Of a DNA stretch of 64,000 nucleotides, positions 1 through 64,000 are shown in pieces; the stretch's first letter is position 1, and the number at the start of each line of letters is the position of its first letter. This DNA is from Nitrospira sp. Lineage in GTDB: Bacteria > Nitrospirota > Nitrospiria > Nitrospirales > Nitrospiraceae. The translations under genes were made by a program, and so were the position numbers. The stretch is from contig SWDI01000003.1 in the NCBI GenBank assembly GCA_005116955.1, forward strand, positions 369,335 to 433,334, given 5' to 3'. The notes beneath the pieces are model-generated. The model did no database searches. It was not told where the DNA came from and saw nothing but the letters and a program-made list of their open reading frames with translations.

Positions 1-26
1 ATGAAGAGATCTCTGGGATCGAAAAG

Positions 27-734
27 TTGTTGGTCGACGAACCTGATGACTTTCAGGCTCGCTGTCGACTCGGTGAACTGTACTTCAGCAAGGGGCGGCT
101 CGACGATGCGTTGGCCGAGGTTAAGAAAGCCATTGAGATGGCGGAATCTCTTCGTACGGAAATGAATCGTTCACTGGCCATGTATTACGCGAATCTGGGA
201 ACGATCTATGCGACGAAGAACATGGCCGATGAAGCCGAGGCCGAGTTTCGGCATGCGCTGGATATTTTCCCTCATGATGTCCTGGCGCTGTTCAATCTGG
301 GGAGGCTCTACGCAGACAAGAAGAAATACATGGAGGCCAAGGGGTACTACGAACGCCTCGTTGAGATCACGCCAGATGATCCGATTGCTTGGTACAATCT
401 CGCCGGCGTCTATATCGAGCTGGATAATCCCCAAGTATCCGATTACAACACGATTGACATGGGCATTCAGTGCTATCTTCGTACCTTGGAGCTGGATCCG
501 AAACACTTGGAGTCAAGCTTCAAGCTCATGGAAATCGCGCTCAGTCATAAGAAGACTGATTTGGCGGTCAGGGTCATGGAGAGTGCGGTGGAGCACAATC
601 CGGATGAACCGCTCGCGTATTACAACCTTATCAGCGTGTATGACAAGTGCAAGATGTTTGACCAGGCGGAAGAGGCCCGTAAACGGTTGAAAGAGCGGTT
701 TTCCAAGAAGCCGAAGGATGGTCCGAAGTCCTAA
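27..734 (+). CDS. TPR-repeat protein
   Basis: ORF track; repeated TPR-like helices (e.g. AMYYANLGTIYATKNMADEAEAEFRHALDIFPHD, WYNLAGVYIE); no convincing start upstream so may extend beyond window edge. Confidence 0.85.
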   Translation: MLVDEPDDFQARCRLGELYFSKGRLDDALAEVKKAIEMAESLRTEMNRSLAMYYANLGTIYATKNMADEAEAEFRHALDIFPHDVLALFNLGRLYADKKKYMEAKGYYERLVEITPDDPIAWYNLAGVYIELDNPQVSDYNTIDMGIQCYLRTLELDPKHLESSFKLMEIALSHKKTDLAVRVMESAVEHNPDEPLAYYNLISVYDKCKMFDQAEEARKRLKERFSKKPKDGPKS

Positions 735-758
735 CTTATTTGTAAGAAGAGGTGCACT

Positions 759-1034
759 ATGTTTGGGAGTCTAGGGTTTACCGAGCTGATTCTCATCCTC
801 ATGATCGTGCTCATTATTTTCGGGGCAGGGAAATTACCGCAGTTAGGTGAGGGGATCGGCAAGGCGATCAAGGGATTTAAGAAGTCTGTCCATGAGGCGG
901 ATGCGATCGAGGCTGAAGCGCAGGCCGCGGCTCAACAGGCGACGGCGCCGCAAGCCGTGACGGCAGCTCCCACTCAGAGTGCCACATTGAATCAAGCTGC
1001 CGGGGCCGCTGCACAGCCGGCTCCACGCACCTAG
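759..1034 (+). CDS. tatA: Sec-independent translocase TatA/TatE family protein
   Basis: [43 protein letters not shown] is the canonical TatA TM helix plus amphipathic helix. Confidence 0.93.
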
Positions 1035-1036
1035 CA

Positions 1037-1256
1037 GTATGTTGAAAAGTCCTCCAGCGGCGTTCTCGCGTCGCTCAGAGGCTCAACGTACCGAAGCGTA
1101 GGCCTTGCCTCTTCGCTCGCTGAGGCCTTGGTCGGTGAAATGCGCGTCTTGGCTCGGCTCGCACGCCAAGTAGACATCTTCGATGTAGGCTGGGTTGGCG
1201 AAGTGGGCGCGCAGGGGTGGGCGGGTGAGAACGAAGGTCTTGTTGAACATCCTGCG
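1037..1256. repeat. MITE-like dispersed repeat, copy 1 (diverged, with extra internal sequence)
   Basis: tatgttgaaaagtcctccagcggcgttctcgcgtcgctcagaggctcaacgtaccgaagcg...gaaggtcttgttgaacatcctgcg; same core and ends as the copy at 5316. Confidence 0.75.
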
Positions 1257-1322
1257 CCGAGAGTCGAACGTGCGCGAACGGCAAAATAATTTTCTAACAG
1301 CCTTCTAGAGAGCGTCATACTT

Positions 1323-2576
1323 ATGGAAACCGAACTTGGCTTAGCTGCTGGTTACATTGAAACCTTTGCCGGAAACGGCAAGGCCCGAAGTACGGGTGAC
1401 GGCAAGCGTGCGGTGAAGTCCGGAATCCCGCTCCCCCATCACGTTGCACTAGACAAGGAAGAGAAGTGGCTGTACTTCGCCGAATCGGGATCTGACCGAG
1501 TCCGGCGCATTGACCTGCTACAAGGCACGCTCCACAATTTCGCCGGCATGGGGGAAACCTGCTATAGCGGAGATGAGGGCTCCTGTGCAGAAGCAGGACT
1601 CTATCTGCCCTTAGGCGTCGCGTTTGATTCCCACAATGATTTGTATATCTGTGATTCCGGGAGCAACCGGATTCGGAAAATCGATCATGAGACGGGCATC
1701 ATTACGACGGTGATCGGTACCGGTCAGCATGGGTTCAATGGGGACGGCCCCGCGCTGGATGTTAATCTGACCTGGCCTGCAGCAATTACCTTTGATCGCG
1801 ATGATGTCCTCTTCATCGCTGATACCCAAGCGCACAAGGTCAGGCGGTATGATCCCAAGACGGGAATGGTGACGACGATTGCTGGGGCCTGGACGGCTGA
1901 AGATGAGGCACGAGAACAGCCCTTGGTGGCGAGGAATTTGGTGGTGCTGTCAGGCGATGCGATCGGAATCGATTTCAGTGATGATCAGGGATGGCTCATG
2001 CCGGTCTGTTCCGATGGGCTGGATATGTCGATGTATCTGGACGATGGGAGGCCCGCGATGGAGGCGCGTCTCTACGACATTGTCGGGCTCGCGGTCGATG
2101 CAAAGGGCGATGTGTACGTGGTCGACAAGGGCAGCAATCGTGTCAGGAAAATCGATTCCCAGACGGGAATTATTTCGACGATCGCAGGGGTCTGCCGATA
2201 CGGATACGACGGCGACGATAAGCCGGCCGTTAGAGCCATGCTCCACGCCCCAGAGGCCGTGGTCTTTGATCACGACGGCAATCTATACATTTCCGATACC
2301 ATGAATCATCGGGTCCGTAAGGTAGATGTGAAGACCGGTGTCATAACTACGGTGGCGGGGAATGGCGATAGTGGGTATGAGGATAAGAATATCGGTGGCT
2401 GCGGCGCCGCTCGCTTTGTCGCCAAGGAATCGGCAGGGATGTTGAAACACGGCGACGGCCTGTTGGCGATTGAGGCCGTGGTGAATTCACCCGTCGGTTT
2501 GACCATGGATTCACAAGGCCACCTCTACATCTGCGAACGCGGAGAAAACAAGATCCGCCGTTTGAAGCTCGTCTAA
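1323..2576 (+). CDS. NHL-repeat (beta-propeller) protein
   Basis: Repeated motifs such as LYICDSGSNRIRKIDHETGIITTVIGTG and LYISDTMNHRVRKVDVKTGVITTVAGNG. Confidence 0.9.
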   Translation: METELGLAAGYIETFAGNGKARSTGDGKRAVKSGIPLPHHVALDKEEKWLYFAESGSDRVRRIDLLQGTLHNFAGMGETCYSGDEGSCAEAGLYLPLGVAFDSHNDLYICDSGSNRIRKIDHETGIITTVIGTGQHGFNGDGPALDVNLTWPAAITFDRDDVLFIADTQAHKVRRYDPKTGMVTTIAGAWTAEDEAREQPLVARNLVVLSGDAIGIDFSDDQGWLMPVCSDGLDMSMYLDDGRPAMEARLYDIVGLAVDAKGDVYVVDKGSNRVRKIDSQTGIISTIAGVCRYGYDGDDKPAVRAMLHAPEAVVFDHDGNLYISDTMNHRVRKVDVKTGVITTVAGNGDSGYEDKNIGGCGAARFVAKESAGMLKHGDGLLAIEAVVNSPVGLTMDSQGHLYICERGENKIRRLKLV

Positions 2577-2614
2577 TCCTCACCTCGATCCTTCACGTTT
2601 GTCCCGCACGGGTT

Positions 2615-3487
2615 TTGTGGTATTCTGAGTTCGGTTTTCTCTCGGAGTACCGTGCGGTGCGAATGACCTACATCGACAGTTCCCGCTCTTATCTCCTTGG
2701 GTTTTTTTCTAGCCTGATTGTCGTTGCCAGTGTGCTCGGGGCGTTTGGGATACCGCTGGTCAGTTCCGAGGGGATGACCATCAGATCGTACCTGGTCCAC
2801 GGCGATCTGCCGAATGCCGCCGATGATACCGCTTGGCAACAGGTCTCACCAATCACGATTCCCCTGAGCGGGCAGGTGATCACGAGACCTGTGTGGCCAG
2901 AACCCACGGTGCATGCACTAACCGTGCGGTCCATCCACAACGGGACCGAGATCGCCTTTCTACTCGAATGGCAGGACAACACGAAGAATGATCGGCTCAC
3001 TCCGGGGACCTTCCGGGATGGCGTCGCGATTGGTCTTCCGCTCGGCGATGCGCCGGCATTTTTCTGCATGGGGCAGCTGGACCACTACGTCAATATTTGG
3101 CATTGGAAGGCGGACTGGCAAACCGATATCGATCGACGGGCGGCTCGGGCATCAGAAAAAAAAGAAGGCGAGGTTCGGACATTCGAAGTCATTCCGAGGC
3201 GGGTGTCGTCAGTCGAGGATTTGATCGGCGGGGGATTCAGCACGTTGACCACAAAGGATAAACAAGGGCGGGTGCAGGGACAGGCGGTCTGGAAGGACGG
3301 TGTCTGGCATGTCGTGATGCGCCGCCCTCTGGTGAGCGAAGAGCAAGAGAATGAAGCCACACTCGTTCCTGGTCGTATGCAGACCGTGTCATTCGCCGTG
3401 TGGAATGGGGAAAATAAAGAGCGAAACGGCCAGAAGGCTGTGGCGCCATGGTTTCAACTGAGCATCGATCCTGTCGCCAAACTGTAA
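2615..3487 (+). CDS. Ethylbenzene-dehydrogenase-type heme-binding domain protein (NxrC/gamma-subunit-like)
   Basis: Signal/TM N-terminus then VRSIHNGTEIAFLLEWQDNTKNDRLTPGTFRDGVAIGLPLG...NIWHWKADWQ; start may be the internal Met near 2663. Confidence 0.75.
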   Translation: MWYSEFGFLSEYRAVRMTYIDSSRSYLLGFFSSLIVVASVLGAFGIPLVSSEGMTIRSYLVHGDLPNAADDTAWQQVSPITIPLSGQVITRPVWPEPTVHALTVRSIHNGTEIAFLLEWQDNTKNDRLTPGTFRDGVAIGLPLGDAPAFFCMGQLDHYVNIWHWKADWQTDIDRRAARASEKKEGEVRTFEVIPRRVSSVEDLIGGGFSTLTTKDKQGRVQGQAVWKDGVWHVVMRRPLVSEEQENEATLVPGRMQTVSFAVWNGENKERNGQKAVAPWFQLSIDPVAKL

Positions 3488-3519
3488 CAGGATGCTGAGC
3501 AGTCTGTTTGAGCATCCTG
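3488..3519. repeat. Minimal derivative of the MITE-like repeat (terminal repeats only)
   Basis: caggatgctgagcagtctgtttgagcatcctg: 9-bp perfect inverted repeat identical to the family ends, without the core. Confidence 0.6.
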
Positions 3520-3560
3520 CGAACCAAGATGAGTCGGTATCAGGTTCGGAGGAACGTTAG

Positions 3561-3995
3561 GTGATTGGAACCGGAGTGTTGGGAGTCGCGCTGTTGAGCC
3601 TATTCCTCTTCGCCGGTGTGGAGGCCACGCGGGCTGCGGGGCAATCCGATGGGATGACGGAGGAAGAAGCGACTCGACTCGGTGAGGAATTCGGGATCGT
3701 CGTCGGAGCCGTGGACGAGGACATTCAGAAAGAACTGAAGCTCCAGCAACCGCAGGGAGTTGCCGTGTTCGAGGTGATCGGGAGTTCACGCGCGGATTAC
3801 GCAGGGATTAAGGTTCGTTCCGTCATTAAGGAAATTGATAAGCAGGAGATCCGAACCATGGCGGATTTCGGACGCGCCATTAAGAGAGCCATGAAAGAAT
3901 GTAATTTTACCGTCGGCACCTATGAGCCGGCCGATCCAGGTGATCCGGTCGGCTGGGGCGTCAATTTCCACTTTGTTGGTTGCAAACGAGATTAA
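3561..3995 (+). CDS. PDZ-domain-like secreted protein
   Basis: N-terminal signal peptide; GVAVFEVIGSSRADYAGIKVRSVIKEIDKQEIRTMADFGRAIK is PDZ-like. Confidence 0.7.
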   Translation: MIGTGVLGVALLSLFLFAGVEATRAAGQSDGMTEEEATRLGEEFGIVVGAVDEDIQKELKLQQPQGVAVFEVIGSSRADYAGIKVRSVIKEIDKQEIRTMADFGRAIKRAMKECNFTVGTYEPADPGDPVGWGVNFHFVGCKRD

Positions 3996-5314
3996 GGAGT
4001 GAAGGTCGTTTGAACATGGTAAGGCTGCGAATCGTCCGCATAATCGGGATACTAGTGATGGCGGGTTGCCTGACTAGCCTCTATCACGATCTGGCGATTG
4101 CTCAGGAGGCGAACAGTCGGTCTGTGCCTGAGTGGGTAGCTGAAATCGAGAAAATCTTCATCCGTTCTGAAGACTGCAAACAGTGCCATGAGCGTCATTA
4201 CGAAGAGTGGAAGGGCGTCAGAGAGCAGACGCCGGATTTGAAGACCTTTGGCCGAGTGGACGCGGCCCTTTTACATGGCACGTCGCTGGAGTCACCTGTT
4301 TTTCGAACGGTGTTGGGTCTTTGGAAACAGACGAATCCAACCGCAGATGAACAGGGACGATGCCTCTCTTGTCATGTGCCTGCTGTCACCGTGTTCCCTC
4401 AGCATGCCGAGAAGATAGTGGCGGACGTGCTCGCCCGCAAGTCGGGAATCGAAGGAATCGGGTGCTCAGCTTGCCATTTGATGAATGGAATGGAAAAGGG
4501 ATTGAACTCACCGCCCACATTCAAATTGCAGCCAGGCAACATACTCTATGGCCCCTATTCCAATCCCGAAGAAAATCTTGTCCATCCTGCTGTACAGTCT
4601 GAGCACTTTCGAGGAGCCAATTATTGTGCTGCGTGCCATTTCGACAAAGTAAAGGATGTGGCACAGAAGAATCTGCCGGGAGAAATTCTCGAGGGAACGA
4701 TTTGTCAGGATTGCCACATGGAGCCCTCGACCGGCAGTTCTACGTCGAGACGTGGAGCCATGACGAGAGCGATCGGACGCCACTGGTTTCGCGGTGTCGT
4801 CGTCGCCGGTACGATGCTGAAGAATCGGAATCTGCAGGCGGAGTGGATGCCTCGTATCGATGTGGATGTGACGAAGGTCGGCACGGTGATGGAGGGAATC
4901 GGGATTGTGAAGGTGGGCAGTCTCCCACACAGTTTCCCCGATGGCGATCCGGTATTGAAACAGTTCTTCCTGACGGTTACGGCGAAGGATGCGGCAGGCA
5001 GGACCTTAGCGGAAGAGACGAAGCAATTTGGGTTGCCGTACGACAAGATCCTTCGCGGTCCGATTCCTGATCCCTTCATCAAGGGTGGCAACACGAGGAA
5101 GGTTCCATTTGCGCTGACGCTCCCGGCCGGCACTGCCGCTTCGTCGATCGAAGCAGTGCTCACCTACGCGCTCATTCCGACGCCTGAACCCATGCTGACG
5201 GACAAGTATCTCGCTTCCTTGCAGACCGAGAAAGAACGGGAAGAGGCGAAGCAAATCATCCAAGAATATACCCAGCGGCATTTTCTAACATATCGTGTCA
5301 AATCACTCTCCTAG
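3980..5314 (+). CDS. Multiheme cytochrome c (five CxxCH motifs)
   Basis: CKQCH, CLSCH, CSACH, CAACH, CQDCH counted in the translation; signal peptide; likely start MVRLRIVRIIG near 4016. Confidence 0.88.
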   Translation: MQTRLRSEGRLNMVRLRIVRIIGILVMAGCLTSLYHDLAIAQEANSRSVPEWVAEIEKIFIRSEDCKQCHERHYEEWKGVREQTPDLKTFGRVDAALLHGTSLESPVFRTVLGLWKQTNPTADEQGRCLSCHVPAVTVFPQHAEKIVADVLARKSGIEGIGCSACHLMNGMEKGLNSPPTFKLQPGNILYGPYSNPEENLVHPAVQSEHFRGANYCAACHFDKVKDVAQKNLPGEILEGTICQDCHMEPSTGSSTSRRGAMTRAIGRHWFRGVVVAGTMLKNRNLQAEWMPRIDVDVTKVGTVMEGIGIVKVGSLPHSFPDGDPVLKQFFLTVTAKDAAGRTLAEETKQFGLPYDKILRGPIPDPFIKGGNTRKVPFALTLPAGTAASSIEAVLTYALIPTPEPMLTDKYLASLQTEKEREEAKQIIQEYTQRHFLTYRVKSLS

Positions 5315-5315
5315 T

Positions 5316-5434
5316 AGGATGTTGAAAAACCCCTCCAGCGGCGTTCTCGCGTCGCTCAGCAGCTCAACGTATCGAAGCGTACGCCTCGCTCCTTCGCTTG
5401 CTGCGGCCTTGCCAGAGGTCTTTTTGAACATCCT
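5316..5434. repeat. MITE-like dispersed repeat, best-preserved copy (119 bp)
   Basis: Ends aggatgttgaaaaacccctc / gaggtctttttgaacatcct form an imperfect 20-bp terminal inverted repeat; core shared with 1037 and 56409. Confidence 0.8.
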
Positions 5435-5440
5435 GCGGGA

Positions 5441-6694
5441 GTGCTAGTAATCGTGAAACCGTTGTCTATCATGACGGTGGTTGGGCTCAGTTGTTTTGTG
5501 ACGATTTGTGCCGCTGTGTTATCTGATGGCACGGTCACTTCCGCGCTCGCACAGACCGGTGTGAGTCAACCATTGATCGAGAAGACCTTTCCTCACTCGA
5601 ATAAATGTAAGCGCTGTCACGAACGGGTCTATGAAGAGTGGGAAACGTCGCCGTTGGCGAAGTCCATCCATTCTCCGGCGTTCCGTGCCTCGCTCGATGC
5701 GTATCTTAAATCACCAGGTGGAAAAGACAAAGCTGTGTGTTTTCGCTGCCATGCCCCGCATGTGCGGGAGTTTTTGGATTCCGCCCAACTCTTTATTGAT
5801 CAAGCAAAAGCAGGCGATCCCTCCTTGGATGGTGTCGCCTGTAGCCAGTGCCATCTCATCAAGCAGGTAGACCGAGCCAAACATCCTCCGGAGCCGAAGT
5901 ATGAGATCGGCGGGAAGACGTTGTATGGATCCTACAAAGATTTTGTCCCGAATCTCGCCCATCAGTCGATGGAATTGGGCCTGTTTCAGAAGTCCGATCT
6001 GTGTTTGAACTGCCATCAGTCGGTGCCGTCAGCGACGAACTTGGGTAAGGCCAACGATTTGCTTGGGAACTGGGATCAGAGTCGGGCCGGCAAGTCCGGC
6101 AAAGAATGCCAGACCTGTCATATGCCACAACAAGTAGGGGAGTCGGCCAATGGGGAGAAGAAACGGACGATCGCCAATCATAGCTTCCCTGGACGAATTG
6201 GGAAACTCCGCCAAGAGGCGGCGAAGCTGGACGTGCAGACCAGGGTCGAGGGCGACAAAACAACCGTTGTGGTCAAAGTTCAAAGCCTCGTGCCGCATAA
6301 TCTGCCTGCTACTCATCCGGCCTGGGCTGCGGTTCTTCTCAATCTGGACATCAAAGGGAAAAACCTAAAAACGGTGTTCACCGATAAGCGTGTCTATGGT
6401 CGGACGTACTTGGATGCCCAGGGACAGCCGACGATCTTTGACTTCGAAGCAGCGAAAGTGGCTGAAGACACAGTCTTGAAACCAGAAGAGACGAGGGAGG
6501 AAGTCTTCATCTTCCCGACGCCGAAAGATACCAAGACCTTCGACGTCGAAGTCGGGCTCAATTACTCTCCATTGAACGGGCCTGCTTCCTTCCTCCAGCG
6601 TGTCGAAGCAGAGTCATCCCAAGGCGCACAAGATCCGGTCTTCCAGCCGATCGAGATCGTGAAACGCACGGAGAATGTTCCGGTTGGCAAGTAA
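5441..6694 (+). CDS. Multiheme cytochrome c (five CxxCH motifs), paralogous to the upstream gene
   Basis: CKRCH, CFRCH, CSQCH, CLNCH, CQTCH; shares C[KR][QR]CHER.YEEW and overall layout with 3980..5314. Confidence 0.88.
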   Translation: MLVIVKPLSIMTVVGLSCFVTICAAVLSDGTVTSALAQTGVSQPLIEKTFPHSNKCKRCHERVYEEWETSPLAKSIHSPAFRASLDAYLKSPGGKDKAVCFRCHAPHVREFLDSAQLFIDQAKAGDPSLDGVACSQCHLIKQVDRAKHPPEPKYEIGGKTLYGSYKDFVPNLAHQSMELGLFQKSDLCLNCHQSVPSATNLGKANDLLGNWDQSRAGKSGKECQTCHMPQQVGESANGEKKRTIANHSFPGRIGKLRQEAAKLDVQTRVEGDKTTVVVKVQSLVPHNLPATHPAWAAVLLNLDIKGKNLKTVFTDKRVYGRTYLDAQGQPTIFDFEAAKVAEDTVLKPEETREEVFIFPTPKDTKTFDVEVGLNYSPLNGPASFLQRVEAESSQGAQDPVFQPIEIVKRTENVPVGK

Positions 6695-6942
6695 TCGTCG
6701 TGCGTCATTCCCTGAAGCACAAACAAGAGTGATACAGATGGCCTCTTGACTGTGAGATACGAAGGACACTTCACGAGATATGCTGCCCAACAGCTGGTGC
6801 TTGTGCCGGGTTTTCCAGCACCTTGACACATCTTTGGAAAGTCAGGAGAATCGCCAGACTATTTAGAATAGGAGCACGATAATATCCTGGCCATGGTGCG
6901 TTTGAGTTAAACGAGGGCGAGGATCTCCGATAGGGGAAGAAG

Positions 6943-7203
6943 ATGCCAGCTATCTCTATATTTTTTGGAATCATTATCAGAATGTTCTACAACGAGCACG
7001 AGCCGATGCATTTTCACGCTGAGCATCAGGGGCAACGAGGTAAGTTTGACCTCACTGGTCGGATGGTGATCGGCAACATAGGCTCCAAGACAGCGCAACG
7101 CCTGATCAAACAGTGGGCGAAAGAACATGAGACCGAGATCCGTGCGAACTGGCGGCGCATGAAGGCTGGTAAACCGCTCGAAATGATTGAGCCGTTACGG
7201 TGA
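6943..7203 (+). CDS. DUF4160 family protein
   Basis: MPAISIFFGIIIRMFYNEHEPMHFHAEHQGQRGKFDL is the typical DUF4160 N-terminus (EHxPxHFH). Confidence 0.85.
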   Translation: MPAISIFFGIIIRMFYNEHEPMHFHAEHQGQRGKFDLTGRMVIGNIGSKTAQRLIKQWAKEHETEIRANWRRMKAGKPLEMIEPLR

Positions 7204-7216
7204 ACAAGGAGGCGTC

Positions 7217-7477
7217 ATGAACAGGATTCCGTATGTGACCAAGGCCGAATATCGAGGCGGGTATCGGATTCGTGTGACCTTCGATGACGAATCTCAGAAG
7301 ACGGTCGACTTCCGACGCTACCTGAAGGGACCGGTTTTTGAGCCGCTGAAGGACGTCAAATACTTTCAACGCTTCTTCCTCGACGGCTGGACGGTCGCCT
7401 GGCCGAACGGTGCGGATATCGCACCTGAGGAACTGTACGCGAGCGTCGATGTCGGTACCGAACGTGGAGCGGCATAG
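7217..7477 (+). CDS. DUF2442 family protein
   Basis: GGYRIRVTFDDESQKTVDFRRYLKGPVFEPLKDVKYFQRFFLDGWTVAWPNGADIAPEELY. Confidence 0.87.
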   Translation: MNRIPYVTKAEYRGGYRIRVTFDDESQKTVDFRRYLKGPVFEPLKDVKYFQRFFLDGWTVAWPNGADIAPEELYASVDVGTERGAA

Positions 7478-7625
7478 CCAGGCGATATAGGCTGATAGTC
7501 AACAGACGGTGCGAGTTCAGAGAGCGGGTATGCACGATGCAAGATCCGACCCCAATTTCCATTACCTAAGATACTGACTGGTTCGCTAGTAGACTGCATC
7601 TCGGACAAAAGTAGGTGCCAGACCC

Positions 7626-9335
7626 ATGGACCTCCGCCAACAGATCATCTCAAACCGTGTCGACGAGATCGCGTCCTCCTTAAGGGTCGACGCCAGCGAC
7701 GCCTTCATGCGCCTTGCCTTTTCTCTCGTAACGGGGAAAAGCGTTCACGCTTTCGATGCAACCGACGTAGTCGATGGCGGTCAAGACAAGCAGATGGATG
7801 TGTTCATGATCGAAGAACAGGCGGACTCAGCGGATGTTTACATCGTTCAAACGAAGTATGCCGACTCGTTTTCCTCGAACGCCCTTGTGCAGCTCGGCAA
7901 CGGACTGCGATGGGTATTCCAGCGGCCACGCAAAGATCTTGACTCTCTCGCCAATACGGCGTTACGAGACAAGATTCTCGAATATCGTGCTCTTCAGAGC
8001 AATCTCGGACCGTCCAACATCCGCGTCCATGTCCGTTTCGTAACGATTGGAGATGCGAAGAGAGTGTCTGCGGAATTTCTGCAGGAACTGAAAGGTATTC
8101 GCGAAGCCTATGGAAACGACACATTTGAGGTGTTTGAGATTGATCAAATTGGCTTCGATGAGCTTACCGACCTATCAAAAATGCAAGAGCGACAAACGCG
8201 ACGAGTTGACGCGGAGCTTAAGGTCAAGTACGACGCCAATAACCCGTCTCTGATCAAGTACTACGCACAGGATCTTCAAGGGCTTGTATGCTCGATCCCG
8301 GCCTCAGAAATCGCCCGCCTCGTGAACGAGAATCCCGATGGCGCTGTGTTCGATCTCAACATCCGACGCTTTCTTGGAAGTCGTGGCGCCGTGAATAAGG
8401 ATATCCAATCTACTTGTACAACCGTGGCGGCTAGCTACGAGTTCTGGTTTCTCAATAACGGGATTACTATCGTTTGCGACAAGTTCGATCCAGTAACGGA
8501 TCCTGACAATCCGCACGTGAAACTTAAGAATCTTCAGATCGTAAACGGGTGTCAGACTGCGACGACGATTGCTCTCGCTCAGAAGGACGGGAAGCTCGCG
8601 CAGGATGTCCGAGTCCTCACTCGAATATATCAGACACAGGATCCTGCGTTGGTGGACAAGATTGTCCTGACGACCAACAATCAGAATCAGATCAGCAGCC
8701 GTGACCTTCGCGCAAATCATCCTGCACAGCTTGACATGGAACGGGCATTCTCCATTTACGGCTACTACTACGAGCGTAAACCTCGACAATTTGATGGCCA
8801 AGCCATCGATGTGAAGAAGTTGTTTACAAACGAGTATGTCGCTCAGGCATATCTTGCGATCGTTTTGAAAACCCCGTCTGATGGGCGAGCACGAAAATAT
8901 AAGGTGTGGGGCGAGTCGCACTCGCGGATTTTCTCCGGAGGAGCTGTCGAGCCCTATATTATTTCAGCCATTATCGCGTCGCGCGTAACTGAGTGGCTCC
9001 GTGGAAGCGGGTCCACTACCGTCTCTGACGAGATACAGCGCCTGATCTCAAAAAGAGGCAGCTTCCATGTTGCTCGTGTAGCTGCGTACTTGTGTCGACA
9101 TTCAGATGGCTGGCATGGCGCTCAGCGGGTACTTGCACAGGAACTGGCAGAGTTCGAAAAGACCCCAAGCAAGCTCACTGACATTATTCCGGCTGCATTT
9201 AACCTGGTTGTCTCTGCGATCAAGTCGAATCCCACGCATGCTGCAGATGTCGATCGTGCTCTGAAATCCGCAGCGCTTGACAAAGACATCGATAAGCGCC
9301 TGCATGCGCCGAGCGACCTTGGGCAAAGTCAGTGA
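7626..9335 (+). CDS. AIPR (abortive infection phage resistance) family protein
   Basis: SCTTVAASYEFWFLNNGITIVCDKF...LKNLQIVNGCQTATTIA is the AIPR signature region; residues QDKQMDVFMIEE...IVQTKYA near the N-terminus are nuclease-like. Confidence 0.85.
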   Translation: MDLRQQIISNRVDEIASSLRVDASDAFMRLAFSLVTGKSVHAFDATDVVDGGQDKQMDVFMIEEQADSADVYIVQTKYADSFSSNALVQLGNGLRWVFQRPRKDLDSLANTALRDKILEYRALQSNLGPSNIRVHVRFVTIGDAKRVSAEFLQELKGIREAYGNDTFEVFEIDQIGFDELTDLSKMQERQTRRVDAELKVKYDANNPSLIKYYAQDLQGLVCSIPASEIARLVNENPDGAVFDLNIRRFLGSRGAVNKDIQSTCTTVAASYEFWFLNNGITIVCDKFDPVTDPDNPHVKLKNLQIVNGCQTATTIALAQKDGKLAQDVRVLTRIYQTQDPALVDKIVLTTNNQNQISSRDLRANHPAQLDMERAFSIYGYYYERKPRQFDGQAIDVKKLFTNEYVAQAYLAIVLKTPSDGRARKYKVWGESHSRIFSGGAVEPYIISAIIASRVTEWLRGSGSTTVSDEIQRLISKRGSFHVARVAAYLCRHSDGWHGAQRVLAQELAEFEKTPSKLTDIIPAAFNLVVSAIKSNPTHAADVDRALKSAALDKDIDKRLHAPSDLGQSQ

Positions 9336-9482
9336 TGGCAGAGTAGGGATTGCCGAATAAAAATTTTGCGGCGGGCATGCAACAGCGATGCACGCCGCTG
9401 AAAATACAACGGCGAACCCACGATTTCAGCAGAAGCGTTCAGGAGTAAGGGGGGGTAACCGACTCGTGCTCGGTGGTGAGGG

Positions 9483-10166
9483 CTATCCCTGGATGGTCCC
9501 GATGCAGATGGCATGAGCGACGAACCGGCCGTAGGTCGCGTCCTTGCATCCATTCCAATCAGACTCTACCCAGTAGTTCTGTTTTGAGATCCGCTTGAGG
9601 AAGTGTTGAGTGGTGAACGGGCTCTTGCCGTTGTTCTGCAAATAATCGAAGTAGCGGTTGTACCCAATCGGGAGGCTCGCCACAAGCCGCCCGGATGGAG
9701 CGAGGCACGTGGCTCGCAGATGATCAATCGCCTGCAGCAGTTTGCCTGGTTTCTGTGGCTGTTCGTCCCACCCGACATGCTCCAAGGTCGAGATGCTGAG
9801 AATCAGATCATATTTGTCCTGCGGGACAAACTCGACGATATCCTGATTGATGACACCTGAGCTAACCTCATATTTGTCGATGACCTCATGATGAATGGGG
9901 AAATAGTGAGAGAGGACGTTGCCCACTTCGAGCACCCGCTTGCCTTCATGTTTGAGGAGGAGCTCACGGAAGATAGGAATCTCGATGCCACGCTCGTTTT
10001 TCCAGGTCCTGTTATACGGGTGGTACAGGTACTCGTACTCCCGACCGTCGAATTGGAACGTCTTGGCTCTCACGCTGCGGGTCAGCGTCATCTTCATGGC
10101 GCGCCAATATTGCCGAGCAGCGCTCTCACCTGTCGTCGACTTTGTGTAATCGTAGGTATAGGACAA
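9483..10166 (-). CDS. Class I SAM-dependent methyltransferase-like protein
   Basis: GKRVLEVGNVLSHYF...YDLILSISTLEHVGWDE. Confidence 0.75.
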   Translation of the reverse strand: MSYTYDYTKSTTGESAARQYWRAMKMTLTRSVRAKTFQFDGREYEYLYHPYNRTWKNERGIEIPIFRELLLKHEGKRVLEVGNVLSHYFPIHHEVIDKYEVSSGVINQDIVEFVPQDKYDLILSISTLEHVGWDEQPQKPGKLLQAIDHLRATCLAPSGRLVASLPIGYNRYFDYLQNNGKSPFTTQHFLKRISKQNYWVESDWNGCKDATYGRFVAHAICIGTIQG

Positions 10167-10186
10167 GAAGGGCCTGCTTCGAGACG

Positions 10187-10441
10187 TTACTCGAAGATGA
10201 TGGACGATCCCGGTGACTTCATCTTAAAGATCTGCAAGGCGTTATAGATGCCTTTGGCGGGATGATTCAGGATCAAGCGTGAATTGGTGATATGGGTGTC
10301 GAGCAGTTCGTACTGCCCGCCGCTGTAATAGAGGTCACAGTCATCAATCTGACAGTTCTTGTAGACATGATTATCCAGGGGAAGTGTCGCCTTCGAGAAG
10401 GTCTGCCCATCGATAATGATATAGCTCGGTTCGAATGCCAT
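10187..10441 (-). CDS. Hypothetical protein
   Basis: 84-aa ORF downstream of 10534 on the same strand; LDNHVYKNCQIDDCDLYYSGGQYELLDTHITNSRLIL looks like beta-helix repeats. Confidence 0.55.
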   Translation of the reverse strand: MAFEPSYIIIDGQTFSKATLPLDNHVYKNCQIDDCDLYYSGGQYELLDTHITNSRLILNHPAKGIYNALQIFKMKSPGSSIIFE

Positions 10442-10533
10442 AGGTCTCCTACCGCGAGGACTATAACAAAGTTGGCAACAATCGTAAACCAGCTCAAGGA
10501 GAGTGCTGGGTCATAGACCATGTGGAAAGAATT

Positions 10534-11706
10534 CTAATTCGGAACGATCCGAGACACGGTGCCACCCCGAGTCAGGATATAGAGCTCTCCCAAGCCGTCC
10601 TGGCCGAAGCTGGTGATGGAAGAGGAAGCAAGCAACGGCCATTCTGTTTGTTCAAGAGCCGAGCCGTTATTGAAGCGGAAACTACGGACAAAGCCGGCGC
10701 AGAAGTCGGCGTAGAAATAGGTGCCCTGAATGACTGGTATTGCTGTTCCTCGATAGACGTAGCCTCCGGTCACTGAGGCTGCACAAGGATTGTTTGTATG
10801 AGGATAGTCGAGCACCGGCAAGGCTAGACCCCCGCTATTGCAGTTCGTCGTAGGATTAAAACAAAGTGGCCCTTCCATGAGCCGCCAGCCGTAATTCAGT
10901 CCGCGTCCGGCAGTGGGGCCTTGTGACACATTGATCTCCTCTCGGGCATTTTGGCCGACATCTCCGATATACAAATCAGCTCCATCAAATGAAAAGCGCC
11001 AGGGATTCCGTAGCCCGTAGCTCCACACCAGCTGATCGCCCCCGTTGAGGGCAAAAGGGTTGATTGTTCCGCTGGTACAGCCTGCGCCTGTGTTCGGATC
11101 GATCCTGAGAAGTTTTCCCAGCCGGCTTGCAAGATTCTGCGCATTGTTACTCGGATCCCCTGAACCTCCCCCATCTCCAACGGCTGCGTACAGGCAACCA
11201 TCCGATCCGAATGCCAGCATCCCTCCGTTATGGTTCGCGAAGGTTGGATGGGGAATGGAGACCAAGACGACTCGTGAATTTGGGTCAGCTATGTTGGGGT
11301 TTGATGCCGACACTACAAACCGGACAATGGTGATGGCGCCATTAGCGTCCGTATAGTCTACGTAAAACCGGCCGTTGGCATTGTAGTTTTGGTCAAAGGC
11401 CAGCCCCAACAATCCTCGTTCCCCTCCGCTCGTGATACCGGTTACAGTCAGAAATGTCGAGAGTACACTACCAGTTGCCCGATCGAGAACTCTAATGGTG
11501 CCGCCCTGTTCGACAACAAACAGGCGAGTCTGGTCTCCAGGGGGAGTGGTGAGCAACACCGGCGAACTAAGATTACTTGCGACAGTTTGGAGCTTGAGGC
11601 CGGTGGAAATCGGGGCAGCGTTCCCTGTGTCACTATCGCTCCCGCACGCAGTCAGGAGACCGGCGATACACAGGCACAGAGCTAGGGCGATGATCGCCTG
11701 TCTCAT
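10534..11706 (-). CDS. PQQ-dependent sugar (glucose/sorbosone) dehydrogenase family lipoprotein
   Basis: LLTACGSDSD lipobox; GERGLLGLAFDQNYNANGRFYVDYTD, HNGGMLAFGSDGCLYAAVGDGGG, GDVGQNAREEIN. Confidence 0.9.
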   Translation of the reverse strand: MRQAIIALALCLCIAGLLTACGSDSDTGNAAPISTGLKLQTVASNLSSPVLLTTPPGDQTRLFVVEQGGTIRVLDRATGSVLSTFLTVTGITSGGERGLLGLAFDQNYNANGRFYVDYTDANGAITIVRFVVSASNPNIADPNSRVVLVSIPHPTFANHNGGMLAFGSDGCLYAAVGDGGGSGDPSNNAQNLASRLGKLLRIDPNTGAGCTSGTINPFALNGGDQLVWSYGLRNPWRFSFDGADLYIGDVGQNAREEINVSQGPTAGRGLNYGWRLMEGPLCFNPTTNCNSGGLALPVLDYPHTNNPCAASVTGGYVYRGTAIPVIQGTYFYADFCAGFVRSFRFNNGSALEQTEWPLLASSSITSFGQDGLGELYILTRGGTVSRIVPN

Positions 11707-12063
11707 GGTTACACCTTCTCACCGTGTTGAAAGATGATCCGTATCCTATCATTTCTAGCAGTGTCAATTCGCTAGCGCAGCCTCAGGATCCCAAGGATAG
11801 GGCATGTGTGGAATCCCGATTCCACCCCCTCTCTAGTTCATATATGGGGTATGGACGGGGCAGCTGTTTCCGAGCACCTCGCATTTGGTCTTGATCCGGC
11901 CAGTCCAACTCTAATAGAATGAGCGCGTTTTTCAGGTCATTAGCTTCGAATTCGACTCCGCACCGTCTTAGGTTTCCCCACTCATGCATGTGCTTTGGAT
12001 GGGTTGAAGCCACGGAGAGCCGTGTGACCTAAGGAGTGCGTTTAACCAGCAGGAGGATTTCCA

Positions 12064-14118
12064 GTGAGTGATTCATCGATTATCACATTTGCCATCATTG
12101 CGGCCTTCGCTGGTATTGCCTATGGGTTGTACCTGGCGATGTGGGTGTTCAAGCTTGATGCCGGCAATGCGAAGATGCAGGAAATTGCGAAGGCGATTCA
12201 AGAAGGTGCCAGTGCCTACATGAATCGACAGTACAAAACTGTCGGCTATGTGGCTGCGGTGCTCTTTGTCATGCTCTGGGCCGCAGGGGCCGTCTCCGAC
12301 AAGTTTGGCTTGCTGACGGCGGTCGGGTTTTTGGTCGGCGCGGGAGCCTCGTCGATTGCCGGCTATGTGGGGATGATCATCGCCGTGCGCGCCAACGTGC
12401 GGACAGCGCAAGCCGCGCACGATGGCATGAATGCCGCCTTGACCGTCGCATTTCGAGGGGGGGCGGTAACGGGTCTGTTGCTGATCGGCCTGGGACTGTT
12501 GTCGATTACGACCTTCTATATGGTCGCACAATCAATAGCGGGGCAAGAGAAAGCCATTCACGCCTTGCTGAGCCTTGGGTTCGGCGGCAGCTTAATCTCG
12601 GTGTTTGCCCGTGTCGGTGGCGGCATCTACACTAAGGCTGCGGATGTGGGTGCGGATCTCGTCGGCAAGGTCGAAGCAGGAATTCCTGAAGACGACCCTC
12701 GTAACCCGGCGGTCATCGCCGATAACGTGGGTGACAACGTCGGTGACTGCGCCGGTATGGCAGCGGATTTGTTCGAGACCTACGCCGTGACGACAGTGGC
12801 GGCGATGGTGTTGGCGTTTACGATGTTTAAAGGGGCGTCTGGCCCAATCCTGTATCCGTTGGTTTTAGGAGGCGTGACAATTTTCGCGACGATCATCGGG
12901 GTGCTCTTCGTGAAGGTGAGCCCGGGTGGGGAGGTCATGACGGCGCTCTACAAGGGGCTGTTCGTGGCTGGCGGGATCGCTGCCGTGGCATTTCTCCCGA
13001 TCACCCTCATGATCATGGGCGGGGTCGGGGGCGTCAGTGGATTCAGTTACTACCTCGCCGCATTGATAGGATTGGCGGTGACGTTGGCGCTCGTGTTCAT
13101 TACGGACTATTACACATCGAAGAGCTATGAACCGGTGCAGTACATTTCCAAGGCGAGCGAAACCGGCCATGCAACGAACATCATCGCGGGGCTGGCGGTT
13201 GGCATGCAATCGACGGCGGCGCCGGTGGTGGTGATTGCAATGGCGATCCTGGGCAGCTACTCGATCTGCGGCGGTGCGGAGTCCGGTGGGTTGTACGGCG
13301 TGGCAGTGGCGGCAGTCTCGATGCTGTCGATGGCAGGGATCGTCGTGGCGATTGATGCGTTTGGTCCAATCACGGACAACGCGGGTGGTATTGCCGAAAT
13401 GTCGCATCTGGGCAAAGAAGTTCGGGACATCACGGATCCGTTGGATGCGGTCGGCAATACGACCAAGGCGGTAACAAAAGGCTATGCGATTGGGTCAGCC
13501 GCATTGGCGGCGGTGGTGTTGTTCGCGGAATATTCACGCGAGGTGGCGGCAATTAATCCCGCGCTGGCAGCGTTTGACCTGTCCAACCCGAAAGTGTTGG
13601 TCGGTCTGTTTCTCGGCGGCATGTTGCCCTTCATCTTTGGTGCGATGTGCATGAGGGCCGTGGGCGAAGCCGGCGGCTTGATCGTGGAGGAAGTGCGGCG
13701 GCAGTTCCGGACCATCAAGGGCATCATGGAAGGTACGGGGAAGCCTGACTACGCAACCTGCGTCGATATCGTGACTCAGGCTGCGATTCAAAAGATGATG
13801 ATCCCAGGATTGATTCCTGTGGTATCGCCGATTCTGGTGGGCGTGATTCTCGGTCCGCAGGCGCTTGGTGGTGTGTTGGTCGGCAGCATCGTGACCGGCC
13901 TGTTCGTCGCGATTTCGATGACGAGCGGCGGTGGGGCCTGGGACAATGCGAAGAAGTATATCGAAGAGCAGGGGTTGAAGGGCACCGATACGCACAAGGC
14001 GGCGGTCACCGGTGATACGGTCGGCGATCCGTACAAGGATACGGCAGGACCGGCGGTGAATCCAATGATCAAGGTCATCAATATCGTGGCGTTGCTGATC
14101 GTGTCGTTAATCGTCTAA
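12064..14118 (+). CDS. hppA: Membrane-bound H+/Na+-translocating pyrophosphatase
   Basis: Multi-[56 protein letters not shown]. Confidence 0.97.
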
Positions 14119-14167
14119 TGAGAGGCGGTTGCGCACTCGATATCATATAGGTTCATTCACATGAGGA

Positions 14168-14200
14168 AGCGCCGTGTCCCAGCTGGGGCACGGCGCTTTT
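14168..14200 (+). terminator. Rho-independent terminator downstream of hppA
   Basis: agcgccgtgtcccagctggggcacggcgctttt: strong GC stem followed by T-run. Confidence 0.8.
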
Positions 14201-14311
14201 CGTTTCTCCCCTTCGTCTTGACGGGTTTCAGTACCCTGGAGTATGGTGAGTTTACCATTGGCCATTGTCGGCTGATCACGAGGGTTTCCCTGGTCCACGG
14301 GAGGTGCTCGA

Positions 14312-14509
14312 ATGGAAAAGCAGGAACGGAAGCAAGAGCCGCGACGAGAACCGCAAGGCAAAGAGGAGGTCAAAGCCAACCCGAAGGTGGTCGAGACCGG
14401 CAAGAAGCTGAAGGAAGATATCGACAAGCTGGTCGATGAGATCGATGATGTGCTTGAAAAGAACGCTGAAGAATTTGTAAAGAATTACGTCCAAAAGGGA
14501 GGGGAATAG
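14312..14509 (+). CDS. pup: Prokaryotic ubiquitin-like protein Pup
   Basis: 65 aa, highly charged, ends LKEDIDKLVDEIDDVLEKNAEEFVKNYVQKGGE; the C-terminus matches the actinobacterial Pup signature ...DDVLEENAEDFVRxYVQKGG(Q/E). Confidence 0.95.
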   Translation: MEKQERKQEPRREPQGKEEVKANPKVVETGKKLKEDIDKLVDEIDDVLEKNAEEFVKNYVQKGGE

Positions 14510-14647
14510 CCCCACCTCCAGCTCGCCCTCGAGTCACCCTGCCAGTTCCTTGACGTCCTTCGGTTTGACAAAGAAGAAGCCCCTTATTACAGTCTTTCTC
14601 GTTCTCCTGTTATCGGGAGTCTGTGTGTGGCCTAGGCCATTAAGGAG

Positions 14648-16351
14648 ATGGGGATGAAGTCTAAGCTCTGGGTTTTTTCTCAAGTTGATCCCATCCAACG
14701 CGGCCTCTTATCAAAGGCCTTGTCGATCTCCTCGGCGACCGCCTCGTTGTTGCTCAATCGGGGTGTGATGAACGTGGACCAGGCGACAGCCTGGATGTCT
14801 CCGCTTCAAACTCATGACCCTTTCTTAATTCCCGATATGGAACGGGCGATTGACCGTCTGCATCAGGCCAGGCAACGTCGAGAAATCGTCTGTTTTTATG
14901 GAGATTACGATGTGGATGGCATGTCCGCCACAAGCATTTATCTGTCATTCTTCCGTGGGCTTGGTGCCGAAGTCCGAGCCTATGTTCCTCATCGCCTGCG
15001 TGAAGGGTATGGACTGAATGAGACTGCGGTTCGGACCTTGGCGAAAGAGGGTGTTTCTCTCTTGGTGACGTCCGATTGCGGGACCACGTCGCACCATGAA
15101 ATTAGCCTCGCTAATCAATTGGGGATCGACGTGGTTGTGACCGATCATCATCAAAGCGATATGGAGATGCCACCTGCGTTGGCGGTGATGAATCCGCATC
15201 GGCCCGAAGCTCGGTATCCTTTTCACGGGCTCTGTTCCGGGGGCCTGGCGTACAAGGTGGCGCAGGCGTATGAGATGAAATATGGCTCCGGTTCAGTGCC
15301 GTTGGAGTCGCTCTTGGATTTGGTCGCGCTAGCCACGATCGCCGACGTAGTTCCGTTACAAGACGAAAATCGACTATTCGTTCGAGAAGGTCTGGTTCAT
15401 CTTTCGCGCGGTGCTCGCTGTGGCCTACGGGCCTTGAAGCAGGTTGCCGGTATTAGTCGTGAGTGCACAGCGGAGACCATCGCGTTTAAACTCGGGCCTC
15501 GGCTCAATGCCGCAGGGCGCTTAGATGAAGCGATCAAAGGGGTCAGGCTTCTGACGACGGAATCTGAACGGGAAGCCACAGAGTTGGCTGAAGAGCTTGA
15601 GCAGTTGAATCGAGCCCGCCGTGAACTTGAGGCTGATATTGTGGAGCAAGCATTAGCTCAGGTGGAGTCACGGGAGCTGCCGGGAGGGATCGTGTTATAC
15701 GCTCGAGGATGGCATCTCGGGGTCGTTGGCATCGTCGCGGCCCGCATCATGGAGCGCTTTCATCGTCCGACGGTCGTTATTGCGGTGAATGAAGACGGCA
15801 TCGGGAAGGGATCGGCTCGGACTGTGCCAGGGTTCGACCTCTATCAAGCATTAGCCGGTTGTCGAGACCTCCTCATGGCGTTCGGTGGCCATCCCAGCGC
15901 GGCTGGGGTTACGATCCAGGAGGAGCGGTTGCCTGAATTCGCCGAACGCTTTTCCGCAACGGCTGAGACGTGGATGCGGAATACTCACAGCGTTCCCATG
16001 CTGCATCTGGATTCTGAGCTGCGCTTGGCCGAGGTCACGCTACAGCTGATTCGTGAGATCGGGACGCTGCATCCATTCGGCGCGGGAAATCCTGAGCCAA
16101 CGTTCGCTGTCCGAGGGCTGAGCGTTCTCAATGCTCGCGTGGTCGGAGAAAAACATTTGAAGATGACTGTTCGGCAGGCTGGATCTCCGCCGTTTGATAG
16201 TATTGGATTTGGGATGAAGTCCCTGGAAGATCGTGGATTGTCCCTGAAGACCCCTATCGATGTGGCCTTTACCCCAGAACTGAATCACTGGAACGGCCAG
16301 GATCGGATTCAGTTGCGTATCCGAGACATACGAGCGGCAGGGTGCGAATAG
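14648..16351 (+). CDS. recJ: Single-stranded-DNA-specific exonuclease RecJ
   Basis: VCFYGDYDVDGMSATSIYL, LLVTSDCGTTSHHEI, VVTDHHQ, FGGHPSAAGVTI. Confidence 0.96.
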   Translation: MGMKSKLWVFSQVDPIQRGLLSKALSISSATASLLLNRGVMNVDQATAWMSPLQTHDPFLIPDMERAIDRLHQARQRREIVCFYGDYDVDGMSATSIYLSFFRGLGAEVRAYVPHRLREGYGLNETAVRTLAKEGVSLLVTSDCGTTSHHEISLANQLGIDVVVTDHHQSDMEMPPALAVMNPHRPEARYPFHGLCSGGLAYKVAQAYEMKYGSGSVPLESLLDLVALATIADVVPLQDENRLFVREGLVHLSRGARCGLRALKQVAGISRECTAETIAFKLGPRLNAAGRLDEAIKGVRLLTTESEREATELAEELEQLNRARRELEADIVEQALAQVESRELPGGIVLYARGWHLGVVGIVAARIMERFHRPTVVIAVNEDGIGKGSARTVPGFDLYQALAGCRDLLMAFGGHPSAAGVTIQEERLPEFAERFSATAETWMRNTHSVPMLHLDSELRLAEVTLQLIREIGTLHPFGAGNPEPTFAVRGLSVLNARVVGEKHLKMTVRQAGSPPFDSIGFGMKSLEDRGLSLKTPIDVAFTPELNHWNGQDRIQLRIRDIRAAGCE

Positions 16352-16354
16352 CAG

Positions 16355-18535
16355 ATGATGTATGAAACGGTGACCGATATCGATCAGTTGCTGGATCGTC
16401 TGCAAGCCTATCAGCCCGACGCTGATCTTGGCATGGTGCGAAAGGCGTATGCGTTTTCGGTGAAGGCGCATGAAGGACAAACGCGTCACTCCGGAGAACC
16501 CTATGTGAAGCACCCCGTCGCGGTGGCCGGCGTCTTGACCTCTCTGAAAACCGACGTGACGGCGATCGTGGCCGGGCTTCTGCACGATACGCTGGAAGAT
16601 ACGGTAGCCACGGCCGATGAGCTACAGCGTGAATTCGGGAAGGAAGTGGTCCATCTCGTTGACGGCGTGACGAAGATCGGGAAAATTACGTTTCGCAGTT
16701 CAGAGGAAAAGCAGGCGGAAAACTTCCGCAAAATGGTGCTCTCGATGGCGGATGACATTCGCGTCGTGATCATCAAATTGGCCGATCGGCTCCACAATAT
16801 GCGAACCCTTGAGCACCTTAAAGAAAGTAAGCGGCAGGAAATCGCACAGGAGACGTTGGAGATCTATGCGCCGTTGGCCAACCGTATCGGAATTGGGTGG
16901 ATGAAGAACGAACTGGAAGATTTGTGTCTGAAGCACCTCAAGCCGGAGGCCTACGAAACCCTGCGTGTGTCCGTGGCGAAACGCGACGAAGACCGGCAGC
17001 AGTATATCCAAGAGGTACAAGCCCTTGTTGAGACGGCGCTGGCGGAGAATGGGTTGGCCGGAGCTGTGCACGGAAGGCCAAAACACCTCTACGGCATCTA
17101 TCAAAAAATGAAGAAGCAATCGATTTCGTTCGGAGAGGTCTACGATCTCACCGCCTTGCGAATCATTACTGATACGAAGATGAATTGCTACGCGCTCCTG
17201 GGCGTCATTCATTCGTTGTGGCGGCCGCTGCCTGGTCGCTTCAAAGATTACATCGCGATCCCCAAATCGAATCTCTATCAATCTCTCCATACGACCGTGG
17301 TCGGGCCGAAGGGCGAGCACGTAGAGTTTCAGATCCGCACGGAAGAAATGCATCGTGTCGCCGAGTACGGAATCGCAGCGCATTGGAAGTATAAAGAGCA
17401 GGGGCGTGTGCAGGATAAAGACAGCAAAGCTTTTGGATGGCTCAGACAGTTCATCGAATGGCAAACGGATCTGCCCGATAATCGTCAGTTTATGGATTCC
17501 GTGAAACTTGAGTTGTTTCACGACGTGGTCTATGTCTTTACCCCGAAGGGAATCGTCAAAGAGCTGCCGAAAGGGGCCACGCCGGTAGATTTTGCGTATG
17601 CGATTCACACGGAAGTTGGTGATCATTGTGTTGGGGCCAAGGTCAATGGGAAGATCGTTCCCCTGAAGCATGAGGTGACGAGCGGCGACACCATCGAAAT
17701 TCTGACCTCCTCCAACCAGACTCCGCACAGGGATTGGCTCAAGTTTGTACGGACCTCACGGGCCAAAACCAAGATTAAACATTGGATTAAGATAGAGGAA
17801 CAGAAGCGGAGTTTGGAAATCGGGTGGCGTTTGCTCGAGGCAGAGATTCGTCGGCATGGGTTGCCCCCCTCGCAGGTCTTCAAGTCGGATGCGCTGCTCG
17901 ATGTCGCCAAACAGGAAGGCTACGCCACGGTTGACGAGTTGGCCGCAGCGGTGGGGTTCGGCCACGTTGCGACGGCTCAAGTCGTCGGACGGTTGGTGCC
18001 TCCGACATCGGCGGGAACGTCCATTCCACCCGACCCGGTTAGCGTTCCCAAAGTCGTCGGCACGAGAGGGGGAGAGCCGGGCGTCCAAGTCAAGGGTGGC
18101 CGCGATCTGTTGATGCAACTGTCGCGGTGCTGCAATCCCGTTCCAGGAGACAAGATCTTGGGATACATCACGCGTGGAAGGGGCCTCACGATCCATTCGG
18201 TTGATTGTCCTAACCTCGAAGCCTTGGACTATGATCGAGAGCGTCTGGTGATGGTGGAGTGGGATACGGCCACGTCGAGTCAACATGCGGTCAAAATCGC
18301 CGTCATTGCAGAGGATAGGACTGGAGTGCTGGCGAATGTGTCATCGGCGATCGCGGAATGTAATGCGAATATTAGCCGTGCCGAGATAATAACCAGAGAG
18401 GATCGGAAGGCCGAGTTGGATTTCGTGGTCGAGATTGCCGACACGAGTCATCTCAACCGAGTGCTCAAAGCCGTTGAACGTGTGGAGGGTGTCCTTACAG
18501 CTAAGCGGCTGAGATCTTGGCGCGAAAAACCATGA
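16355..18535 (+). CDS. Bifunctional (p)ppGpp synthetase/hydrolase RelA/SpoT family
   Basis: HD domain (HPVAVAGVL...GLLHDTLEDT), synthetase (YDLTALRIITDT), TGS and ACT domains. Confidence 0.96.
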   Translation: MMYETVTDIDQLLDRLQAYQPDADLGMVRKAYAFSVKAHEGQTRHSGEPYVKHPVAVAGVLTSLKTDVTAIVAGLLHDTLEDTVATADELQREFGKEVVHLVDGVTKIGKITFRSSEEKQAENFRKMVLSMADDIRVVIIKLADRLHNMRTLEHLKESKRQEIAQETLEIYAPLANRIGIGWMKNELEDLCLKHLKPEAYETLRVSVAKRDEDRQQYIQEVQALVETALAENGLAGAVHGRPKHLYGIYQKMKKQSISFGEVYDLTALRIITDTKMNCYALLGVIHSLWRPLPGRFKDYIAIPKSNLYQSLHTTVVGPKGEHVEFQIRTEEMHRVAEYGIAAHWKYKEQGRVQDKDSKAFGWLRQFIEWQTDLPDNRQFMDSVKLELFHDVVYVFTPKGIVKELPKGATPVDFAYAIHTEVGDHCVGAKVNGKIVPLKHEVTSGDTIEILTSSNQTPHRDWLKFVRTSRAKTKIKHWIKIEEQKRSLEIGWRLLEAEIRRHGLPPSQVFKSDALLDVAKQEGYATVDELAAAVGFGHVATAQVVGRLVPPTSAGTSIPPDPVSVPKVVGTRGGEPGVQVKGGRDLLMQLSRCCNPVPGDKILGYITRGRGLTIHSVDCPNLEALDYDRERLVMVEWDTATSSQHAVKIAVIAEDRTGVLANVSSAIAECNANISRAEIITREDRKAELDFVVEIADTSHLNRVLKAVERVEGVLTAKRLRSWREKP

Positions 18536-18559
18536 TCGATGGTGTTGTGGAGGCAGGTA

Positions 18560-19180
18560 TCAAGGCTGGCCGAACTGCAGTTTCGTTCCTTTCTCAATCT
18601 TGTACCCGTCAACTGTCCCACCCGTAATTTCAAGCACGTACATCGCGTCGTCCCCGTTTGGGCGGTATTGAGGGCAGGACTCGTCGGTCTTCGTGCAGAT
18701 CGGAACACTGCGCTCAATATGAGTCACTCGCTTTTTCGCATCAATCCAAATGAGATCCAGTGAAATTTTTGTGTTCTTCATCCAGAAGGACCAGGCTTGA
18801 GGTTCGCTGAAGAAGAAGAGCATCCCATGGTCTTTCTTGAGATGATCCCGGTACATGAGTCCGACGGAGCGTTTGAGCGGTGTGTCGGCGATTTCGGCCT
18901 TGATGGTAGTGCCGGAAGGAGTGTGAATCGATACGAGTTCACCTCCGGCGGCTCTGGCCACCCGCATATCACCAGCTAGTAATCCGCCTGTAATCACGGC
19001 AGAGAAAGCAAGCCATGTCGAGAATCTCCAGCACATCAGCGTATCGTAATGATCGATTCTCTCGCAGTCAAGAAGGCTATTTGCTTGCAGTGTTGGCGAG
19101 AGGGCATGTGGTTTTCCTAATCTTGCAATCTTCTCGCCGCTTGTGCCATCCTCGCCTCGGGTTGACTGAGAGGAAACCAT
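18560..19180 (-). CDS. DUF192 family protein
   Basis: IKAEIADTPLKRSVGLMYRDHLKKDHGMLFFFSEPQAWSFWMKNTKISLDLIWID. Confidence 0.9.
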   Translation of the reverse strand: MVSSQSTRGEDGTSGEKIARLGKPHALSPTLQANSLLDCERIDHYDTLMCWRFSTWLAFSAVITGGLLAGDMRVARAAGGELVSIHTPSGTTIKAEIADTPLKRSVGLMYRDHLKKDHGMLFFFSEPQAWSFWMKNTKISLDLIWIDAKKRVTHIERSVPICTKTDESCPQYRPNGDDAMYVLEITGGTVDGYKIEKGTKLQFGQP

Positions 19181-19364
19181 GCAAGAAAAGCGTCGAGTGC
19201 TCTATAAAAAAGGCGTGTTTGTCTGTCCTACCTGCCGTCAGTCTTATGTGCAGGAAAAGTGGATCGAGGAGTGGCGGATTCGTTGCCATCGTTGTACCTA
19301 CCGTGGAACGTTGACGGAAGTGTCGGTTGAAGAGCATATGGAGGAAGAGACTATTCGACGCTAG
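19179..19364 (+). CDS. Small zinc-ribbon-like protein
   Basis: CPTC...CHRC spacing in a 61-aa ORF. Confidence 0.55.
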   Translation: MQEKRRVLYKKGVFVCPTCRQSYVQEKWIEEWRIRCHRCTYRGTLTEVSVEEHMEEETIRR

Positions 19365-19397
19365 CCGGCCTCATGTTTCCATCCTGACCGTAACGCT

Positions 19398-20039
19398 GTG
19401 TCATCACACCGAACATTCATCTCTCCGTTGATTCAACTAGGGCATGGCTTGGCCCTTGCCCTAACGGTCATCTTTGTTTGCACCGGCTGTACATCTTGGT
19501 CTTGGGCGAACGAGGCCTCGCCATCGGTGAAGATCCTCGTCACCTACCATTCTCTTTCAGGAAATACCGAACGTATGGCGGAAGCGGTGGTGACCGGAGC
19601 ACAATCGGTCTCTGGGGCGCAGGTTCTGTTGAAACGTGTTGGGCAAGTGACTGCGGAAGATCTGTTTTCTGCAGATGCGGTGGTGGTTGGATCTCCTGTC
19701 TATTGGTCGAACATGTCAGGAGAGGTGAAGACCTTCTTCGATAACTGGCAGTTCAAGTTCGGCGTCTTCCCTGACTTCAAGATGAAAAACAAGATTGGGG
19801 CGGCTTTCGCCACGGGAGGGCAAATCTCGAGCGGGAAAGAGGTGACGCTGTTGACCATTCTTGCCGCGATGCTGGGCAATCAAATGATTGTGGTGTCCGG
19901 CGGCGGCGCGTTTGGGGCTTCGGCGACGACAGAAGGGACTAGTCCGGGGATCGATGATCAAGAGCTCGCTGATGCCAGAGCGTTAGGCAGGCGCGTAGCT
20001 GAAGTCACGAAGCTGATCAGAGGCGGATCTTCGCGTTGA
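19398..20039 (+). CDS. Flavodoxin/WrbA-like NAD(P)H:quinone oxidoreductase family protein with N-terminal signal/lipobox-like segment
   Basis: VTYHSLSGNTERMAEAV, VVGSPVYWSNMSGEVKTFFD, FATGGQISSGKEVTLL; N-terminus LALALTVIFVCTGCTS. Confidence 0.85.
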   Translation: MSSHRTFISPLIQLGHGLALALTVIFVCTGCTSWSWANEASPSVKILVTYHSLSGNTERMAEAVVTGAQSVSGAQVLLKRVGQVTAEDLFSADAVVVGSPVYWSNMSGEVKTFFDNWQFKFGVFPDFKMKNKIGAAFATGGQISSGKEVTLLTILAAMLGNQMIVVSGGGAFGASATTEGTSPGIDDQELADARALGRRVAEVTKLIRGGSSR

Positions 20040-20058
20040 ATTATGTTGAGGAGCGTCT

Positions 20059-20256
20059 CTACCGGTCCACTGTGCTAGTCGAGGCTCCCTGGACAGCAAT
20101 CTCGACAAACTCATGGATGTTTTTCGCGCAGCGGCCGCAGCAGCCGTTCTGCTTGAGGCCGAACTTCGACTTGAGCTGACAGGGCATCACACAGCCTGAT
20201 CGTCCAGCCTCCCGGACATCTGATTCGGTAATGCCATTGCACAGGCACACGTACAT
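20059..20256 (-). CDS. Bacterioferritin-associated ferredoxin-like (2Fe-2S) protein
   Basis: MYVCLCNGITESDVREA...GCCGRCAKNIHEFV (CxC...CxxC). Confidence 0.85.
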   Translation of the reverse strand: MYVCLCNGITESDVREAGRSGCVMPCQLKSKFGLKQNGCCGRCAKNIHEFVEIAVQGASTSTVDR

Positions 20257-20276
20257 GCTATCCTCAATCGACGATT

Positions 20277-20726
20277 ATGAGAAGCATTCTCAGTATGTCA
20301 CGGGATGGGCATGTTGTCAAGCTACGAAAAGGCGCGAAGGCGACCTTGCAAGGGGGCACAACTTCCGACTATTTTCCTATCACCGTCCACCATTGTTGTG
20401 ATGGAGACACGTGTACCGTGACGCTCAATGATCCGTTCTTGCCGCCGGTGCTGGGGGATCATATTCCGGTGCGGCTCGCAGGGATTGATACGCCGGAACT
20501 GAAAGGCGACTGCGCCGCCGAGCGGGCGCTCGCGATTCAAGCTCGTGATTTTCTCGTGGCGCGGCTCGCAACCGCAGTGCGTGTCGATCTCCACTCCCCT
20601 GCACGGGATAAATACTTCCGCCTCAACGGTCGCCTCCTCGCCGACGACCGAGACCCCTCCCAAGGCCTCATCACTGCCAACCTAGCGCGCCCCTATGACG
20701 GCGGCAAGAAACTGCCGTTCTGTTAA
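20277..20726 (+). CDS. Thermonuclease (SNase-like) family protein
   Basis: HCCDGDTCTVTL...VRLAGIDTPELKGDCAAERALAIQARDFL...GRLLADDRD. Confidence 0.85.
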   Translation: MRSILSMSRDGHVVKLRKGAKATLQGGTTSDYFPITVHHCCDGDTCTVTLNDPFLPPVLGDHIPVRLAGIDTPELKGDCAAERALAIQARDFLVARLATAVRVDLHSPARDKYFRLNGRLLADDRDPSQGLITANLARPYDGGKKLPFC

Positions 20727-20807
20727 GTGGGGCGCCTTACATATACCCGACGACCGGCAGGTCTCGACCCAAAGCAGAAGTCCACGACCGACCGCTACCA
20801 GAGGGGG

Positions 20808-20972
20808 TCTTACGCTGATCCGCATAAGACTCCGTGATAACTGGTCTAGCTGTCGCAATTCATTGGACAAGCGTCCAGCACGGCGTATTATTCCCTAATA
20901 ATAGTGGCGTCTTATACAGACAGAAAATGGCAGATCCGGTTCTTATGCGGATCGGCCTAAGCATAGTTAGGT
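20808..20972 (+). repeat. attC-like recombination site (long, imperfect)
   Basis: tcttacgctgatccgcataaga (20808-20829) is inverse-complementary to tcttatgcggatcggcctaag (20941-20961); ends in the GTTRRRY-type core gttaggt (20966-20972). Confidence 0.45.
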
Positions 20973-20977
20973 GGCAC

Positions 20978-21307
20978 ATGAAGATTGTCGACGAACTGAT
21001 CGAAACATATCTAGCGACGCAACTTGATGCGACGACTGTCCGTTCGTGGTACCAGAGATGTCAACCGTCCGAGGAGCTTCTGTCCGCTGTCGCGGAGAGA
21101 ATCGGCTCTGCGTTTCTCGCTCGCCGTCTAGATTTTGAGGCTGCCAGCGGCCTACTTAATCAACTCATGCCGCTTGTTGGCTTTGAGACTGCGCCACGAC
21201 GTTTCTGGGAGTTCTACGTGGCGTTTGAGAATGCTGAGTGCTCAGGCAATTCTGACCGTTGTGCACGGCAGGCCGTAAAGGCACTAACAAGCAGCGGTTC
21301 GGCCTAA
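20978..21307 (+). CDS. Hypothetical cassette-like protein
   Basis: ATG lies 5 nt after the gttaggt core; stop TAA lies inside the next attC-like half site. Confidence 0.55.
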   Translation: MKIVDELIETYLATQLDATTVRSWYQRCQPSEELLSAVAERIGSAFLARRLDFEAASGLLNQLMPLVGFETAPRRFWEFYVAFENAECSGNSDRCARQAVKALTSSGSA

Positions 21308-21319
21308 ACATTGTTAGGC
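21300..21319 (+). repeat. attC-like right half (cggcctaaacattgttaggc)
   Basis: Direct repeat of 20953-20972 and 22116-22135; ends in gttaggc. Confidence 0.5.
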
Positions 21320-21325
21320 GGCGAC

Positions 21326-21802
21326 ATGGAAGCCTTCAAGCTCCAGAAGCGAATCTGGCGCGACAGCGACTTCGCCGATATGGGCTGGCATGATGCAACG
21401 CTCTGGTCTATCACTGCTGACCCGGAGCGGTTCGAGTTCCTCGCCGACCTGGATTACATCCTCAAGTGGGTTGAGCCGGCTGGGGGCGAAACGTACTTCC
21501 GATTCTGGGTGGCACCCGTCACCATGGTCTTCCACAATGCGCACACTGTGAGGGTCAACACCGACAGTGCCCAAGGTGTCCTCGAAATCGCAGATTTTGT
21601 TCGTGAGTCTGCAGGCTTGACTTCAAACCAACAGATGGCCCAGTACACCTACAGGTTCGACTGCCAGGAAGGCACGATCTCACTGGTCGCCACGGGGTTC
21701 TCACTCTTCGTCCGCAGGATGCCGATCCTCACGAGCTCACAGCGCCTTGAGCTGGCCGAGCGAGGAGGAATCAGCTTCGAACGCGATTCAGCCGCCGCCT
21801 AA
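21326..21802 (+). CDS. Hypothetical cassette-like protein
   Basis: ATG closely follows gttaggc; stop TAA overlaps the R''-like gcctaac. Confidence 0.6.
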   Translation: MEAFKLQKRIWRDSDFADMGWHDATLWSITADPERFEFLADLDYILKWVEPAGGETYFRFWVAPVTMVFHNAHTVRVNTDSAQGVLEIADFVRESAGLTSNQQMAQYTYRFDCQEGTISLVATGFSLFVRRMPILTSSQRLELAERGGISFERDSAAA

Positions 21803-21860
21803 CAAGCGGCGGGCCTTCGTCGCCACGCTTCTTATTGCAAGTAATGGCGACCGTTAATGC
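21797..21860 (+). repeat. attC-like site (64 bp)
   Basis: Starts gcctaac (RYYYAAC) overlapping a stop codon; ends ccgttaatgc. Confidence 0.5.
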
Positions 21861-22148
21861 GACAGGGCCGAGGACCGCTTTATGGCGGTGCCATCTCAGC
21901 GCCGAACTTCCGCTCATGGCCGATGGCAGTCCTCGACCCAAAGTGGAAGTACATGACCGACCGCTATCGGAGGGGAGCTCACGCCGATCCACATAAGAAG
22001 ACGATCTCATCGCTGTAGTAGTGGAGCGGAACGGCAATGGGTTAGGGCTGACGATCGGTGCGTGCTCGCCGGTTTAGGCAGAAGTGGACAATCTGCCGTA
22101 GCGGGATTATACAGTCTGTCTAAACATTGTTAGGCCTCGAGTTTAGGC

Positions 22149-22793
22149 ATGAGTAGACCGCACCCATATGTCATGTTCTTCGGCGATGCGGTCGACGCTG
22201 ACAGCCAAATCGCATTTCTTCGTGAATCCATGGATAGCCTTGAGAGGTTGTTATTTGAAGCGGCAAGGCGCCTACCTGGGGATCATCCGCCCTTGAATGA
22301 CGCAGTCGCAGCCCTAGCAGCCGACCGCGAGACCCTCTACGGAGAAATTCTGCCAGAGGTCGTGCATGAGTCCCATGCGATTTCATGCATGGTCTTTCTT
22401 GAACGGGTGTGCAGAGATTTCGTGAAGGAGCTCGCCTTCGCGCTCCCGAGCAAACTGACCCTCAATGATCTTTCTGGCACCGTCCTTGAGCGCTTCCGAA
22501 CATACTGTGAAAAGCTAGCTGCACTCGAATTCAACCTCTCCCCTGACGAATGGCAAACTGTTCAAGGCCTGCTTGCGATTCGAAACGCGTTAGTTCACAC
22601 GAGCGGTCTCATTGAGAATTCCCGAGATAAGAGAACTATCGAAGTCTTTATACAGCGCCACAGAACTCCTGAAGTAGTAGACGGCCGGCTTCGTCTATCA
22701 AGGGCGACATCGGAACTCTATATCGACACTCTTGCGAGATTTACCGAGGCGATTTTCAATGCAGCGCTTGATCGCTTTCCTCGCGAGGCCTAG
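22149..22793 (+). CDS. Hypothetical cassette-like protein
   Basis: ATG shortly after gttaggc at 22129-22135; stop overlaps gcctagc at 22788; RNALVHTSG-like HEPN-ish segment is only suggestive. Confidence 0.65.
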   Translation: MSRPHPYVMFFGDAVDADSQIAFLRESMDSLERLLFEAARRLPGDHPPLNDAVAALAADRETLYGEILPEVVHESHAISCMVFLERVCRDFVKELAFALPSKLTLNDLSGTVLERFRTYCEKLAALEFNLSPDEWQTVQGLLAIRNALVHTSGLIENSRDKRTIEVFIQRHRTPEVVDGRLRLSRATSELYIDTLARFTEAIFNAALDRFPREA

Positions 22794-22849
22794 CCAGCCG
22801 TTGGAGCGGACGTCTCCGCGCTCCGGCGCCGCTCACCGCACGTTATAGC
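22788..22849 (+). repeat. attC-like site (62 bp)
   Basis: gcctagccagccgttggagcggacgtctccgcgctccggcgccgctcaccgcacgttatagc: resembles GCCTAACA...GCGGACG...CGCTCCG...CCGCT...CGTTATGC attC layout. Confidence 0.55.
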
Positions 22850-23122
22850 TACAGGGCTAAGGACTGCTTTTCGGCGGTGCGACTCTCGCCGCCGAACTTC
22901 CGCTCCTGGCCGGATGCCGACGGTCGCAGAATAGCCATTTACCGTCCGTTGTGGGGAAATCGAATTGCCAATCTCACCGGGCTCAAATTTCAAGAGCTGA
23001 AGGATAGGCAATCCTTAAGGTTTTCTGGAGAGTCGGACGTTCTGTGTAATAACCGGTCGGTCATTGCACACCCTTTGGTATGCTCTTCAGCGTAGTGAGC
23101 TTGGTGCTTGGCAGCAACGGCG

Positions 23123-23467
23123 CTAAGGCTTCGAAGAAAGGGTCAGGGCCACTGGGTAAGGTGTTGTGTGCAGAGCCCTGCGAATCTGTCCGCCGACCAG
23201 AGTCATGAAAAACCCACCCACCATCAAGATCATGACCTCCAGTATCCAAAAGCGCTCTTGTGTGGCGAGCTCCAGACAGACGGCGATGAAGTACACGACA
23301 AACGGCGAGAAAATCACGCTCATATTCGAGAAACCTAAGAAGAGCGTCGCAGCGATGCTCAATCCCACAAGCAGCCCCGTCCCGATATCAAAATAGATGA
23401 TCGGTGCGACAACGAACGCCAACCCAGCCACGAGCCAAGCAATGGCTTTCCCCGTAAAGGCCCGCAT
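23123..23467 (-). CDS. Small membrane protein
   Basis: Several hydrophobic segments (AIAWLVAGLAFVVAPIIYFDIGTGLLVGLSIAATLFLGF...). Confidence 0.55.
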   Translation of the reverse strand: MRAFTGKAIAWLVAGLAFVVAPIIYFDIGTGLLVGLSIAATLFLGFSNMSVIFSPFVVYFIAVCLELATQERFWILEVMILMVGGFFMTLVGGQIRRALHTTPYPVALTLSSKP

Positions 23468-23503
23468 ACAGCTGTTTCCTATCGAAGGAAGTGGGAAGTT
23501 GTA

Positions 23504-23680
23504 CCCGCGTCGTCTCGTTCCGGTTCCAGCAACGGGATAAGTTCAACATCGTGTTCGGCGCGAGAGATGTCCACCGGGCGCTTGCCCGTGGGCGTCGTCG
23601 CCGTTTTGTCCGCGCCGTGCTTGAGCAACATGCCGGAGCTGGACGAGTGCGCATGCCAACCTCCTGGGTTGCCAAGAGAA
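23504..23680 (-). pseudogene. Ankyrin-repeat protein C-terminal remnant
   Basis: Minus-strand reading gives ...SSGMLLKHGADKTATTPTGKRPVDISRAEHDVELIPLLEPERDDAGTTSHFLR*; ankyrin-like LLKHGADKTA...G; boundaries approximate. Confidence 0.45.
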
Positions 23681-23744
23681 TCTGGCCGCCGATTCTACCT
23701 CAATTCCAAATCAACTGCGGAATCCGGGATGAGTGGAGAGAAAC

Positions 23745-24743
23745 CTACCGGCCCGGCTGCAGATGGACGATCGTCCCGTTTTCGCCGCTCGCCCACCCAT
23801 GCATGGCGTCTGGAAAACTGAGGCCGAAGAGCGAGGACGAGGCGATCGATTTCCCCTCGCTCCAGGTCTGACCTGCATCGGTCGTCCGATAGAGCGTCCC
23901 TCGCTCGCCGACGATCCAACCTTCTTGTGGGCTGGTGAAACGCACCTTCAGCAAATCCGTGAGTCGCGTACAGGTCGTTCCGCAGGGTAAGGTCAGATCA
24001 ACCCATTTGGCACCACGATCCGTCGTCTGAAATAAAGCTCCCGCATTACCAACCGCCCAGCCGGTCGTGGAATCGGTGAAAAAGACATCGAACAAGGTCA
24101 CCGCGTGCTGCATTTCTTGCGAAGTCCAGGTGACGCCCCCATCATCCGTCGAAAGGACAGTACCCAAGGCTCCGACAACCGTGCCTTGCTGGTCATTGAG
24201 AAAATGCGCCGCATAGAGCGTCGCCGTCGTGCCGCTCACCTGCTCCACCCAATGCTGGCCGCCGTCCGTCGTACGAAGGATCGTACCAGCTCCCCCGACC
24301 ACCCATCCGACATCTGAGGACGTGAAGTAGACTGCGTACAATGCCTGCTGAGTATCCAGGTGTTGTGGAAGCCAGGACTCTCCCCCGTTCGTCGAGCGGC
24401 TCAGAAATCCCCCAGCCCCCGTCACCCATCCTTTCAAGGAGTCGGCAAAAAATACCGACGTTAACAACGTAGACGTTCCGCTCACCACCCGCTTCCATTT
24501 TTTCCCGCCATCGGTGGTTTTCAGGATGGTGCCTCCGCTTCCTACCACCCACCCATTCTGGAGCGTAGGAAACTGAATACTCATCAAGGTTGATTTTGTG
24601 TTACTCGCCTGGGCGGTGACGAAATTGTTGGAGTCTGTGCTCCCGGCTGATTGAGGAAGCAGAACAATCATACCGAGCAGGAACAACAGTGTCGCGACAC
24701 TGTTCCGACGATGAGCACGACCGAGAGGAAACCACACCAGCAT
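23745..24743 (-). CDS. YCF48/BNR-repeat beta-propeller protein
   Basis: Repeats: GWVVGSGGTILKTTDGGKKWKRVVSGT, GWVVGGAGTILRTTDGGQHWVEQVSGT. Confidence 0.9.
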   Translation of the reverse strand: MLVWFPLGRAHRRNSVATLLFLLGMIVLLPQSAGSTDSNNFVTAQASNTKSTLMSIQFPTLQNGWVVGSGGTILKTTDGGKKWKRVVSGTSTLLTSVFFADSLKGWVTGAGGFLSRSTNGGESWLPQHLDTQQALYAVYFTSSDVGWVVGGAGTILRTTDGGQHWVEQVSGTTATLYAAHFLNDQQGTVVGALGTVLSTDDGGVTWTSQEMQHAVTLFDVFFTDSTTGWAVGNAGALFQTTDRGAKWVDLTLPCGTTCTRLTDLLKVRFTSPQEGWIVGERGTLYRTTDAGQTWSEGKSIASSSLFGLSFPDAMHGWASGENGTIVHLQPGR

Positions 24744-26461
24744 TATTGATTGGTACTCGCATCAGGTCTATTGTTATTCCAGTAGCCTGTGTCGGGAAGC
24801 CCTGTTGCTTCGATGGTAAACGGTCCGGCTTCAAGCGTGATCCACTTCTTCGGCGAACAACACGTTCCATCAAGCAGCAGATCCCATGATCCCCGGCGCA
24901 CGACCAACGGGCCGGTCGCCAGATTATCAAAAAACTCACCCCTCTTCCCGATCCCGTAAAGGTTACGGTGCGGGACCTTCACGATGATCTCCTCATCGGT
25001 CCATGACTGAACCAGTGCGGCGGCGCCGTTAAACAACACTTCAGTCCGCGAGACGTTGGAGATGACATTTTGACTTTCGCCTGGTTCATTGATTTCGACA
25101 TCAGCTCGCCGCTTGTAGGCTTTCTGGTTCAATCCCAAATCAGCATGTTCAGCGGTCTTGAGAAACGTTCCAAACCCCCGGCCTTTGATCGTCACCGTGG
25201 CATCCAACCCGGCGGCTTGAGGTTCATACGATTCAATGACCGGCGTGACGAGCGTGAAGTCCCCGGCTTCGATGGCGAGGGTACCCCGCTCGGCACAACA
25301 GAGCCCGCCGATGTTTGGTGTGTTGGCGCTCCGGTGAATAACGACCTTGCCGGTTTTCGCGCTGAACGGTACCCACACATCGATTCGGTCGTCGTTCCAG
25401 CGATAGATCACTGCCGGCACCCCGCCGATTTCGACGCGATTCTCACCAGTATTGAAATCCATGAAATTGTAGGGCGTCGCCCCGCCCTCTGAGTAAAACC
25501 CAAAGTGCTCACCGTTAATACGCAGCAACGTCCCAATGGGCGCGCTGGCAGGACTCATGGAAATGACGCGAGGAACGTGAACCGTAAACGGTGCGAGTAC
25601 GCGTTCCCGTCCTTGATATTTCAGCACAAGCGGACCCGATTCCGCATCAAGCGGGACATGGAAGACAATAATGTCGTCTTTCCATTGATCGATGATCACC
25701 GGCCGTCCCCCGATCAGGACCGCATCATCCACCAGCTCTTTGGTATTCCCAAACCCCTGGCCGAACAAGACCACTTTCGTACCAACCGGTCCACTAACCG
25801 GGTCCACTCGAATGGACGGAATCAGAGTCAGCGGAACGGCATTGCTCACAGCATACTCGACCGGAGCACAACATGATCCGTCCGGAAGTGGATCAGAAGA
25901 GGCCAGTCGGACCGCCACATCCCCGCTCACCGCGTTCGTCGGAATTTCAAGCTCGATCTTGTCGTCTCTCCACCGCTTGGGACGCACCACCACCCCGTCA
26001 ACCAGCACATCATTGACACCAAACATGGTATTCGGATCGCGCGCGCCAGCCGAAAGCCCAAAATGATGACCGGTGATCTGAAGAGTCATCCCCCGTTCCG
26101 CTTCCGTCGGCGTAATGGTCTCAATCCGTGGCATCGCGAGATTCACAAATCCGGCGAGCAATTTCTTCTTTCCGATCAGCACCTCGACAAACCCGCTGGT
26201 CGCCTTGAGGGGAACCTTGACCTCAATCACTTCCCGGTCCCATCGCTGGACCAACGCCGATACCCCATTCACAGTGACTCTATTAAATTGGGGCGACTTG
26301 AACGTGCCAAATCCTTTTCCGCTTAGCACCAACGTCGCGCCAGGCGACACAGACCGAGTGGACAGCTCAATACCCGTCTTCCCGGCATGAGAGAGAGAGA
26401 TCGTTCCCCCAGCAGAGATAACACACGAGAGGAAGAGTACCGTGATGACAACTCTATTCAT
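24743..26461 (-). CDS. IPT/TIG-domain repeat protein
   Basis: Repeats of the type SPGATLVLSGKGFGTFKSPQFNRVTVNGVSALVQRWDREVIEVKVP. Confidence 0.88.
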   Translation of the reverse strand: MNRVVITVLFLSCVISAGGTISLSHAGKTGIELSTRSVSPGATLVLSGKGFGTFKSPQFNRVTVNGVSALVQRWDREVIEVKVPLKATSGFVEVLIGKKKLLAGFVNLAMPRIETITPTEAERGMTLQITGHHFGLSAGARDPNTMFGVNDVLVDGVVVRPKRWRDDKIELEIPTNAVSGDVAVRLASSDPLPDGSCCAPVEYAVSNAVPLTLIPSIRVDPVSGPVGTKVVLFGQGFGNTKELVDDAVLIGGRPVIIDQWKDDIIVFHVPLDAESGPLVLKYQGRERVLAPFTVHVPRVISMSPASAPIGTLLRINGEHFGFYSEGGATPYNFMDFNTGENRVEIGGVPAVIYRWNDDRIDVWVPFSAKTGKVVIHRSANTPNIGGLCCAERGTLAIEAGDFTLVTPVIESYEPQAAGLDATVTIKGRGFGTFLKTAEHADLGLNQKAYKRRADVEINEPGESQNVISNVSRTEVLFNGAAALVQSWTDEEIIVKVPHRNLYGIGKRGEFFDNLATGPLVVRRGSWDLLLDGTCCSPKKWITLEAGPFTIEATGLPDTGYWNNNRPDASTNQ

Positions 26462-26544
26462 CGATGGCCTATTGGGAAGGAGGGAGACAAGCTTGGGACC
26501 ACATCAAAAGCATAGTCGACTTTAACAAGCGTTTTTTTTAAGAG

Positions 26545-27546
26545 TCAAGTGTGCGAGGCGGGGTGCTGGGCGATGGAATCTGTCGTCGTTGAGAACGCAT
26601 CGACGGCCTGGCCTCGCTGGTCTTTGACATAGACGCTGCCTTTCAAGGCCTTGGCTCGTTTCTTCAGTTCTGAGGCAATTTTGCTCACGTCGCCGGGATG
26701 GGCAATCTGGGACCGCTCATTGGTGACGACGGCAATTGAAAGACTCATGATCGGGAACTGTTCTTTATTTCCCCGACGATCCACAGAATCGATGTAGCCC
26801 TTGAGGCGATCTTCACGGTCGTAGAAATCAGGAATCACGAGATCAAATCGTTTGATGACGGTTTGGCAGATCGCATCGATGGTCTGCGGCCGACTCATGA
26901 AGACAAAATCGTCTCCCCCGACATGGCCGACAAACCCTTCCGGGCCAGCCAGTTCTCCCACCACCGTCGTGAGGATGCGACAGGCCACGATGAGCACTTC
27001 GTCTCCACGTCCATAGCCGTAACGATCGTTGAAAGACTTGAAATTGTCGATATCGACATAGGCGAGCGCAAAGGGCTGTTTGCTTTGAATCCTGGAGGTC
27101 GTTTCAAACAGGATGGTGGTATTACCCGGGAGGCGGGTGAGAGGATTCGCATCCAGCGAACGGGTCAGACGACTGAGACAGAGGCGGATGCGATGCACGA
27201 CGTCTTCCACGCGATAGGGGATCGTGATGAAATCGTCCACTCCCAATGCACTCCAGTCGATATCGTTGAGTCGGCAGTCCCGGACAACGACGATGAGAGG
27301 CAGGCGACCTAGGAAAGCATCGAGCTTGAGATTGCGTGTGAGTGTTTCCACGGAGTGGCCCCCGGTTCCTTCGGCAGCCAGAATGAGACAAGGTGGATCG
27401 TGGACAAGCTCATGCAGCGCGAGATCGGGTAGATTGCCTTCCACGACCTCGAAACCGGCCTTCTCCAATGCGGCAGTCATCGTTAGGGCAGGAGTGAGCT
27501 CGTGATGGAGGAGCAGAATTCTCCGGCCTGCCATAGAGCGGTTCAT
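26545..27546 (-). CDS. GGDEF-domain response-regulator-like diguanylate cyclase
   Basis: Receiver-like N-terminus; ALAYVDIDNFKSFNDRYGYGRGDEVLIVACRIL; central motif reads GGDDF. Confidence 0.85.
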   Translation of the reverse strand: MNRSMAGRRILLLHHELTPALTMTAALEKAGFEVVEGNLPDLALHELVHDPPCLILAAEGTGGHSVETLTRNLKLDAFLGRLPLIVVVRDCRLNDIDWSALGVDDFITIPYRVEDVVHRIRLCLSRLTRSLDANPLTRLPGNTTILFETTSRIQSKQPFALAYVDIDNFKSFNDRYGYGRGDEVLIVACRILTTVVGELAGPEGFVGHVGGDDFVFMSRPQTIDAICQTVIKRFDLVIPDFYDREDRLKGYIDSVDRRGNKEQFPIMSLSIAVVTNERSQIAHPGDVSKIASELKKRAKALKGSVYVKDQRGQAVDAFSTTTDSIAQHPASHT

Positions 27547-28382
27547 AGATAGTCGTCAATGGTCGAGAACTCGTTTGCGGCCTTGTCGATGCATTCCGCC
27601 AGCCGCGGCTCATCGAGTCCGACCATATCCCAGGCGGCCCTCGATAGAGGTGGAATCAGATCATCTCCCGGGTTTCCACAGGCCAGCCCTTTGACCAGGA
27701 TATCGGCCACATGGACGATGGCTGTCTGCAGCTTGGCTTCCTTAGCGAGGGCCGGATCATGGTGGAAGAGGATCGGCTCGCGGAGCGTGACCGGCAAATG
27801 CCAAGCGTTTGCCAGGCAGCCCCCGATATCCGCATGAGAGAGGCCCGTGAGTTCCTGCTCCACTTCGAAGAGTGAACGGTCGGCTCTGGTTTTCAGAGCG
27901 TCTTTGATGCTATCCCCCACATCAGGCCATTTAACGTAGAGCACGACTTTCCCAATGTCATGGAGCAAGCCTGAGACGAAAAGTTCTTCAGGATTCTTGA
28001 TCTCCAGCCTGGTTGCCAGGAGATTGGCGGTAATGGCCACACCCAAAGAATGTCGCCACAACTGGTCCATGCCGGCCTCTTTCATGATGCTGAGCGCCGA
28101 GGCACAGAGTGTCAGCCCCTTGACCACATTAAAGCCCAGCACGATCACGGCGTGGGTGACCGAGCCGATGCGGGAGGGAAACCCGTAAAACGGTGAATTG
28201 GCGAGCCTCAGAACTTTCGCCGCAAGCACTTGATCCTTTTCGATGATGGAGCCGATCTCCTCAGTCGAGACAGTTGGACGACCGATCATGGCGGCAAGCC
28301 GCTGCACGACATGAGGAAGCGTGGGAAGGTCTCCGAGCTTCTCAATCCTGTTGCGCAGGTCTGTCGGATGGAAGGTGGTCAT
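27543..28382 (-). CDS. HDOD-domain protein
   Basis: LGDLPTLPHVVQRLAAMIGRPTVSTEEIGSIIEKDQVLAAKVLRLANSPFYGFPSRIGSVTHAVIVLG. Confidence 0.93.
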   Translation of the reverse strand: MTTFHPTDLRNRIEKLGDLPTLPHVVQRLAAMIGRPTVSTEEIGSIIEKDQVLAAKVLRLANSPFYGFPSRIGSVTHAVIVLGFNVVKGLTLCASALSIMKEAGMDQLWRHSLGVAITANLLATRLEIKNPEELFVSGLLHDIGKVVLYVKWPDVGDSIKDALKTRADRSLFEVEQELTGLSHADIGGCLANAWHLPVTLREPILFHHDPALAKEAKLQTAIVHVADILVKGLACGNPGDDLIPPLSRAAWDMVGLDEPRLAECIDKAANEFSTIDDYL

Positions 28383-28714
28383 GTTGCCTGAGGCCCCTCG
28401 GTCACGGATGCCATGCCATGGGTGGCACGCAAATGCGTGCGGAGAGTCAGGAGGATCAGTTGCTGAATGGGATCTTGAGCGACCTGTCGAAACCGATGAT
28501 CAAGTTCGGCTTCCAATTCCGCCAGGGTTTTTCCGTCTGAATCCAGGGCATCGCCCTCCACATAGACCGACGTCAACTCCATCTGTCGAAGCCGTTCGAT
28601 CATAGCGGCATCCAAGATCGTTCCGGTCGCCACAATGGGGAGTCCATTGGCACTCACCACTGGTTTTGCCAAAACCATGTCCGGCAACAGCTCATGGGGG
28701 ACCACTCGTTTCAT
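28379..28714 (-). CDS. Hypothetical protein co-transcribed with the HDOD gene
   Basis: MKRVVPHELLPDMVLAKPVVSANGLPIVATGTILDAAMIERLRQMELTSVYV; stop overlaps next start. Confidence 0.75.
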   Translation of the reverse strand: MKRVVPHELLPDMVLAKPVVSANGLPIVATGTILDAAMIERLRQMELTSVYVEGDALDSDGKTLAELEAELDHRFRQVAQDPIQQLILLTLRTHLRATHGMASVTEGPQAT

Positions 28715-28973
28715 CAGTCTTGGTTCCCTGACAATTTGTTTACATTCCACCCTGTTGCGAATCGCCTCAACCGAACGACTGAAGCAAGAGAGTCTTCCGA
28801 CCGTCATCCTCTTATCGGACTCACTGCATTATTTCTAAAGGAATTCTTCGATTGAGGTGATCCGTTGCCAGAAGGGGGAGCAGCGAGATGTGCACTGGTG
28901 CAACGAGGGAATAGATGAAAGTGTGCGTGCCCATAAGCCCGACTATCCCGCGCGGGCAGAGCCGACAGCTGGA

Positions 28974-29435
28974 CTACTTGGCAAGTTCCACGATCAATTC
29001 AATTTCCACGGGAGCCTGGCGGGGAAGTTCAGCGGCACCGACGGCAACACGAGCATGCCGGCCTGCGTCTCCGAATAGTGACACGAGCAAATCTGAGGCG
29101 CCGTTAAGCACTTGAGGTTGATCCGTAAACCCAGGTGCAGAGGCGATATGGCCGACCATTTTGACGATCCGCTTCACGCGATCGAGAGAACCGGCTTCCT
29201 GTCGAATGATACTTAATCCATTCAGCACGGCCACTCGTGCGGCTTCCATCCCCTGATCGATAGACAGATTCTGCCCAAGCTTGCCGGTCATGATGAGCTG
29301 CCCATCGCGCGAGGGTAGCACACCGGAGAGAAACAACAAGTCACCCGTCCTGACGGCCGGCACATAGTTAGCAACGGGCTTTGGAGGAGCCGGTAATGCA
29401 AGTCCCAGCTGTGTTAACTTCTGTTCATACGACAT
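28974..29435 (-). CDS. RidA/YjgF family protein
   Basis: KPVANYVPAVRTGDLLFLSGVLPSRDGQLIMTGKLG...RVAVGAAELPRQAPVEIELIVEL. Confidence 0.92.
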   Translation of the reverse strand: MSYEQKLTQLGLALPAPPKPVANYVPAVRTGDLLFLSGVLPSRDGQLIMTGKLGQNLSIDQGMEAARVAVLNGLSIIRQEAGSLDRVKRIVKMVGHIASAPGFTDQPQVLNGASDLLVSLFGDAGRHARVAVGAAELPRQAPVEIELIVELAK

Positions 29436-29469
29436 CGCTGACCCGTCCCCTGCTCCTCACCCTTTACGA

Positions 29470-30627
29470 CTACCCTAGTCTGAGCGCATCCAAGAAACTC
29501 TCACCAACCGGCAATCGTTCGGCTTGAAGTGCCTCCACAATGGTCTGCCCCACATCGGCGGCGGTTGATCGACTTCCCAAATCGACGCCTTGGGCCAACT
29601 TGGGGCCGGTCACGAAGACCGGCACATATTCTCGAGTGGAGGTCCGTCCCGGCAATGAGAAATCTCGTCCATGATCACCCGTTATGATCACCATATCGCC
29701 GAGGCGCAACTTCTCGAACAAATCGGGAAGGCGACGATCACATTCTTGCAGGGCGGTGGCCGACTGTCCAGCATCTTCCGACAGCAGATCCAGACTGGCA
29801 CAGATGAGACCGCGAGGCATCATATTCAACATGCCGATCACTTCATCCACCGCCACCATCGCCGAGGCTACCGGGAGGGCCTTGGTAAACCCGCGCCCAC
29901 TGAAAAGGTCATAGATCTTTCCGACTCCCATCGCGATCTGGCCGGAGCGATTCAAGACATCCAACATCGTCACACCCGGCGGTTCGCTCACATAGTCCCT
30001 TCGTCCGACTTGAGGCCGAAGCAAATCATGCCCACCGATGACCGGCTGCCCGACGACACGAATGAGCATCCCCGCATCCTTCACCGCTTTCCGAATCTCC
30101 CGACATCGCTGTTGGAATTCCACCGGTGCCATGAGTGATTCATGCATGGCAACAAAACACGTATTACCTCCATCCGTCCACAGAATAGGCGCTCCGGTCG
30201 CCATATGCTCCATACTATGTCGGCGAAACATCACCCCCATGGGCGAGAGACCTCGGCCGATCGACTTTCTGCCTAAGAGCTGTTCCAGGACATCAACGAT
30301 CTTGGTGGGGACGCCAGAGCTGCAGACCTTCGCGGCTTCCTTCTGAATCACCCCACTGATTTCCCAGTATCCGACAACCGAATCTTTACCCGGCGAGGCA
30401 AATCCCAGTCGGCCAAAAGATCCGTTCGGTTGGACCATGGTCCGTACGCCCTTGATCGGAGCAATCTGCCCTAGACCCAGCATCTCCAAATTGGGCACAC
30501 TCAGGCCATCGACCGTCTCAGCCAGATGCATGAGTGTGTTTGCATCAGCATCGCCATAGTCGACCGCATCGGGTAACGCCCCGACTCCCAACCCATCGAT
30601 GACGAGAAGAATGACTCGTTTGATCAT
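29470..30627 (-). CDS. deoB: Phosphopentomutase
   Basis: VILLVIDGLGVGALPDAVDYGDADANTLMHLAE...KDSVVGYWEI...DMVIITGDHGRD. Confidence 0.93.
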   Translation of the reverse strand: MIKRVILLVIDGLGVGALPDAVDYGDADANTLMHLAETVDGLSVPNLEMLGLGQIAPIKGVRTMVQPNGSFGRLGFASPGKDSVVGYWEISGVIQKEAAKVCSSGVPTKIVDVLEQLLGRKSIGRGLSPMGVMFRRHSMEHMATGAPILWTDGGNTCFVAMHESLMAPVEFQQRCREIRKAVKDAGMLIRVVGQPVIGGHDLLRPQVGRRDYVSEPPGVTMLDVLNRSGQIAMGVGKIYDLFSGRGFTKALPVASAMVAVDEVIGMLNMMPRGLICASLDLLSEDAGQSATALQECDRRLPDLFEKLRLGDMVIITGDHGRDFSLPGRTSTREYVPVFVTGPKLAQGVDLGSRSTAADVGQTIVEALQAERLPVGESFLDALRLG

Positions 30628-30778
30628 CCGTGCACTATACTCAATTCACCGTAGGCCTGACATAGGGGCGTATGGGACCGACAGCCAGGCCCAGAATGAC
30701 CTAGACGAGAGATGTCCTATTGTTAGGCCGGACAATCCCCCCGAGAGCAGAGGAATCCACCGCCTATCTTTCATGGTG

Positions 30779-31456
30779 CTATGTGCGTTTGTGGATTGCC
30801 GTCCGCCACTCGTCGAGGATTTTGAGACTGGCACTGGTTCCGATTCTATCAGCTCCGGCCTCGAGCATCGCCAGCGTGGTCTTCCAATCGCGAATGCCAC
30901 CAGACGCCTTCACCTTCACCCGTCCTGCAACAGTCTCCTTCAGGAGTCGGACATCCTCAACCGTTGCGCCGGCGGCCCCAAATCCGGTCGAAGTCTTCAC
31001 ATAATCCGCTCCGGCTTCGATGACTAAATTGCACGCCGTCCGTTTCTCCTGCTGCGTCAAATAGCATGTTTCGAGAATGACTTTGTGCTCGACGTTCGGG
31101 GTCGCCTTCACGACTTCTGCAATATCCGTCCGCACATAGTCGTGATCGCCTGATTTCAGTCGGCTGACATTCAGGACCATGTCCAAAACCTCCGCACCGT
31201 GAGCCACTGCGTCAACCGCTTCAGCCACTTTAGTCTGTGTGCTGTGACCCCCTAATGGAAAGCCGATGGGGATGCCGACGCGAATGCTGGAGCCAGCCAC
31301 CGCCACCACCACCTCATCAATATAGCAGGGTGGAACAAAAATCACGGTGAACCCGTTCGCTTTCGCCTCTTCGCACAACCGAAGCACCTCGACTTTTGTT
31401 GCGTCCGGCCTCAAGGCTGTATGATCAATCAGCGTAGAGAGATTCCATCCTGACAT
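30779..31456 (-). CDS. deoC: Deoxyribose-phosphate aldolase
   Basis: LIDHTALRPDATKVEVLRLCEEA...IGFPLGGHSTQTK...ADYVKTSTGFG...VKVKASGGIRDW. Confidence 0.95.
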   Translation of the reverse strand: MSGWNLSTLIDHTALRPDATKVEVLRLCEEAKANGFTVIFVPPCYIDEVVVAVAGSSIRVGIPIGFPLGGHSTQTKVAEAVDAVAHGAEVLDMVLNVSRLKSGDHDYVRTDIAEVVKATPNVEHKVILETCYLTQQEKRTACNLVIEAGADYVKTSTGFGAAGATVEDVRLLKETVAGRVKVKASGGIRDWKTTLAMLEAGADRIGTSASLKILDEWRTAIHKRT

Positions 31457-31459
31457 CGT

Positions 31460-32542
31460 TTACGAAACTCCTTCTTCGTGGTGTATCTGACTGCCATCGG
31501 GGGACATCAACGTCTGCGAACGATTGCCTCGTCGGAACGGGCGCTTCTGATACTTTTCCACCGCTCTGTTATGTTCCACGAGTGTCGCGGAAAATTGATG
31601 CGTTCCGTCATTCTTTGAGACGAAATAGAGATACGCCGACGGTACCGGATACAGGGCGGCACGGATTGACTGTGCCCCAGGATTGGCAATCGGCCCGGGG
31701 GGCAAACCGGCCCACCGATACGTATTATACGGACTGGGGTGGGACAAATCTTTTCTGTGAAGGTTTCCATCGAAATTCGGCAAGCCGTAGATGACGGTTG
31801 GATCGCTCTGCAGCGGGATGCGTTTCTTTAGCCGGTTATGAAACACAGACGAGATGTGTGGGCGTTCTTCTCCCGCACCGGTTTCTTTTTCGATCACTGA
31901 CGCCAAGGTCAACACTTCATGGACCGTCAAGTGAATGTCTTTGGCCCGCGCCTGCCATTCTTGGGTCATCACCTGGCCAAGCTGGTCAACCATGACTCGC
32001 ATGACTTCTTTGGCGGTTGTCGGACGAGTCAATCGATACGTATCGGGATAGAGATACCCTTCTACCGTTTCAGCTGAGATCCCAAGAGTCTTCAGAAAGG
32101 ACTTGTCTGTGGCCAATCTGACGAACTCCGCACGATCCGTGATCCGGCGCTCAGCGAGCACATCCGCGACTTGATTGAATGTATAGCCCTCTGGAATCGT
32201 GACGGGATGAAGGACCACTCGGCCAAGGACCAGCTTCGAAAGGATGTCCGCCGGAGCCATGGCCGCATTGAGCTCATATTCTCCGGGATGAATTTTTCGG
32301 TCGGCTTCCTGGGCCTTCCCCAGCAGCAGAAAGGCGGAACGGCTCCTGATCAGCTGCTCCCGATCCAACAACACCGCAGCTTGCTGAAACGTCGCGCCTT
32401 CGGGAATGACCACAACTTTCTGTGGAGCGCGATCCGAATCGGACACGACCGGCGCCTCAGCCCATCGAATCATCTGGTACCCGGCCAATCCGGCGAGTAC
32501 GACGATCACGAGGACCACGATGAGGATGAGACGAAGCATCAT
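31460..32542 (-). CDS. mltG: Endolytic transglycosylase MltG
   Basis: EGYLYPDTYRL...LASVIEKETG...SVFHNRLKKRIPLQSDPTVIYGL...YNTYRWAGLPPGPIANPG. Confidence 0.95.
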   Translation of the reverse strand: MMLRLILIVVLVIVVLAGLAGYQMIRWAEAPVVSDSDRAPQKVVVIPEGATFQQAAVLLDREQLIRSRSAFLLLGKAQEADRKIHPGEYELNAAMAPADILSKLVLGRVVLHPVTIPEGYTFNQVADVLAERRITDRAEFVRLATDKSFLKTLGISAETVEGYLYPDTYRLTRPTTAKEVMRVMVDQLGQVMTQEWQARAKDIHLTVHEVLTLASVIEKETGAGEERPHISSVFHNRLKKRIPLQSDPTVIYGLPNFDGNLHRKDLSHPSPYNTYRWAGLPPGPIANPGAQSIRAALYPVPSAYLYFVSKNDGTHQFSATLVEHNRAVEKYQKRPFRRGNRSQTLMSPDGSQIHHEEGVS

Positions 32543-33038
32543 AGGCTGAACTGTCTTGGAGAGACTCCCCCCACTCTTCTAGTATCTCCTCCGAAGAGGT
32601 CTGACCGTTGTGAGTCCTCGTTGGAGTTTGAGACTCAAGGTAACTTTGCAACAAAATCGCGGCGGCCACACGATCGATTACTCCTTTGCGCTTCCTGCGA
32701 CTGACATCGGCGGCAATCAAGAGGTCCTCCGCTGACCTCGTCGTCATCCGCTCATCCCACGTCACAATCGAAACGGAAAGGGCCTCTCCTAAATGGGCGA
32801 TGAACTCGTGAACCGCTTGCACCGCCGGCCCTTCTTCACCATTGAGCCGCAACGGCAGCCCAATCAAGACTTCCTTGACCTCATGTTCCTGCACCAACTG
32901 TTCGATGTGGGCGAGATCGCGCACGAGCGTCCGACGCTCAATCGTCTCTAATGGCTGTGCCGTCCAGCCTAATTCGTCACTAAGCGCGACGCCGATTCGT
33001 TTGGTACCGTAATCGAGCGCAAGAATTCGGCTAGGCAT
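32457..33038 (-). CDS. ruvX: Holliday junction resolvase-like RuvX/YqgF
   Basis: MPSRILALDYGTKRIGVALSDELG...VLIGLPLRLNGEEGPA...TWDERMTTRSAE. Confidence 0.93.
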   Translation of the reverse strand: MPSRILALDYGTKRIGVALSDELGWTAQPLETIERRTLVRDLAHIEQLVQEHEVKEVLIGLPLRLNGEEGPAVQAVHEFIAHLGEALSVSIVTWDERMTTRSAEDLLIAADVSRRKRKGVIDRVAAAILLQSYLESQTPTRTHNGQTSSEEILEEWGESLQDSSAYDASSHPHRGPRDRRTRRIGRVPDDSMG

Positions 33039-33042
33039 GATT

Positions 33043-35685
33043 CTACCGCTGGAGAGTGGTTTCAACCAGGCTAAAAACCTTTTCTAACGCCGCGTCGAGC
33101 TTGGCCGGATCCTTTCCTCCGGCCTGAGCCATTTCTGGCCGGCCGCCTCCGGTTCCACCCACCTCAGTGGCCAGAGCCTTGATGAGCTCACCGGCTTTGA
33201 TCGTCCCAATCAAGTCTTTCGTCACCACAACCAGCAACGAGACCTTGTCACCGCCGGTTGCTGCGCCAAGTGCGATGACACCGCTTTTCATCTTGTCCCG
33301 GAGCTGATCCGCCAACGCGCGCATACCGTTCCCATCCAGGCCATCCGTCCGCTGCACGTGCACCGCCACCCCGGCAACTGTCCTTGCAGTCGAGGCGATC
33401 GCGGCGCCGCTGGCCATTTTCAATTTCAACTCGTCCAGCTCCCGCTCCTTGTCCTTCAGCTGTGTGATCAGCTTGCGAGTCTTGGCGACCAGCTCGGACT
33501 GCCCCGCCTTCAACAGATCCGATAACTCGCGAACATCGGCTTCAAGTTTCTTCATGAGGACATACGCACCGCTGCCCGTCTGCGCTTCGATCCGGCGCAC
33601 ACCAGCCGCCACACCCCCTTCTGAGACAATGCGGAAGAGTCCGATGTCACCCGTCTGTCGGCAATGGGTACCGCCGCACAGTTCTTTGCTGAACGACTCC
33701 ACAGTCACCACGCGTACTTGTTCACCGTACTTGTCCCCAAAGAACGCCAGGGCGCCGTTCGCCACAGCCTCTTGAATACTCATCACCTGAGTGCGCACCG
33801 TCTCGTTCTTGCGAATTTCTGCATTTACCGTCGATTCAATGTCGTCAATGTCGCGGGACGACAGCGGTCGAAAATGAGCAAAGTCAAACCGAAGACGGTT
33901 GGGTCCGACCAGCGATCCATACTGCTTCACATGCGGCCCCAGTAAATCACGCAGAGCCGCATGGACGAGATGCGTCGCCGTATGATTACGCGCGGCATCC
34001 AGACGCGCGGACGCATGCACCGTCATATGCAGGCGCTCACCTTCTCGAATACACCCCTTGCGAACCGTTCCCTTGTGCAAGATGACCGTCGACGCCGGCC
34101 TCGTCGTCTCCTTGATATCGACCACCCCTTCAGGACCCGTCAAGGTTCCCTGATCTCCGACCTGCCCACCGCCTTCGGCATAGAAGGGCGTGAGATCCAG
34201 CGCCAGCTCGACCGTCTCCCCTTCGACGGCTTCCTTCACCAGCTGCTCGCCTTTCAGAATCGCTCGTAAGACGCCGTCGCTTTCCAGATGCTCATAGCCG
34301 ACGAACATCGTCGCCCCGATCCGCTTGGCCAGCTCGGCAACGGCCGGTCTGGCCGTTTCCTGTTCGAATCCGCCGGTCTTGCGCGCGCGAGTTCGCTGCT
34401 CGTCGATCGCCGCATTGAAACCAGGTTCATCGACCGTCATGTCCTGTTCCCGACAGGCCTCGGTGATCAAGTCCATGGGGAACCCATAGGTGTCATAGAG
34501 TTTGAAGACGTCGTCCCCTGCCAAAACCGTTTGTCTCGCCGCCTTCGCCCGCTCGATCATGTCGTTCAAAATCGGCAAGCCCTGGTCGAGCGTCGCGATA
34601 AACCGCTCCTCTTCGCCTTTCGTCGCTTCGGCGATCGTGCCGGATGCCGCGCGCACTTCCGAGTAGGTGGCGGCCATCTGGTCCACGACAGTCGCACTGA
34701 GTTCGTGCAGAAAGGGCTCGACAATGCCGAGCAGTCGGCCATGACGGGCCGCTCGGCGCAGGATCCGACGCAACACATACCCACGCCCTTCGTTCGACGG
34801 CAGGATGCCATCCGTCATCAAAAACGTAATGGCGCGCAAATGGTCCGCGATCACGCGCATCGAACGATCCGAGGAATCCTGCTTGCCATACTCGGTGCCG
34901 GCCCGTCCGGCGATCGCCGCAAGCAGCGGTGTAAAGAGATCGCTGTCGTAATTGCTCGAGACACCCTGGGCCACGGCGACTAACCGCTCGAGCCCCATCC
35001 CAGTATCGATACTTGGTTTCGGCAGCGGGTGGAGCGTCCCAGAGGCATCACGGTTGTACTGCATGAAGACGAGATTCCAGATCTCGATCACCCGGTCGCC
35101 CTCGCCGTTCGGCCGGTCTTCGCCTGGTACGGACGGGCCCTGGTCGAAGTGAATTTCTGAGCAGGGGCCACAGGGACCGGTGTCTGCCATTTGCCAGAAG
35201 TTGTCTTTTTCACCACACCGAACGATACGCGACGGCGAGACGCCGATCTTCTTCCAGAGCTTCTCCGCATCGTCATCCTCGCGAAAGACAGTCACCCACA
35301 TCCGATCTTTCTGCAGCCCGACCGTCTGCGTCAGGAACTCCCATCCGAATCGGATAGCATCATCTTTGAAGTAATCACCGAACGAAAAGTTGCCGAGCAT
35401 CTCGAAGAACGTGTGGTGCCGCCTGGTGTACCCCACGTTTTCTAGATCGTTGTGTTTGCCGCCGGCGCGAAGGCACTTTTGCACAGTCACAGCTCGTGTA
35501 TAGGGACGGGGTTCTTCTCCGAGGAAGACCCGTTTGAATTGATTCATCCCGGCGTTAGTAAAGAGCAGCGTCGGGTCCGCCTGGGGAATCAAGGCTGCGC
35601 TGGGCACGGCCTGATGGCCGTGCTGTTCAAAATACCGGATAAACGATTGCCTAAGTTCCTGCGCACTCTGCGTCATGAGTCTCAT
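33043..35685 (-). CDS. alaS: Alanyl-tRNA synthetase
   Basis: LRQSFIRYFEQHGHQAVPSAALIPQADPTLLFTNAGMNQFK; HTATHLVHAALRD; CGGTHCRQTGDIG. Confidence 0.97.
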   Translation of the reverse strand: MRLMTQSAQELRQSFIRYFEQHGHQAVPSAALIPQADPTLLFTNAGMNQFKRVFLGEEPRPYTRAVTVQKCLRAGGKHNDLENVGYTRRHHTFFEMLGNFSFGDYFKDDAIRFGWEFLTQTVGLQKDRMWVTVFREDDDAEKLWKKIGVSPSRIVRCGEKDNFWQMADTGPCGPCSEIHFDQGPSVPGEDRPNGEGDRVIEIWNLVFMQYNRDASGTLHPLPKPSIDTGMGLERLVAVAQGVSSNYDSDLFTPLLAAIAGRAGTEYGKQDSSDRSMRVIADHLRAITFLMTDGILPSNEGRGYVLRRILRRAARHGRLLGIVEPFLHELSATVVDQMAATYSEVRAASGTIAEATKGEEERFIATLDQGLPILNDMIERAKAARQTVLAGDDVFKLYDTYGFPMDLITEACREQDMTVDEPGFNAAIDEQRTRARKTGGFEQETARPAVAELAKRIGATMFVGYEHLESDGVLRAILKGEQLVKEAVEGETVELALDLTPFYAEGGGQVGDQGTLTGPEGVVDIKETTRPASTVILHKGTVRKGCIREGERLHMTVHASARLDAARNHTATHLVHAALRDLLGPHVKQYGSLVGPNRLRFDFAHFRPLSSRDIDDIESTVNAEIRKNETVRTQVMSIQEAVANGALAFFGDKYGEQVRVVTVESFSKELCGGTHCRQTGDIGLFRIVSEGGVAAGVRRIEAQTGSGAYVLMKKLEADVRELSDLLKAGQSELVAKTRKLITQLKDKERELDELKLKMASGAAIASTARTVAGVAVHVQRTDGLDGNGMRALADQLRDKMKSGVIALGAATGGDKVSLLVVVTKDLIGTIKAGELIKALATEVGGTGGGRPEMAQAGGKDPAKLDAALEKVFSLVETTLQR

Positions 35686-36200
35686 CCTTCATCGCTATCG
35701 CAAGCGACCATCACAATACGATCAATCGTCTCTTCGTCGAAACCCCGCTGACGTAGGAGACGCACCGATTGCGCCGGTGTCAACCGGCTACCATGGCGCT
35801 GCCTGGCGTTCAGCGCTCGACGAGCCATTCGTTCTTCCCCCACATCATGAAACACGTCGGTAATCACCCGATCCGCCACCGTCTCGGCGATTCCCTTGGC
35901 CTGCAACTCCGCCTTGATCCGCGCTGGTCCCATCGGCCGAGAGACCAACCTCCGTTCCACCCATCGCTGGGCATAGGCGGAATCGTTGAGATAGTGGAGA
36001 TCGGACAATCGACGGATGGTCTGCTTGACCAGAAGCGAGGACACGCCGTGCGAGATCAGAAACTGCTGGACTTGCGCAACGGTACGATCCCTCCGCGCAA
36101 GAAAGCCAGCGGCAAGCCGAGCCACATCATCCACGGACGTCAAGCGTGCTCTGATACGAGGACGTATGCTCCGGGGTTTATCGATTCGCCCGCCTTTCAT
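35682..36200 (-). CDS. recX: Regulatory protein RecX
   Basis: [55 protein letters not shown]...[16 protein letters not shown]; adjacent to recA. Confidence 0.88.
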
Positions 36201-37272
36201 CGCCGCGTGCCGCCACCTTCTCGTCTTTCTTCTCGTCCTTCTTGTCGTCTTTGACGTCTGCTTTTTTCTCGCCGCGCGCGGGTACTCCAGCCAGTTCACG
36301 CAGATTCATTTCGACTTCATGAGCCATCGCCGTATTACTCTTCATGAAATCTCGCACAGCATCACGGCCCTGACCAATCCGTTCTCCCTTATAGGAATAC
36401 CAAGCACCGGACTTATCGATGAGCTTTTTCTCGACCCCCATGTCGACCAGTTCGCCGGTCTTGGAAATCCCTTCAGCAAACATGATGTCGAACTCTGCTT
36501 GGCGGAACGGCGGCGCCATCTTATTTTTCACCACTTTGACACGAACCCGGCTACCCATGACATCCTGACCTTCTTTAATCGACTCGATCCGACGGATATC
36601 CAAGCGAACGGACGAATAAAACTTAAGCGCGTTACCGCCGGTAGTCGTTTCTGGATTCCCAAACATCACGCCCAGCTTCATGCGAATTTGGTTGATGAAG
36701 ATCACCGTCGTCAGCGACTTCGCAATCGCCGCAGTGAGCTTTCGTAAGGCTTGTGACATAAGCCTCGCCTGAAGCCCCATGTGGGCATCGCCCATTTCGC
36801 CCTCGATTTCTGCACGAGGCGTCAACGCCGCGACCGAATCGACCACAATCAAATCAATCGCACCGCTTCGCACCAAGGTTTCGGCGATCTCCAAGGCCTG
36901 CTCACCCGTATCCGGTTGCGAAACCAGCAGATCATCAGCCTGCACACCCAGCTTCTTGGCATAGGTCACATCCAACGCATGCTCGGCATCGATGAATGCG
37001 GCCACACCTCCCGTTTTTTGCACCTCAGCAATACAATGCAGCGTCATCGTCGTCTTGCCCGACGCCTCCGGACCAAAGATCTCAATCACTCGTCCTCGTG
37101 GAAGCCCACCGACCCCAAGGGCAATGTCGAGTCCCAGCGAGCCAGTGGAAATCGCTGGTACGTCGACCTTGTCTTCAGTCCCCAGCTTCATGATGGCTCC
37201 CTTCCCATACTGCTTCTCAATTTGGGACAGGGCTAAGTCGAGCGCGCGCTTCTTGTCGTCTTTTTCAGACAT
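36178..37272 (-). CDS. recA: Recombinase RecA
   Basis: [76 protein letters not shown]. Confidence 0.98.
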
Positions 37273-37326
37273 GCGAATCTCCTACAAGATGAGAGGAAAG
37301 AATCCGGCCGATTATACCCAAGCTAC

Positions 37327-37818
37327 GTGGCAAAACCTAGCCTCATCTCATCGAAGAGAAGTGAGACGCACCGTGCGAAGCAGACCAAGCCGATACGCAA
37401 TAAAGGCGAAATCAATAGCGGGAAACTGCCTGAGGTGATTCATTTATGGGAAGTCGAAATCTTGCGGGGACGCCTCATGCGCGGTGATGATCAAACCGAC
37501 AAAAAAGAATTACGAACCTCTCCTCGTATTCCATTGGACTGCCGCCTGTTCTTTTCAAGCACTGAACTGGTAGAGGCTGATGCGACACTCCTCGATCTGT
37601 CCAGCGCTGGCTGTGCAGCCGAGTCCGAGACCTCCGTCCGAACCGACATGAGTCTCGACCTGTGGATCTTCTCCCCAACCTATAGTTGGCGCATGCACAT
37701 TCACCATGCTGTCGTTCGGTGGGTCCGAGGACAGGTGTTCGGCGTGGAATTCCTAAATCTTCGCCCAGTCCAGCGGAAACGACTGCGCCAGCTGGTCGAG
37801 AAGTTCAGAGTGCAGTAA
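37327..37818 (+). CDS. PilZ-domain-like protein
   Basis: ELRTSPRIPLDCRLFFSSTELVEADATLLDLSSAGCAAES...VRWVRGQVFGVEFLNL; true start probably downstream of 37327. Confidence 0.75.
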   Translation: MAKPSLISSKRSETHRAKQTKPIRNKGEINSGKLPEVIHLWEVEILRGRLMRGDDQTDKKELRTSPRIPLDCRLFFSSTELVEADATLLDLSSAGCAAESETSVRTDMSLDLWIFSPTYSWRMHIHHAVVRWVRGQVFGVEFLNLRPVQRKRLRQLVEKFRVQ

Positions 37819-38011
37819 CCCCTCATCCCAACTCCCACAACAAGAACATGCCTCGCACGTTCTTTCCCCCCTCATACCGCATCTGCCTTCACAAGGCTCG
37901 CGATCCCAGCCCTGCTACCGCTGAGGATGCGCGAGAGGCGCGATCATGAGAGGGTATGATCAGATCATGTTCGATCCCCAGATGCTCGGGGGGTGAGCTT
38001 GTATTCGCGGG

Positions 38012-38182
38012 ATGCGGCTAAGCATGTCGTTGCATGTGAATCTGGTGGTCAATGGCATGTCTGTCGAACAGATCGTAAAAGAATTCCCGCTGCTCGACGC
38101 GGAGGATATCCGCCAAGCCCTTCAATACGCGGCGGTGCTCACCTATGAAGAACTCCATCCGTTGGCCAGCAGCCCGTTGTGA
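38012..38182 (+). pseudogene. DUF433-family antitoxin, N-terminally truncated remnant
   Basis: MRLSMSLHVNLVVNGMSVEQIVKEFPLLDAEDIRQALQYAAVLTYEELHPLASSPL*: C-terminal DUF433 motif, below the ORF-track threshold. Confidence 0.6.
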
Positions 38183-38214
38183 AGTGTTTGGCCGATTGGG
38201 CCTGGCACGCGGCA

Positions 38215-38514
38215 TCAGCTGTAGGTTTGCTCGTCTCGCTTGGCGAGTTTCAGAAGAATGACCTTCTGGCGTGAGTCGTCCACATCGTACAGCAGGCGAT
38301 AGGGACCGATGCGAAGGCGATATTGTGCGGTGAATTGTGACACGATGAGCTGGCCAGCGAGTTGTTTCGTCCGTTTCCCCTCAGGTCTCGGATTGGCAGT
38401 GAGCGACCGAATGGCGGCGACGATAGATGCCCGGTAATCGGTGGGGATCTTCGCCAATGTCTTCTGAAAGGAGCGCTCAATCCGTTCGCTAGGAAACACG
38501 ACTTCGTAGGGCAA
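38215..38514 (-). CDS. RelE/ParE-family toxin
   Basis: MPYEVVFPSERIERSFQKTLAKIPTDYRASIVAAIRSLTANPRPEGKRTKQLAGQ...YRLRIGPYRLLYDVDDSRQKVILLKLAKRDE. Confidence 0.88.
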   Translation of the reverse strand: MPYEVVFPSERIERSFQKTLAKIPTDYRASIVAAIRSLTANPRPEGKRTKQLAGQLIVSQFTAQYRLRIGPYRLLYDVDDSRQKVILLKLAKRDEQTYS

Positions 38515-38796
38515 CTACAGCCCCATCTTCTTGAAGAGACGTTCGGCAGGAACGGCTTTCCCCTGTGCATACTCTGTGCGGGCTCGCTTGATCTCCCCCA
38601 GTAACTTCTTATCTTTCAACTCATCGAGGGCCTCGACCAAATCCAGCATGTCCTCGTAGGGCACGAGGAAGGACACCGGTTTGCCGTGGGAAAGGACCAG
38701 GGAAGGAGACTTCGAATGAATCAGTTTCGAGAGCTGTGCTTGCGCCTCTCGCACATTAACCGGCCTGGCGTTCCGAAGCAGGGATGACGAACTCAC
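38515..38796 (-). CDS. Phd/YefM-family antitoxin
   Basis: VNVREAQAQLSKLIHSKSPSLVLSHGKPVSFLVPYEDM; immediately upstream of the toxin gene. Confidence 0.85.
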   Translation of the reverse strand: MSSSSLLRNARPVNVREAQAQLSKLIHSKSPSLVLSHGKPVSFLVPYEDMLDLVEALDELKDKKLLGEIKRARTEYAQGKAVPAERLFKKMGL

Positions 38797-39366
38797 ACTC
38801 GCACCTCTTGCTGTATTGCAGTTGTATATACAATAGCAGGTTCACCGTGGTCTCGCAAGGGCATGCTGAATGGACGACCGACCGTGCGTTTCATGCAGGG
38901 CAAGACCCGGCACCTGCTAATCTTGCTCTCTTCTTCCCCGGCATCACCACCTTGATCTTCCGGTTCGGATGGTCCTCGTCCTGCTGATTAGGTAAGCGTG
39001 AGACGAACCGGTTACCTCACCGAAAAATACATTATCCGAGGGACACAGGCCTTTGATCGCTGGCGGGAACGCCAATCGGCCAATCGCCGTGCGGCGAAAG
39101 AATTATTGGGCGTCATTCTGGCTACGGCATCTCAACTCCCCGCCTCCATGCGCACACTCCTCAAAGCCGTCAACCTCTTCCGCGAGCCAGCCCATCAGGC
39201 GTAGCAAAAATAGGAGACCAAAGCCCAACACTGAATAAACACGAGGCCTAACGCCCCTTGCTTTGACTTGACACAAAACTGGTTCGCAACGCCCCAGTGG
39301 CTCTATTGACAATAGAGTTCATAGTAGGCACTCATTCTTGGCATTACATAGAAATGAGGCATCTTT

Positions 39367-40107
39367 GTGCCACTTAAAACCATCAATGGCATTTTCCTCC
39401 CAGCTAATGGCTTCTTAGACGAAACAGAGAAAGGAGACGTTGTAGGAGTCGGCGGCTGGATTGGCAATTATGCTAGCTGGAATAATTTTGAACGTCGTTG
39501 GTTCGAACTACTGCCATCTGAAGCCAAAGGCGACTTTCACTACACTGACTATTGGCATGATCCCAAGTACTGGAGCGCTAAATGGTCACACTCTAAACGA
39601 GTAGAATTCATGCAGCAATTGGCTGAACTTATAGTTGAACATACCTCGCTTGGCCTGGGAATTCTGGTCTCCAAGGCCGAATACGAGGAGACAATACCTG
39701 AAGAGGACAAGCACGAGGTTAAGGAAGCAGTTTATTTTTGTCTTGCGCATTGCCTTAGGTTGCTCATAGAGCACTTTGACACAATGCCCGGCCAACCTCC
39801 GAAACCTCTTAGCTTCATGCACGATCGGAAAACCGGCAAGCACGAGTGGATCGGTGGCTGGTACACATTCGTGAGGAACACATTTCAACACAAGAATATC
39901 TTGGGAGATCTTTCATTTGGCACCCGAGCTGAGGAACCTGGTTTACAGGCGGCAGATCTCTTAATGGGAGAACTTCGTCGCTATCGCGAAGGACACGAGT
40001 CCAAGATCATAGATATTTTCCGTCAGAAAAATAACGTGTTAGTAGGTCGCCCCACAAAAGACGAGCTCCGGGAATTGGTCCGAAAGGCGTATGAAATGAT
40101 GCAATAA
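39367..40107 (+). CDS. DUF3800 family protein
   Basis: GFLDETEKGDVVGVGGWIGNYASWNNFERRW...LSFMHDRKTGKHEW...LQAADLLMGELRR; the D-E and late LQAADLL fit DUF3800. Confidence 0.78.
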   Translation: MPLKTINGIFLPANGFLDETEKGDVVGVGGWIGNYASWNNFERRWFELLPSEAKGDFHYTDYWHDPKYWSAKWSHSKRVEFMQQLAELIVEHTSLGLGILVSKAEYEETIPEEDKHEVKEAVYFCLAHCLRLLIEHFDTMPGQPPKPLSFMHDRKTGKHEWIGGWYTFVRNTFQHKNILGDLSFGTRAEEPGLQAADLLMGELRRYREGHESKIIDIFRQKNNVLVGRPTKDELRELVRKAYEMMQ

Positions 40108-40402
40108 ATGAAGAAGGTGCCCATCACACAGGCTCCCCGTCACCAACCTCTCCAACTGACTGACCACATAGAAGGAAATAACAAAGGGTCGAGGGTCTTT
40201 TCTGATTACTCGTCATGATGAATCACCACCAAAATGCCTTCTGACACTCGACAACCTGATTCTTGCGCCTCAGCTCGTCCACGTAACATTCACGTTTCCG
40301 CGCACAGCGGGCAACACGCAGGAAGCAGTTCATTTGACGGCACCCCAACTGGGGCTGTATTCTAACGATCAGAATTCTGGTCACTCTAGCAAGAGGTCTC
40401 TC

Positions 40403-40699
40403 ATGGCAAAAACCTTGTCGTTATCCGAAGTGAAAACCCGCCTCCCTGAACTCGTGGCGGGAGTCCAGGAGCGTGAGGAGGAAGTCATCGTCACAAAGAA
40501 TGGCCGGCCGGCGGCGATTTTGATCAATATTGATGAATATACCCGCCTTAAAGAGACCTTGGATGTCCTGAGCGATCCGGGACTCATGAGCCAGATTGCC
40601 GAGAGTCGGGCCTTTTACAAAACAAAGCACACAGGGCTCTCGTTTGAGGATGTATTCGGCGAGCCGCTTACGCCGGTCAAGAAGCGACGAACTGCGTGA
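40403..40699 (+). CDS. Phd/YefM-family antitoxin
   Basis: MAKTLSLSEVKTRLPELVAGVQEREEEVIVTKNGRPAAILINIDEYTRLKETLDVL. Confidence 0.9.
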   Translation: MAKTLSLSEVKTRLPELVAGVQEREEEVIVTKNGRPAAILINIDEYTRLKETLDVLSDPGLMSQIAESRAFYKTKHTGLSFEDVFGEPLTPVKKRRTA

Positions 40700-40992
40700 T
40701 CCCCTTCCGACCGGATATCCCTCCGCATGTCGCGGACGTGATCCGCTCACTCCATCCCGATCTCAAGCAACTGATCAAGTCAGCCATTCGGGCCATTGCC
40801 GCCAACCCCGAATGCGGCGAGCCGCTCAAGCGGGAACTCGACGGGTTACGAAAATACCGCGTTCGCCGCTTCCGCATCGTCTACGCAGTCGATCACAAGA
40901 GACGAGTCATTCGCCTCATGGCTGTGGGACACCGCCAATCTGTGTATGAGGAGCTGACCAAGCGGCTTCGACAAAAGCCCCGAGAACAGTAA
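40696..40992 (+). CDS. RelE/ParE-family toxin
   Basis: IRSLHPDLKQLIKSAIRAIAANPECGEPLKRELDGLRKYRVRRFRIVYAVDHKRRVIRLMAVGHRQSVYEEL; overlaps antitoxin stop. Confidence 0.9.
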   Translation: MIPFRPDIPPHVADVIRSLHPDLKQLIKSAIRAIAANPECGEPLKRELDGLRKYRVRRFRIVYAVDHKRRVIRLMAVGHRQSVYEELTKRLRQKPREQ

Positions 40993-41135
40993 TTCCTCAG
41001 TTCACTCCCTCACCACCTCACGAGGGCATTTAAAGGTCCTTCCCTCTCTGGTTCTCCTATGACGCATCTGATCGCCACTGGACACCCGGCAAGAATAGGG
41101 ATTAGGCTGAAGCACAAACCCCAAAGAGGAAGCCC

Positions 41136-41237
41136 ATGCCTGGAATGTTTGGCAACAATCCGCCGCTTATGTTGATCGCCATCGGGATTGTCATTGTCGC
41201 GGCTGTCGTGTTCGCCCTGATGACGGCAGGTTATTAG
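41136..41237 (+). CDS. Small single-TM peptide
   Basis: atgcctggaatgtttgg... encodes MPGMFGNNPPLMLIAIGIVIVAAVVFALMTAGY* after an agagga RBS-like stretch. Confidence 0.45.
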   Translation: MPGMFGNNPPLMLIAIGIVIVAAVVFALMTAGY

Positions 41238-41427
41238 GCGGATCAGTGGATCGATGAGCACTTAATCGGTTCATACCTGGAAGAAGTATGGTCACGCTGT
41301 TTCCCCGTCAACACGTGGAATCCACTGTGATGCAGTCTCAACTTTGGCTCACTCCGAGATCTGCTGCTGCATGCTTAAAGTCAATACACATGCCAGACCA
41401 TCCCGCTGGAAATTGCAAGAGAGTGTT

Positions 41428-42624
41428 TTAGGCGCGGGCAAGTTTGGTTGCCCTTCGCAATTGCCCTACAGGCAACGATCTCGCGGCCACATGACCTGCA
41501 CGAATGGCTTGATTGTGCGACTTGCCTTGCTGGCGTTTCTTTTCATAGTAGCGTTGCGATTCCGGGATCTGCTTGCGATGCCGATCCACGGCGATCATCA
41601 TGGCGGCCTTCGCGCGGACGTTGACCTGTTTCGGCGGCTTGGAGCTGTGGCGTGTGCCAGAACTGTTGTCCAAGGTGGCCATGCCGAGATACAACGCTAG
41701 ACTGCTTTCCTGCTGGAAGCGTGTCACCGTCCCGATCTCCCCCGCGAGCTCGGCGGTGCAGATCGGGCCAAATCCCGGGAGCGAGGCGACCGTCGTGGCG
41801 ATCGTGGACTCCTGCGCGACCTGATGCATCGTCGTCTCCAAGGCCGCGATCTGTGCATCGAGGTCCAGCACCCGCTGGGCATCCTCCTGGATCATGGCCC
41901 CGACCCACTCCACCTCCGGACTCCACTGGGCCTGTGGCTGCCAGTCCTGAATGATGCGCGCATACGCTCGCCCCACACAGGGGATGTTCAAGAGGGTCGT
42001 TTTGCGAAGGCGCGTCAGTTGCGGAAGCGTGTCCGCACTGACCAACAAGTGCAGGAACCACTGGTTGCCGACTTCCCGCGTGAGATCGAGCAATCCTGGA
42101 CAGACTGCCTGGAGATCGGCTTGGAGCGTATTCAAGACCCGGACTCGTTCGTTCACCAGCCGCCGGCGCCGTCGTGTCAGCCGCTTCAAGCGCGCATTCG
42201 CCGCCGGCACTACGCCAACTTCCTGTAACACGGCTTTGGCTACCGGAAGATGCTCCCGCAGTTGAAACAACTCAAGCCCCTTGCGCGCATCCAGCCGATC
42301 GGTCTTGGCGGCCCCCGGAAAGATCTCTTTGAACCGGGCCAACTTGAGATTATTGATATTGTAGAGCCGATATCCGCGTGCCTGAATCAGCTGATCCAAC
42401 GGTCGCGCATACCCATTATAGCCTTCCATCGCGACAGCGACTGGCCCTGGGTAGTGTTGGTGATAGGTCTCGATGCGGGCGAAGAAGTGGGCAAAGCCTT
42501 CTGGGTGATGCGTGATTGCAAATTCTTCCAGCACGTCACCACTCGACAGCCCGATGGCGACATGGTGTCGTCGGGCACCCACATCTACACTAACTCGCAG
42601 TTCGACGGTTGATGTTGTGGCCAC
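41428..42624 (-). mobile_element. IS110-family transposase (IS110 element; ends not defined)
   Basis: VSVDVGARRHHVAIG (DEDD N-terminus), AAKTDRLDARKGLEL, LPGFGPICTAELAGEIGTVTRF, SSLALYLGMATLDNSSG; GTG start with gaggagg RBS. Confidence 0.92.
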
Positions 42625-42651
42625 GTGACCCTCCTCTTGTAGATCGGTGAG

Positions 42652-42737
42652 GCATCATCCCTCGGTCTCGTCTACAGTCAGAGCCACGTCTTCTGGGCAG
42701 AAGATGGCACCATCCCGGTCGACCCCTCGGATGATGC
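42652..42737 (-). ncRNA. Candidate IS110 bridge RNA region upstream of the transposase
   Basis: gcatcatcc (42652-42660) pairs perfectly with ggatgatgc (42729-42737), enclosing hairpin gccacgtcttctgggcagaagatggc (42683-42708). Confidence 0.45.
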
Positions 42738-43049
42738 AGGTGACGGAGGCGGCATTTCAGGCAGAGTGTGCCTGACGACACAGGCCACGGACCCCACGAG
42801 CCACACCTCCGTCAGAAGCCCGTATACCGGAAACATACTGCTCTGTCACCTACAAATTCCCATGGTAGACCCCAATGTAGATACGGACGCGCGCAGTCGA
42901 GGATCGACCAGGCCGCACTCGTGGAGCGAGCGAGCTTGGAAGGGCCATTATGGTGTTCGTTTGATCGGTGCTGCGGCGATAAAGGAATCCCGACTCTTTT
43001 TCGCATTTCAAAAATTGGTGAGTTGATGCCACAGAAAAGGTAGTTTCGT

Positions 43050-43730
43050 TTACTTACGGCGATGCAGCGAAGAGTCTGCGCAATGCTTTTGAATTGCGGA
43101 AATCAACAATAGACACACGCTTCTTATCTGCTCGATGATGTGGAGAATGTCCGAACGTGAGAAGCGACGCCCGACGTTCTCTGCGGTTTCTCTTCCATGT
43201 GAGATTGCGTTCCTATGGTCAACAACTTCATCTATTCTGTGCAAATGACGATTGCGTTGTGCAGGAGTTCGTTTGATGCCAAGTACGTCAAATATCAGCT
43301 GCAAATGTGAATGGCGGAAATGACTCCCGTCATACGGGAATACGGTATTTCCTACGCTAGCAAAATTGTCAGAAAAGACCTGATTGAATAATTTTAGCCG
43401 TCGATCCCAGACATCTTTGGGGGTGCAGTCCCGCAGGGATGTAAGTTCAGAGTCTAAAAATAGAGCCATTAATGAGGGAGTTAAGTCTTTTTTGGAGTGA
43501 TTATGAGAGACAAGAACGTCTATGGCAGTTTGAACTACTGTGCAAACAGTATATTCGTAAACAGAATACATTTGCACAAAGGCCAACCCTTTAGCGATCT
43601 GTGCTGCGTCCCCTTTCAATCCGTGCGCAGCTTTAAAAAAGGATTCAATCCCAGTAAAGCGATCTATGACCTCAGCTCGCAGGGGATCGAACATATTCTT
43701 TCCCAGCAAAATGATCCCTGCAGAACTCAA
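43050..43730 (-). CDS. HEPN-domain protein (MAE_28990/MAE_18760-like)
   Basis: FVQMYSVYEYTVCTVVQTAIDVLVSH...LHRIDEVVDHRNAISHGRET with an R-x4-H motif; likely start MFDPLRAEV near 43694. Confidence 0.72.
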   Translation of the reverse strand: MSSAGIILLGKNMFDPLRAEVIDRFTGIESFFKAAHGLKGDAAQIAKGLAFVQMYSVYEYTVCTVVQTAIDVLVSHNHSKKDLTPSLMALFLDSELTSLRDCTPKDVWDRRLKLFNQVFSDNFASVGNTVFPYDGSHFRHSHLQLIFDVLGIKRTPAQRNRHLHRIDEVVDHRNAISHGRETAENVGRRFSRSDILHIIEQIRSVCLLLISAIQKHCADSSLHRRK

Positions 43731-44895
43731 TCCGTCCCTTAACAGCAGACCTGTCGTTTGTAGCTCCTGTTGTAAAGCTGCGCAGTGTATCCGACGCCAT
43801 CCATGAATCTAAATTCTTGATGACAAGGTGGTTCACTGTTCGAAGTGCGAGCGCCGCCCCAACTGTTATTCCTTCGTAGAGGTTCAGGGGGGTAGTTCCC
43901 TTTCGGCCTGGTCGGCTAAGGCCATCGGGGAAAGCTTTTGCGAGTTCTGCAAATGTGGCGTTAAATATTTTCTCTTTCTTTTTGTAGTCGAAGTTCTTGG
44001 AAGCCTCTGACATATAATCATTCAGGAACGAACTGACGCCGTGGTCAAATTCTTTGTATCGGTCAAGAAATGCGAAGAATCTCAGGACGCACTCCTCCGC
44101 AGTTCCATCTTTTTGCTGCAGCTGTGTAAGCTTAACAACTGTTTTGAAGTCGGCAGAATTAGCTAATGTCTCCAGCCTTTCAGCAAAGTCGCCTCGGTAG
44201 ACGCAGTCTCGAATCTCTTGTGGGGTTAGGGCAACACCGCCAGTGTTCAGGCGCTCAAATAAATCATATCGAACTACACTATCGCTCTTGTCATTAAGAG
44301 TGATTACCTTTAATGGCCTGGTCCGAAAGTGAAGCTGTATGTTAGCCGGAAGGTCTTCATATCGTAGCCCCTCAAATTCTGTGAGCTTCTGTAGATCGGT
44401 CAAAACTAATGCGTCCCCAACGCCTAACTTTTTCCGGGTCGCTGTAGCGCCAGCGAATTTGACAAGGGAGCTCAGTCGTTGAACTCCATCTACAACTTCC
44501 CAAGAATTGTCTTGGTTTGTTGCCATGAAAAGACTTGGGACTGGAATGCCTAGCAAGACAGACTCAATTAGCTGAGAGCATCGTTTAGGGTCCCATCTGA
44601 ATTGTCGTTGATAAGCTGGGGCAACCCAGATTTGCCCTTCATCAACCATTGCCAATAGCTGTTGTAGATGAATGTCGAAGGTGTCGAAATCTACTGTTCT
44701 GCGCTGCTCTTTTAATTGTTGATCGAGCTTCAACTGCTGTTGAGTGTTCTCTTTGAGGCTGGACATATTTACCCCACTCTTCGTGTATTTAGAGTCCCAG
44801 ATGGTAGCCGTTGTTCCCAACTTACTCAAGTTGTTACATTCTTTCCAGGCTCTAGAAAACAGAAAAAGAGGGTTCAAAACAGCAACATTCTGCAT
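43672..44895 (-). CDS. DUF262-domain protein
   Basis: VAPAYQRQFRWDPKRCSQLIESVLLGIPVPSLFMATNQDNSWEVVDGVQRLSSLVKF; likely start MSSLKENTQ near 44766. Confidence 0.88.
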   Translation of the reverse strand: MQNVAVLNPLFLFSRAWKECNNLSKLGTTATIWDSKYTKSGVNMSSLKENTQQQLKLDQQLKEQRRTVDFDTFDIHLQQLLAMVDEGQIWVAPAYQRQFRWDPKRCSQLIESVLLGIPVPSLFMATNQDNSWEVVDGVQRLSSLVKFAGATATRKKLGVGDALVLTDLQKLTEFEGLRYEDLPANIQLHFRTRPLKVITLNDKSDSVVRYDLFERLNTGGVALTPQEIRDCVYRGDFAERLETLANSADFKTVVKLTQLQQKDGTAEECVLRFFAFLDRYKEFDHGVSSFLNDYMSEASKNFDYKKKEKIFNATFAELAKAFPDGLSRPGRKGTTPLNLYEGITVGAALALRTVNHLVIKNLDSWMASDTLRSFTTGATNDRSAVKGRIEFCRDHFAGKEYVRSPAS

Positions 44896-44931
44896 TTCTG
44901 TTTGCCGTGTCAGCGCGTGTATCGGCGCTGG

Positions 44932-45732
44932 CTAGTCTTTACTGCGGCTGCCCAAGAACGTGACGACGTGACCTCGGAGCGCGGCAACGAATCGCTGAAA
45001 GTTGAGGTCTTCTGCCGGCTGTGTGATTTTTGTCTTTGGTGAGTTGGTGGCCAGCATGAAACAGGCTGCGGTATACAGCCGCTCCAGCACCAGACGGCGA
45101 CACAGAAGTTCGTAGCGCTTGCTGTAGGAGACGCCTTTGTACCGCCGGAGGGCTGCTGTATCCTGGAAATGTGCTTCGCCACGGAACTCAGGGTCTACTT
45201 GGAAGTATGGTTCCTTGTTGGCAACAGGGATTTTGACATTGTCACGATCCTCTAAGAGGAACAGATAGCCAAGAAATGGAGGAGGCGCTTGACCAAAGCG
45301 GCCTTCTCGGAAAGCCGTCCAAATATCTTTGGCGCTGCCCACCGCTTCTTCCGAACGATTGTTTACATTGTTGCCGATCGATTTGCCGGCTTGGGACTTA
45401 AACTCCATCGCTAAGACCAATGCGCCGTTGGAAACGACGATGAGATCCCACTTTTTTGTGGCTCTGAAGTACCCCGGGAGCTCAAGCGCGGTCCTTGTGC
45501 GGATATCGACCTGATTCAATCCGGCTTCGCAGAGAATGTCCGAAACCAAGACTTCCAGGGCACCCATCTGAGTGCCTCCTGTGACTTCGCCTCTGGTGCC
45601 GGCATCGATTTTCCCTGACTGAACCTGCTTCTCTTTATTTTTCCTGCGGGCGTTCCAATAGCCTTGGACGGCGGCTTGCAATCTCTTGTCAATGTTCAAG
45701 CGCGGCCTCCAACGTGCGAGCGGTGACTCCAT
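44932..45732 (-). CDS. Type II restriction endonuclease, PaeR7I/XhoI-like
   Basis: GGTQMGALEVLVSDILCEAGL...WDLIVVSNGALVLAMEFKSQAGKSIGNNVNNRSEEAVGSAKDIWTAFREG; directly downstream of an N6-adenine MTase. Confidence 0.82.
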   Translation of the reverse strand: MESPLARWRPRLNIDKRLQAAVQGYWNARRKNKEKQVQSGKIDAGTRGEVTGGTQMGALEVLVSDILCEAGLNQVDIRTRTALELPGYFRATKKWDLIVVSNGALVLAMEFKSQAGKSIGNNVNNRSEEAVGSAKDIWTAFREGRFGQAPPPFLGYLFLLEDRDNVKIPVANKEPYFQVDPEFRGEAHFQDTAALRRYKGVSYSKRYELLCRRLVLERLYTAACFMLATNSPKTKITQPAEDLNFQRFVAALRGHVVTFLGSRSKD

Positions 45733-47398
45733 AGAGGTCCAATGCCGCTTGGGTCGCGCGAGGCCTATCCCGCAGACGGAAGGCGTCTCTCAATTCATGT
45801 GACTGGATCTTGGACAAGGACTTTGGCGCAGGGACTCGAATACGCCGTAGGTATTGCGCTTGGAAGCGCAAGTAGCCGCCTCGCATGCGGACTCCATAGG
45901 ATTCGACAAAAAACTGTCCCACCTTCGACAACAGGAGGCCGCCGAGTACTTCCAGGTCCCACTCCTCCGACTGAATGAAATACAGATTGTGGTGAGGATA
46001 TGTTTCGCCACGATCTAAGACCGGTTCGAGGGTGCTTTTGATATCCGGAATATACAGTTTGTGGGTGTGAGTGAGCGTGTGGTTAACGCGGTCGATCGTC
46101 TTATACCATTTGTCGACGCTTTTCTCCGCAGTGTGGCGTTTCTTCAGGGCTTCGGCATGCCGCTCGTAGTAGGCCTGCAACTTAGGATAGGTCTTCAGAT
46201 TGACCAGCCCATCGTGGTTCCATGGATTCACGAGATAGTGTCCGGACCACCGTACCGTTCCGTCCGTCAGATCTTTCGCAAGTGCAAGCTTCAGCAGGCG
46301 GGGAGGTTCCACCAGGTCCGCATCTGTTGTGATGTAGACTCGATCGTTCCCAGTAGCCACGCCGATCCCGACCTTGGCATTCATTTCAAGGGGAGAAAAC
46401 TGATCTTCCAGTTGTCGAAGGAGTGCCAGTTGTTCCGGCGAATGGCAGGGCCAGGGGTCTGATCCTTTGAACCATGTATGTACGACGGCTCGATGGATGC
46501 CCTGGGGCAGGATGGTTTGGCTGGTTGTCTGGAGCGTTGTTGCCAATTCTCCTGGTTGAACATTTTCAGCATCCTGATCGGCGTTTGCCACAATGGTGGA
46601 TTGCTGTTTTGCGTGCCGAATCACCGTGATGGCAGGATAGGCGTCCACTTCATCATCAAAGGCATTGGCGTGGTGCATACTGAGGAGCATCTCGACGCTG
46701 TACGCCGAACTAATCAGTTGGCGCAGTTCAGCCCCATATTGGTTACGCATCCATCGATCTGCGCAGATGAAGGTGCACACCCCGCCAGTTTTCAACTGCC
46801 GAAGGGCGGCTTCGAAGAATGCCACGTACAGGTCGGCTCGTCCGCGCATTGCGGGATACGCACTTCGGTAGACTGAGGCGGTCTCTTCTGGAATATCCTC
46901 AAGGCGCACATACGGAGGATTGCCGACAATGAAATCGGCTCGTCTCGTGTCGGCATCAAGGAGGTAATCTCCGTTTACTACCCACGCTTCAGCCAGTTTC
47001 TTTGCGAGTAGGCTCTTCGCTCCGTGATCCACTAGAAGATCTTGAGCGACAGTGCGGGCATGAGCCGCACTCTTCTCATCCAGTTCGTAGGCGATGAGAG
47101 AGTCTTGGCAATCCGATAACGGTCGACCCAGCTTCCGGCACGATTTCACTAGGCGCTCAATCATGGGACCGAGAAACGCGCCATCGCCGGCTGCTGGTTC
47201 GATGGCCAGGCTGTCCACTATGTTGGTATTCGAGCAATAGCCGCTTAAGTCCAGAAGTAGTTCAACGACCCAACGCTTTGTGTAGACGACCCCTTTCGGC
47301 TCAGCTGCTGATACAGAAGGTGGACGTCGGAGAGGCGCGATCAACGGAAGCTGTATACCTCGTGTTAAGACTGATGGACTAAAATGGTTGTCTGACAC
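45689..47398 (-). CDS. Type II N6-adenine DNA methyltransferase, PaeR7I/XhoI-like
   Basis: AIEPAAGDGAFLGPMIERL (SAM motif), DFIVGNPPYVRLEDIP (NPPY). Confidence 0.9.
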   Translation of the reverse strand: MSDNHFSPSVLTRGIQLPLIAPLRRPPSVSAAEPKGVVYTKRWVVELLLDLSGYCSNTNIVDSLAIEPAAGDGAFLGPMIERLVKSCRKLGRPLSDCQDSLIAYELDEKSAAHARTVAQDLLVDHGAKSLLAKKLAEAWVVNGDYLLDADTRRADFIVGNPPYVRLEDIPEETASVYRSAYPAMRGRADLYVAFFEAALRQLKTGGVCTFICADRWMRNQYGAELRQLISSAYSVEMLLSMHHANAFDDEVDAYPAITVIRHAKQQSTIVANADQDAENVQPGELATTLQTTSQTILPQGIHRAVVHTWFKGSDPWPCHSPEQLALLRQLEDQFSPLEMNAKVGIGVATGNDRVYITTDADLVEPPRLLKLALAKDLTDGTVRWSGHYLVNPWNHDGLVNLKTYPKLQAYYERHAEALKKRHTAEKSVDKWYKTIDRVNHTLTHTHKLYIPDIKSTLEPVLDRGETYPHHNLYFIQSEEWDLEVLGGLLLSKVGQFFVESYGVRMRGGYLRFQAQYLRRIRVPAPKSLSKIQSHELRDAFRLRDRPRATQAALDLYGVTARTLEAALEH

Positions 47399-47495
47399 GA
47401 GGGCCTCGATCTCTCCGAGGAGGTCTGGTGGAAAAAGAGTGGCTGATAGTAGCTTGTCTGTGCTTTTCCTTCAAGGTTCGGTCAGGAGGTGTATT

Positions 47496-47582
47496 ATGTA
47501 TTACGATCAGTACTACGAAGACCAGACAGGTGGCGGGCTAGTTACAGGCTGGGACATGTCGCCTTTTTTCAGCGGTTGCTAA
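47496..47582 (+). CDS. Possible 28-aa peptide
   Basis: aggaggtgtattATG: strong RBS spacing; MYYDQYYEDQTGGGLVTGWDMSPFFSGC*. Confidence 0.4.
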   Translation: MYYDQYYEDQTGGGLVTGWDMSPFFSGC

Positions 47583-47681
47583 GATCCGAACATCAGAATA
47601 ACTTACGTAGGTAATTTGGTCTGCTTTGAGTATTGACTTCTTATGTTCTGAAACGAGTGCCGTCCGGTTTCATCAGCGTTT

Positions 47682-47765
47682 CTAGATTTCTCGCCGGTGT
47701 CCAACTCGCAAGACGACGATCTCTTGGCCATTCAGATCGAAGCCGACACGGTAATTTCCAATCCG
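47682..47765 (-). pseudogene. RelE/ParE toxin C-terminal remnant
   Basis: Minus strand reads RIGNYRVGFDLNGQEIVVLRVGHRREI*, the RelE C-terminal signature; no intact N-terminus seen. Confidence 0.65.
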
Positions 47766-47825
47766 AGACCGAGTGGATCACAATTCTGCTTGCTTAAGCG
47801 GTGCGGCGTGGGCGAGAGGACGCGA

Positions 47826-48899
47826 TCACTTCTTATAGTTGACCCGTGATACGGGATCAACCTGATGAGGCGCGCGTTGAATCGATTGACGGACGCGGTT
47901 CATGGGCGGCACGGGCGGTTTTTCGATGGCGACCTCGGTCGGCCCGTTTCCAGAAGGAGCGGTTCCGATTTCGGCAAAGACACCGCGATGGTCCGAGGGC
48001 CAGAGAGCATCGCCGTTCGGGAGCCGGCCGGGCTGGTCAAATGCCAGACGGCTTGAACGCACGACCGAGCTTCCATTGGTACTTCCATCAAACAGGAAAA
48101 TAAAATCGACACGGCGATCGGCCGTGGGCCATTCGACTTGGATATTTTGCCAGACGGTTCCTCCGGGTACTCCCGGATTCGCGATCCGGAAGGCGTCGAT
48201 GAATCCCGGCTCTTTCTGCCATTCGGTGAGGACTGGAGATTGCTCTCCGGTATTCAAGTCGCCCATCAAAATGGCTCGCCCCGTTCCTCGATGTTCGCGG
48301 AACAGTTCGCCAACTCGTTGGAGTTGGCATTCGTCGCCTTTCGACGTGTGGGCGGAAAAGATTTGGGTCGGCCCATCGGGAGCCTTAATCTCGGCTCGCA
48401 GAAGAATGCGGGGGTCCATGCGACGTGGGCACCGAGGCAGGTCGTAGACTGCTGAGGTGACGATGGGATAGCGGCTCAGGATGGCCGGTCCTTCTTTGAA
48501 GCCGATGGCTGAGGTGATCAGTTGATCCACAAAACCAATGCCGAAGATATGTTCGGTTGCAGGAGCGAACACCATCTGGTACCCGAGTGCCTCAGCGATT
48601 CGTTGAGGCACGTTGCCATGCTTTCGGCTGTCTGACGCTTCTTGAAGTGCGATGACGTCAGGTTGCAAACGCTTCAGTTCTTGGATGGATATGTCGAGTC
48701 GTTCCTCGAGATGGGTGCCGCTCTCGAAGAATCCTGACCAGGCTCCATCGTGCAGCAGGTTGTAGGTCAAGACTCGCAGTGGAGGCGAATCTCCTCGGCC
48801 TTCTTCAGCGTGCGTTACGGGACTGCAGAGCAGTAGGATGGCGGCCAGCCACGGGAGCGTATACGAGAAGCGGTTGACCATGGGTGATACACGTAACAT
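47826..48899 (-). CDS. Endonuclease/exonuclease/phosphatase family protein
   Basis: LRVLTYNLLHDG, DVIALQEASDS, ILMGDLNTGEQSP, WPSDHRGVFAEI. Confidence 0.88.
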   Translation of the reverse strand: MLRVSPMVNRFSYTLPWLAAILLLCSPVTHAEEGRGDSPPLRVLTYNLLHDGAWSGFFESGTHLEERLDISIQELKRLQPDVIALQEASDSRKHGNVPQRIAEALGYQMVFAPATEHIFGIGFVDQLITSAIGFKEGPAILSRYPIVTSAVYDLPRCPRRMDPRILLRAEIKAPDGPTQIFSAHTSKGDECQLQRVGELFREHRGTGRAILMGDLNTGEQSPVLTEWQKEPGFIDAFRIANPGVPGGTVWQNIQVEWPTADRRVDFIFLFDGSTNGSSVVRSSRLAFDQPGRLPNGDALWPSDHRGVFAEIGTAPSGNGPTEVAIEKPPVPPMNRVRQSIQRAPHQVDPVSRVNYKK

Positions 48900-49046
48900 A
48901 CGCCTCTCTCCTAAATCTTTCCACAGTGAATACGTATGATGTGATTTGGCGATTGACGCTGATCCTGGTTCCGTCCTTGCGCCGTCTTTTCAGCGGGTGC
49001 TAAGATCCGATCAACAGAATCATTTCGTACCTGTTTCAGAAACATC

Positions 49047-49313
49047 ATGCCAAACATTACATTACTCGTGTCGCCCAGTTGTGGAGCCTGTCCATCGGCC
49101 AAAAGTCTGTGGAAGCAGTTGCGCGTGAAGTACAGCTTCTCCTATCGTGAAGTGGATATCACCACGAAAGACGGCCAGGAGCTGGCCGACCGTCATTCTG
49201 TTCGTGCCGTGCCAGCGACGATCATCGATGGGCGCCTGACGTTCGTCGGTGTCCCAAGTCGAGAAAGCGCGGAGAAAGCCATTCAATTGAAGATCAAACA
49301 GCGAGAAGGGTAG
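49047..49313 (+). CDS. Thioredoxin/glutaredoxin-fold protein
   Basis: ITLLVSPSCGACPSAKSLWKQL (CGAC), RAVPATIIDGRLTFVGVP. Confidence 0.85.
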   Translation: MPNITLLVSPSCGACPSAKSLWKQLRVKYSFSYREVDITTKDGQELADRHSVRAVPATIIDGRLTFVGVPSRESAEKAIQLKIKQREG

Positions 49314-49319
49314 GGAGCC

Positions 49320-49475
49320 ATGGACGAATACGAGAACGAGCTCCCGGATCTTCCACTCATATCCAAGGGGCCTCCACCGGATTGCCCGATCTGCGCCGAT
49401 CCCATGTCGTTTATCGACGGCGACTGGGCCTGTGTTGACTGCAACGGCGAGCTCTTGGGGCCGGAGACCGGGTAG
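49320..49475 (+). CDS. Small zinc-ribbon-like protein
   Basis: MDEYENELPDLPLISKGPPPDCPICADPMSFIDGDWACVDCNGELLGPETG*; CxxC...CxxC; 51 aa, below ORF-track threshold. Confidence 0.6.
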   Translation: MDEYENELPDLPLISKGPPPDCPICADPMSFIDGDWACVDCNGELLGPETG

Positions 49476-49491
49476 CGTACAATGACTCGCC

Positions 49492-52400
49492 ATGTTGCAG
49501 GTCATCACCGGTCGCTTTCATCCCACTCTTGAATCTGCTCTCGTCCATCGACTCACATGTGTCAAGGCGACTGATCCGCTTGCGCCGATCGCGATCTTCG
49601 TTCCGTCCAAGCCACTCGCTGATCGCCTTCGCACCATTTTCGCCGTTGAACACCGGCTGTCGCTCTTCAACGTACATATCTTAACCTTCCACCAATTGGC
49701 TCTACGGCTGGCTGGGGACCTACGGGTCGACCACCCACTGCCTCGGGTTGTTGACGAGCTGTTCTTTGAACAACTCGTTCGTCATATCGTTCACAGCAAA
49801 CTTACCAGCCAGGCTCCGTTGCAACGAATCGGACAATCCTCTGGGACGTGGGGCGCGCTCTGGGCGACGATCCGTGATTTGAAGGATGCCGGTGTCGATG
49901 CTGCGCAAGCGCTGCAAGGTCTCCGTGAAGGCTATTTCGAGGATGATGACGATCGGGAGTGGCTCGGCGCGCTCTTGTCGCTCTATGCGGCCGTGAAGGA
50001 AGCGGGCAAGACCCTCGAAGTTGGGACGCAAGACGATCTGGCCGAGGCCCTCATCCCACTCATTCCGACCGCTACGTTTCTCCAGCCGTTGAAGGCCGTG
50101 TTCTACTATGGGTTCTATGACCTGACGCAGGTGCAGCTGTCCCTCTTTGAAGCGATCAGCCGTGCGAAGGACACGACCTTGTTTTTTCCACTGGAGGATG
50201 ACCCGGCGTTTGGGTTTGCTCGGCGCTTTTTCGATCGCCATATCCAGTCGCTGGTGATGTCGGACGATGCGCCGATCCGGTCGGAACAGGAATCGTCAAC
50301 GGTGGCGCACGATCACGCCCAACTCACCATACGGAGCGTAATTGGCGCGGAAGAAGAATTGGCAGCAACCTGCCGAACCATTCTTGATCTGATCGAAACC
50401 AACGGGTATCGATTCGATGAAATCGGTGTCACCACCCGGACACTCGATCCCTATAGCCTGTATCTTCAGTCAAGTTTCGATCGCCATCGGATTCCCTTTC
50501 GTACGACGGCATCGAGGCCGTTGATTCAGGAACCGATCTGCAAACTTGTGTTGCAGGTAGCCTCCCTGCCGTTGAACGATTTCTATCGCACGTCTGTTCT
50601 CGATGTCGTGACGTCTCCGCTCTACGTCACTGATTTGTATGATGAGCTGTCGGCGTCGTATCGGCCAGAACAGTGGAAGCTGCTCGTCCAAGCGCTGCAC
50701 ATTACGCATGGGGTTGAGGCGTGGACACGGTTGGAACAGGTGAGTCAAGCTGCATTGGTGATTGATGGTGAGGAGAGCCTTGTTGATTCGCTGGCCATTG
50801 CGCCGGAGGTGATCGGCCTGTTTTGGCAGGTGGTCTCACAGCTCGTACAAGCCTGTTCGGCCCTGCCATCGCGAGGCACGATCGGTCAGATGGTCACAAC
50901 GTGTCGAGCACTCATTGAACGGCATCTGCGTCGGCTAGATGCAGCCATATCAACGACCGACACCGACGATGGTCCGCTTGTTCGCCACACGATGACTTGG
51001 GACGCCATCGACGGTATCTGGACCACGCTCATGGAATTGGAGCCTCTCAACGAGGAGATGACCTGGGCCGAATTTGTTGAACTGTTGACCCATACCTTCG
51101 AGCGCACGACGATCCCTCTCCACGATGGTTCATCTCAGGGCGTGACGGTATACGACGTGATGGCTGCCCGCGGAGTGCCGTTCAAAGTCCTGTTCGTCCT
51201 CGGGCTGAACGAAAAAGTGTTTCCGCGCTATATTCGCGAAGATGCATTTTTGCGTGATCGCCATCGGCGCGTGCTCGACGCCACGCTTGGATTTAAGATC
51301 GATGAGAAACTGACGGCCTACGGAGAAGAGACCTTGCTCTTTCTCCTATGTTGTCAGGCTGCCACGCAGCGACTCTACTTGTCCTATCAACGGGCCGATG
51401 AATCTGGCCGCATGCTGGCCGCCTCTCCGTCTCTAGGGGACGCGCGCCGTCGGTTCGGCCAGGATGAGCAGCCGATCGATGTGGTGCCTCGTCGTCTGAC
51501 GGATCGAGTCTCACAACAGCCAACGATTACACGATTCCTGCTGCCGGCTGAACTGACGCAGTGGTTGGCCATGAACGGGCGAGACCCGACCGATCTGGTA
51601 CGGGCGCTCGGGCGTGATGCGGAGACGTTCCACCATGCCGCGATGGCGCTCGATCGAATCGAAGAAGACGGCGCGACGCTCAATCTCTTCGACGGGATGA
51701 CGGGGACGGTCGAATCTCATTGGGTGCGACTCATCGAACGGGGTCTCGCTCCGACGCCGCTCGAACGGTATGCGCGCTGTCCGTTCCAATATTTTTCCGT
51801 GGATGTGCTGCGACTCGAGCCAAGCCGGGTTGCGATGTCGCAGGAGCCAGATGCGGCGCTGGTTGGGACGCTCTGCCACGCCGCATTGCGTTATTGCTAT
51901 GAACAGCTCGTGCAGGTCGGGTGGCCAACTCGACAAGTGGCGGACGACATGATGGACCAGACGATCCGTCGGTCGGTAGAACAGGCGGCGGCAGACCTGG
52001 AGTCACAACATCGAACCGGCCACTATCTACTGTGGGAGTTGGCGAAAGAACAGATCGTAGGGCTGGTGATCGCGGCGGTGAAGGCGGACGAGGAGGAACA
52101 GGCCGAGCATCCGTACCAGCCTATTGCATTTGAAGTGGACGGTGAAGGGACGATTCCCGGTGTCCTCGACGAGGGATTGTTGAAGATCCGTGGTCGTATT
52201 GATCGTCTCGACCGGAACCGGTCCTCCGGCACGGTGCGCGTACTCGATTACAAGTTCAAAGTCGGCTCAGCGATGAAACCGGAAGACCGGAACTTGACCC
52301 AGTCGGCGGTCCGTGGGTATCGGCTGCAGCCACCGCTCTACAGCGGGCTCACTGTTCCTGGCCAGCCTACTGCGAGCCAGGTGCAGTTCCTGTTTCTCGC

Positions 52401-52671
52401 TCCTCAGTGGTCACCGACGATCAGCCGTTCAAGTTTTGAGACGATGTCGTGGTCCTCCGATGCGGGGGTACTGATCCAGAACACAATGAGAACGCTCGTG
52501 GACGGCATCCGTGCCGGACGCTTTTTCATTCTTCCAGACGGCTATTGCGATAGCTGTGACTTTCGTGTGGCTTGTCGGCGAGAGCATGCGCCAACGTGGT
52601 GGAGGGCCTATCGCGCGGCTGAGCCGAAAACGTTGAAGATGCTTCGTACACAGAAAATTGCCGATGAGTAA
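49492..52671 (+). CDS. AddB/RecB-like PD-(D/E)XK nuclease of a helicase-nuclease complex
   Basis: C-terminal VRVLDYKFK nuclease motif; Cys pattern YARCPFQYF...CDSCDFRVAC fits an AddB-type Fe-S cluster. Confidence 0.85.
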   Translation: MLQVITGRFHPTLESALVHRLTCVKATDPLAPIAIFVPSKPLADRLRTIFAVEHRLSLFNVHILTFHQLALRLAGDLRVDHPLPRVVDELFFEQLVRHIVHSKLTSQAPLQRIGQSSGTWGALWATIRDLKDAGVDAAQALQGLREGYFEDDDDREWLGALLSLYAAVKEAGKTLEVGTQDDLAEALIPLIPTATFLQPLKAVFYYGFYDLTQVQLSLFEAISRAKDTTLFFPLEDDPAFGFARRFFDRHIQSLVMSDDAPIRSEQESSTVAHDHAQLTIRSVIGAEEELAATCRTILDLIETNGYRFDEIGVTTRTLDPYSLYLQSSFDRHRIPFRTTASRPLIQEPICKLVLQVASLPLNDFYRTSVLDVVTSPLYVTDLYDELSASYRPEQWKLLVQALHITHGVEAWTRLEQVSQAALVIDGEESLVDSLAIAPEVIGLFWQVVSQLVQACSALPSRGTIGQMVTTCRALIERHLRRLDAAISTTDTDDGPLVRHTMTWDAIDGIWTTLMELEPLNEEMTWAEFVELLTHTFERTTIPLHDGSSQGVTVYDVMAARGVPFKVLFVLGLNEKVFPRYIREDAFLRDRHRRVLDATLGFKIDEKLTAYGEETLLFLLCCQAATQRLYLSYQRADESGRMLAASPSLGDARRRFGQDEQPIDVVPRRLTDRVSQQPTITRFLLPAELTQWLAMNGRDPTDLVRALGRDAETFHHAAMALDRIEEDGATLNLFDGMTGTVESHWVRLIERGLAPTPLERYARCPFQYFSVDVLRLEPSRVAMSQEPDAALVGTLCHAALRYCYEQLVQVGWPTRQVADDMMDQTIRRSVEQAAADLESQHRTGHYLLWELAKEQIVGLVIAAVKADEEEQAEHPYQPIAFEVDGEGTIPGVLDEGLLKIRGRIDRLDRNRSSGTVRVLDYKFKVGSAMKPEDRNLTQSAVRGYRLQPPLYSGLTVPGQPTASQVQFLFLAPQWSPTISRSSFETMSWSSDAGVLIQNTMRTLVDGIRAGRFFILPDGYCDSCDFRVACRREHAPTWWRAYRAAEPKTLKMLRTQKIADE

Positions 52672-55600
52672 CGATTTCCCGATACCGGATCGTATGGCGC
52701 GCGAGTTGGCCGAGACGACATTCGATCGCAATGTTGTTGTTGTGGCCGGAGCCGGGACAGGCAAGACGACGTTGTTGGTGAATCGCCTCGTGTATCTGCT
52801 GATGAAGGAACCCGCTCCGGTCTTGATCACGCAGGTCATCGCCTTAACCTTCACCAACAAGGCAGCGACCGAAATGAAAGTCCGACTGCGCGAGCGACTC
52901 GTTGTGCTGGCTCGCCCAGAGGCCGACCCGGTGCAACCAGGCGACGGAGGGGCTGTCTCGCGGGAAGAGCTGCGAGATCGCTATGGACTCAGCGCTGATG
53001 TAATTGCCGCGCGTGCTCAGGTCGCACTCAACGATCTCGAAAAGGCCCAGATCGGCACTCTTCATAGTTTCGCCGGGCACCTGTTGCGACTCCACCCGCT
53101 AGAGAGCGGAGTTGATCCTGATTTCAAGGAAGACGACGGCTTACGATTTGAAGAACAATTCACTGCAGCGTGGGATTGCTGGCTCGACCAGGAATTGAGC
53201 CGAGCCGGACAACAACATCGCCTCTGGCGATCGGTCTTGTCATCGACCACTCTTGAAACGGTCAGAACGTTGGCCCGGTCCTTGTGCAGCGAATTGATCG
53301 ACCTCGGCACTTTGCAACAACAACTCGCATCGACAGCAGTGCCACCAGTTGTTTTGAGTTGGATACAACATATGGGAGACCGGGCGGACCAACTTTTGAA
53401 GACATACGATCGACCAAAGCGCCGGAAGGTTGAGCAGATGCTCGCCGCGACGGCGTCTTTGATGCGTCTCATGGCAGACAATGGGTTACCAGGCCGACAA
53501 GGCCTGGCGATGGAAGAGCGAGAATGGTTTGGGAAGGATCTCGGGAGCGCCGTGGGTGGATGGGAGAAGGGTGATTTCAAAGAGGCGGCTGCGCTTATTC
53601 AGGCGGCGCAACAGCTTCTGGCGATCGACCATGCGTTCTTGAACGATCTCGTGACTTTGCTCATACCGCTCGTGCGGAACATTCGTGAGACCTTTACCCG
53701 GCAGGGTTGGATTTCGTTTGATGGGTTGTTGGCACGGGCACGGACACTACTCCTGAATCATCCGTTGGTCCGTGAACGGATTAAACGGGACTATCGAGCC
53801 GTGTTGGTCGATGAGTTTCAGGACACAGATCCGGTGCAGTACGAGATCATCCTTGCGGTCTCGGAGCGGCAGGGGAGTCAGGCGGCTCACTGGCATGAGA
53901 TGACGCTCGAGCCGGGGAAACTATTCATTGTGGGAGATCCCAAACAGTCGATCTATGCCTTTCGGCGAGCCGATATCGAAGCCTTCGACCGCGTCGTAGA
54001 AAAGGTCACGGTGGACGGTGGAGTGGCCCAGACGTTGACCACGAACTTCCGGAGCGATGTGGCGGTGTTAGAGCCGGTGAATGAGGTCTTCGATCGGTTG
54101 TTTGAACGACAGCCGCTGGTTCAGCCAGCGAATGTTCGATTGGAGGTGCGACCCCAGCGGCGTCAGGCGTCAATCGAACCGGGCGTTCGTCTCAACGTGA
54201 CCACGCCGGATGGTGAAGCAGAGACATTCGATGCTGCGGGGGCGACGAGAGCCGAGAGTGAAGTGCTGGCTCGCTGGCTGAACGACGAGGTCCTGAGTCG
54301 CCCTTTCGTGAAGCCAGGACACATCGCGTTGCTCTTCAGGAAGCTTACGCAGGCCGATGCCTATCTCGATGCCTTGCGCCGGCACGCTATTCCCTACGTT
54401 ATCGAGGGGGAAAAGCATTTCTATCGTCGTCAGGAGGTCATTGACCTCGTCAACTTGCTGCGGGTCTTGGATCATCCTCATGACGAAATCGCGTTAGCCG
54501 GCCTCCTTCGCTCACCACTGGGAGGGTTAACGGATCGGGAGCTCTATGAGCTCAAGCAGGCGGGGCATTTCAATTATCTTCATGCCGTGGGTCTTGGGTC
54601 GTGGTCCCATGCCCGCGCGGCTGCTGTTCGGCGGTTGTACGAACACCTGGCGTGGCTGCACCGGGCTATCGCCATGCTGCCATTGGCTGAGGCCATCGCG
54701 CTGATGTTTGACCGATTGCCGATCCTGGATCTGGCGGCTGCATCACTCCATGGCGAACAGGCCGTGGCCAACCTCCTGAAAGTCAAACAGACGGCTGCGT
54801 CATTGGCCGATCGACCTCACATGACCTTGAGCGGATTTGTGGAGCTTATGATTGCCCGCCTTGATGAACAACCGGACGAATCGGAGAGTCCTCTCGCCGA
54901 GGAGTCGCTCGAAGCCGTGCACGTGTTAACGATTCATAAGGCCAAGGGGTTGGAATTCCCCATTGTTGTGCTGCCAGGCCTTCACCAAGGGAGTGGGCGG
55001 GAGCGAAGCGTACCACAGGTCTCCTATGATTGGTCGAGTGGCATCTATGGCCTCTCTCTCGACCGTCATCGGTCTCTCGGTTCGTTGCTGGTCCAGCACA
55101 AACTGCGGCTGCGAGAAGAAGCGGAACGGCGACGCGTGCTCTATGTGGGAATGACGAGGGCCAAAGAGTTGTTGTTGTTGTCAGGAGGGATCACTGGCCG
55201 CTCCATCGGTGAAACGGTCTTTGACCTGCTGCAGAGTATTGGGACGGGGGAGATCGGAATAGCCTCGACGGAGGCTCTGAAGATCGGCGCCAGCGCGATT
55301 CCCCATCGAGTGATCAAGGCACCGGAACGAAAGCGGCCACGCCGACGGTCGGATAGAGTAGCTAGTGCAGTAGTGATTGATCCATATGAGGTTGCTGAAC
55401 GGTGGAAGATCAGAACGACTCGCTGGACAGAGGTTTGTGAGACTCCCCATCATCTGACGCCGACAACGCTGGGTAAACGATTGGCGCGGGTTGTGCGTGA
55501 GACGACTCCGGCTCGACAGGATGTGGCGGTTGGACGATTAGCTGGTGTGGTGGCGCATCGCTTGCTCGAGGGTTGGGACTTTTCACAGCACCCTTCTGGG

Positions 55601-56014
55601 TTATGTGCTCAGGTAGGCTTAGCCGTACAGGCAACCCTTGGGCCGGACGACCAGCCTCATGCTGAAGCGATCACTGAATCCGTGACGGATCTTCTTGTGA
55701 CGTTCGGTCGATCGGAAACCTATGAACGTCTCCGGTCGTCCCAAATCCTTGGCCGAGAAATCCCTTTCGTCATACCTTGGGGTGACAGGCAGGTCATGGA
55801 AGGGGTGATCGACCTCCTCTACCGGCTTGATGGAGAGCTGTGGGTCGCCGACTATAAGACGGATGCGATATCGGCCGATCAGGCAGCCGCGCGGGCTGAG
55901 CAGTACAGAACACAGAGTGAAGTCTATAAATCTGCGATCAGGCAGAGCCTCGGGTGCGACGCGGTTCGGTTTCACTGTCTGTTTTTGCGCTGTGCAACGG
56001 CAGTAGAATTGTAA
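52658..56014 (+). CDS. UvrD/AddA-like helicase-nuclease
   Basis: VVVAGAGTGKTTLLVNRLVYLL, VDEFQDTDPVQYEI, VGDPKQSIYAFRRADIEAF, LTIHKAKGLEFPIVVLPG, ELWVADYKTD; overlaps upstream stop. Confidence 0.92.
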   Translation: MPMSNDFPIPDRMARELAETTFDRNVVVVAGAGTGKTTLLVNRLVYLLMKEPAPVLITQVIALTFTNKAATEMKVRLRERLVVLARPEADPVQPGDGGAVSREELRDRYGLSADVIAARAQVALNDLEKAQIGTLHSFAGHLLRLHPLESGVDPDFKEDDGLRFEEQFTAAWDCWLDQELSRAGQQHRLWRSVLSSTTLETVRTLARSLCSELIDLGTLQQQLASTAVPPVVLSWIQHMGDRADQLLKTYDRPKRRKVEQMLAATASLMRLMADNGLPGRQGLAMEEREWFGKDLGSAVGGWEKGDFKEAAALIQAAQQLLAIDHAFLNDLVTLLIPLVRNIRETFTRQGWISFDGLLARARTLLLNHPLVRERIKRDYRAVLVDEFQDTDPVQYEIILAVSERQGSQAAHWHEMTLEPGKLFIVGDPKQSIYAFRRADIEAFDRVVEKVTVDGGVAQTLTTNFRSDVAVLEPVNEVFDRLFERQPLVQPANVRLEVRPQRRQASIEPGVRLNVTTPDGEAETFDAAGATRAESEVLARWLNDEVLSRPFVKPGHIALLFRKLTQADAYLDALRRHAIPYVIEGEKHFYRRQEVIDLVNLLRVLDHPHDEIALAGLLRSPLGGLTDRELYELKQAGHFNYLHAVGLGSWSHARAAAVRRLYEHLAWLHRAIAMLPLAEAIALMFDRLPILDLAAASLHGEQAVANLLKVKQTAASLADRPHMTLSGFVELMIARLDEQPDESESPLAEESLEAVHVLTIHKAKGLEFPIVVLPGLHQGSGRERSVPQVSYDWSSGIYGLSLDRHRSLGSLLVQHKLRLREEAERRRVLYVGMTRAKELLLLSGGITGRSIGETVFDLLQSIGTGEIGIASTEALKIGASAIPHRVIKAPERKRPRRRSDRVASAVVIDPYEVAERWKIRTTRWTEVCETPHHLTPTTLGKRLARVVRETTPARQDVAVGRLAGVVAHRLLEGWDFSQHPSGLCAQVGLAVQATLGPDDQPHAEAITESVTDLLVTFGRSETYERLRSSQILGREIPFVIPWGDRQVMEGVIDLLYRLDGELWVADYKTDAISADQAAARAEQYRTQSEVYKSAIRQSLGCDAVRFHCLFLRCATAVEL

Positions 56015-56025
56015 GGGTAGGGACA

Positions 56026-56409
56026 ATGGGAATGGCCAGGTGTGACCATGTCTCATTTGAGGATTTTGAAAAGCTGGTTCAGCAGGCGATCTCGGACCTA
56101 CCTCTTCCCTACGCTAAGCTCATGGAGTCTATTGCCGTGGTTGTGGAAGAAGAACCGCCGCAAGACGTGTTTGAAGACTTGGAGCTGGACAGTGAAGACG
56201 ATTTGCTTGGGCTGTACCAAGGTCAGTCACTCGCGGCTGATTCGTTCTTTGATCCTGGAGGGGAGCAGCCGCCACGAATTTCCATTTACAAGGGTCCAAT
56301 CCTCCGCATGTGTGAGAGCCCTGAAGAAGTGGTGCAGGAAGTGCGTGATACCGTTGTCCATGAACTGGGCCACCATGTCGGCCTCGACGATGACGACATG
56401 CCGTATTAA
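56026..56409 (+). CDS. Metallopeptidase family protein (zincin-like)
   Basis: EDFEKLVQQAISDLP...VVVEEEPP...IYKGPILRMCESPEEVVQEVRDTVVHELGHHVGLDDDDM (HExxH). Confidence 0.88.
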   Translation: MGMARCDHVSFEDFEKLVQQAISDLPLPYAKLMESIAVVVEEEPPQDVFEDLELDSEDDLLGLYQGQSLAADSFFDPGGEQPPRISIYKGPILRMCESPEEVVQEVRDTVVHELGHHVGLDDDDMPY

Positions 56410-56531
56410 GGATGCTGGAAAAACTCTCCAGCGTCGTTCTCGCTTCGCTCAAGGCCTCAACGTACCAACCGCGTACGACTCGGCCTTTGGCTCACTGCGT
56501 CCTTGCCCGACACTCAGGACTTTCAAGCGTG
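56409..56531. repeat. MITE-like dispersed repeat, diverged copy
   Basis: aggatgctggaaaaactctccagcgtcgttctcgcttcgctcaaggcctcaacgtaccaaccgcgtacg...; same core as 5316. Confidence 0.7.
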
Positions 56532-57335
56532 CGCAGCCTTCTGCCTCGCACGCTGGTAGCCTAGGACGAGCATCATGAGTCCGATCGCAACCATCGGAAT
56601 GGAAAGAATCTGGCCCATGGTAATCGGTCCGAAGATAAAGCCCAAGTGCTGATCTGGTTCACGAAAGAGTTCGACGATGAGTCGGCTCATACCGTACCCG
56701 GTAATGAAGGTCCAGAAGGTAGTCCCAGGCGGGGTCGGTCGCCGATCAATCAACCATAACACCGTGAACAGCGTCAGTCCTTCCAGTGCTGCCTCGTACA
56801 ATTGCGAAGGGTGACGGCAGGCTGGCCCCCCTGCGGGGAAGACCATGCACCAGTCCACATCCGTCGATCGACCGTAGAGTTCCCCGTTGATAAAGTTGCC
56901 TATCCGGCCAAACCCCAATCCAATCGGCGTGACGGCTGTCGCTAAGTCCGCAACGGTATAGGTCGGAATGCCCTGCCGTCTGCTGAACCAGATCAGTGCG
57001 ATAGCGGTCCCAATGAGTCCACCGTGGAAGGACATGCCGCCTTCCCACACTGCCAACAGTTTCAACGGGTTTTGGATGTAATAGGAAAAATTGTAGAACA
57101 GGGTATAGCCGATCCTGCCACCTAGAAACACGCCGAAGGCGGCATAGACAACCATGTCATAGACCTGGTCTTTCCTGATTGCCAACCCCTTGTGGGTTAC
57201 TTTGCGTTGAATAAGGAAGTACGCCGCAGTCAGCCCGATCAAGTACATCAACCCGTACCAACGGAGCTGGATGGGGCCGAGTGCTACAAGAACTGGGTCA
57301 ATATTAGGGTAGGGGATGGCAGCTAGGGGGGCCAT
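56523..57335 (-). CDS. lgt: Prolipoprotein diacylglyceryl transferase
   Basis: GGMSFHGGLIGTAIALIWFSRR, RIGNFINGELYGRSTD, HPSQLYEAALEGL. Confidence 0.96.
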   Translation of the reverse strand: MAPLAAIPYPNIDPVLVALGPIQLRWYGLMYLIGLTAAYFLIQRKVTHKGLAIRKDQVYDMVVYAAFGVFLGGRIGYTLFYNFSYYIQNPLKLLAVWEGGMSFHGGLIGTAIALIWFSRRQGIPTYTVADLATAVTPIGLGFGRIGNFINGELYGRSTDVDWCMVFPAGGPACRHPSQLYEAALEGLTLFTVLWLIDRRPTPPGTTFWTFITGYGMSRLIVELFREPDQHLGFIFGPITMGQILSIPMVAIGLMMLVLGYQRARQKAAHA

Positions 57336-57779
57336 TACGGTGCTTCCAGAATAGTCCTTTGTATGAGGGTACTTATATCACGAGAGGAACACGAATCTTG
57401 GATGATCCGCGGTACCCATTACGCCGTACGGTAAAACTTGCCGGTGGATCATACGGGGGCTCACGTGTCAATGCAAGCGAGACAAAGATTAGAACCGGCT
57501 AAAGTTTGTCGCCGGATAATCGGCTTCCATGGCTGATTTGCAAGCACGCAGGAAGCTCAAGTGTTGGTTTTCTGAAACGACTGTGTCTCGGCCTGTTGAG
57601 AAAAAGAGACCAAAAATTAGTCACTTCTCATTGCCAAAAAACGCCCCCTGTGATTTTTCACGAGAATCGCCTCTTTTGCGCAGACTCAGAACCTGGCACA
57701 GAGCATGCTGAATGATCATGGCATAGGAAGCGTTCAGAAACGATCTTCCGGCTCATTTACCATCATGAGGAGGTTCACC

Positions 57780-58049
57780 ATGTCGGAGCAGGGGAATCAG
57801 GTCGCCAAGGCAGCAGCATTCATTGCCGGTGGGGCGGTCATTGGAGCAGGACTCGGGCTTCTCTTCGCTCCACAGACCGGTGTGGAAACTCGTCGAAGCA
57901 TCGGTCGGTATGCCCGCAAGGCGCAGGTGCAGACCAGCCGATGGGGTCGGGCCGTCAAGTCTGGGGTGGAAGAAGTGCTGGACCGTAAATCGGCAAAAGC
58001 GAAGAGTGCTGAAGAGTCGCGGCCGCAATTGACTGCGGTCTTGAACTAA
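57780..58049 (+). CDS. YtxH-domain protein
   Basis: AAAFIAGGAVIGAGLGLLFAPQTGVETRRSIGRYARKA; aggagg RBS before ATG. Confidence 0.85.
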   Translation: MSEQGNQVAKAAAFIAGGAVIGAGLGLLFAPQTGVETRRSIGRYARKAQVQTSRWGRAVKSGVEEVLDRKSAKAKSAEESRPQLTAVLN

Positions 58050-58113
58050 GCTTCTCGACGATCATCGGTAGCGGATCACCCCGTCGCTCTCCTCCGTCGG
58101 CACGGGCTGACTG

Positions 58114-58866
58114 CTACCGATGGTCCGAGGGGATCTGAATACTGATGGCTCCAGCCAGTTCTCCTGCCTGAGCGCCTTCTCGTGGATAGCCGGAAATGTC
58201 GAGGATCCCCTTGGGGTTTCCATGGCAGACAAGACAATCCTCTGAATAATAGATCGGCACCACAGCTCTGAGTAACTGTCCACCTCCAAGCCACTCTACA
58301 ATCGGCATGGTCGAGGACGGTTGGCTCGCAAGTCGTTTCAAGACCATCTCCTCATACTCATCCGGAGCGTTCTGCAAATTCCTCGGTTCGAGGGCGGTCT
58401 GTTTAATTGTGACCTTCGATCGCGTCGAGAACTTCCTTGCGGCCTGGCTGCCGAACGTGGCCGGGATAAGGTTCTTGTACCCGATGCCACGTTGATTGAT
58501 CACGAATTGCGCGTCATGCACCACCTCCTTGCTGGCACTGAGCAGCAGTGTGAGCAGCTCCTTGGTCGAGGTCGGCACAGAGGAGGTGGAAGCTCTCAGA
58601 TCAACACGTGTCTGACGAGCGAACTCATCTAGGACCGATTGTTCGAACACCCCGGGCGTGAAGCCCTTGTCGGCCTTCTGCGGATCATTGATCAAAGACT
58701 GGTTTCGTTCGACGATCACACGCCCAGCATTGAGGAGACCGGCAAGGAGTTCCGCCGCCTGTTCAGTCTCCTTCTGAACGGTTTGTGCCCAACCGACCTG
58801 GATTGAGAGGAACAGTAAGATCAGGCTCAGAGAGAGGGATAGTGTTGAACGAATGGGCATCACCAT
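58114..58866 (-). CDS. DUF3365 (c-type heme sensor-like) domain protein
   Basis: Signal peptide; VPIYYSEDCLVCHGNPKGILDISGYPREGAQAGELAGAISIQIP contains CLVCHG. Confidence 0.83.
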   Translation of the reverse strand: MVMPIRSTLSLSLSLILLFLSIQVGWAQTVQKETEQAAELLAGLLNAGRVIVERNQSLINDPQKADKGFTPGVFEQSVLDEFARQTRVDLRASTSSVPTSTKELLTLLLSASKEVVHDAQFVINQRGIGYKNLIPATFGSQAARKFSTRSKVTIKQTALEPRNLQNAPDEYEEMVLKRLASQPSSTMPIVEWLGGGQLLRAVVPIYYSEDCLVCHGNPKGILDISGYPREGAQAGELAGAISIQIPSDHR

Positions 58867-58882
58867 CGTCTCGTTCCTTGCC

Positions 58883-60070
58883 TTACTCGGCCAATCGGCA
58901 TTGTCCCTGATCATAATGGTCTGGAACTTGTGTCACTTCAAGCGGCAAGCCTTCTACCGTGGCTCGTCGAGTAGGCGCGTATTCCGCGTCCACCCATCTG
59001 CGGTGCATGTGATTCAGCCGACCCGACTCCTCCAGACGAAACAGCAGATTGTTCAAGAGCCATTGTAACTGACTATGCCCGTCTCTTGTCACGATGGACA
59101 GATCCTCATGAGTCAGAACCAAGGGGGTCTCGTCGATGCGTGTTAAGAGCCGCCAATCCTGCCAGACCCGTTTCGTTACATACTCGAGGATGGAATGGTT
59201 GGTCAGGATGACATCGATATTCAGATCCTTCGATTCAATGGAGGCTGGAAGCGAATCGCAGATGACCATGCGAACCCGTTTGAGATTGGCTTTGGCATAC
59301 TGGTGAGAGGATCGTCCCTTCTGAACGGCGACGGTTAAGCCGGCAAAGCCTTCCTGGACGGCTGCGAGCGTATCCCAATTCCCGTTCTGCTTTCTAAATT
59401 GCATCCGCACACGCTCTGCCACCTCTGGCTTTCGGATGATGGCGGCGATTCCGTCGTCGCGCAGGTACGGAGCCGAAAACCAGAGGCCGGCCGGCCTTGT
59501 ACCGGGAACAGTCCCGCTCACGGACGAGACAAAGAGATCGAGCTGCCCTTCGTTCATCTTGATGAAGAGATCAGGGAAACGAGTGACGTGCAGGGTTGGA
59601 ACAATGGGGGTCGATCGGCCACAATGAGTAGTAAGTGCATCGGCAACCTCTCGGATCAGTTCGATGTCCAGACCTGTGACGCGGATACCCTCATTCGTGT
59701 AGACCGCGGGAAACACAAACGGACGAAACGGTTCTACTGAAATGCCGACCCGCAATTGGCCTCGCGTGCAGATCGTGGAGAGTTCATCGCGGTTCAATGG
59801 ATGGACCATCGTCACCGCATCGTAGACCAGCCCGCATCCCTGTAAGAGAACCAACGCTGCCACCAATAGGCTGCCATGCCACCAGCCGGAATAGTTCTTC
59901 CCGTTGTTGAAGCCGGCCATTCGTCTTATTCGCATGATCTCCTGCATGAAGCGCATCGCATTACAGCCGAACCCCGATTGTGAACAGCCATTGCTGCGAC
60001 AGATCGGCTCTGTCTTTAAAGTCGATCTCGAACCGAGTGTACTGAAGCCCCATGTCGACCGAAAACCCAT
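58883..60070 (-). CDS. Extracellular solute-binding (SBP_bac_3-like) lipoprotein
   Basis: LLQGCG lipobox; TICTRGQLRVGISVEPFRPFVFP...GLDIELIREVADAL...DLFVSSVSGTVPGTRPAGLWFSAPYLRDD. Confidence 0.8.
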   Translation of the reverse strand: MGFRSTWGFSTLGSRSTLKTEPICRSNGCSQSGFGCNAMRFMQEIMRIRRMAGFNNGKNYSGWWHGSLLVAALVLLQGCGLVYDAVTMVHPLNRDELSTICTRGQLRVGISVEPFRPFVFPAVYTNEGIRVTGLDIELIREVADALTTHCGRSTPIVPTLHVTRFPDLFIKMNEGQLDLFVSSVSGTVPGTRPAGLWFSAPYLRDDGIAAIIRKPEVAERVRMQFRKQNGNWDTLAAVQEGFAGLTVAVQKGRSSHQYAKANLKRVRMVICDSLPASIESKDLNIDVILTNHSILEYVTKRVWQDWRLLTRIDETPLVLTHEDLSIVTRDGHSQLQWLLNNLLFRLEESGRLNHMHRRWVDAEYAPTRRATVEGLPLEVTQVPDHYDQGQCRLAE

Positions 60071-60512
60071 GCGCCACTGGGAATCGGACGCCCACCTGTC
60101 CTCCGTAGAGATACCCGGGGGAATCGGCGTCCCGTCCCGGAAGCGTTCCGCCGATCAGGACTCCGATGTACGGCACGGCCCGATCTTCTAGCGGTCCGAA
60201 GAGGACATGCCGGATGACTCGATTGAGCGGGCTCGTTTTAGGGAAATTCAAGACGTCGATGAAGTTATTCCAGCGGGGGTTGAGGAACAGCGAATGTTGA
60301 TCGGTGACAAAGTTAGGTGTGTGGTGGCTGTAGTACTGATACACCGTCCTCATCTCCAGTTGCCCATATCGAAGAGCCGTGATCCCCACCTGCGCCGCGA
60401 TGACTCTGGCCTGTGGCGCGAAGCTGCGTTGGTTGAAGGAGATATCAAAGTTAATGGGACGGAGCGGAAGAATGTCGAGCACCGCCTCTTGGCTCACTGC
60501 TTCACCCGGCAT
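59961..60512 (-). CDS. Acyloxyacyl hydrolase / PagL-like outer-membrane protein
   Basis: Beta-barrel-like; GGTLPGRDADSPGYLYGGQVGVRFPVAHGFSVDMGLQYTRF...QWLFTIGVRL. Confidence 0.5.
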   Translation of the reverse strand: MPGEAVSQEAVLDILPLRPINFDISFNQRSFAPQARVIAAQVGITALRYGQLEMRTVYQYYSHHTPNFVTDQHSLFLNPRWNNFIDVLNFPKTSPLNRVIRHVLFGPLEDRAVPYIGVLIGGTLPGRDADSPGYLYGGQVGVRFPVAHGFSVDMGLQYTRFEIDFKDRADLSQQWLFTIGVRL

Positions 60513-60799
60513 CGCAGTTATGAGCAGGAATACAGCGACCAGAAATCGTGAAGCCTTGGTTTGCAGTGCGCCACCTCGCGACCGTATCGTTACAAATTCC
60601 CGCTCGCTACATGATAGCGCAAGGCGAGGATGGATTTTCTAAACTTTTTCTGGAGGCTTGCTTAGGCGATCGCCAGGCATGCGATCCCGTGACAGATTCA
60701 GTCTGTCGCACACGATATCTGGGTATAGTAAATGGGTAGGTACGGGGCAACGAGAAAAGTGGCAGTAGACCATCGTCGCTATGTTAAAATCCGCCTCGC

Positions 60800-60889
60800 G
60801 CCGGAGTGGCGGAATAGGCAGACGCAAGGGACTTAAAATCCCTCGGGCTCAAAAGGCCCGTACCGGTTCGATCCCGGTCTCCGGCACCA
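60800..60889 (+). tRNA. tRNA-Leu (anticodon TAA)
   Basis: gccggag...ctccggcacca acceptor stem with encoded CCA; anticodon arm aggga-cttaaaa-tccct; ggttcgatccc T-arm; long variable arm. Confidence 0.95.
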
Positions 60890-60963
60890 CGATCAACAGG
60901 TAAGGTTCAGGCAGACAAGACTCAGCGGGTGCGTTGACTTTTAATATAGCGAAAGAAGGATTT

Positions 60964-61212
60964 ATGGACGTCAAGAAAGGACTTGTACTTGTCGGGAGCG
61001 TGGCCCTGGCTATTTTGGTCTTGGTAGGGGGGGCATGGGTCGTTACTGCGCCCCCGGAGAATATAGAGGCTTGGAAGGCGACGCAGTGCAACGAATACGT
61101 GGACCAGTTGGAAATGCTCAATCGTTACAAACTATTCTGGTCGTTTGTCCAACGGCGAGGGGCATTTAACGATTGCTTGAAAAGGATAGAGGAAAACGCC
61201 CAGAAACCCTAA
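60964..61212 (+). CDS. Hypothetical membrane-anchored protein
   Basis: MDVKKGLVLVGSVALAILVLVGGAWVV signal anchor. Confidence 0.6.
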   Translation: MDVKKGLVLVGSVALAILVLVGGAWVVTAPPENIEAWKATQCNEYVDQLEMLNRYKLFWSFVQRRGAFNDCLKRIEENAQKP

Positions 61213-61227
61213 ATCGATCGACGGCCT

Positions 61228-61842
61228 ATGGTCCGAGTGTTCTGTGCGGCATCACGGCGCTCATGTCGAGAAGGAATTGTGACTACCCTCCAACCAGTTG
61301 GCCAATGTCTCGGCGATGGGAGGCAGTCGTTTATGAGGTTCTGCCGAAGATGCAAAGGGGTCAGACGAGCGAAGCCGTGGTGCCCCACTCTCGACACACT
61401 CCTCTTTCGTGACGGATTGTTATTCTCCACTGGTTGTCTCTTCCGCGCTGTTCCTCTGGTTTTCTCCCTCCTGGTTGCGTTCCAATTGCTAAGCGAGGCG
61501 CCTGCGTTTGCGGAATGGCTGTTGGTTGATGGTAACAACAAGGCAAAGATCTATGTCGATTCCGAGACCATCATCCGGAATGGTGAGCGGGTGAGCGTGA
61601 GGGTTTTGGATGATCTGAGGACCGCTCAGACACGATGGTTCAAGACGTACTTGTCTTCGCGCGGCCAGGAAGAGCACGACTGTTCGAACGAGCGCTTTCG
61701 GCTGCTGGCAGTGGAACATTTCGCTGGGAACATGGGAGCTGGTGAGGTGGTGTATCAGAAGTCAGGTGAGTCGGCCTGGGCACCTATTCCCAAAGGGACT
61801 CTCGCTCAATCAGTCTGGAAATTCGTCTGCAAGAAGAAGTGA
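61228..61842 (+). CDS. Surface-adhesin protein E-like secreted protein
   Basis: AEWLLVDGNNKAKIYVDSETIIRNGERVSVRVLDDLRTAQ...IPKGTLAQSVWKFVCKKK; start may be downstream. Confidence 0.65.
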   Translation: MVRVFCAASRRSCREGIVTTLQPVGQCLGDGRQSFMRFCRRCKGVRRAKPWCPTLDTLLFRDGLLFSTGCLFRAVPLVFSLLVAFQLLSEAPAFAEWLLVDGNNKAKIYVDSETIIRNGERVSVRVLDDLRTAQTRWFKTYLSSRGQEEHDCSNERFRLLAVEHFAGNMGAGEVVYQKSGESAWAPIPKGTLAQSVWKFVCKKK

Positions 61843-61870
61843 TGGGTGGGGTAGACGGGTGCAGGGAGAA

Positions 61871-62188
61871 TCACGGCGAGGGTTTTTCCTGTCCACACAT
61901 CCAGCAGACGCCAAACTGACTTTCATGCCGCTCGCCGCATCCTGGGCATGTCCAGAAGTCTTGGTTTATTGGCAGTAACTCAGTTTCTTCTTCAAGTAAT
62001 TGACGTGCGTGATCGTAATCCTGATCTTGGAGTACCCACAGCTCCGGGAAAATCTCCACAAAGGGAATCTCTCCGGCAAGTCCTGAGGAACGCTGGTTCT
62101 TAATCATGCACTGGATGCCGGCCTGCTCAAGCAGTTCTTTGCGCATCTCAACCTCGATTAAGTTCTGAGAGACAAATACTTGTTTCAC
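61871..62188 (-). CDS. DUF2007-like protein with C-terminal zinc ribbon
   Basis: MKQVFVSQNLIEVEMRKELLEQAGIQCMIKNQRSSGLAGEIPFVEIFPELWVLQDQDYDHARQLL...CPGCGERHESQFGVCWMCG. Confidence 0.88.
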   Translation of the reverse strand: MKQVFVSQNLIEVEMRKELLEQAGIQCMIKNQRSSGLAGEIPFVEIFPELWVLQDQDYDHARQLLEEETELLPINQDFWTCPGCGERHESQFGVCWMCGQEKPSP

Positions 62189-62205
62189 GAAGATCTGCCA
62201 GGATG

Positions 62206-62298
62206 CCCCGCTCGGAAGAGCGGGGATGAATGGCAGCCCATAGCGAAGCGGAGGCCAATCCCTCTTGGTTTACAAGAGCCCCGCCTGGAAGGGCGGGG
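62206..62298. repeat. Pair of related GC hairpins
   Basis: ccccgctcggaagagcgggg (62206-62225) and ccccgcctggaagggcgggg (62279-62298). Confidence 0.7.
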
Positions 62299-62406
62299 TT
62301 CTTTACTCAAGTACCCTAGATCCCGTCTGATCGTGAGTCAAGAATCCAGCTTCTGCCGCTAAGTTTGCCTTGACCTTCGGTCAATACTCGTGTAACCATC
62401 GGCTAC

Positions 62407-62763
62407 ATGATGGATCGTGAAGAGATTGCCATCGGGGTCTACCTCCGGCAAACAGCCGGTGACCGGCCTGGGATTATCGCGGTTGTCCACCGGGTCGGGA
62501 CAAGCTTGTCAGGGGAGTGGTTCTTTCAGTTGCGGTACCTTGGTTGTCCAGCCGGAACGAGGAAGAGGCCTGGTTCAGAGTGGAGTTTGAATCTTCGAGA
62601 AAAAGATCTGGCCCACTTCGACCTGATCGGACCATGGATCTCTGCGCAGACCTTGCTGGCATCGCGCCCGCCTTCCTCCAAACGAAAGAAAGAGCCCGCG
62701 CTTCTGACGTGGAGACGAGGGAGTCCACATCCGGATCAGCTTCGGATATTTGACGATTACTGA
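62407..62763 (+). CDS. Hypothetical protein
   Basis: 118-aa ORF with plausible composition; no family recognised. Confidence 0.5.
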   Translation: MMDREEIAIGVYLRQTAGDRPGIIAVVHRVGTSLSGEWFFQLRYLGCPAGTRKRPGSEWSLNLREKDLAHFDLIGPWISAQTLLASRPPSSKRKKEPALLTWRRGSPHPDQLRIFDDY

Positions 62764-62896
62764 GCGCAGCATCAGATCACAAGTGCTCTGGCCGCATCAC
62801 AAGCTTCCATCGGCTCCATAGAGCCTGTCTGACGTTGGTTCTTTGGCCATTGTTTTGGAGGTTATAGGTAACCTTTGGCTCCTACAAGGATGTTGA

Positions 62897-63208
62897 TTAC
62901 CTGTTTGCCCAAGGTTTGGGCTTCATACCGGAGAGATTTCTTGCGCCATGGACGATCGCCAGAATCTGAGCAGACCCTTTCTTTAGCCGATAGATCACTC
63001 GATAGCTTTGGAAAAGGAGTTCACGAATCTTTGGATCGGAGGCTTCAGGAACAAGTCGGCCACTTTCAGGGAATGAGGCAAGCCGATCAACCGAGAGGAT
63101 GAGACGCTCAACGATGGTATCAGCATACTCAGCGGAGTCTCTGGCAATGTAGTCTTGGATGTTTTCGAGATCCGAAACGGCGGGTTCAGTCCACTCGATG
63201 CGGGTCAT
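62897..63208 (-). CDS. ParE/RelE-family toxin
   Basis: MTRIEWTEPAVSDLENIQDYIARDSAEYADTIVERLILSVDRLASFPESGRLVPEASDPKIRELLFQSYRVIYRL. Confidence 0.93.
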   Translation of the reverse strand: MTRIEWTEPAVSDLENIQDYIARDSAEYADTIVERLILSVDRLASFPESGRLVPEASDPKIRELLFQSYRVIYRLKKGSAQILAIVHGARNLSGMKPKPWANR

Positions 63209-63384
63209 TTTTTAAGGAAGCGCTTTTTTACCGCATCGTGCGGCACCACTTTTCCTTCATCCGCCGCCTGAATGCCGGCTTCAATCTTCTTCCGGAGGTA
63301 AATCTCGTACATGATATCGTCCCACGTGGATTTCTCCGGCAACTTCTTCATCATCTCCAGCGCTTGCTTCTTCACTGTTGGCAT
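63205..63384 (-). CDS. Cognate antitoxin (59 aa)
   Basis: MPTVKKQALEMMKKLPEKSTWDDIMYEIYLRKKIEAGIQAADEGKVVPHDAVKKRFLKK*; ATGA overlap with the toxin start; missed by the ORF track because of length. Confidence 0.82.
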   Translation of the reverse strand: MPTVKKQALEMMKKLPEKSTWDDIMYEIYLRKKIEAGIQAADEGKVVPHDAVKKRFLKK

Positions 63385-63516
63385 ATGTGCCCTCTCAATA
63401 CTTGGCCCAAAGTGTAGGCCCCACTTGGCAGAGAGTCAAGAATACCACTCAGCTACGTTGCCGACACCCATCAAGGGTTGAGGTTGGAAACAGGTCGGAG
63501 CGGCGGCTCAGTGGGG

Positions 63517-63705
63517 ATTCACCAAGCTGAGGTGTGAAAGCTTCTGCTCGGTCAGATGGCGGGTTTTTCTATCGAGTGCCTGGTGCATTTTCTTTCGCTG
63601 CTAGGACAAGACGTGGAAGTGACAGTTCACGAAGCTCCACGCGGAAGGCGGCGAGGGACAGTCAGGGTGAGAAGGGGTAAAAAGCCGAAAAAGATTGCTG
63701 GCTAA
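63517..63705 (+). pseudogene. XRE/HTH-type antitoxin (HTH_37-like) C-terminal remnant with in-frame stop
   Basis: Reads IHQAEV*KLLLGQMAGFSIECLVHFLSLLGQDVEVTVHEAP; TGA at 63535-63537 where a Ser codon is expected. Confidence 0.65.
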
Positions 63706-64000
63706 CCTGCCGAACGAGAGCATGGTCTTTGCTTTACCGGTGCGCCTCATTGAGCATGGTGGGAAGTGTAGGGGATGAACCTACTGCCCGCTGATTAAGA
63801 GTTCCGCCCCTCTCCAACCTGAGAACACTCAGGATACCCAAGACAACCAATTTTCACCACTTTCTGAGGATGAGGAATGAAAACACCTCATCCAAGTTTT
63901 CCTGAGTTATAACCAAATCTGGTGTTTGAGGGTTTGAAAAGACGCGGCGTATCTGGTTGATTTGTGATCGCGACACAACGAAGCAACCAAAGGATACGCC

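What the first reader, a model, noticed from the sequence alone, without database searches (positions are those of the whole stretch)
43050..44895. DUF262 + HEPN overlapping gene pair downstream of a restriction-modification system: candidate defence module
Seen: on the minus strand a DUF262 gene (FRWDPKR; DGVQRLSSL, where the usual DUF262 motif is DGQQR) overlaps the next ORF, a protein with an R-x4-H motif (RNAISHG) typical of HEPN RNases. No DUF1524 HNH domain is visible in the DUF262 protein, so it is not a standard GmrSD/BrxU type IV enzyme. Established: DUF262 proteins are NTP-dependent sensors or nucleases in GmrSD-like systems, and HEPN proteins are often RNases in abortive defence. 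Inference: the DUF262 protein senses an invader or modified DNA and licenses a HEPN RNase.
Basis: partly seen in the sequence, partly recalled or inferred. Interest (0 to 1): 0.82.

Follow-up and report, generated by a model that had tools for sequence, protein, structure and literature searches.

The report
DUF262–HEPN two-gene phage-defence module
Two overlapping genes encode a nucleotide-binding DUF262 protein and a HEPN RNase-like protein that almost always travel together across bacteria and prophages; the pair is a divergent cousin of the proven anti-phage system PD-T4-2, and half of its relatives carry a DNA methyltransferase next door.

Summary
On the minus strand a GmrSD_N/DUF262 gene (likely 43672-44766) overlaps a HEPN gene (43050-43694) by 23 nt, and the DUF262 protein has no DUF1524 domain. 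DGVQR is not unusual: the third letter varies among relatives (S, L, V, T, A, Q). The pair is a conserved unit. In a search keyed on DUF262 alone, 158 of 159 evaluable relatives have the HEPN gene next to it, and all 6 HEPN hits in 292 genomes adjoin DUF262. HEPN E47, R161, N162, H166 and G167 are invariant in a 62-sequence alignment at 21% mean identity. The window pair is a sister branch. Its HEPN (MAE_28990 type) matches no PD-T4-2_B model, although the two HEPN types are remotely homologous. New here: a cytosine-C5 methyltransferase lies within 400 bp in 82 of 165 pairs, confined to one clade, suggesting a restriction-modification layout with a HEPN effector; the window clade lacks it. The neighbouring XhoI-type R-M occurs without the pair in related genomes. 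The mechanism is inferred, not shown.

The parts
43672..44766 (-). DUF262 (GmrSD_N, ParB/Srx-like) gene, 364 aa from the conserved start; ORF extends to ATG 44895 (407 aa)
   Evidence: Pfam GmrSD_N 4.9e-30; PADLOC NsnA 2e-66 and PD-T4-2_A 8.7e-46; AlphaFold pLDDT 91.3, Foldseek best BrxU E 2.7e-4 then CDP-bound ParB; start inferred from relatives
44476..44490 (-). DGVQR motif, putative nucleotide-binding motif (DGxQR)
   Evidence: D, G and R in 154 of 154 and Q in 153 of 154 relatives; third position variable
44581..44601 (-). FRWDPKR motif of DUF262
   Evidence: sequence; P93, Q96, R97, W101 conserved in about 99% of relatives
43050..43694 (-). HEPN_MAE_28990-family gene, 214 aa (TTG start 43730 would give 226 aa); predicted effector RNase
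   Evidence: Pfam 3.1e-12, above cut-off; AlphaFold all-helical, pLDDT 92.0
43197..43214 (-). RNAISH (R-x4-H), putative HEPN catalytic motif
   Evidence: R161, N162, H166, G167 and E47 invariant in A4, 62 sequences
43672..43694 (-). 23-nt overlap of the two reading frames (probable translational coupling)
   Evidence: 58% of relatives also overlap, mostly by 1-14 nt
43003..44868 (.). inferred extent of the DUF262-HEPN cassette
   Evidence: R-M homology in four related genomes stops at 44869-44876; in one of them sequence 73% identical to 42887-43002 lies 61 bp beyond the R-M end; GC about 46% against 54-55% around

Best explanation
The pair is a horizontally moving two-gene anti-phage module of the PD-T4-2-like kind, in the MAE_28990-HEPN branch that lacks a methyltransferase. 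Shown by sequence: a conserved operon of DUF262 (ParB/Srx-fold nucleotide-binding protein with DGxQR) and a HEPN protein with an intact R-x4-H site. Inferred: DUF262 binds NTP, recognises a feature of invading DNA (most likely its modification state), and the nucleotide cycle of that complex switches on the HEPN RNase, which cuts RNA and stops phage production, perhaps by arresting the cell. In the methyltransferase-linked sister clade the same pair would act on DNA lacking the host mark (restriction-modification-like); in the window's clade it would act on a phage-specific mark or structure (type IV-like), as PD-T4-2 acts on T-even phages.
For: Family assignments. Reciprocal near-obligate linkage: 158 of 159 evaluable DUF262 loci have HEPN adjacent and 6 of 6 HEPN hits in 292 genomes adjoin DUF262. 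Invariant E47/R161/N162/H166/G167 and DGxQR. High-confidence models; DUF262 resembles BrxU (type IV restriction) and nucleotide-bound ParB. Partner co-divergence r = 0.89, as expected for co-inherited genes. DUF262 tree: the MAE-HEPN branch groups with a PD-T4-2_B-linked DUF262 (support 96), whose partner scores PD-T4-2_B 2.4e-50; the two HEPN types are profile-homologous (95%, E 4e-8). PD-T4-2 protects against T4 in its native strain and in K-12 (PMC9519451) and contains DUF262 and HEPN (PMC10952713). Mobile context: relatives in prophages beside CI repressors and integrases and on plasmids. C5 methyltransferase (81 of 81 with PCQ) within 400 bp of 82 of 165 pairs, in one clade.
Against: No activity is shown for either protein. 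The HEPN does not reach any PD-T4-2_B model. Foldseek finds no solved HEPN for the model (best E 0.54), so the HEPN call rests on Pfam profiles and the motif. No solved structure of such a pair matches by sequence. The window's clade has no methyltransferase, so the modification logic is not direct evidence for this copy. Some HEPN proteins act otherwise than as RNases (own knowledge).
Confidence: 0.6

Rival explanations
1. Toxin-antitoxin pair: DUF262 is the antitoxin that holds a constitutively active HEPN toxin in check; phage attack or loss of the plasmid or prophage frees the toxin.
For: Order upstream regulator / downstream HEPN with overlapping frames resembles TA operons; carriage on plasmids and prophages; other HEPN toxins work in TA pairs (PMC3710099).
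Against: Two natural loci keep an intact HEPN frame with the R-x4-H motif beside a broken DUF262: L051 (stop inside DUF262) and L223 (front of DUF262 missing, transposase in its place). Few cases, possibly sequencing errors or silent genes. In BrxU and SspE the DUF262 domain drives the nuclease rather than acting as an antitoxin (PMC10952713).
Confidence: 0.17
2. The pair is mainly a DNA-targeting restriction system: DUF262 recognises DNA and the HEPN protein, or DUF262 itself, cuts DNA, so that it works as ordinary type II or type IV restriction.
For: DUF262 is known from GmrSD/BrxU/SspE; half of the pairs sit next to a C5 methyltransferase; E. coli prophages keep methyltransferase, DUF262 and HEPN together even at 74-76% identity.
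Against: No HNH or other DNase domain found in either protein; characterised active HEPN enzymes cut RNA (PMC3710099).
Confidence: 0.14
3. The pair belongs functionally to the XhoI-type R-M next to it, as a suicide back-up when restriction fails.
For: Same strand, about 165 bp downstream of the REase gene; XhoI-type REase homologues also lie near L072, L077 and L104.
Against: Four related genomes carry the R-M at 86-89% identity without the pair; most relatives of the pair have no such R-M; GC of the pair is lower.
Confidence: 0.05
4. Degenerate remnant of a defence cassette without function in this genome.
For: Apparently acquired, next to an IS110 element; some relatives are broken.
Against: Both frames are open, all conserved residues are kept, the overlap is preserved.
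Confidence: 0.04

Closest known systems
PD-T4-2 (Vassallo et al. 2022, PMC9519451)
   Same: Two genes, DUF262 and HEPN; DUF262 matches PD-T4-2_A at 8.7e-46; the HEPN types are remotely homologous; branches group in the DUF262 tree.
   Different: HEPN is MAE_28990-type and matches none of three PD-T4-2_B models; DUF262 is 30% identical to the PD-T4-2_B-linked copy in the same bacterial family.
MAE_28990 HEPN neighbourhood (Anantharaman et al. 2013, PMC3710099)
   Same: Same HEPN family, described 'in operon with a ParB nuclease and DNA methylase genes'; DUF262 is the ParB-like partner.
   Different: That paper gives one table line and no mechanism for this pair; the window copy has no associated C5 methyltransferase.
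NsnA/NsnB of PADLOC (to my knowledge the Menshen system)
   Same: DUF262 protein scores highest with the NsnA model, 2e-66.
   Different: Its partner is an AAA/DUF3696 OLD-like protein (NsnB), not HEPN; a separate clade in the DUF262 tree.
GmrSD / BrxU / SspE
   Same: Shared DUF262 domain; BrxU is the best fold match.
   Different: No DUF1524 HNH domain; the effector is a separate HEPN protein.

Membership tests
PD-T4-2 | DUF262 component matching the PD-T4-2_A model | tested here: met
   8.7e-46 over residues 79-366, though NsnA scores higher
PD-T4-2 | HEPN component matching a PD-T4-2_B model | tested here: not met
   no hit at E<=1 nor for any of 12 HEPN partners at E<=0.01; remote profile similarity only
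PD-T4-2 | protection against T-even phages | not testable with these tools
   needs plaque assays
GmrSD/BrxU type IV restriction | DUF262 domain with DGxQR | tested here: met
GmrSD/BrxU type IV restriction | DUF1524 HNH nuclease domain | tested here: not met
   no Pfam hit beyond GmrSD_N at E<=1
HEPN superfamily, MAE_28990 family | profile match above the curated cut-off | tested here: met
   47.6 bits against 26.8
HEPN superfamily, MAE_28990 family | R-x4-6-H motif conserved | tested here: met
   R161 and H166 invariant in A1 and A4
HEPN superfamily, MAE_28990 family | HEPN fold matched to a solved structure | tested here: inconclusive
   confident all-helical model but no significant Foldseek match
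NsnAB (Menshen) | AAA/DUF3696 NsnB partner | tested here: not met
   partner is HEPN
Restriction-modification (methyltransferase-linked branch) | cognate C5 methyltransferase next to the pair | tested here: not met
   none at the window; present within 400 bp in 82 of 165 relatives, in none of 18 evaluable members of the window's clade

The most novel reading that the evidence does not exclude
DUF262-HEPN pairs are restriction systems whose restriction arm is an RNase: DUF262 reads the methylation state of DNA and, through its nucleotide cycle, activates a HEPN RNase. One clade (with a C5 methyltransferase) attacks when the host mark is missing; the other clade, including the window, has no methyltransferase and attacks on foreign marks. 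DNA self/non-self recognition would thus be converted into RNA cleavage.
Probability: 0.35. Interest if true: 0.78.

Novelty: new variant of a known kind. Interest (0 to 1): 0.52.

Why it matters
That gives a direct, cheap test of how DUF262 proteins sense DNA and pass the signal to different effectors (HNH, OLD-like ATPase, HEPN), an open question for the whole DUF262 group.

Tried and rejected
Idea that DGVQR marks an unusual DUF262: rejected, the third letter is variable. Idea that pair and XhoI-type R-M form one system: rejected as a conserved feature. Single-protein scan of genome contigs found nothing; the alignment-based scan did. tblastn of the window HEPN against phages found nothing, in keeping with HEPN diverging faster than DUF262. 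Foldseek of the HEPN model against PDB was uninformative. tblastn of a PD-T4-2_B-like HEPN (L013) in plasmids gave no match. No Rfam family in 41000-48000. Promoter and terminator scan at chance level. Apparent homology of the long N-terminal extension (1-43) in L117 did not hold up on inspection.

Full report
OBSERVATION. The two overlapping minus-strand genes are real. The upstream protein is a DUF262/GmrSD_N protein (4.9e-30) without any DUF1524 domain; the downstream one is a HEPN protein of the MAE_28990 family (3.1e-12) that also matches RiboL-PSP HEPN (7.2e-11), all above Pfam's curated cut-offs. The likely DUF262 start is ATG 44766, since the closest relatives begin near there and the 43-residue extension is not conserved. 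HEPN starts at ATG 43694 inside the end of DUF262, a 23-nt overlap.

IT IS A UNIT. A profile made from DUF262 proteins was used to fetch 80 loci from genomes and 80 from viral contigs; the partner gene was not used in that search, although the profile was built from copies that have HEPN partners. In 155 of the 160 loci the next gene is the same HEPN family; over all 167 such pairs the start lies from 59 nt inside to a few nt beyond the DUF262 stop and 58% overlap. Three more of the 160 have the HEPN with a frame break in one of the two genes, one is cut by the contig end and one has another gene. In the reverse direction, a HEPN profile search of 292 genomes of the phylum gave six hits and all six adjoin a DUF262 gene or part of one. 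Pairwise divergence of the two proteins is correlated (r = 0.89, expected for linked genes), and HEPN is the less conserved in 99.5% of comparisons.

CONSERVED SITES. In 62 HEPN sequences at 21% mean column identity only E47, R161, N162, H166 and G167 are invariant; this is what an active HEPN site would require. AlphaFold models are confident (pLDDT 92.0 and 91.3). The DUF262 model matches BrxU best and then nucleotide-bound ParB proteins. The HEPN model is all-helical but has no significant PDB match, so the fold is supported by profile and motif rather than by structure.

RELATION TO KNOWN SYSTEMS. The DUF262 protein matches two PADLOC models: NsnA (2e-66) and PD-T4-2_A (8.7e-46). PD-T4-2 combines DUF262 with a HEPN (PMC10952713) and was shown to protect E. 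coli from T4 in its original host and in K-12 (PMC9519451). The window's HEPN does not reach any PD-T4-2_B model, but a set of short HEPNs that includes a true PD-T4-2_B match (L013, 2.4e-50) is profile-homologous to it (95% probability). NsnA-type DUF262 is partnered by the AAA/DUF3696 protein NsnB. In a tree of 71 DUF262 proteins the partner type changes only a few times: the 47 MAE-HEPN copies lie on one side of a branch (support 93), grouped with the PD-T4-2_B-linked copies (96), apart from the NsnB-linked ones (100). The same DUF262 scaffold thus serves different effectors. The MAE_28990 HEPN family was noted in 2013 'in operon with a ParB nuclease and DNA methylase genes' (PMC3710099). 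I found no paper among those held that tests this branch.

A METHYLTRANSFERASE-LINKED CLADE. Scanning the flanks, a Dcm-like cytosine-C5 methyltransferase lies within 400 bp of 82 of 165 pairs and further away in only one, in three arrangements: downstream convergent 46, upstream same strand 23, downstream same strand 13. All 81 full-length ones keep PCQ and 80 keep ENV. On the DUF262 tree 76 of 93 evaluable members of one clade have it, and none of 18 evaluable members of the window's clade. E. coli prophage-type loci keep methyltransferase, DUF262 and HEPN together even at 74-76% DNA identity. In the window's clade the neighbours that recur are phage CI repressors, S24 peptidases, integrases and other phage genes. 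I read this as one clade that behaves like restriction-modification with a HEPN effector, and another, including the window, that has to discriminate by other means; that reading is inference.

CONTEXT AND MOBILITY. The pair lies between an IS110 element and an XhoI-type R-M operon. Four genomes of the genus carry that R-M at 86-89% identity, with homology ending at 44869-44876, but not the pair; in one, sequence 73% identical to the other flank of the pair (42887-43002) follows 61 bp after the R-M end. GC of the pair is about 46% against 54-55% around. It is therefore most likely a separately acquired cassette, and its link to this R-M is not conserved.

MECHANISM. Most likely: DUF262 with bound nucleotide recognises invading DNA and switches on the HEPN RNase, ending phage production. 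Shown: operon, conserved sites, kinship to a tested system, mobility. Not shown: any activity, the DNA feature sensed, the RNA target. The TA alternative is weakened, but not excluded, by two loci with intact HEPN and broken DUF262 (L051, L223).

VERDICT. A real and widespread module, a new variant of the known DUF262+HEPN kind, more interesting for the methyltransferase-linked versus methyltransferase-free split than for the DGVQR detail. Interest 0.52.

Noticed in passing
L030, L045-L054, L136-L189 and others; 82 of 165 loci: A Dcm-like cytosine-C5 methyltransferase directly adjoins half of all DUF262-HEPN(MAE) pairs, in one DUF262 clade; layout like a restriction-modification system with a HEPN effector.
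   Followed up: yes
window 44932-47398: XhoI-type REase plus Eco57I-like methyltransferase; CTCGAG, the XhoI site, is depleted in the window (15 found, 27.2 expected), in keeping with a resident enzyme of that specificity.
   Followed up: partly
window 44876-47599 and L198, L199: In two related genomes the R-M cassette lies on the other side of the Exo_endo_phos gene (47826-48930), so the R-M itself has moved locally.
   Followed up: partly
L117 7148-8029: In a phage-like contig the HEPN gene of the closest DUF262 relative appears interrupted by a transposase gene while DUF262 stays intact; L223 shows the reverse, DUF262 broken by a transposase.
   Followed up: partly
window 42994-43009 and 44855-44870: Imperfect 16-nt inverted repeat (81%) at the inferred ends of the DUF262-HEPN cassette; may be chance.
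   Followed up: no
window 42887-43002: Short sequence with degenerate copies in many genomes of the genus; nature unknown.
   Followed up: partly
window 38215-38796 and 40334-40992: Two Phd/YefM-ParE type toxin-antitoxin pairs and a possible DUF3800 protein at 39367-40107 (below cut-off) in the same variable region between recA and the AddAB-like genes.
   Followed up: partly
A4/A5 pairs: HEPN is less conserved than DUF262 in 99.5% of pair comparisons, i.e. the presumed effector changes faster than the presumed sensor.
   Followed up: partly
L008, L016, L023 and nine others: In the same phylum a separate DUF262 clade is paired with AAA/DUF3696 NsnB-like ATPases.
   Followed up: yes
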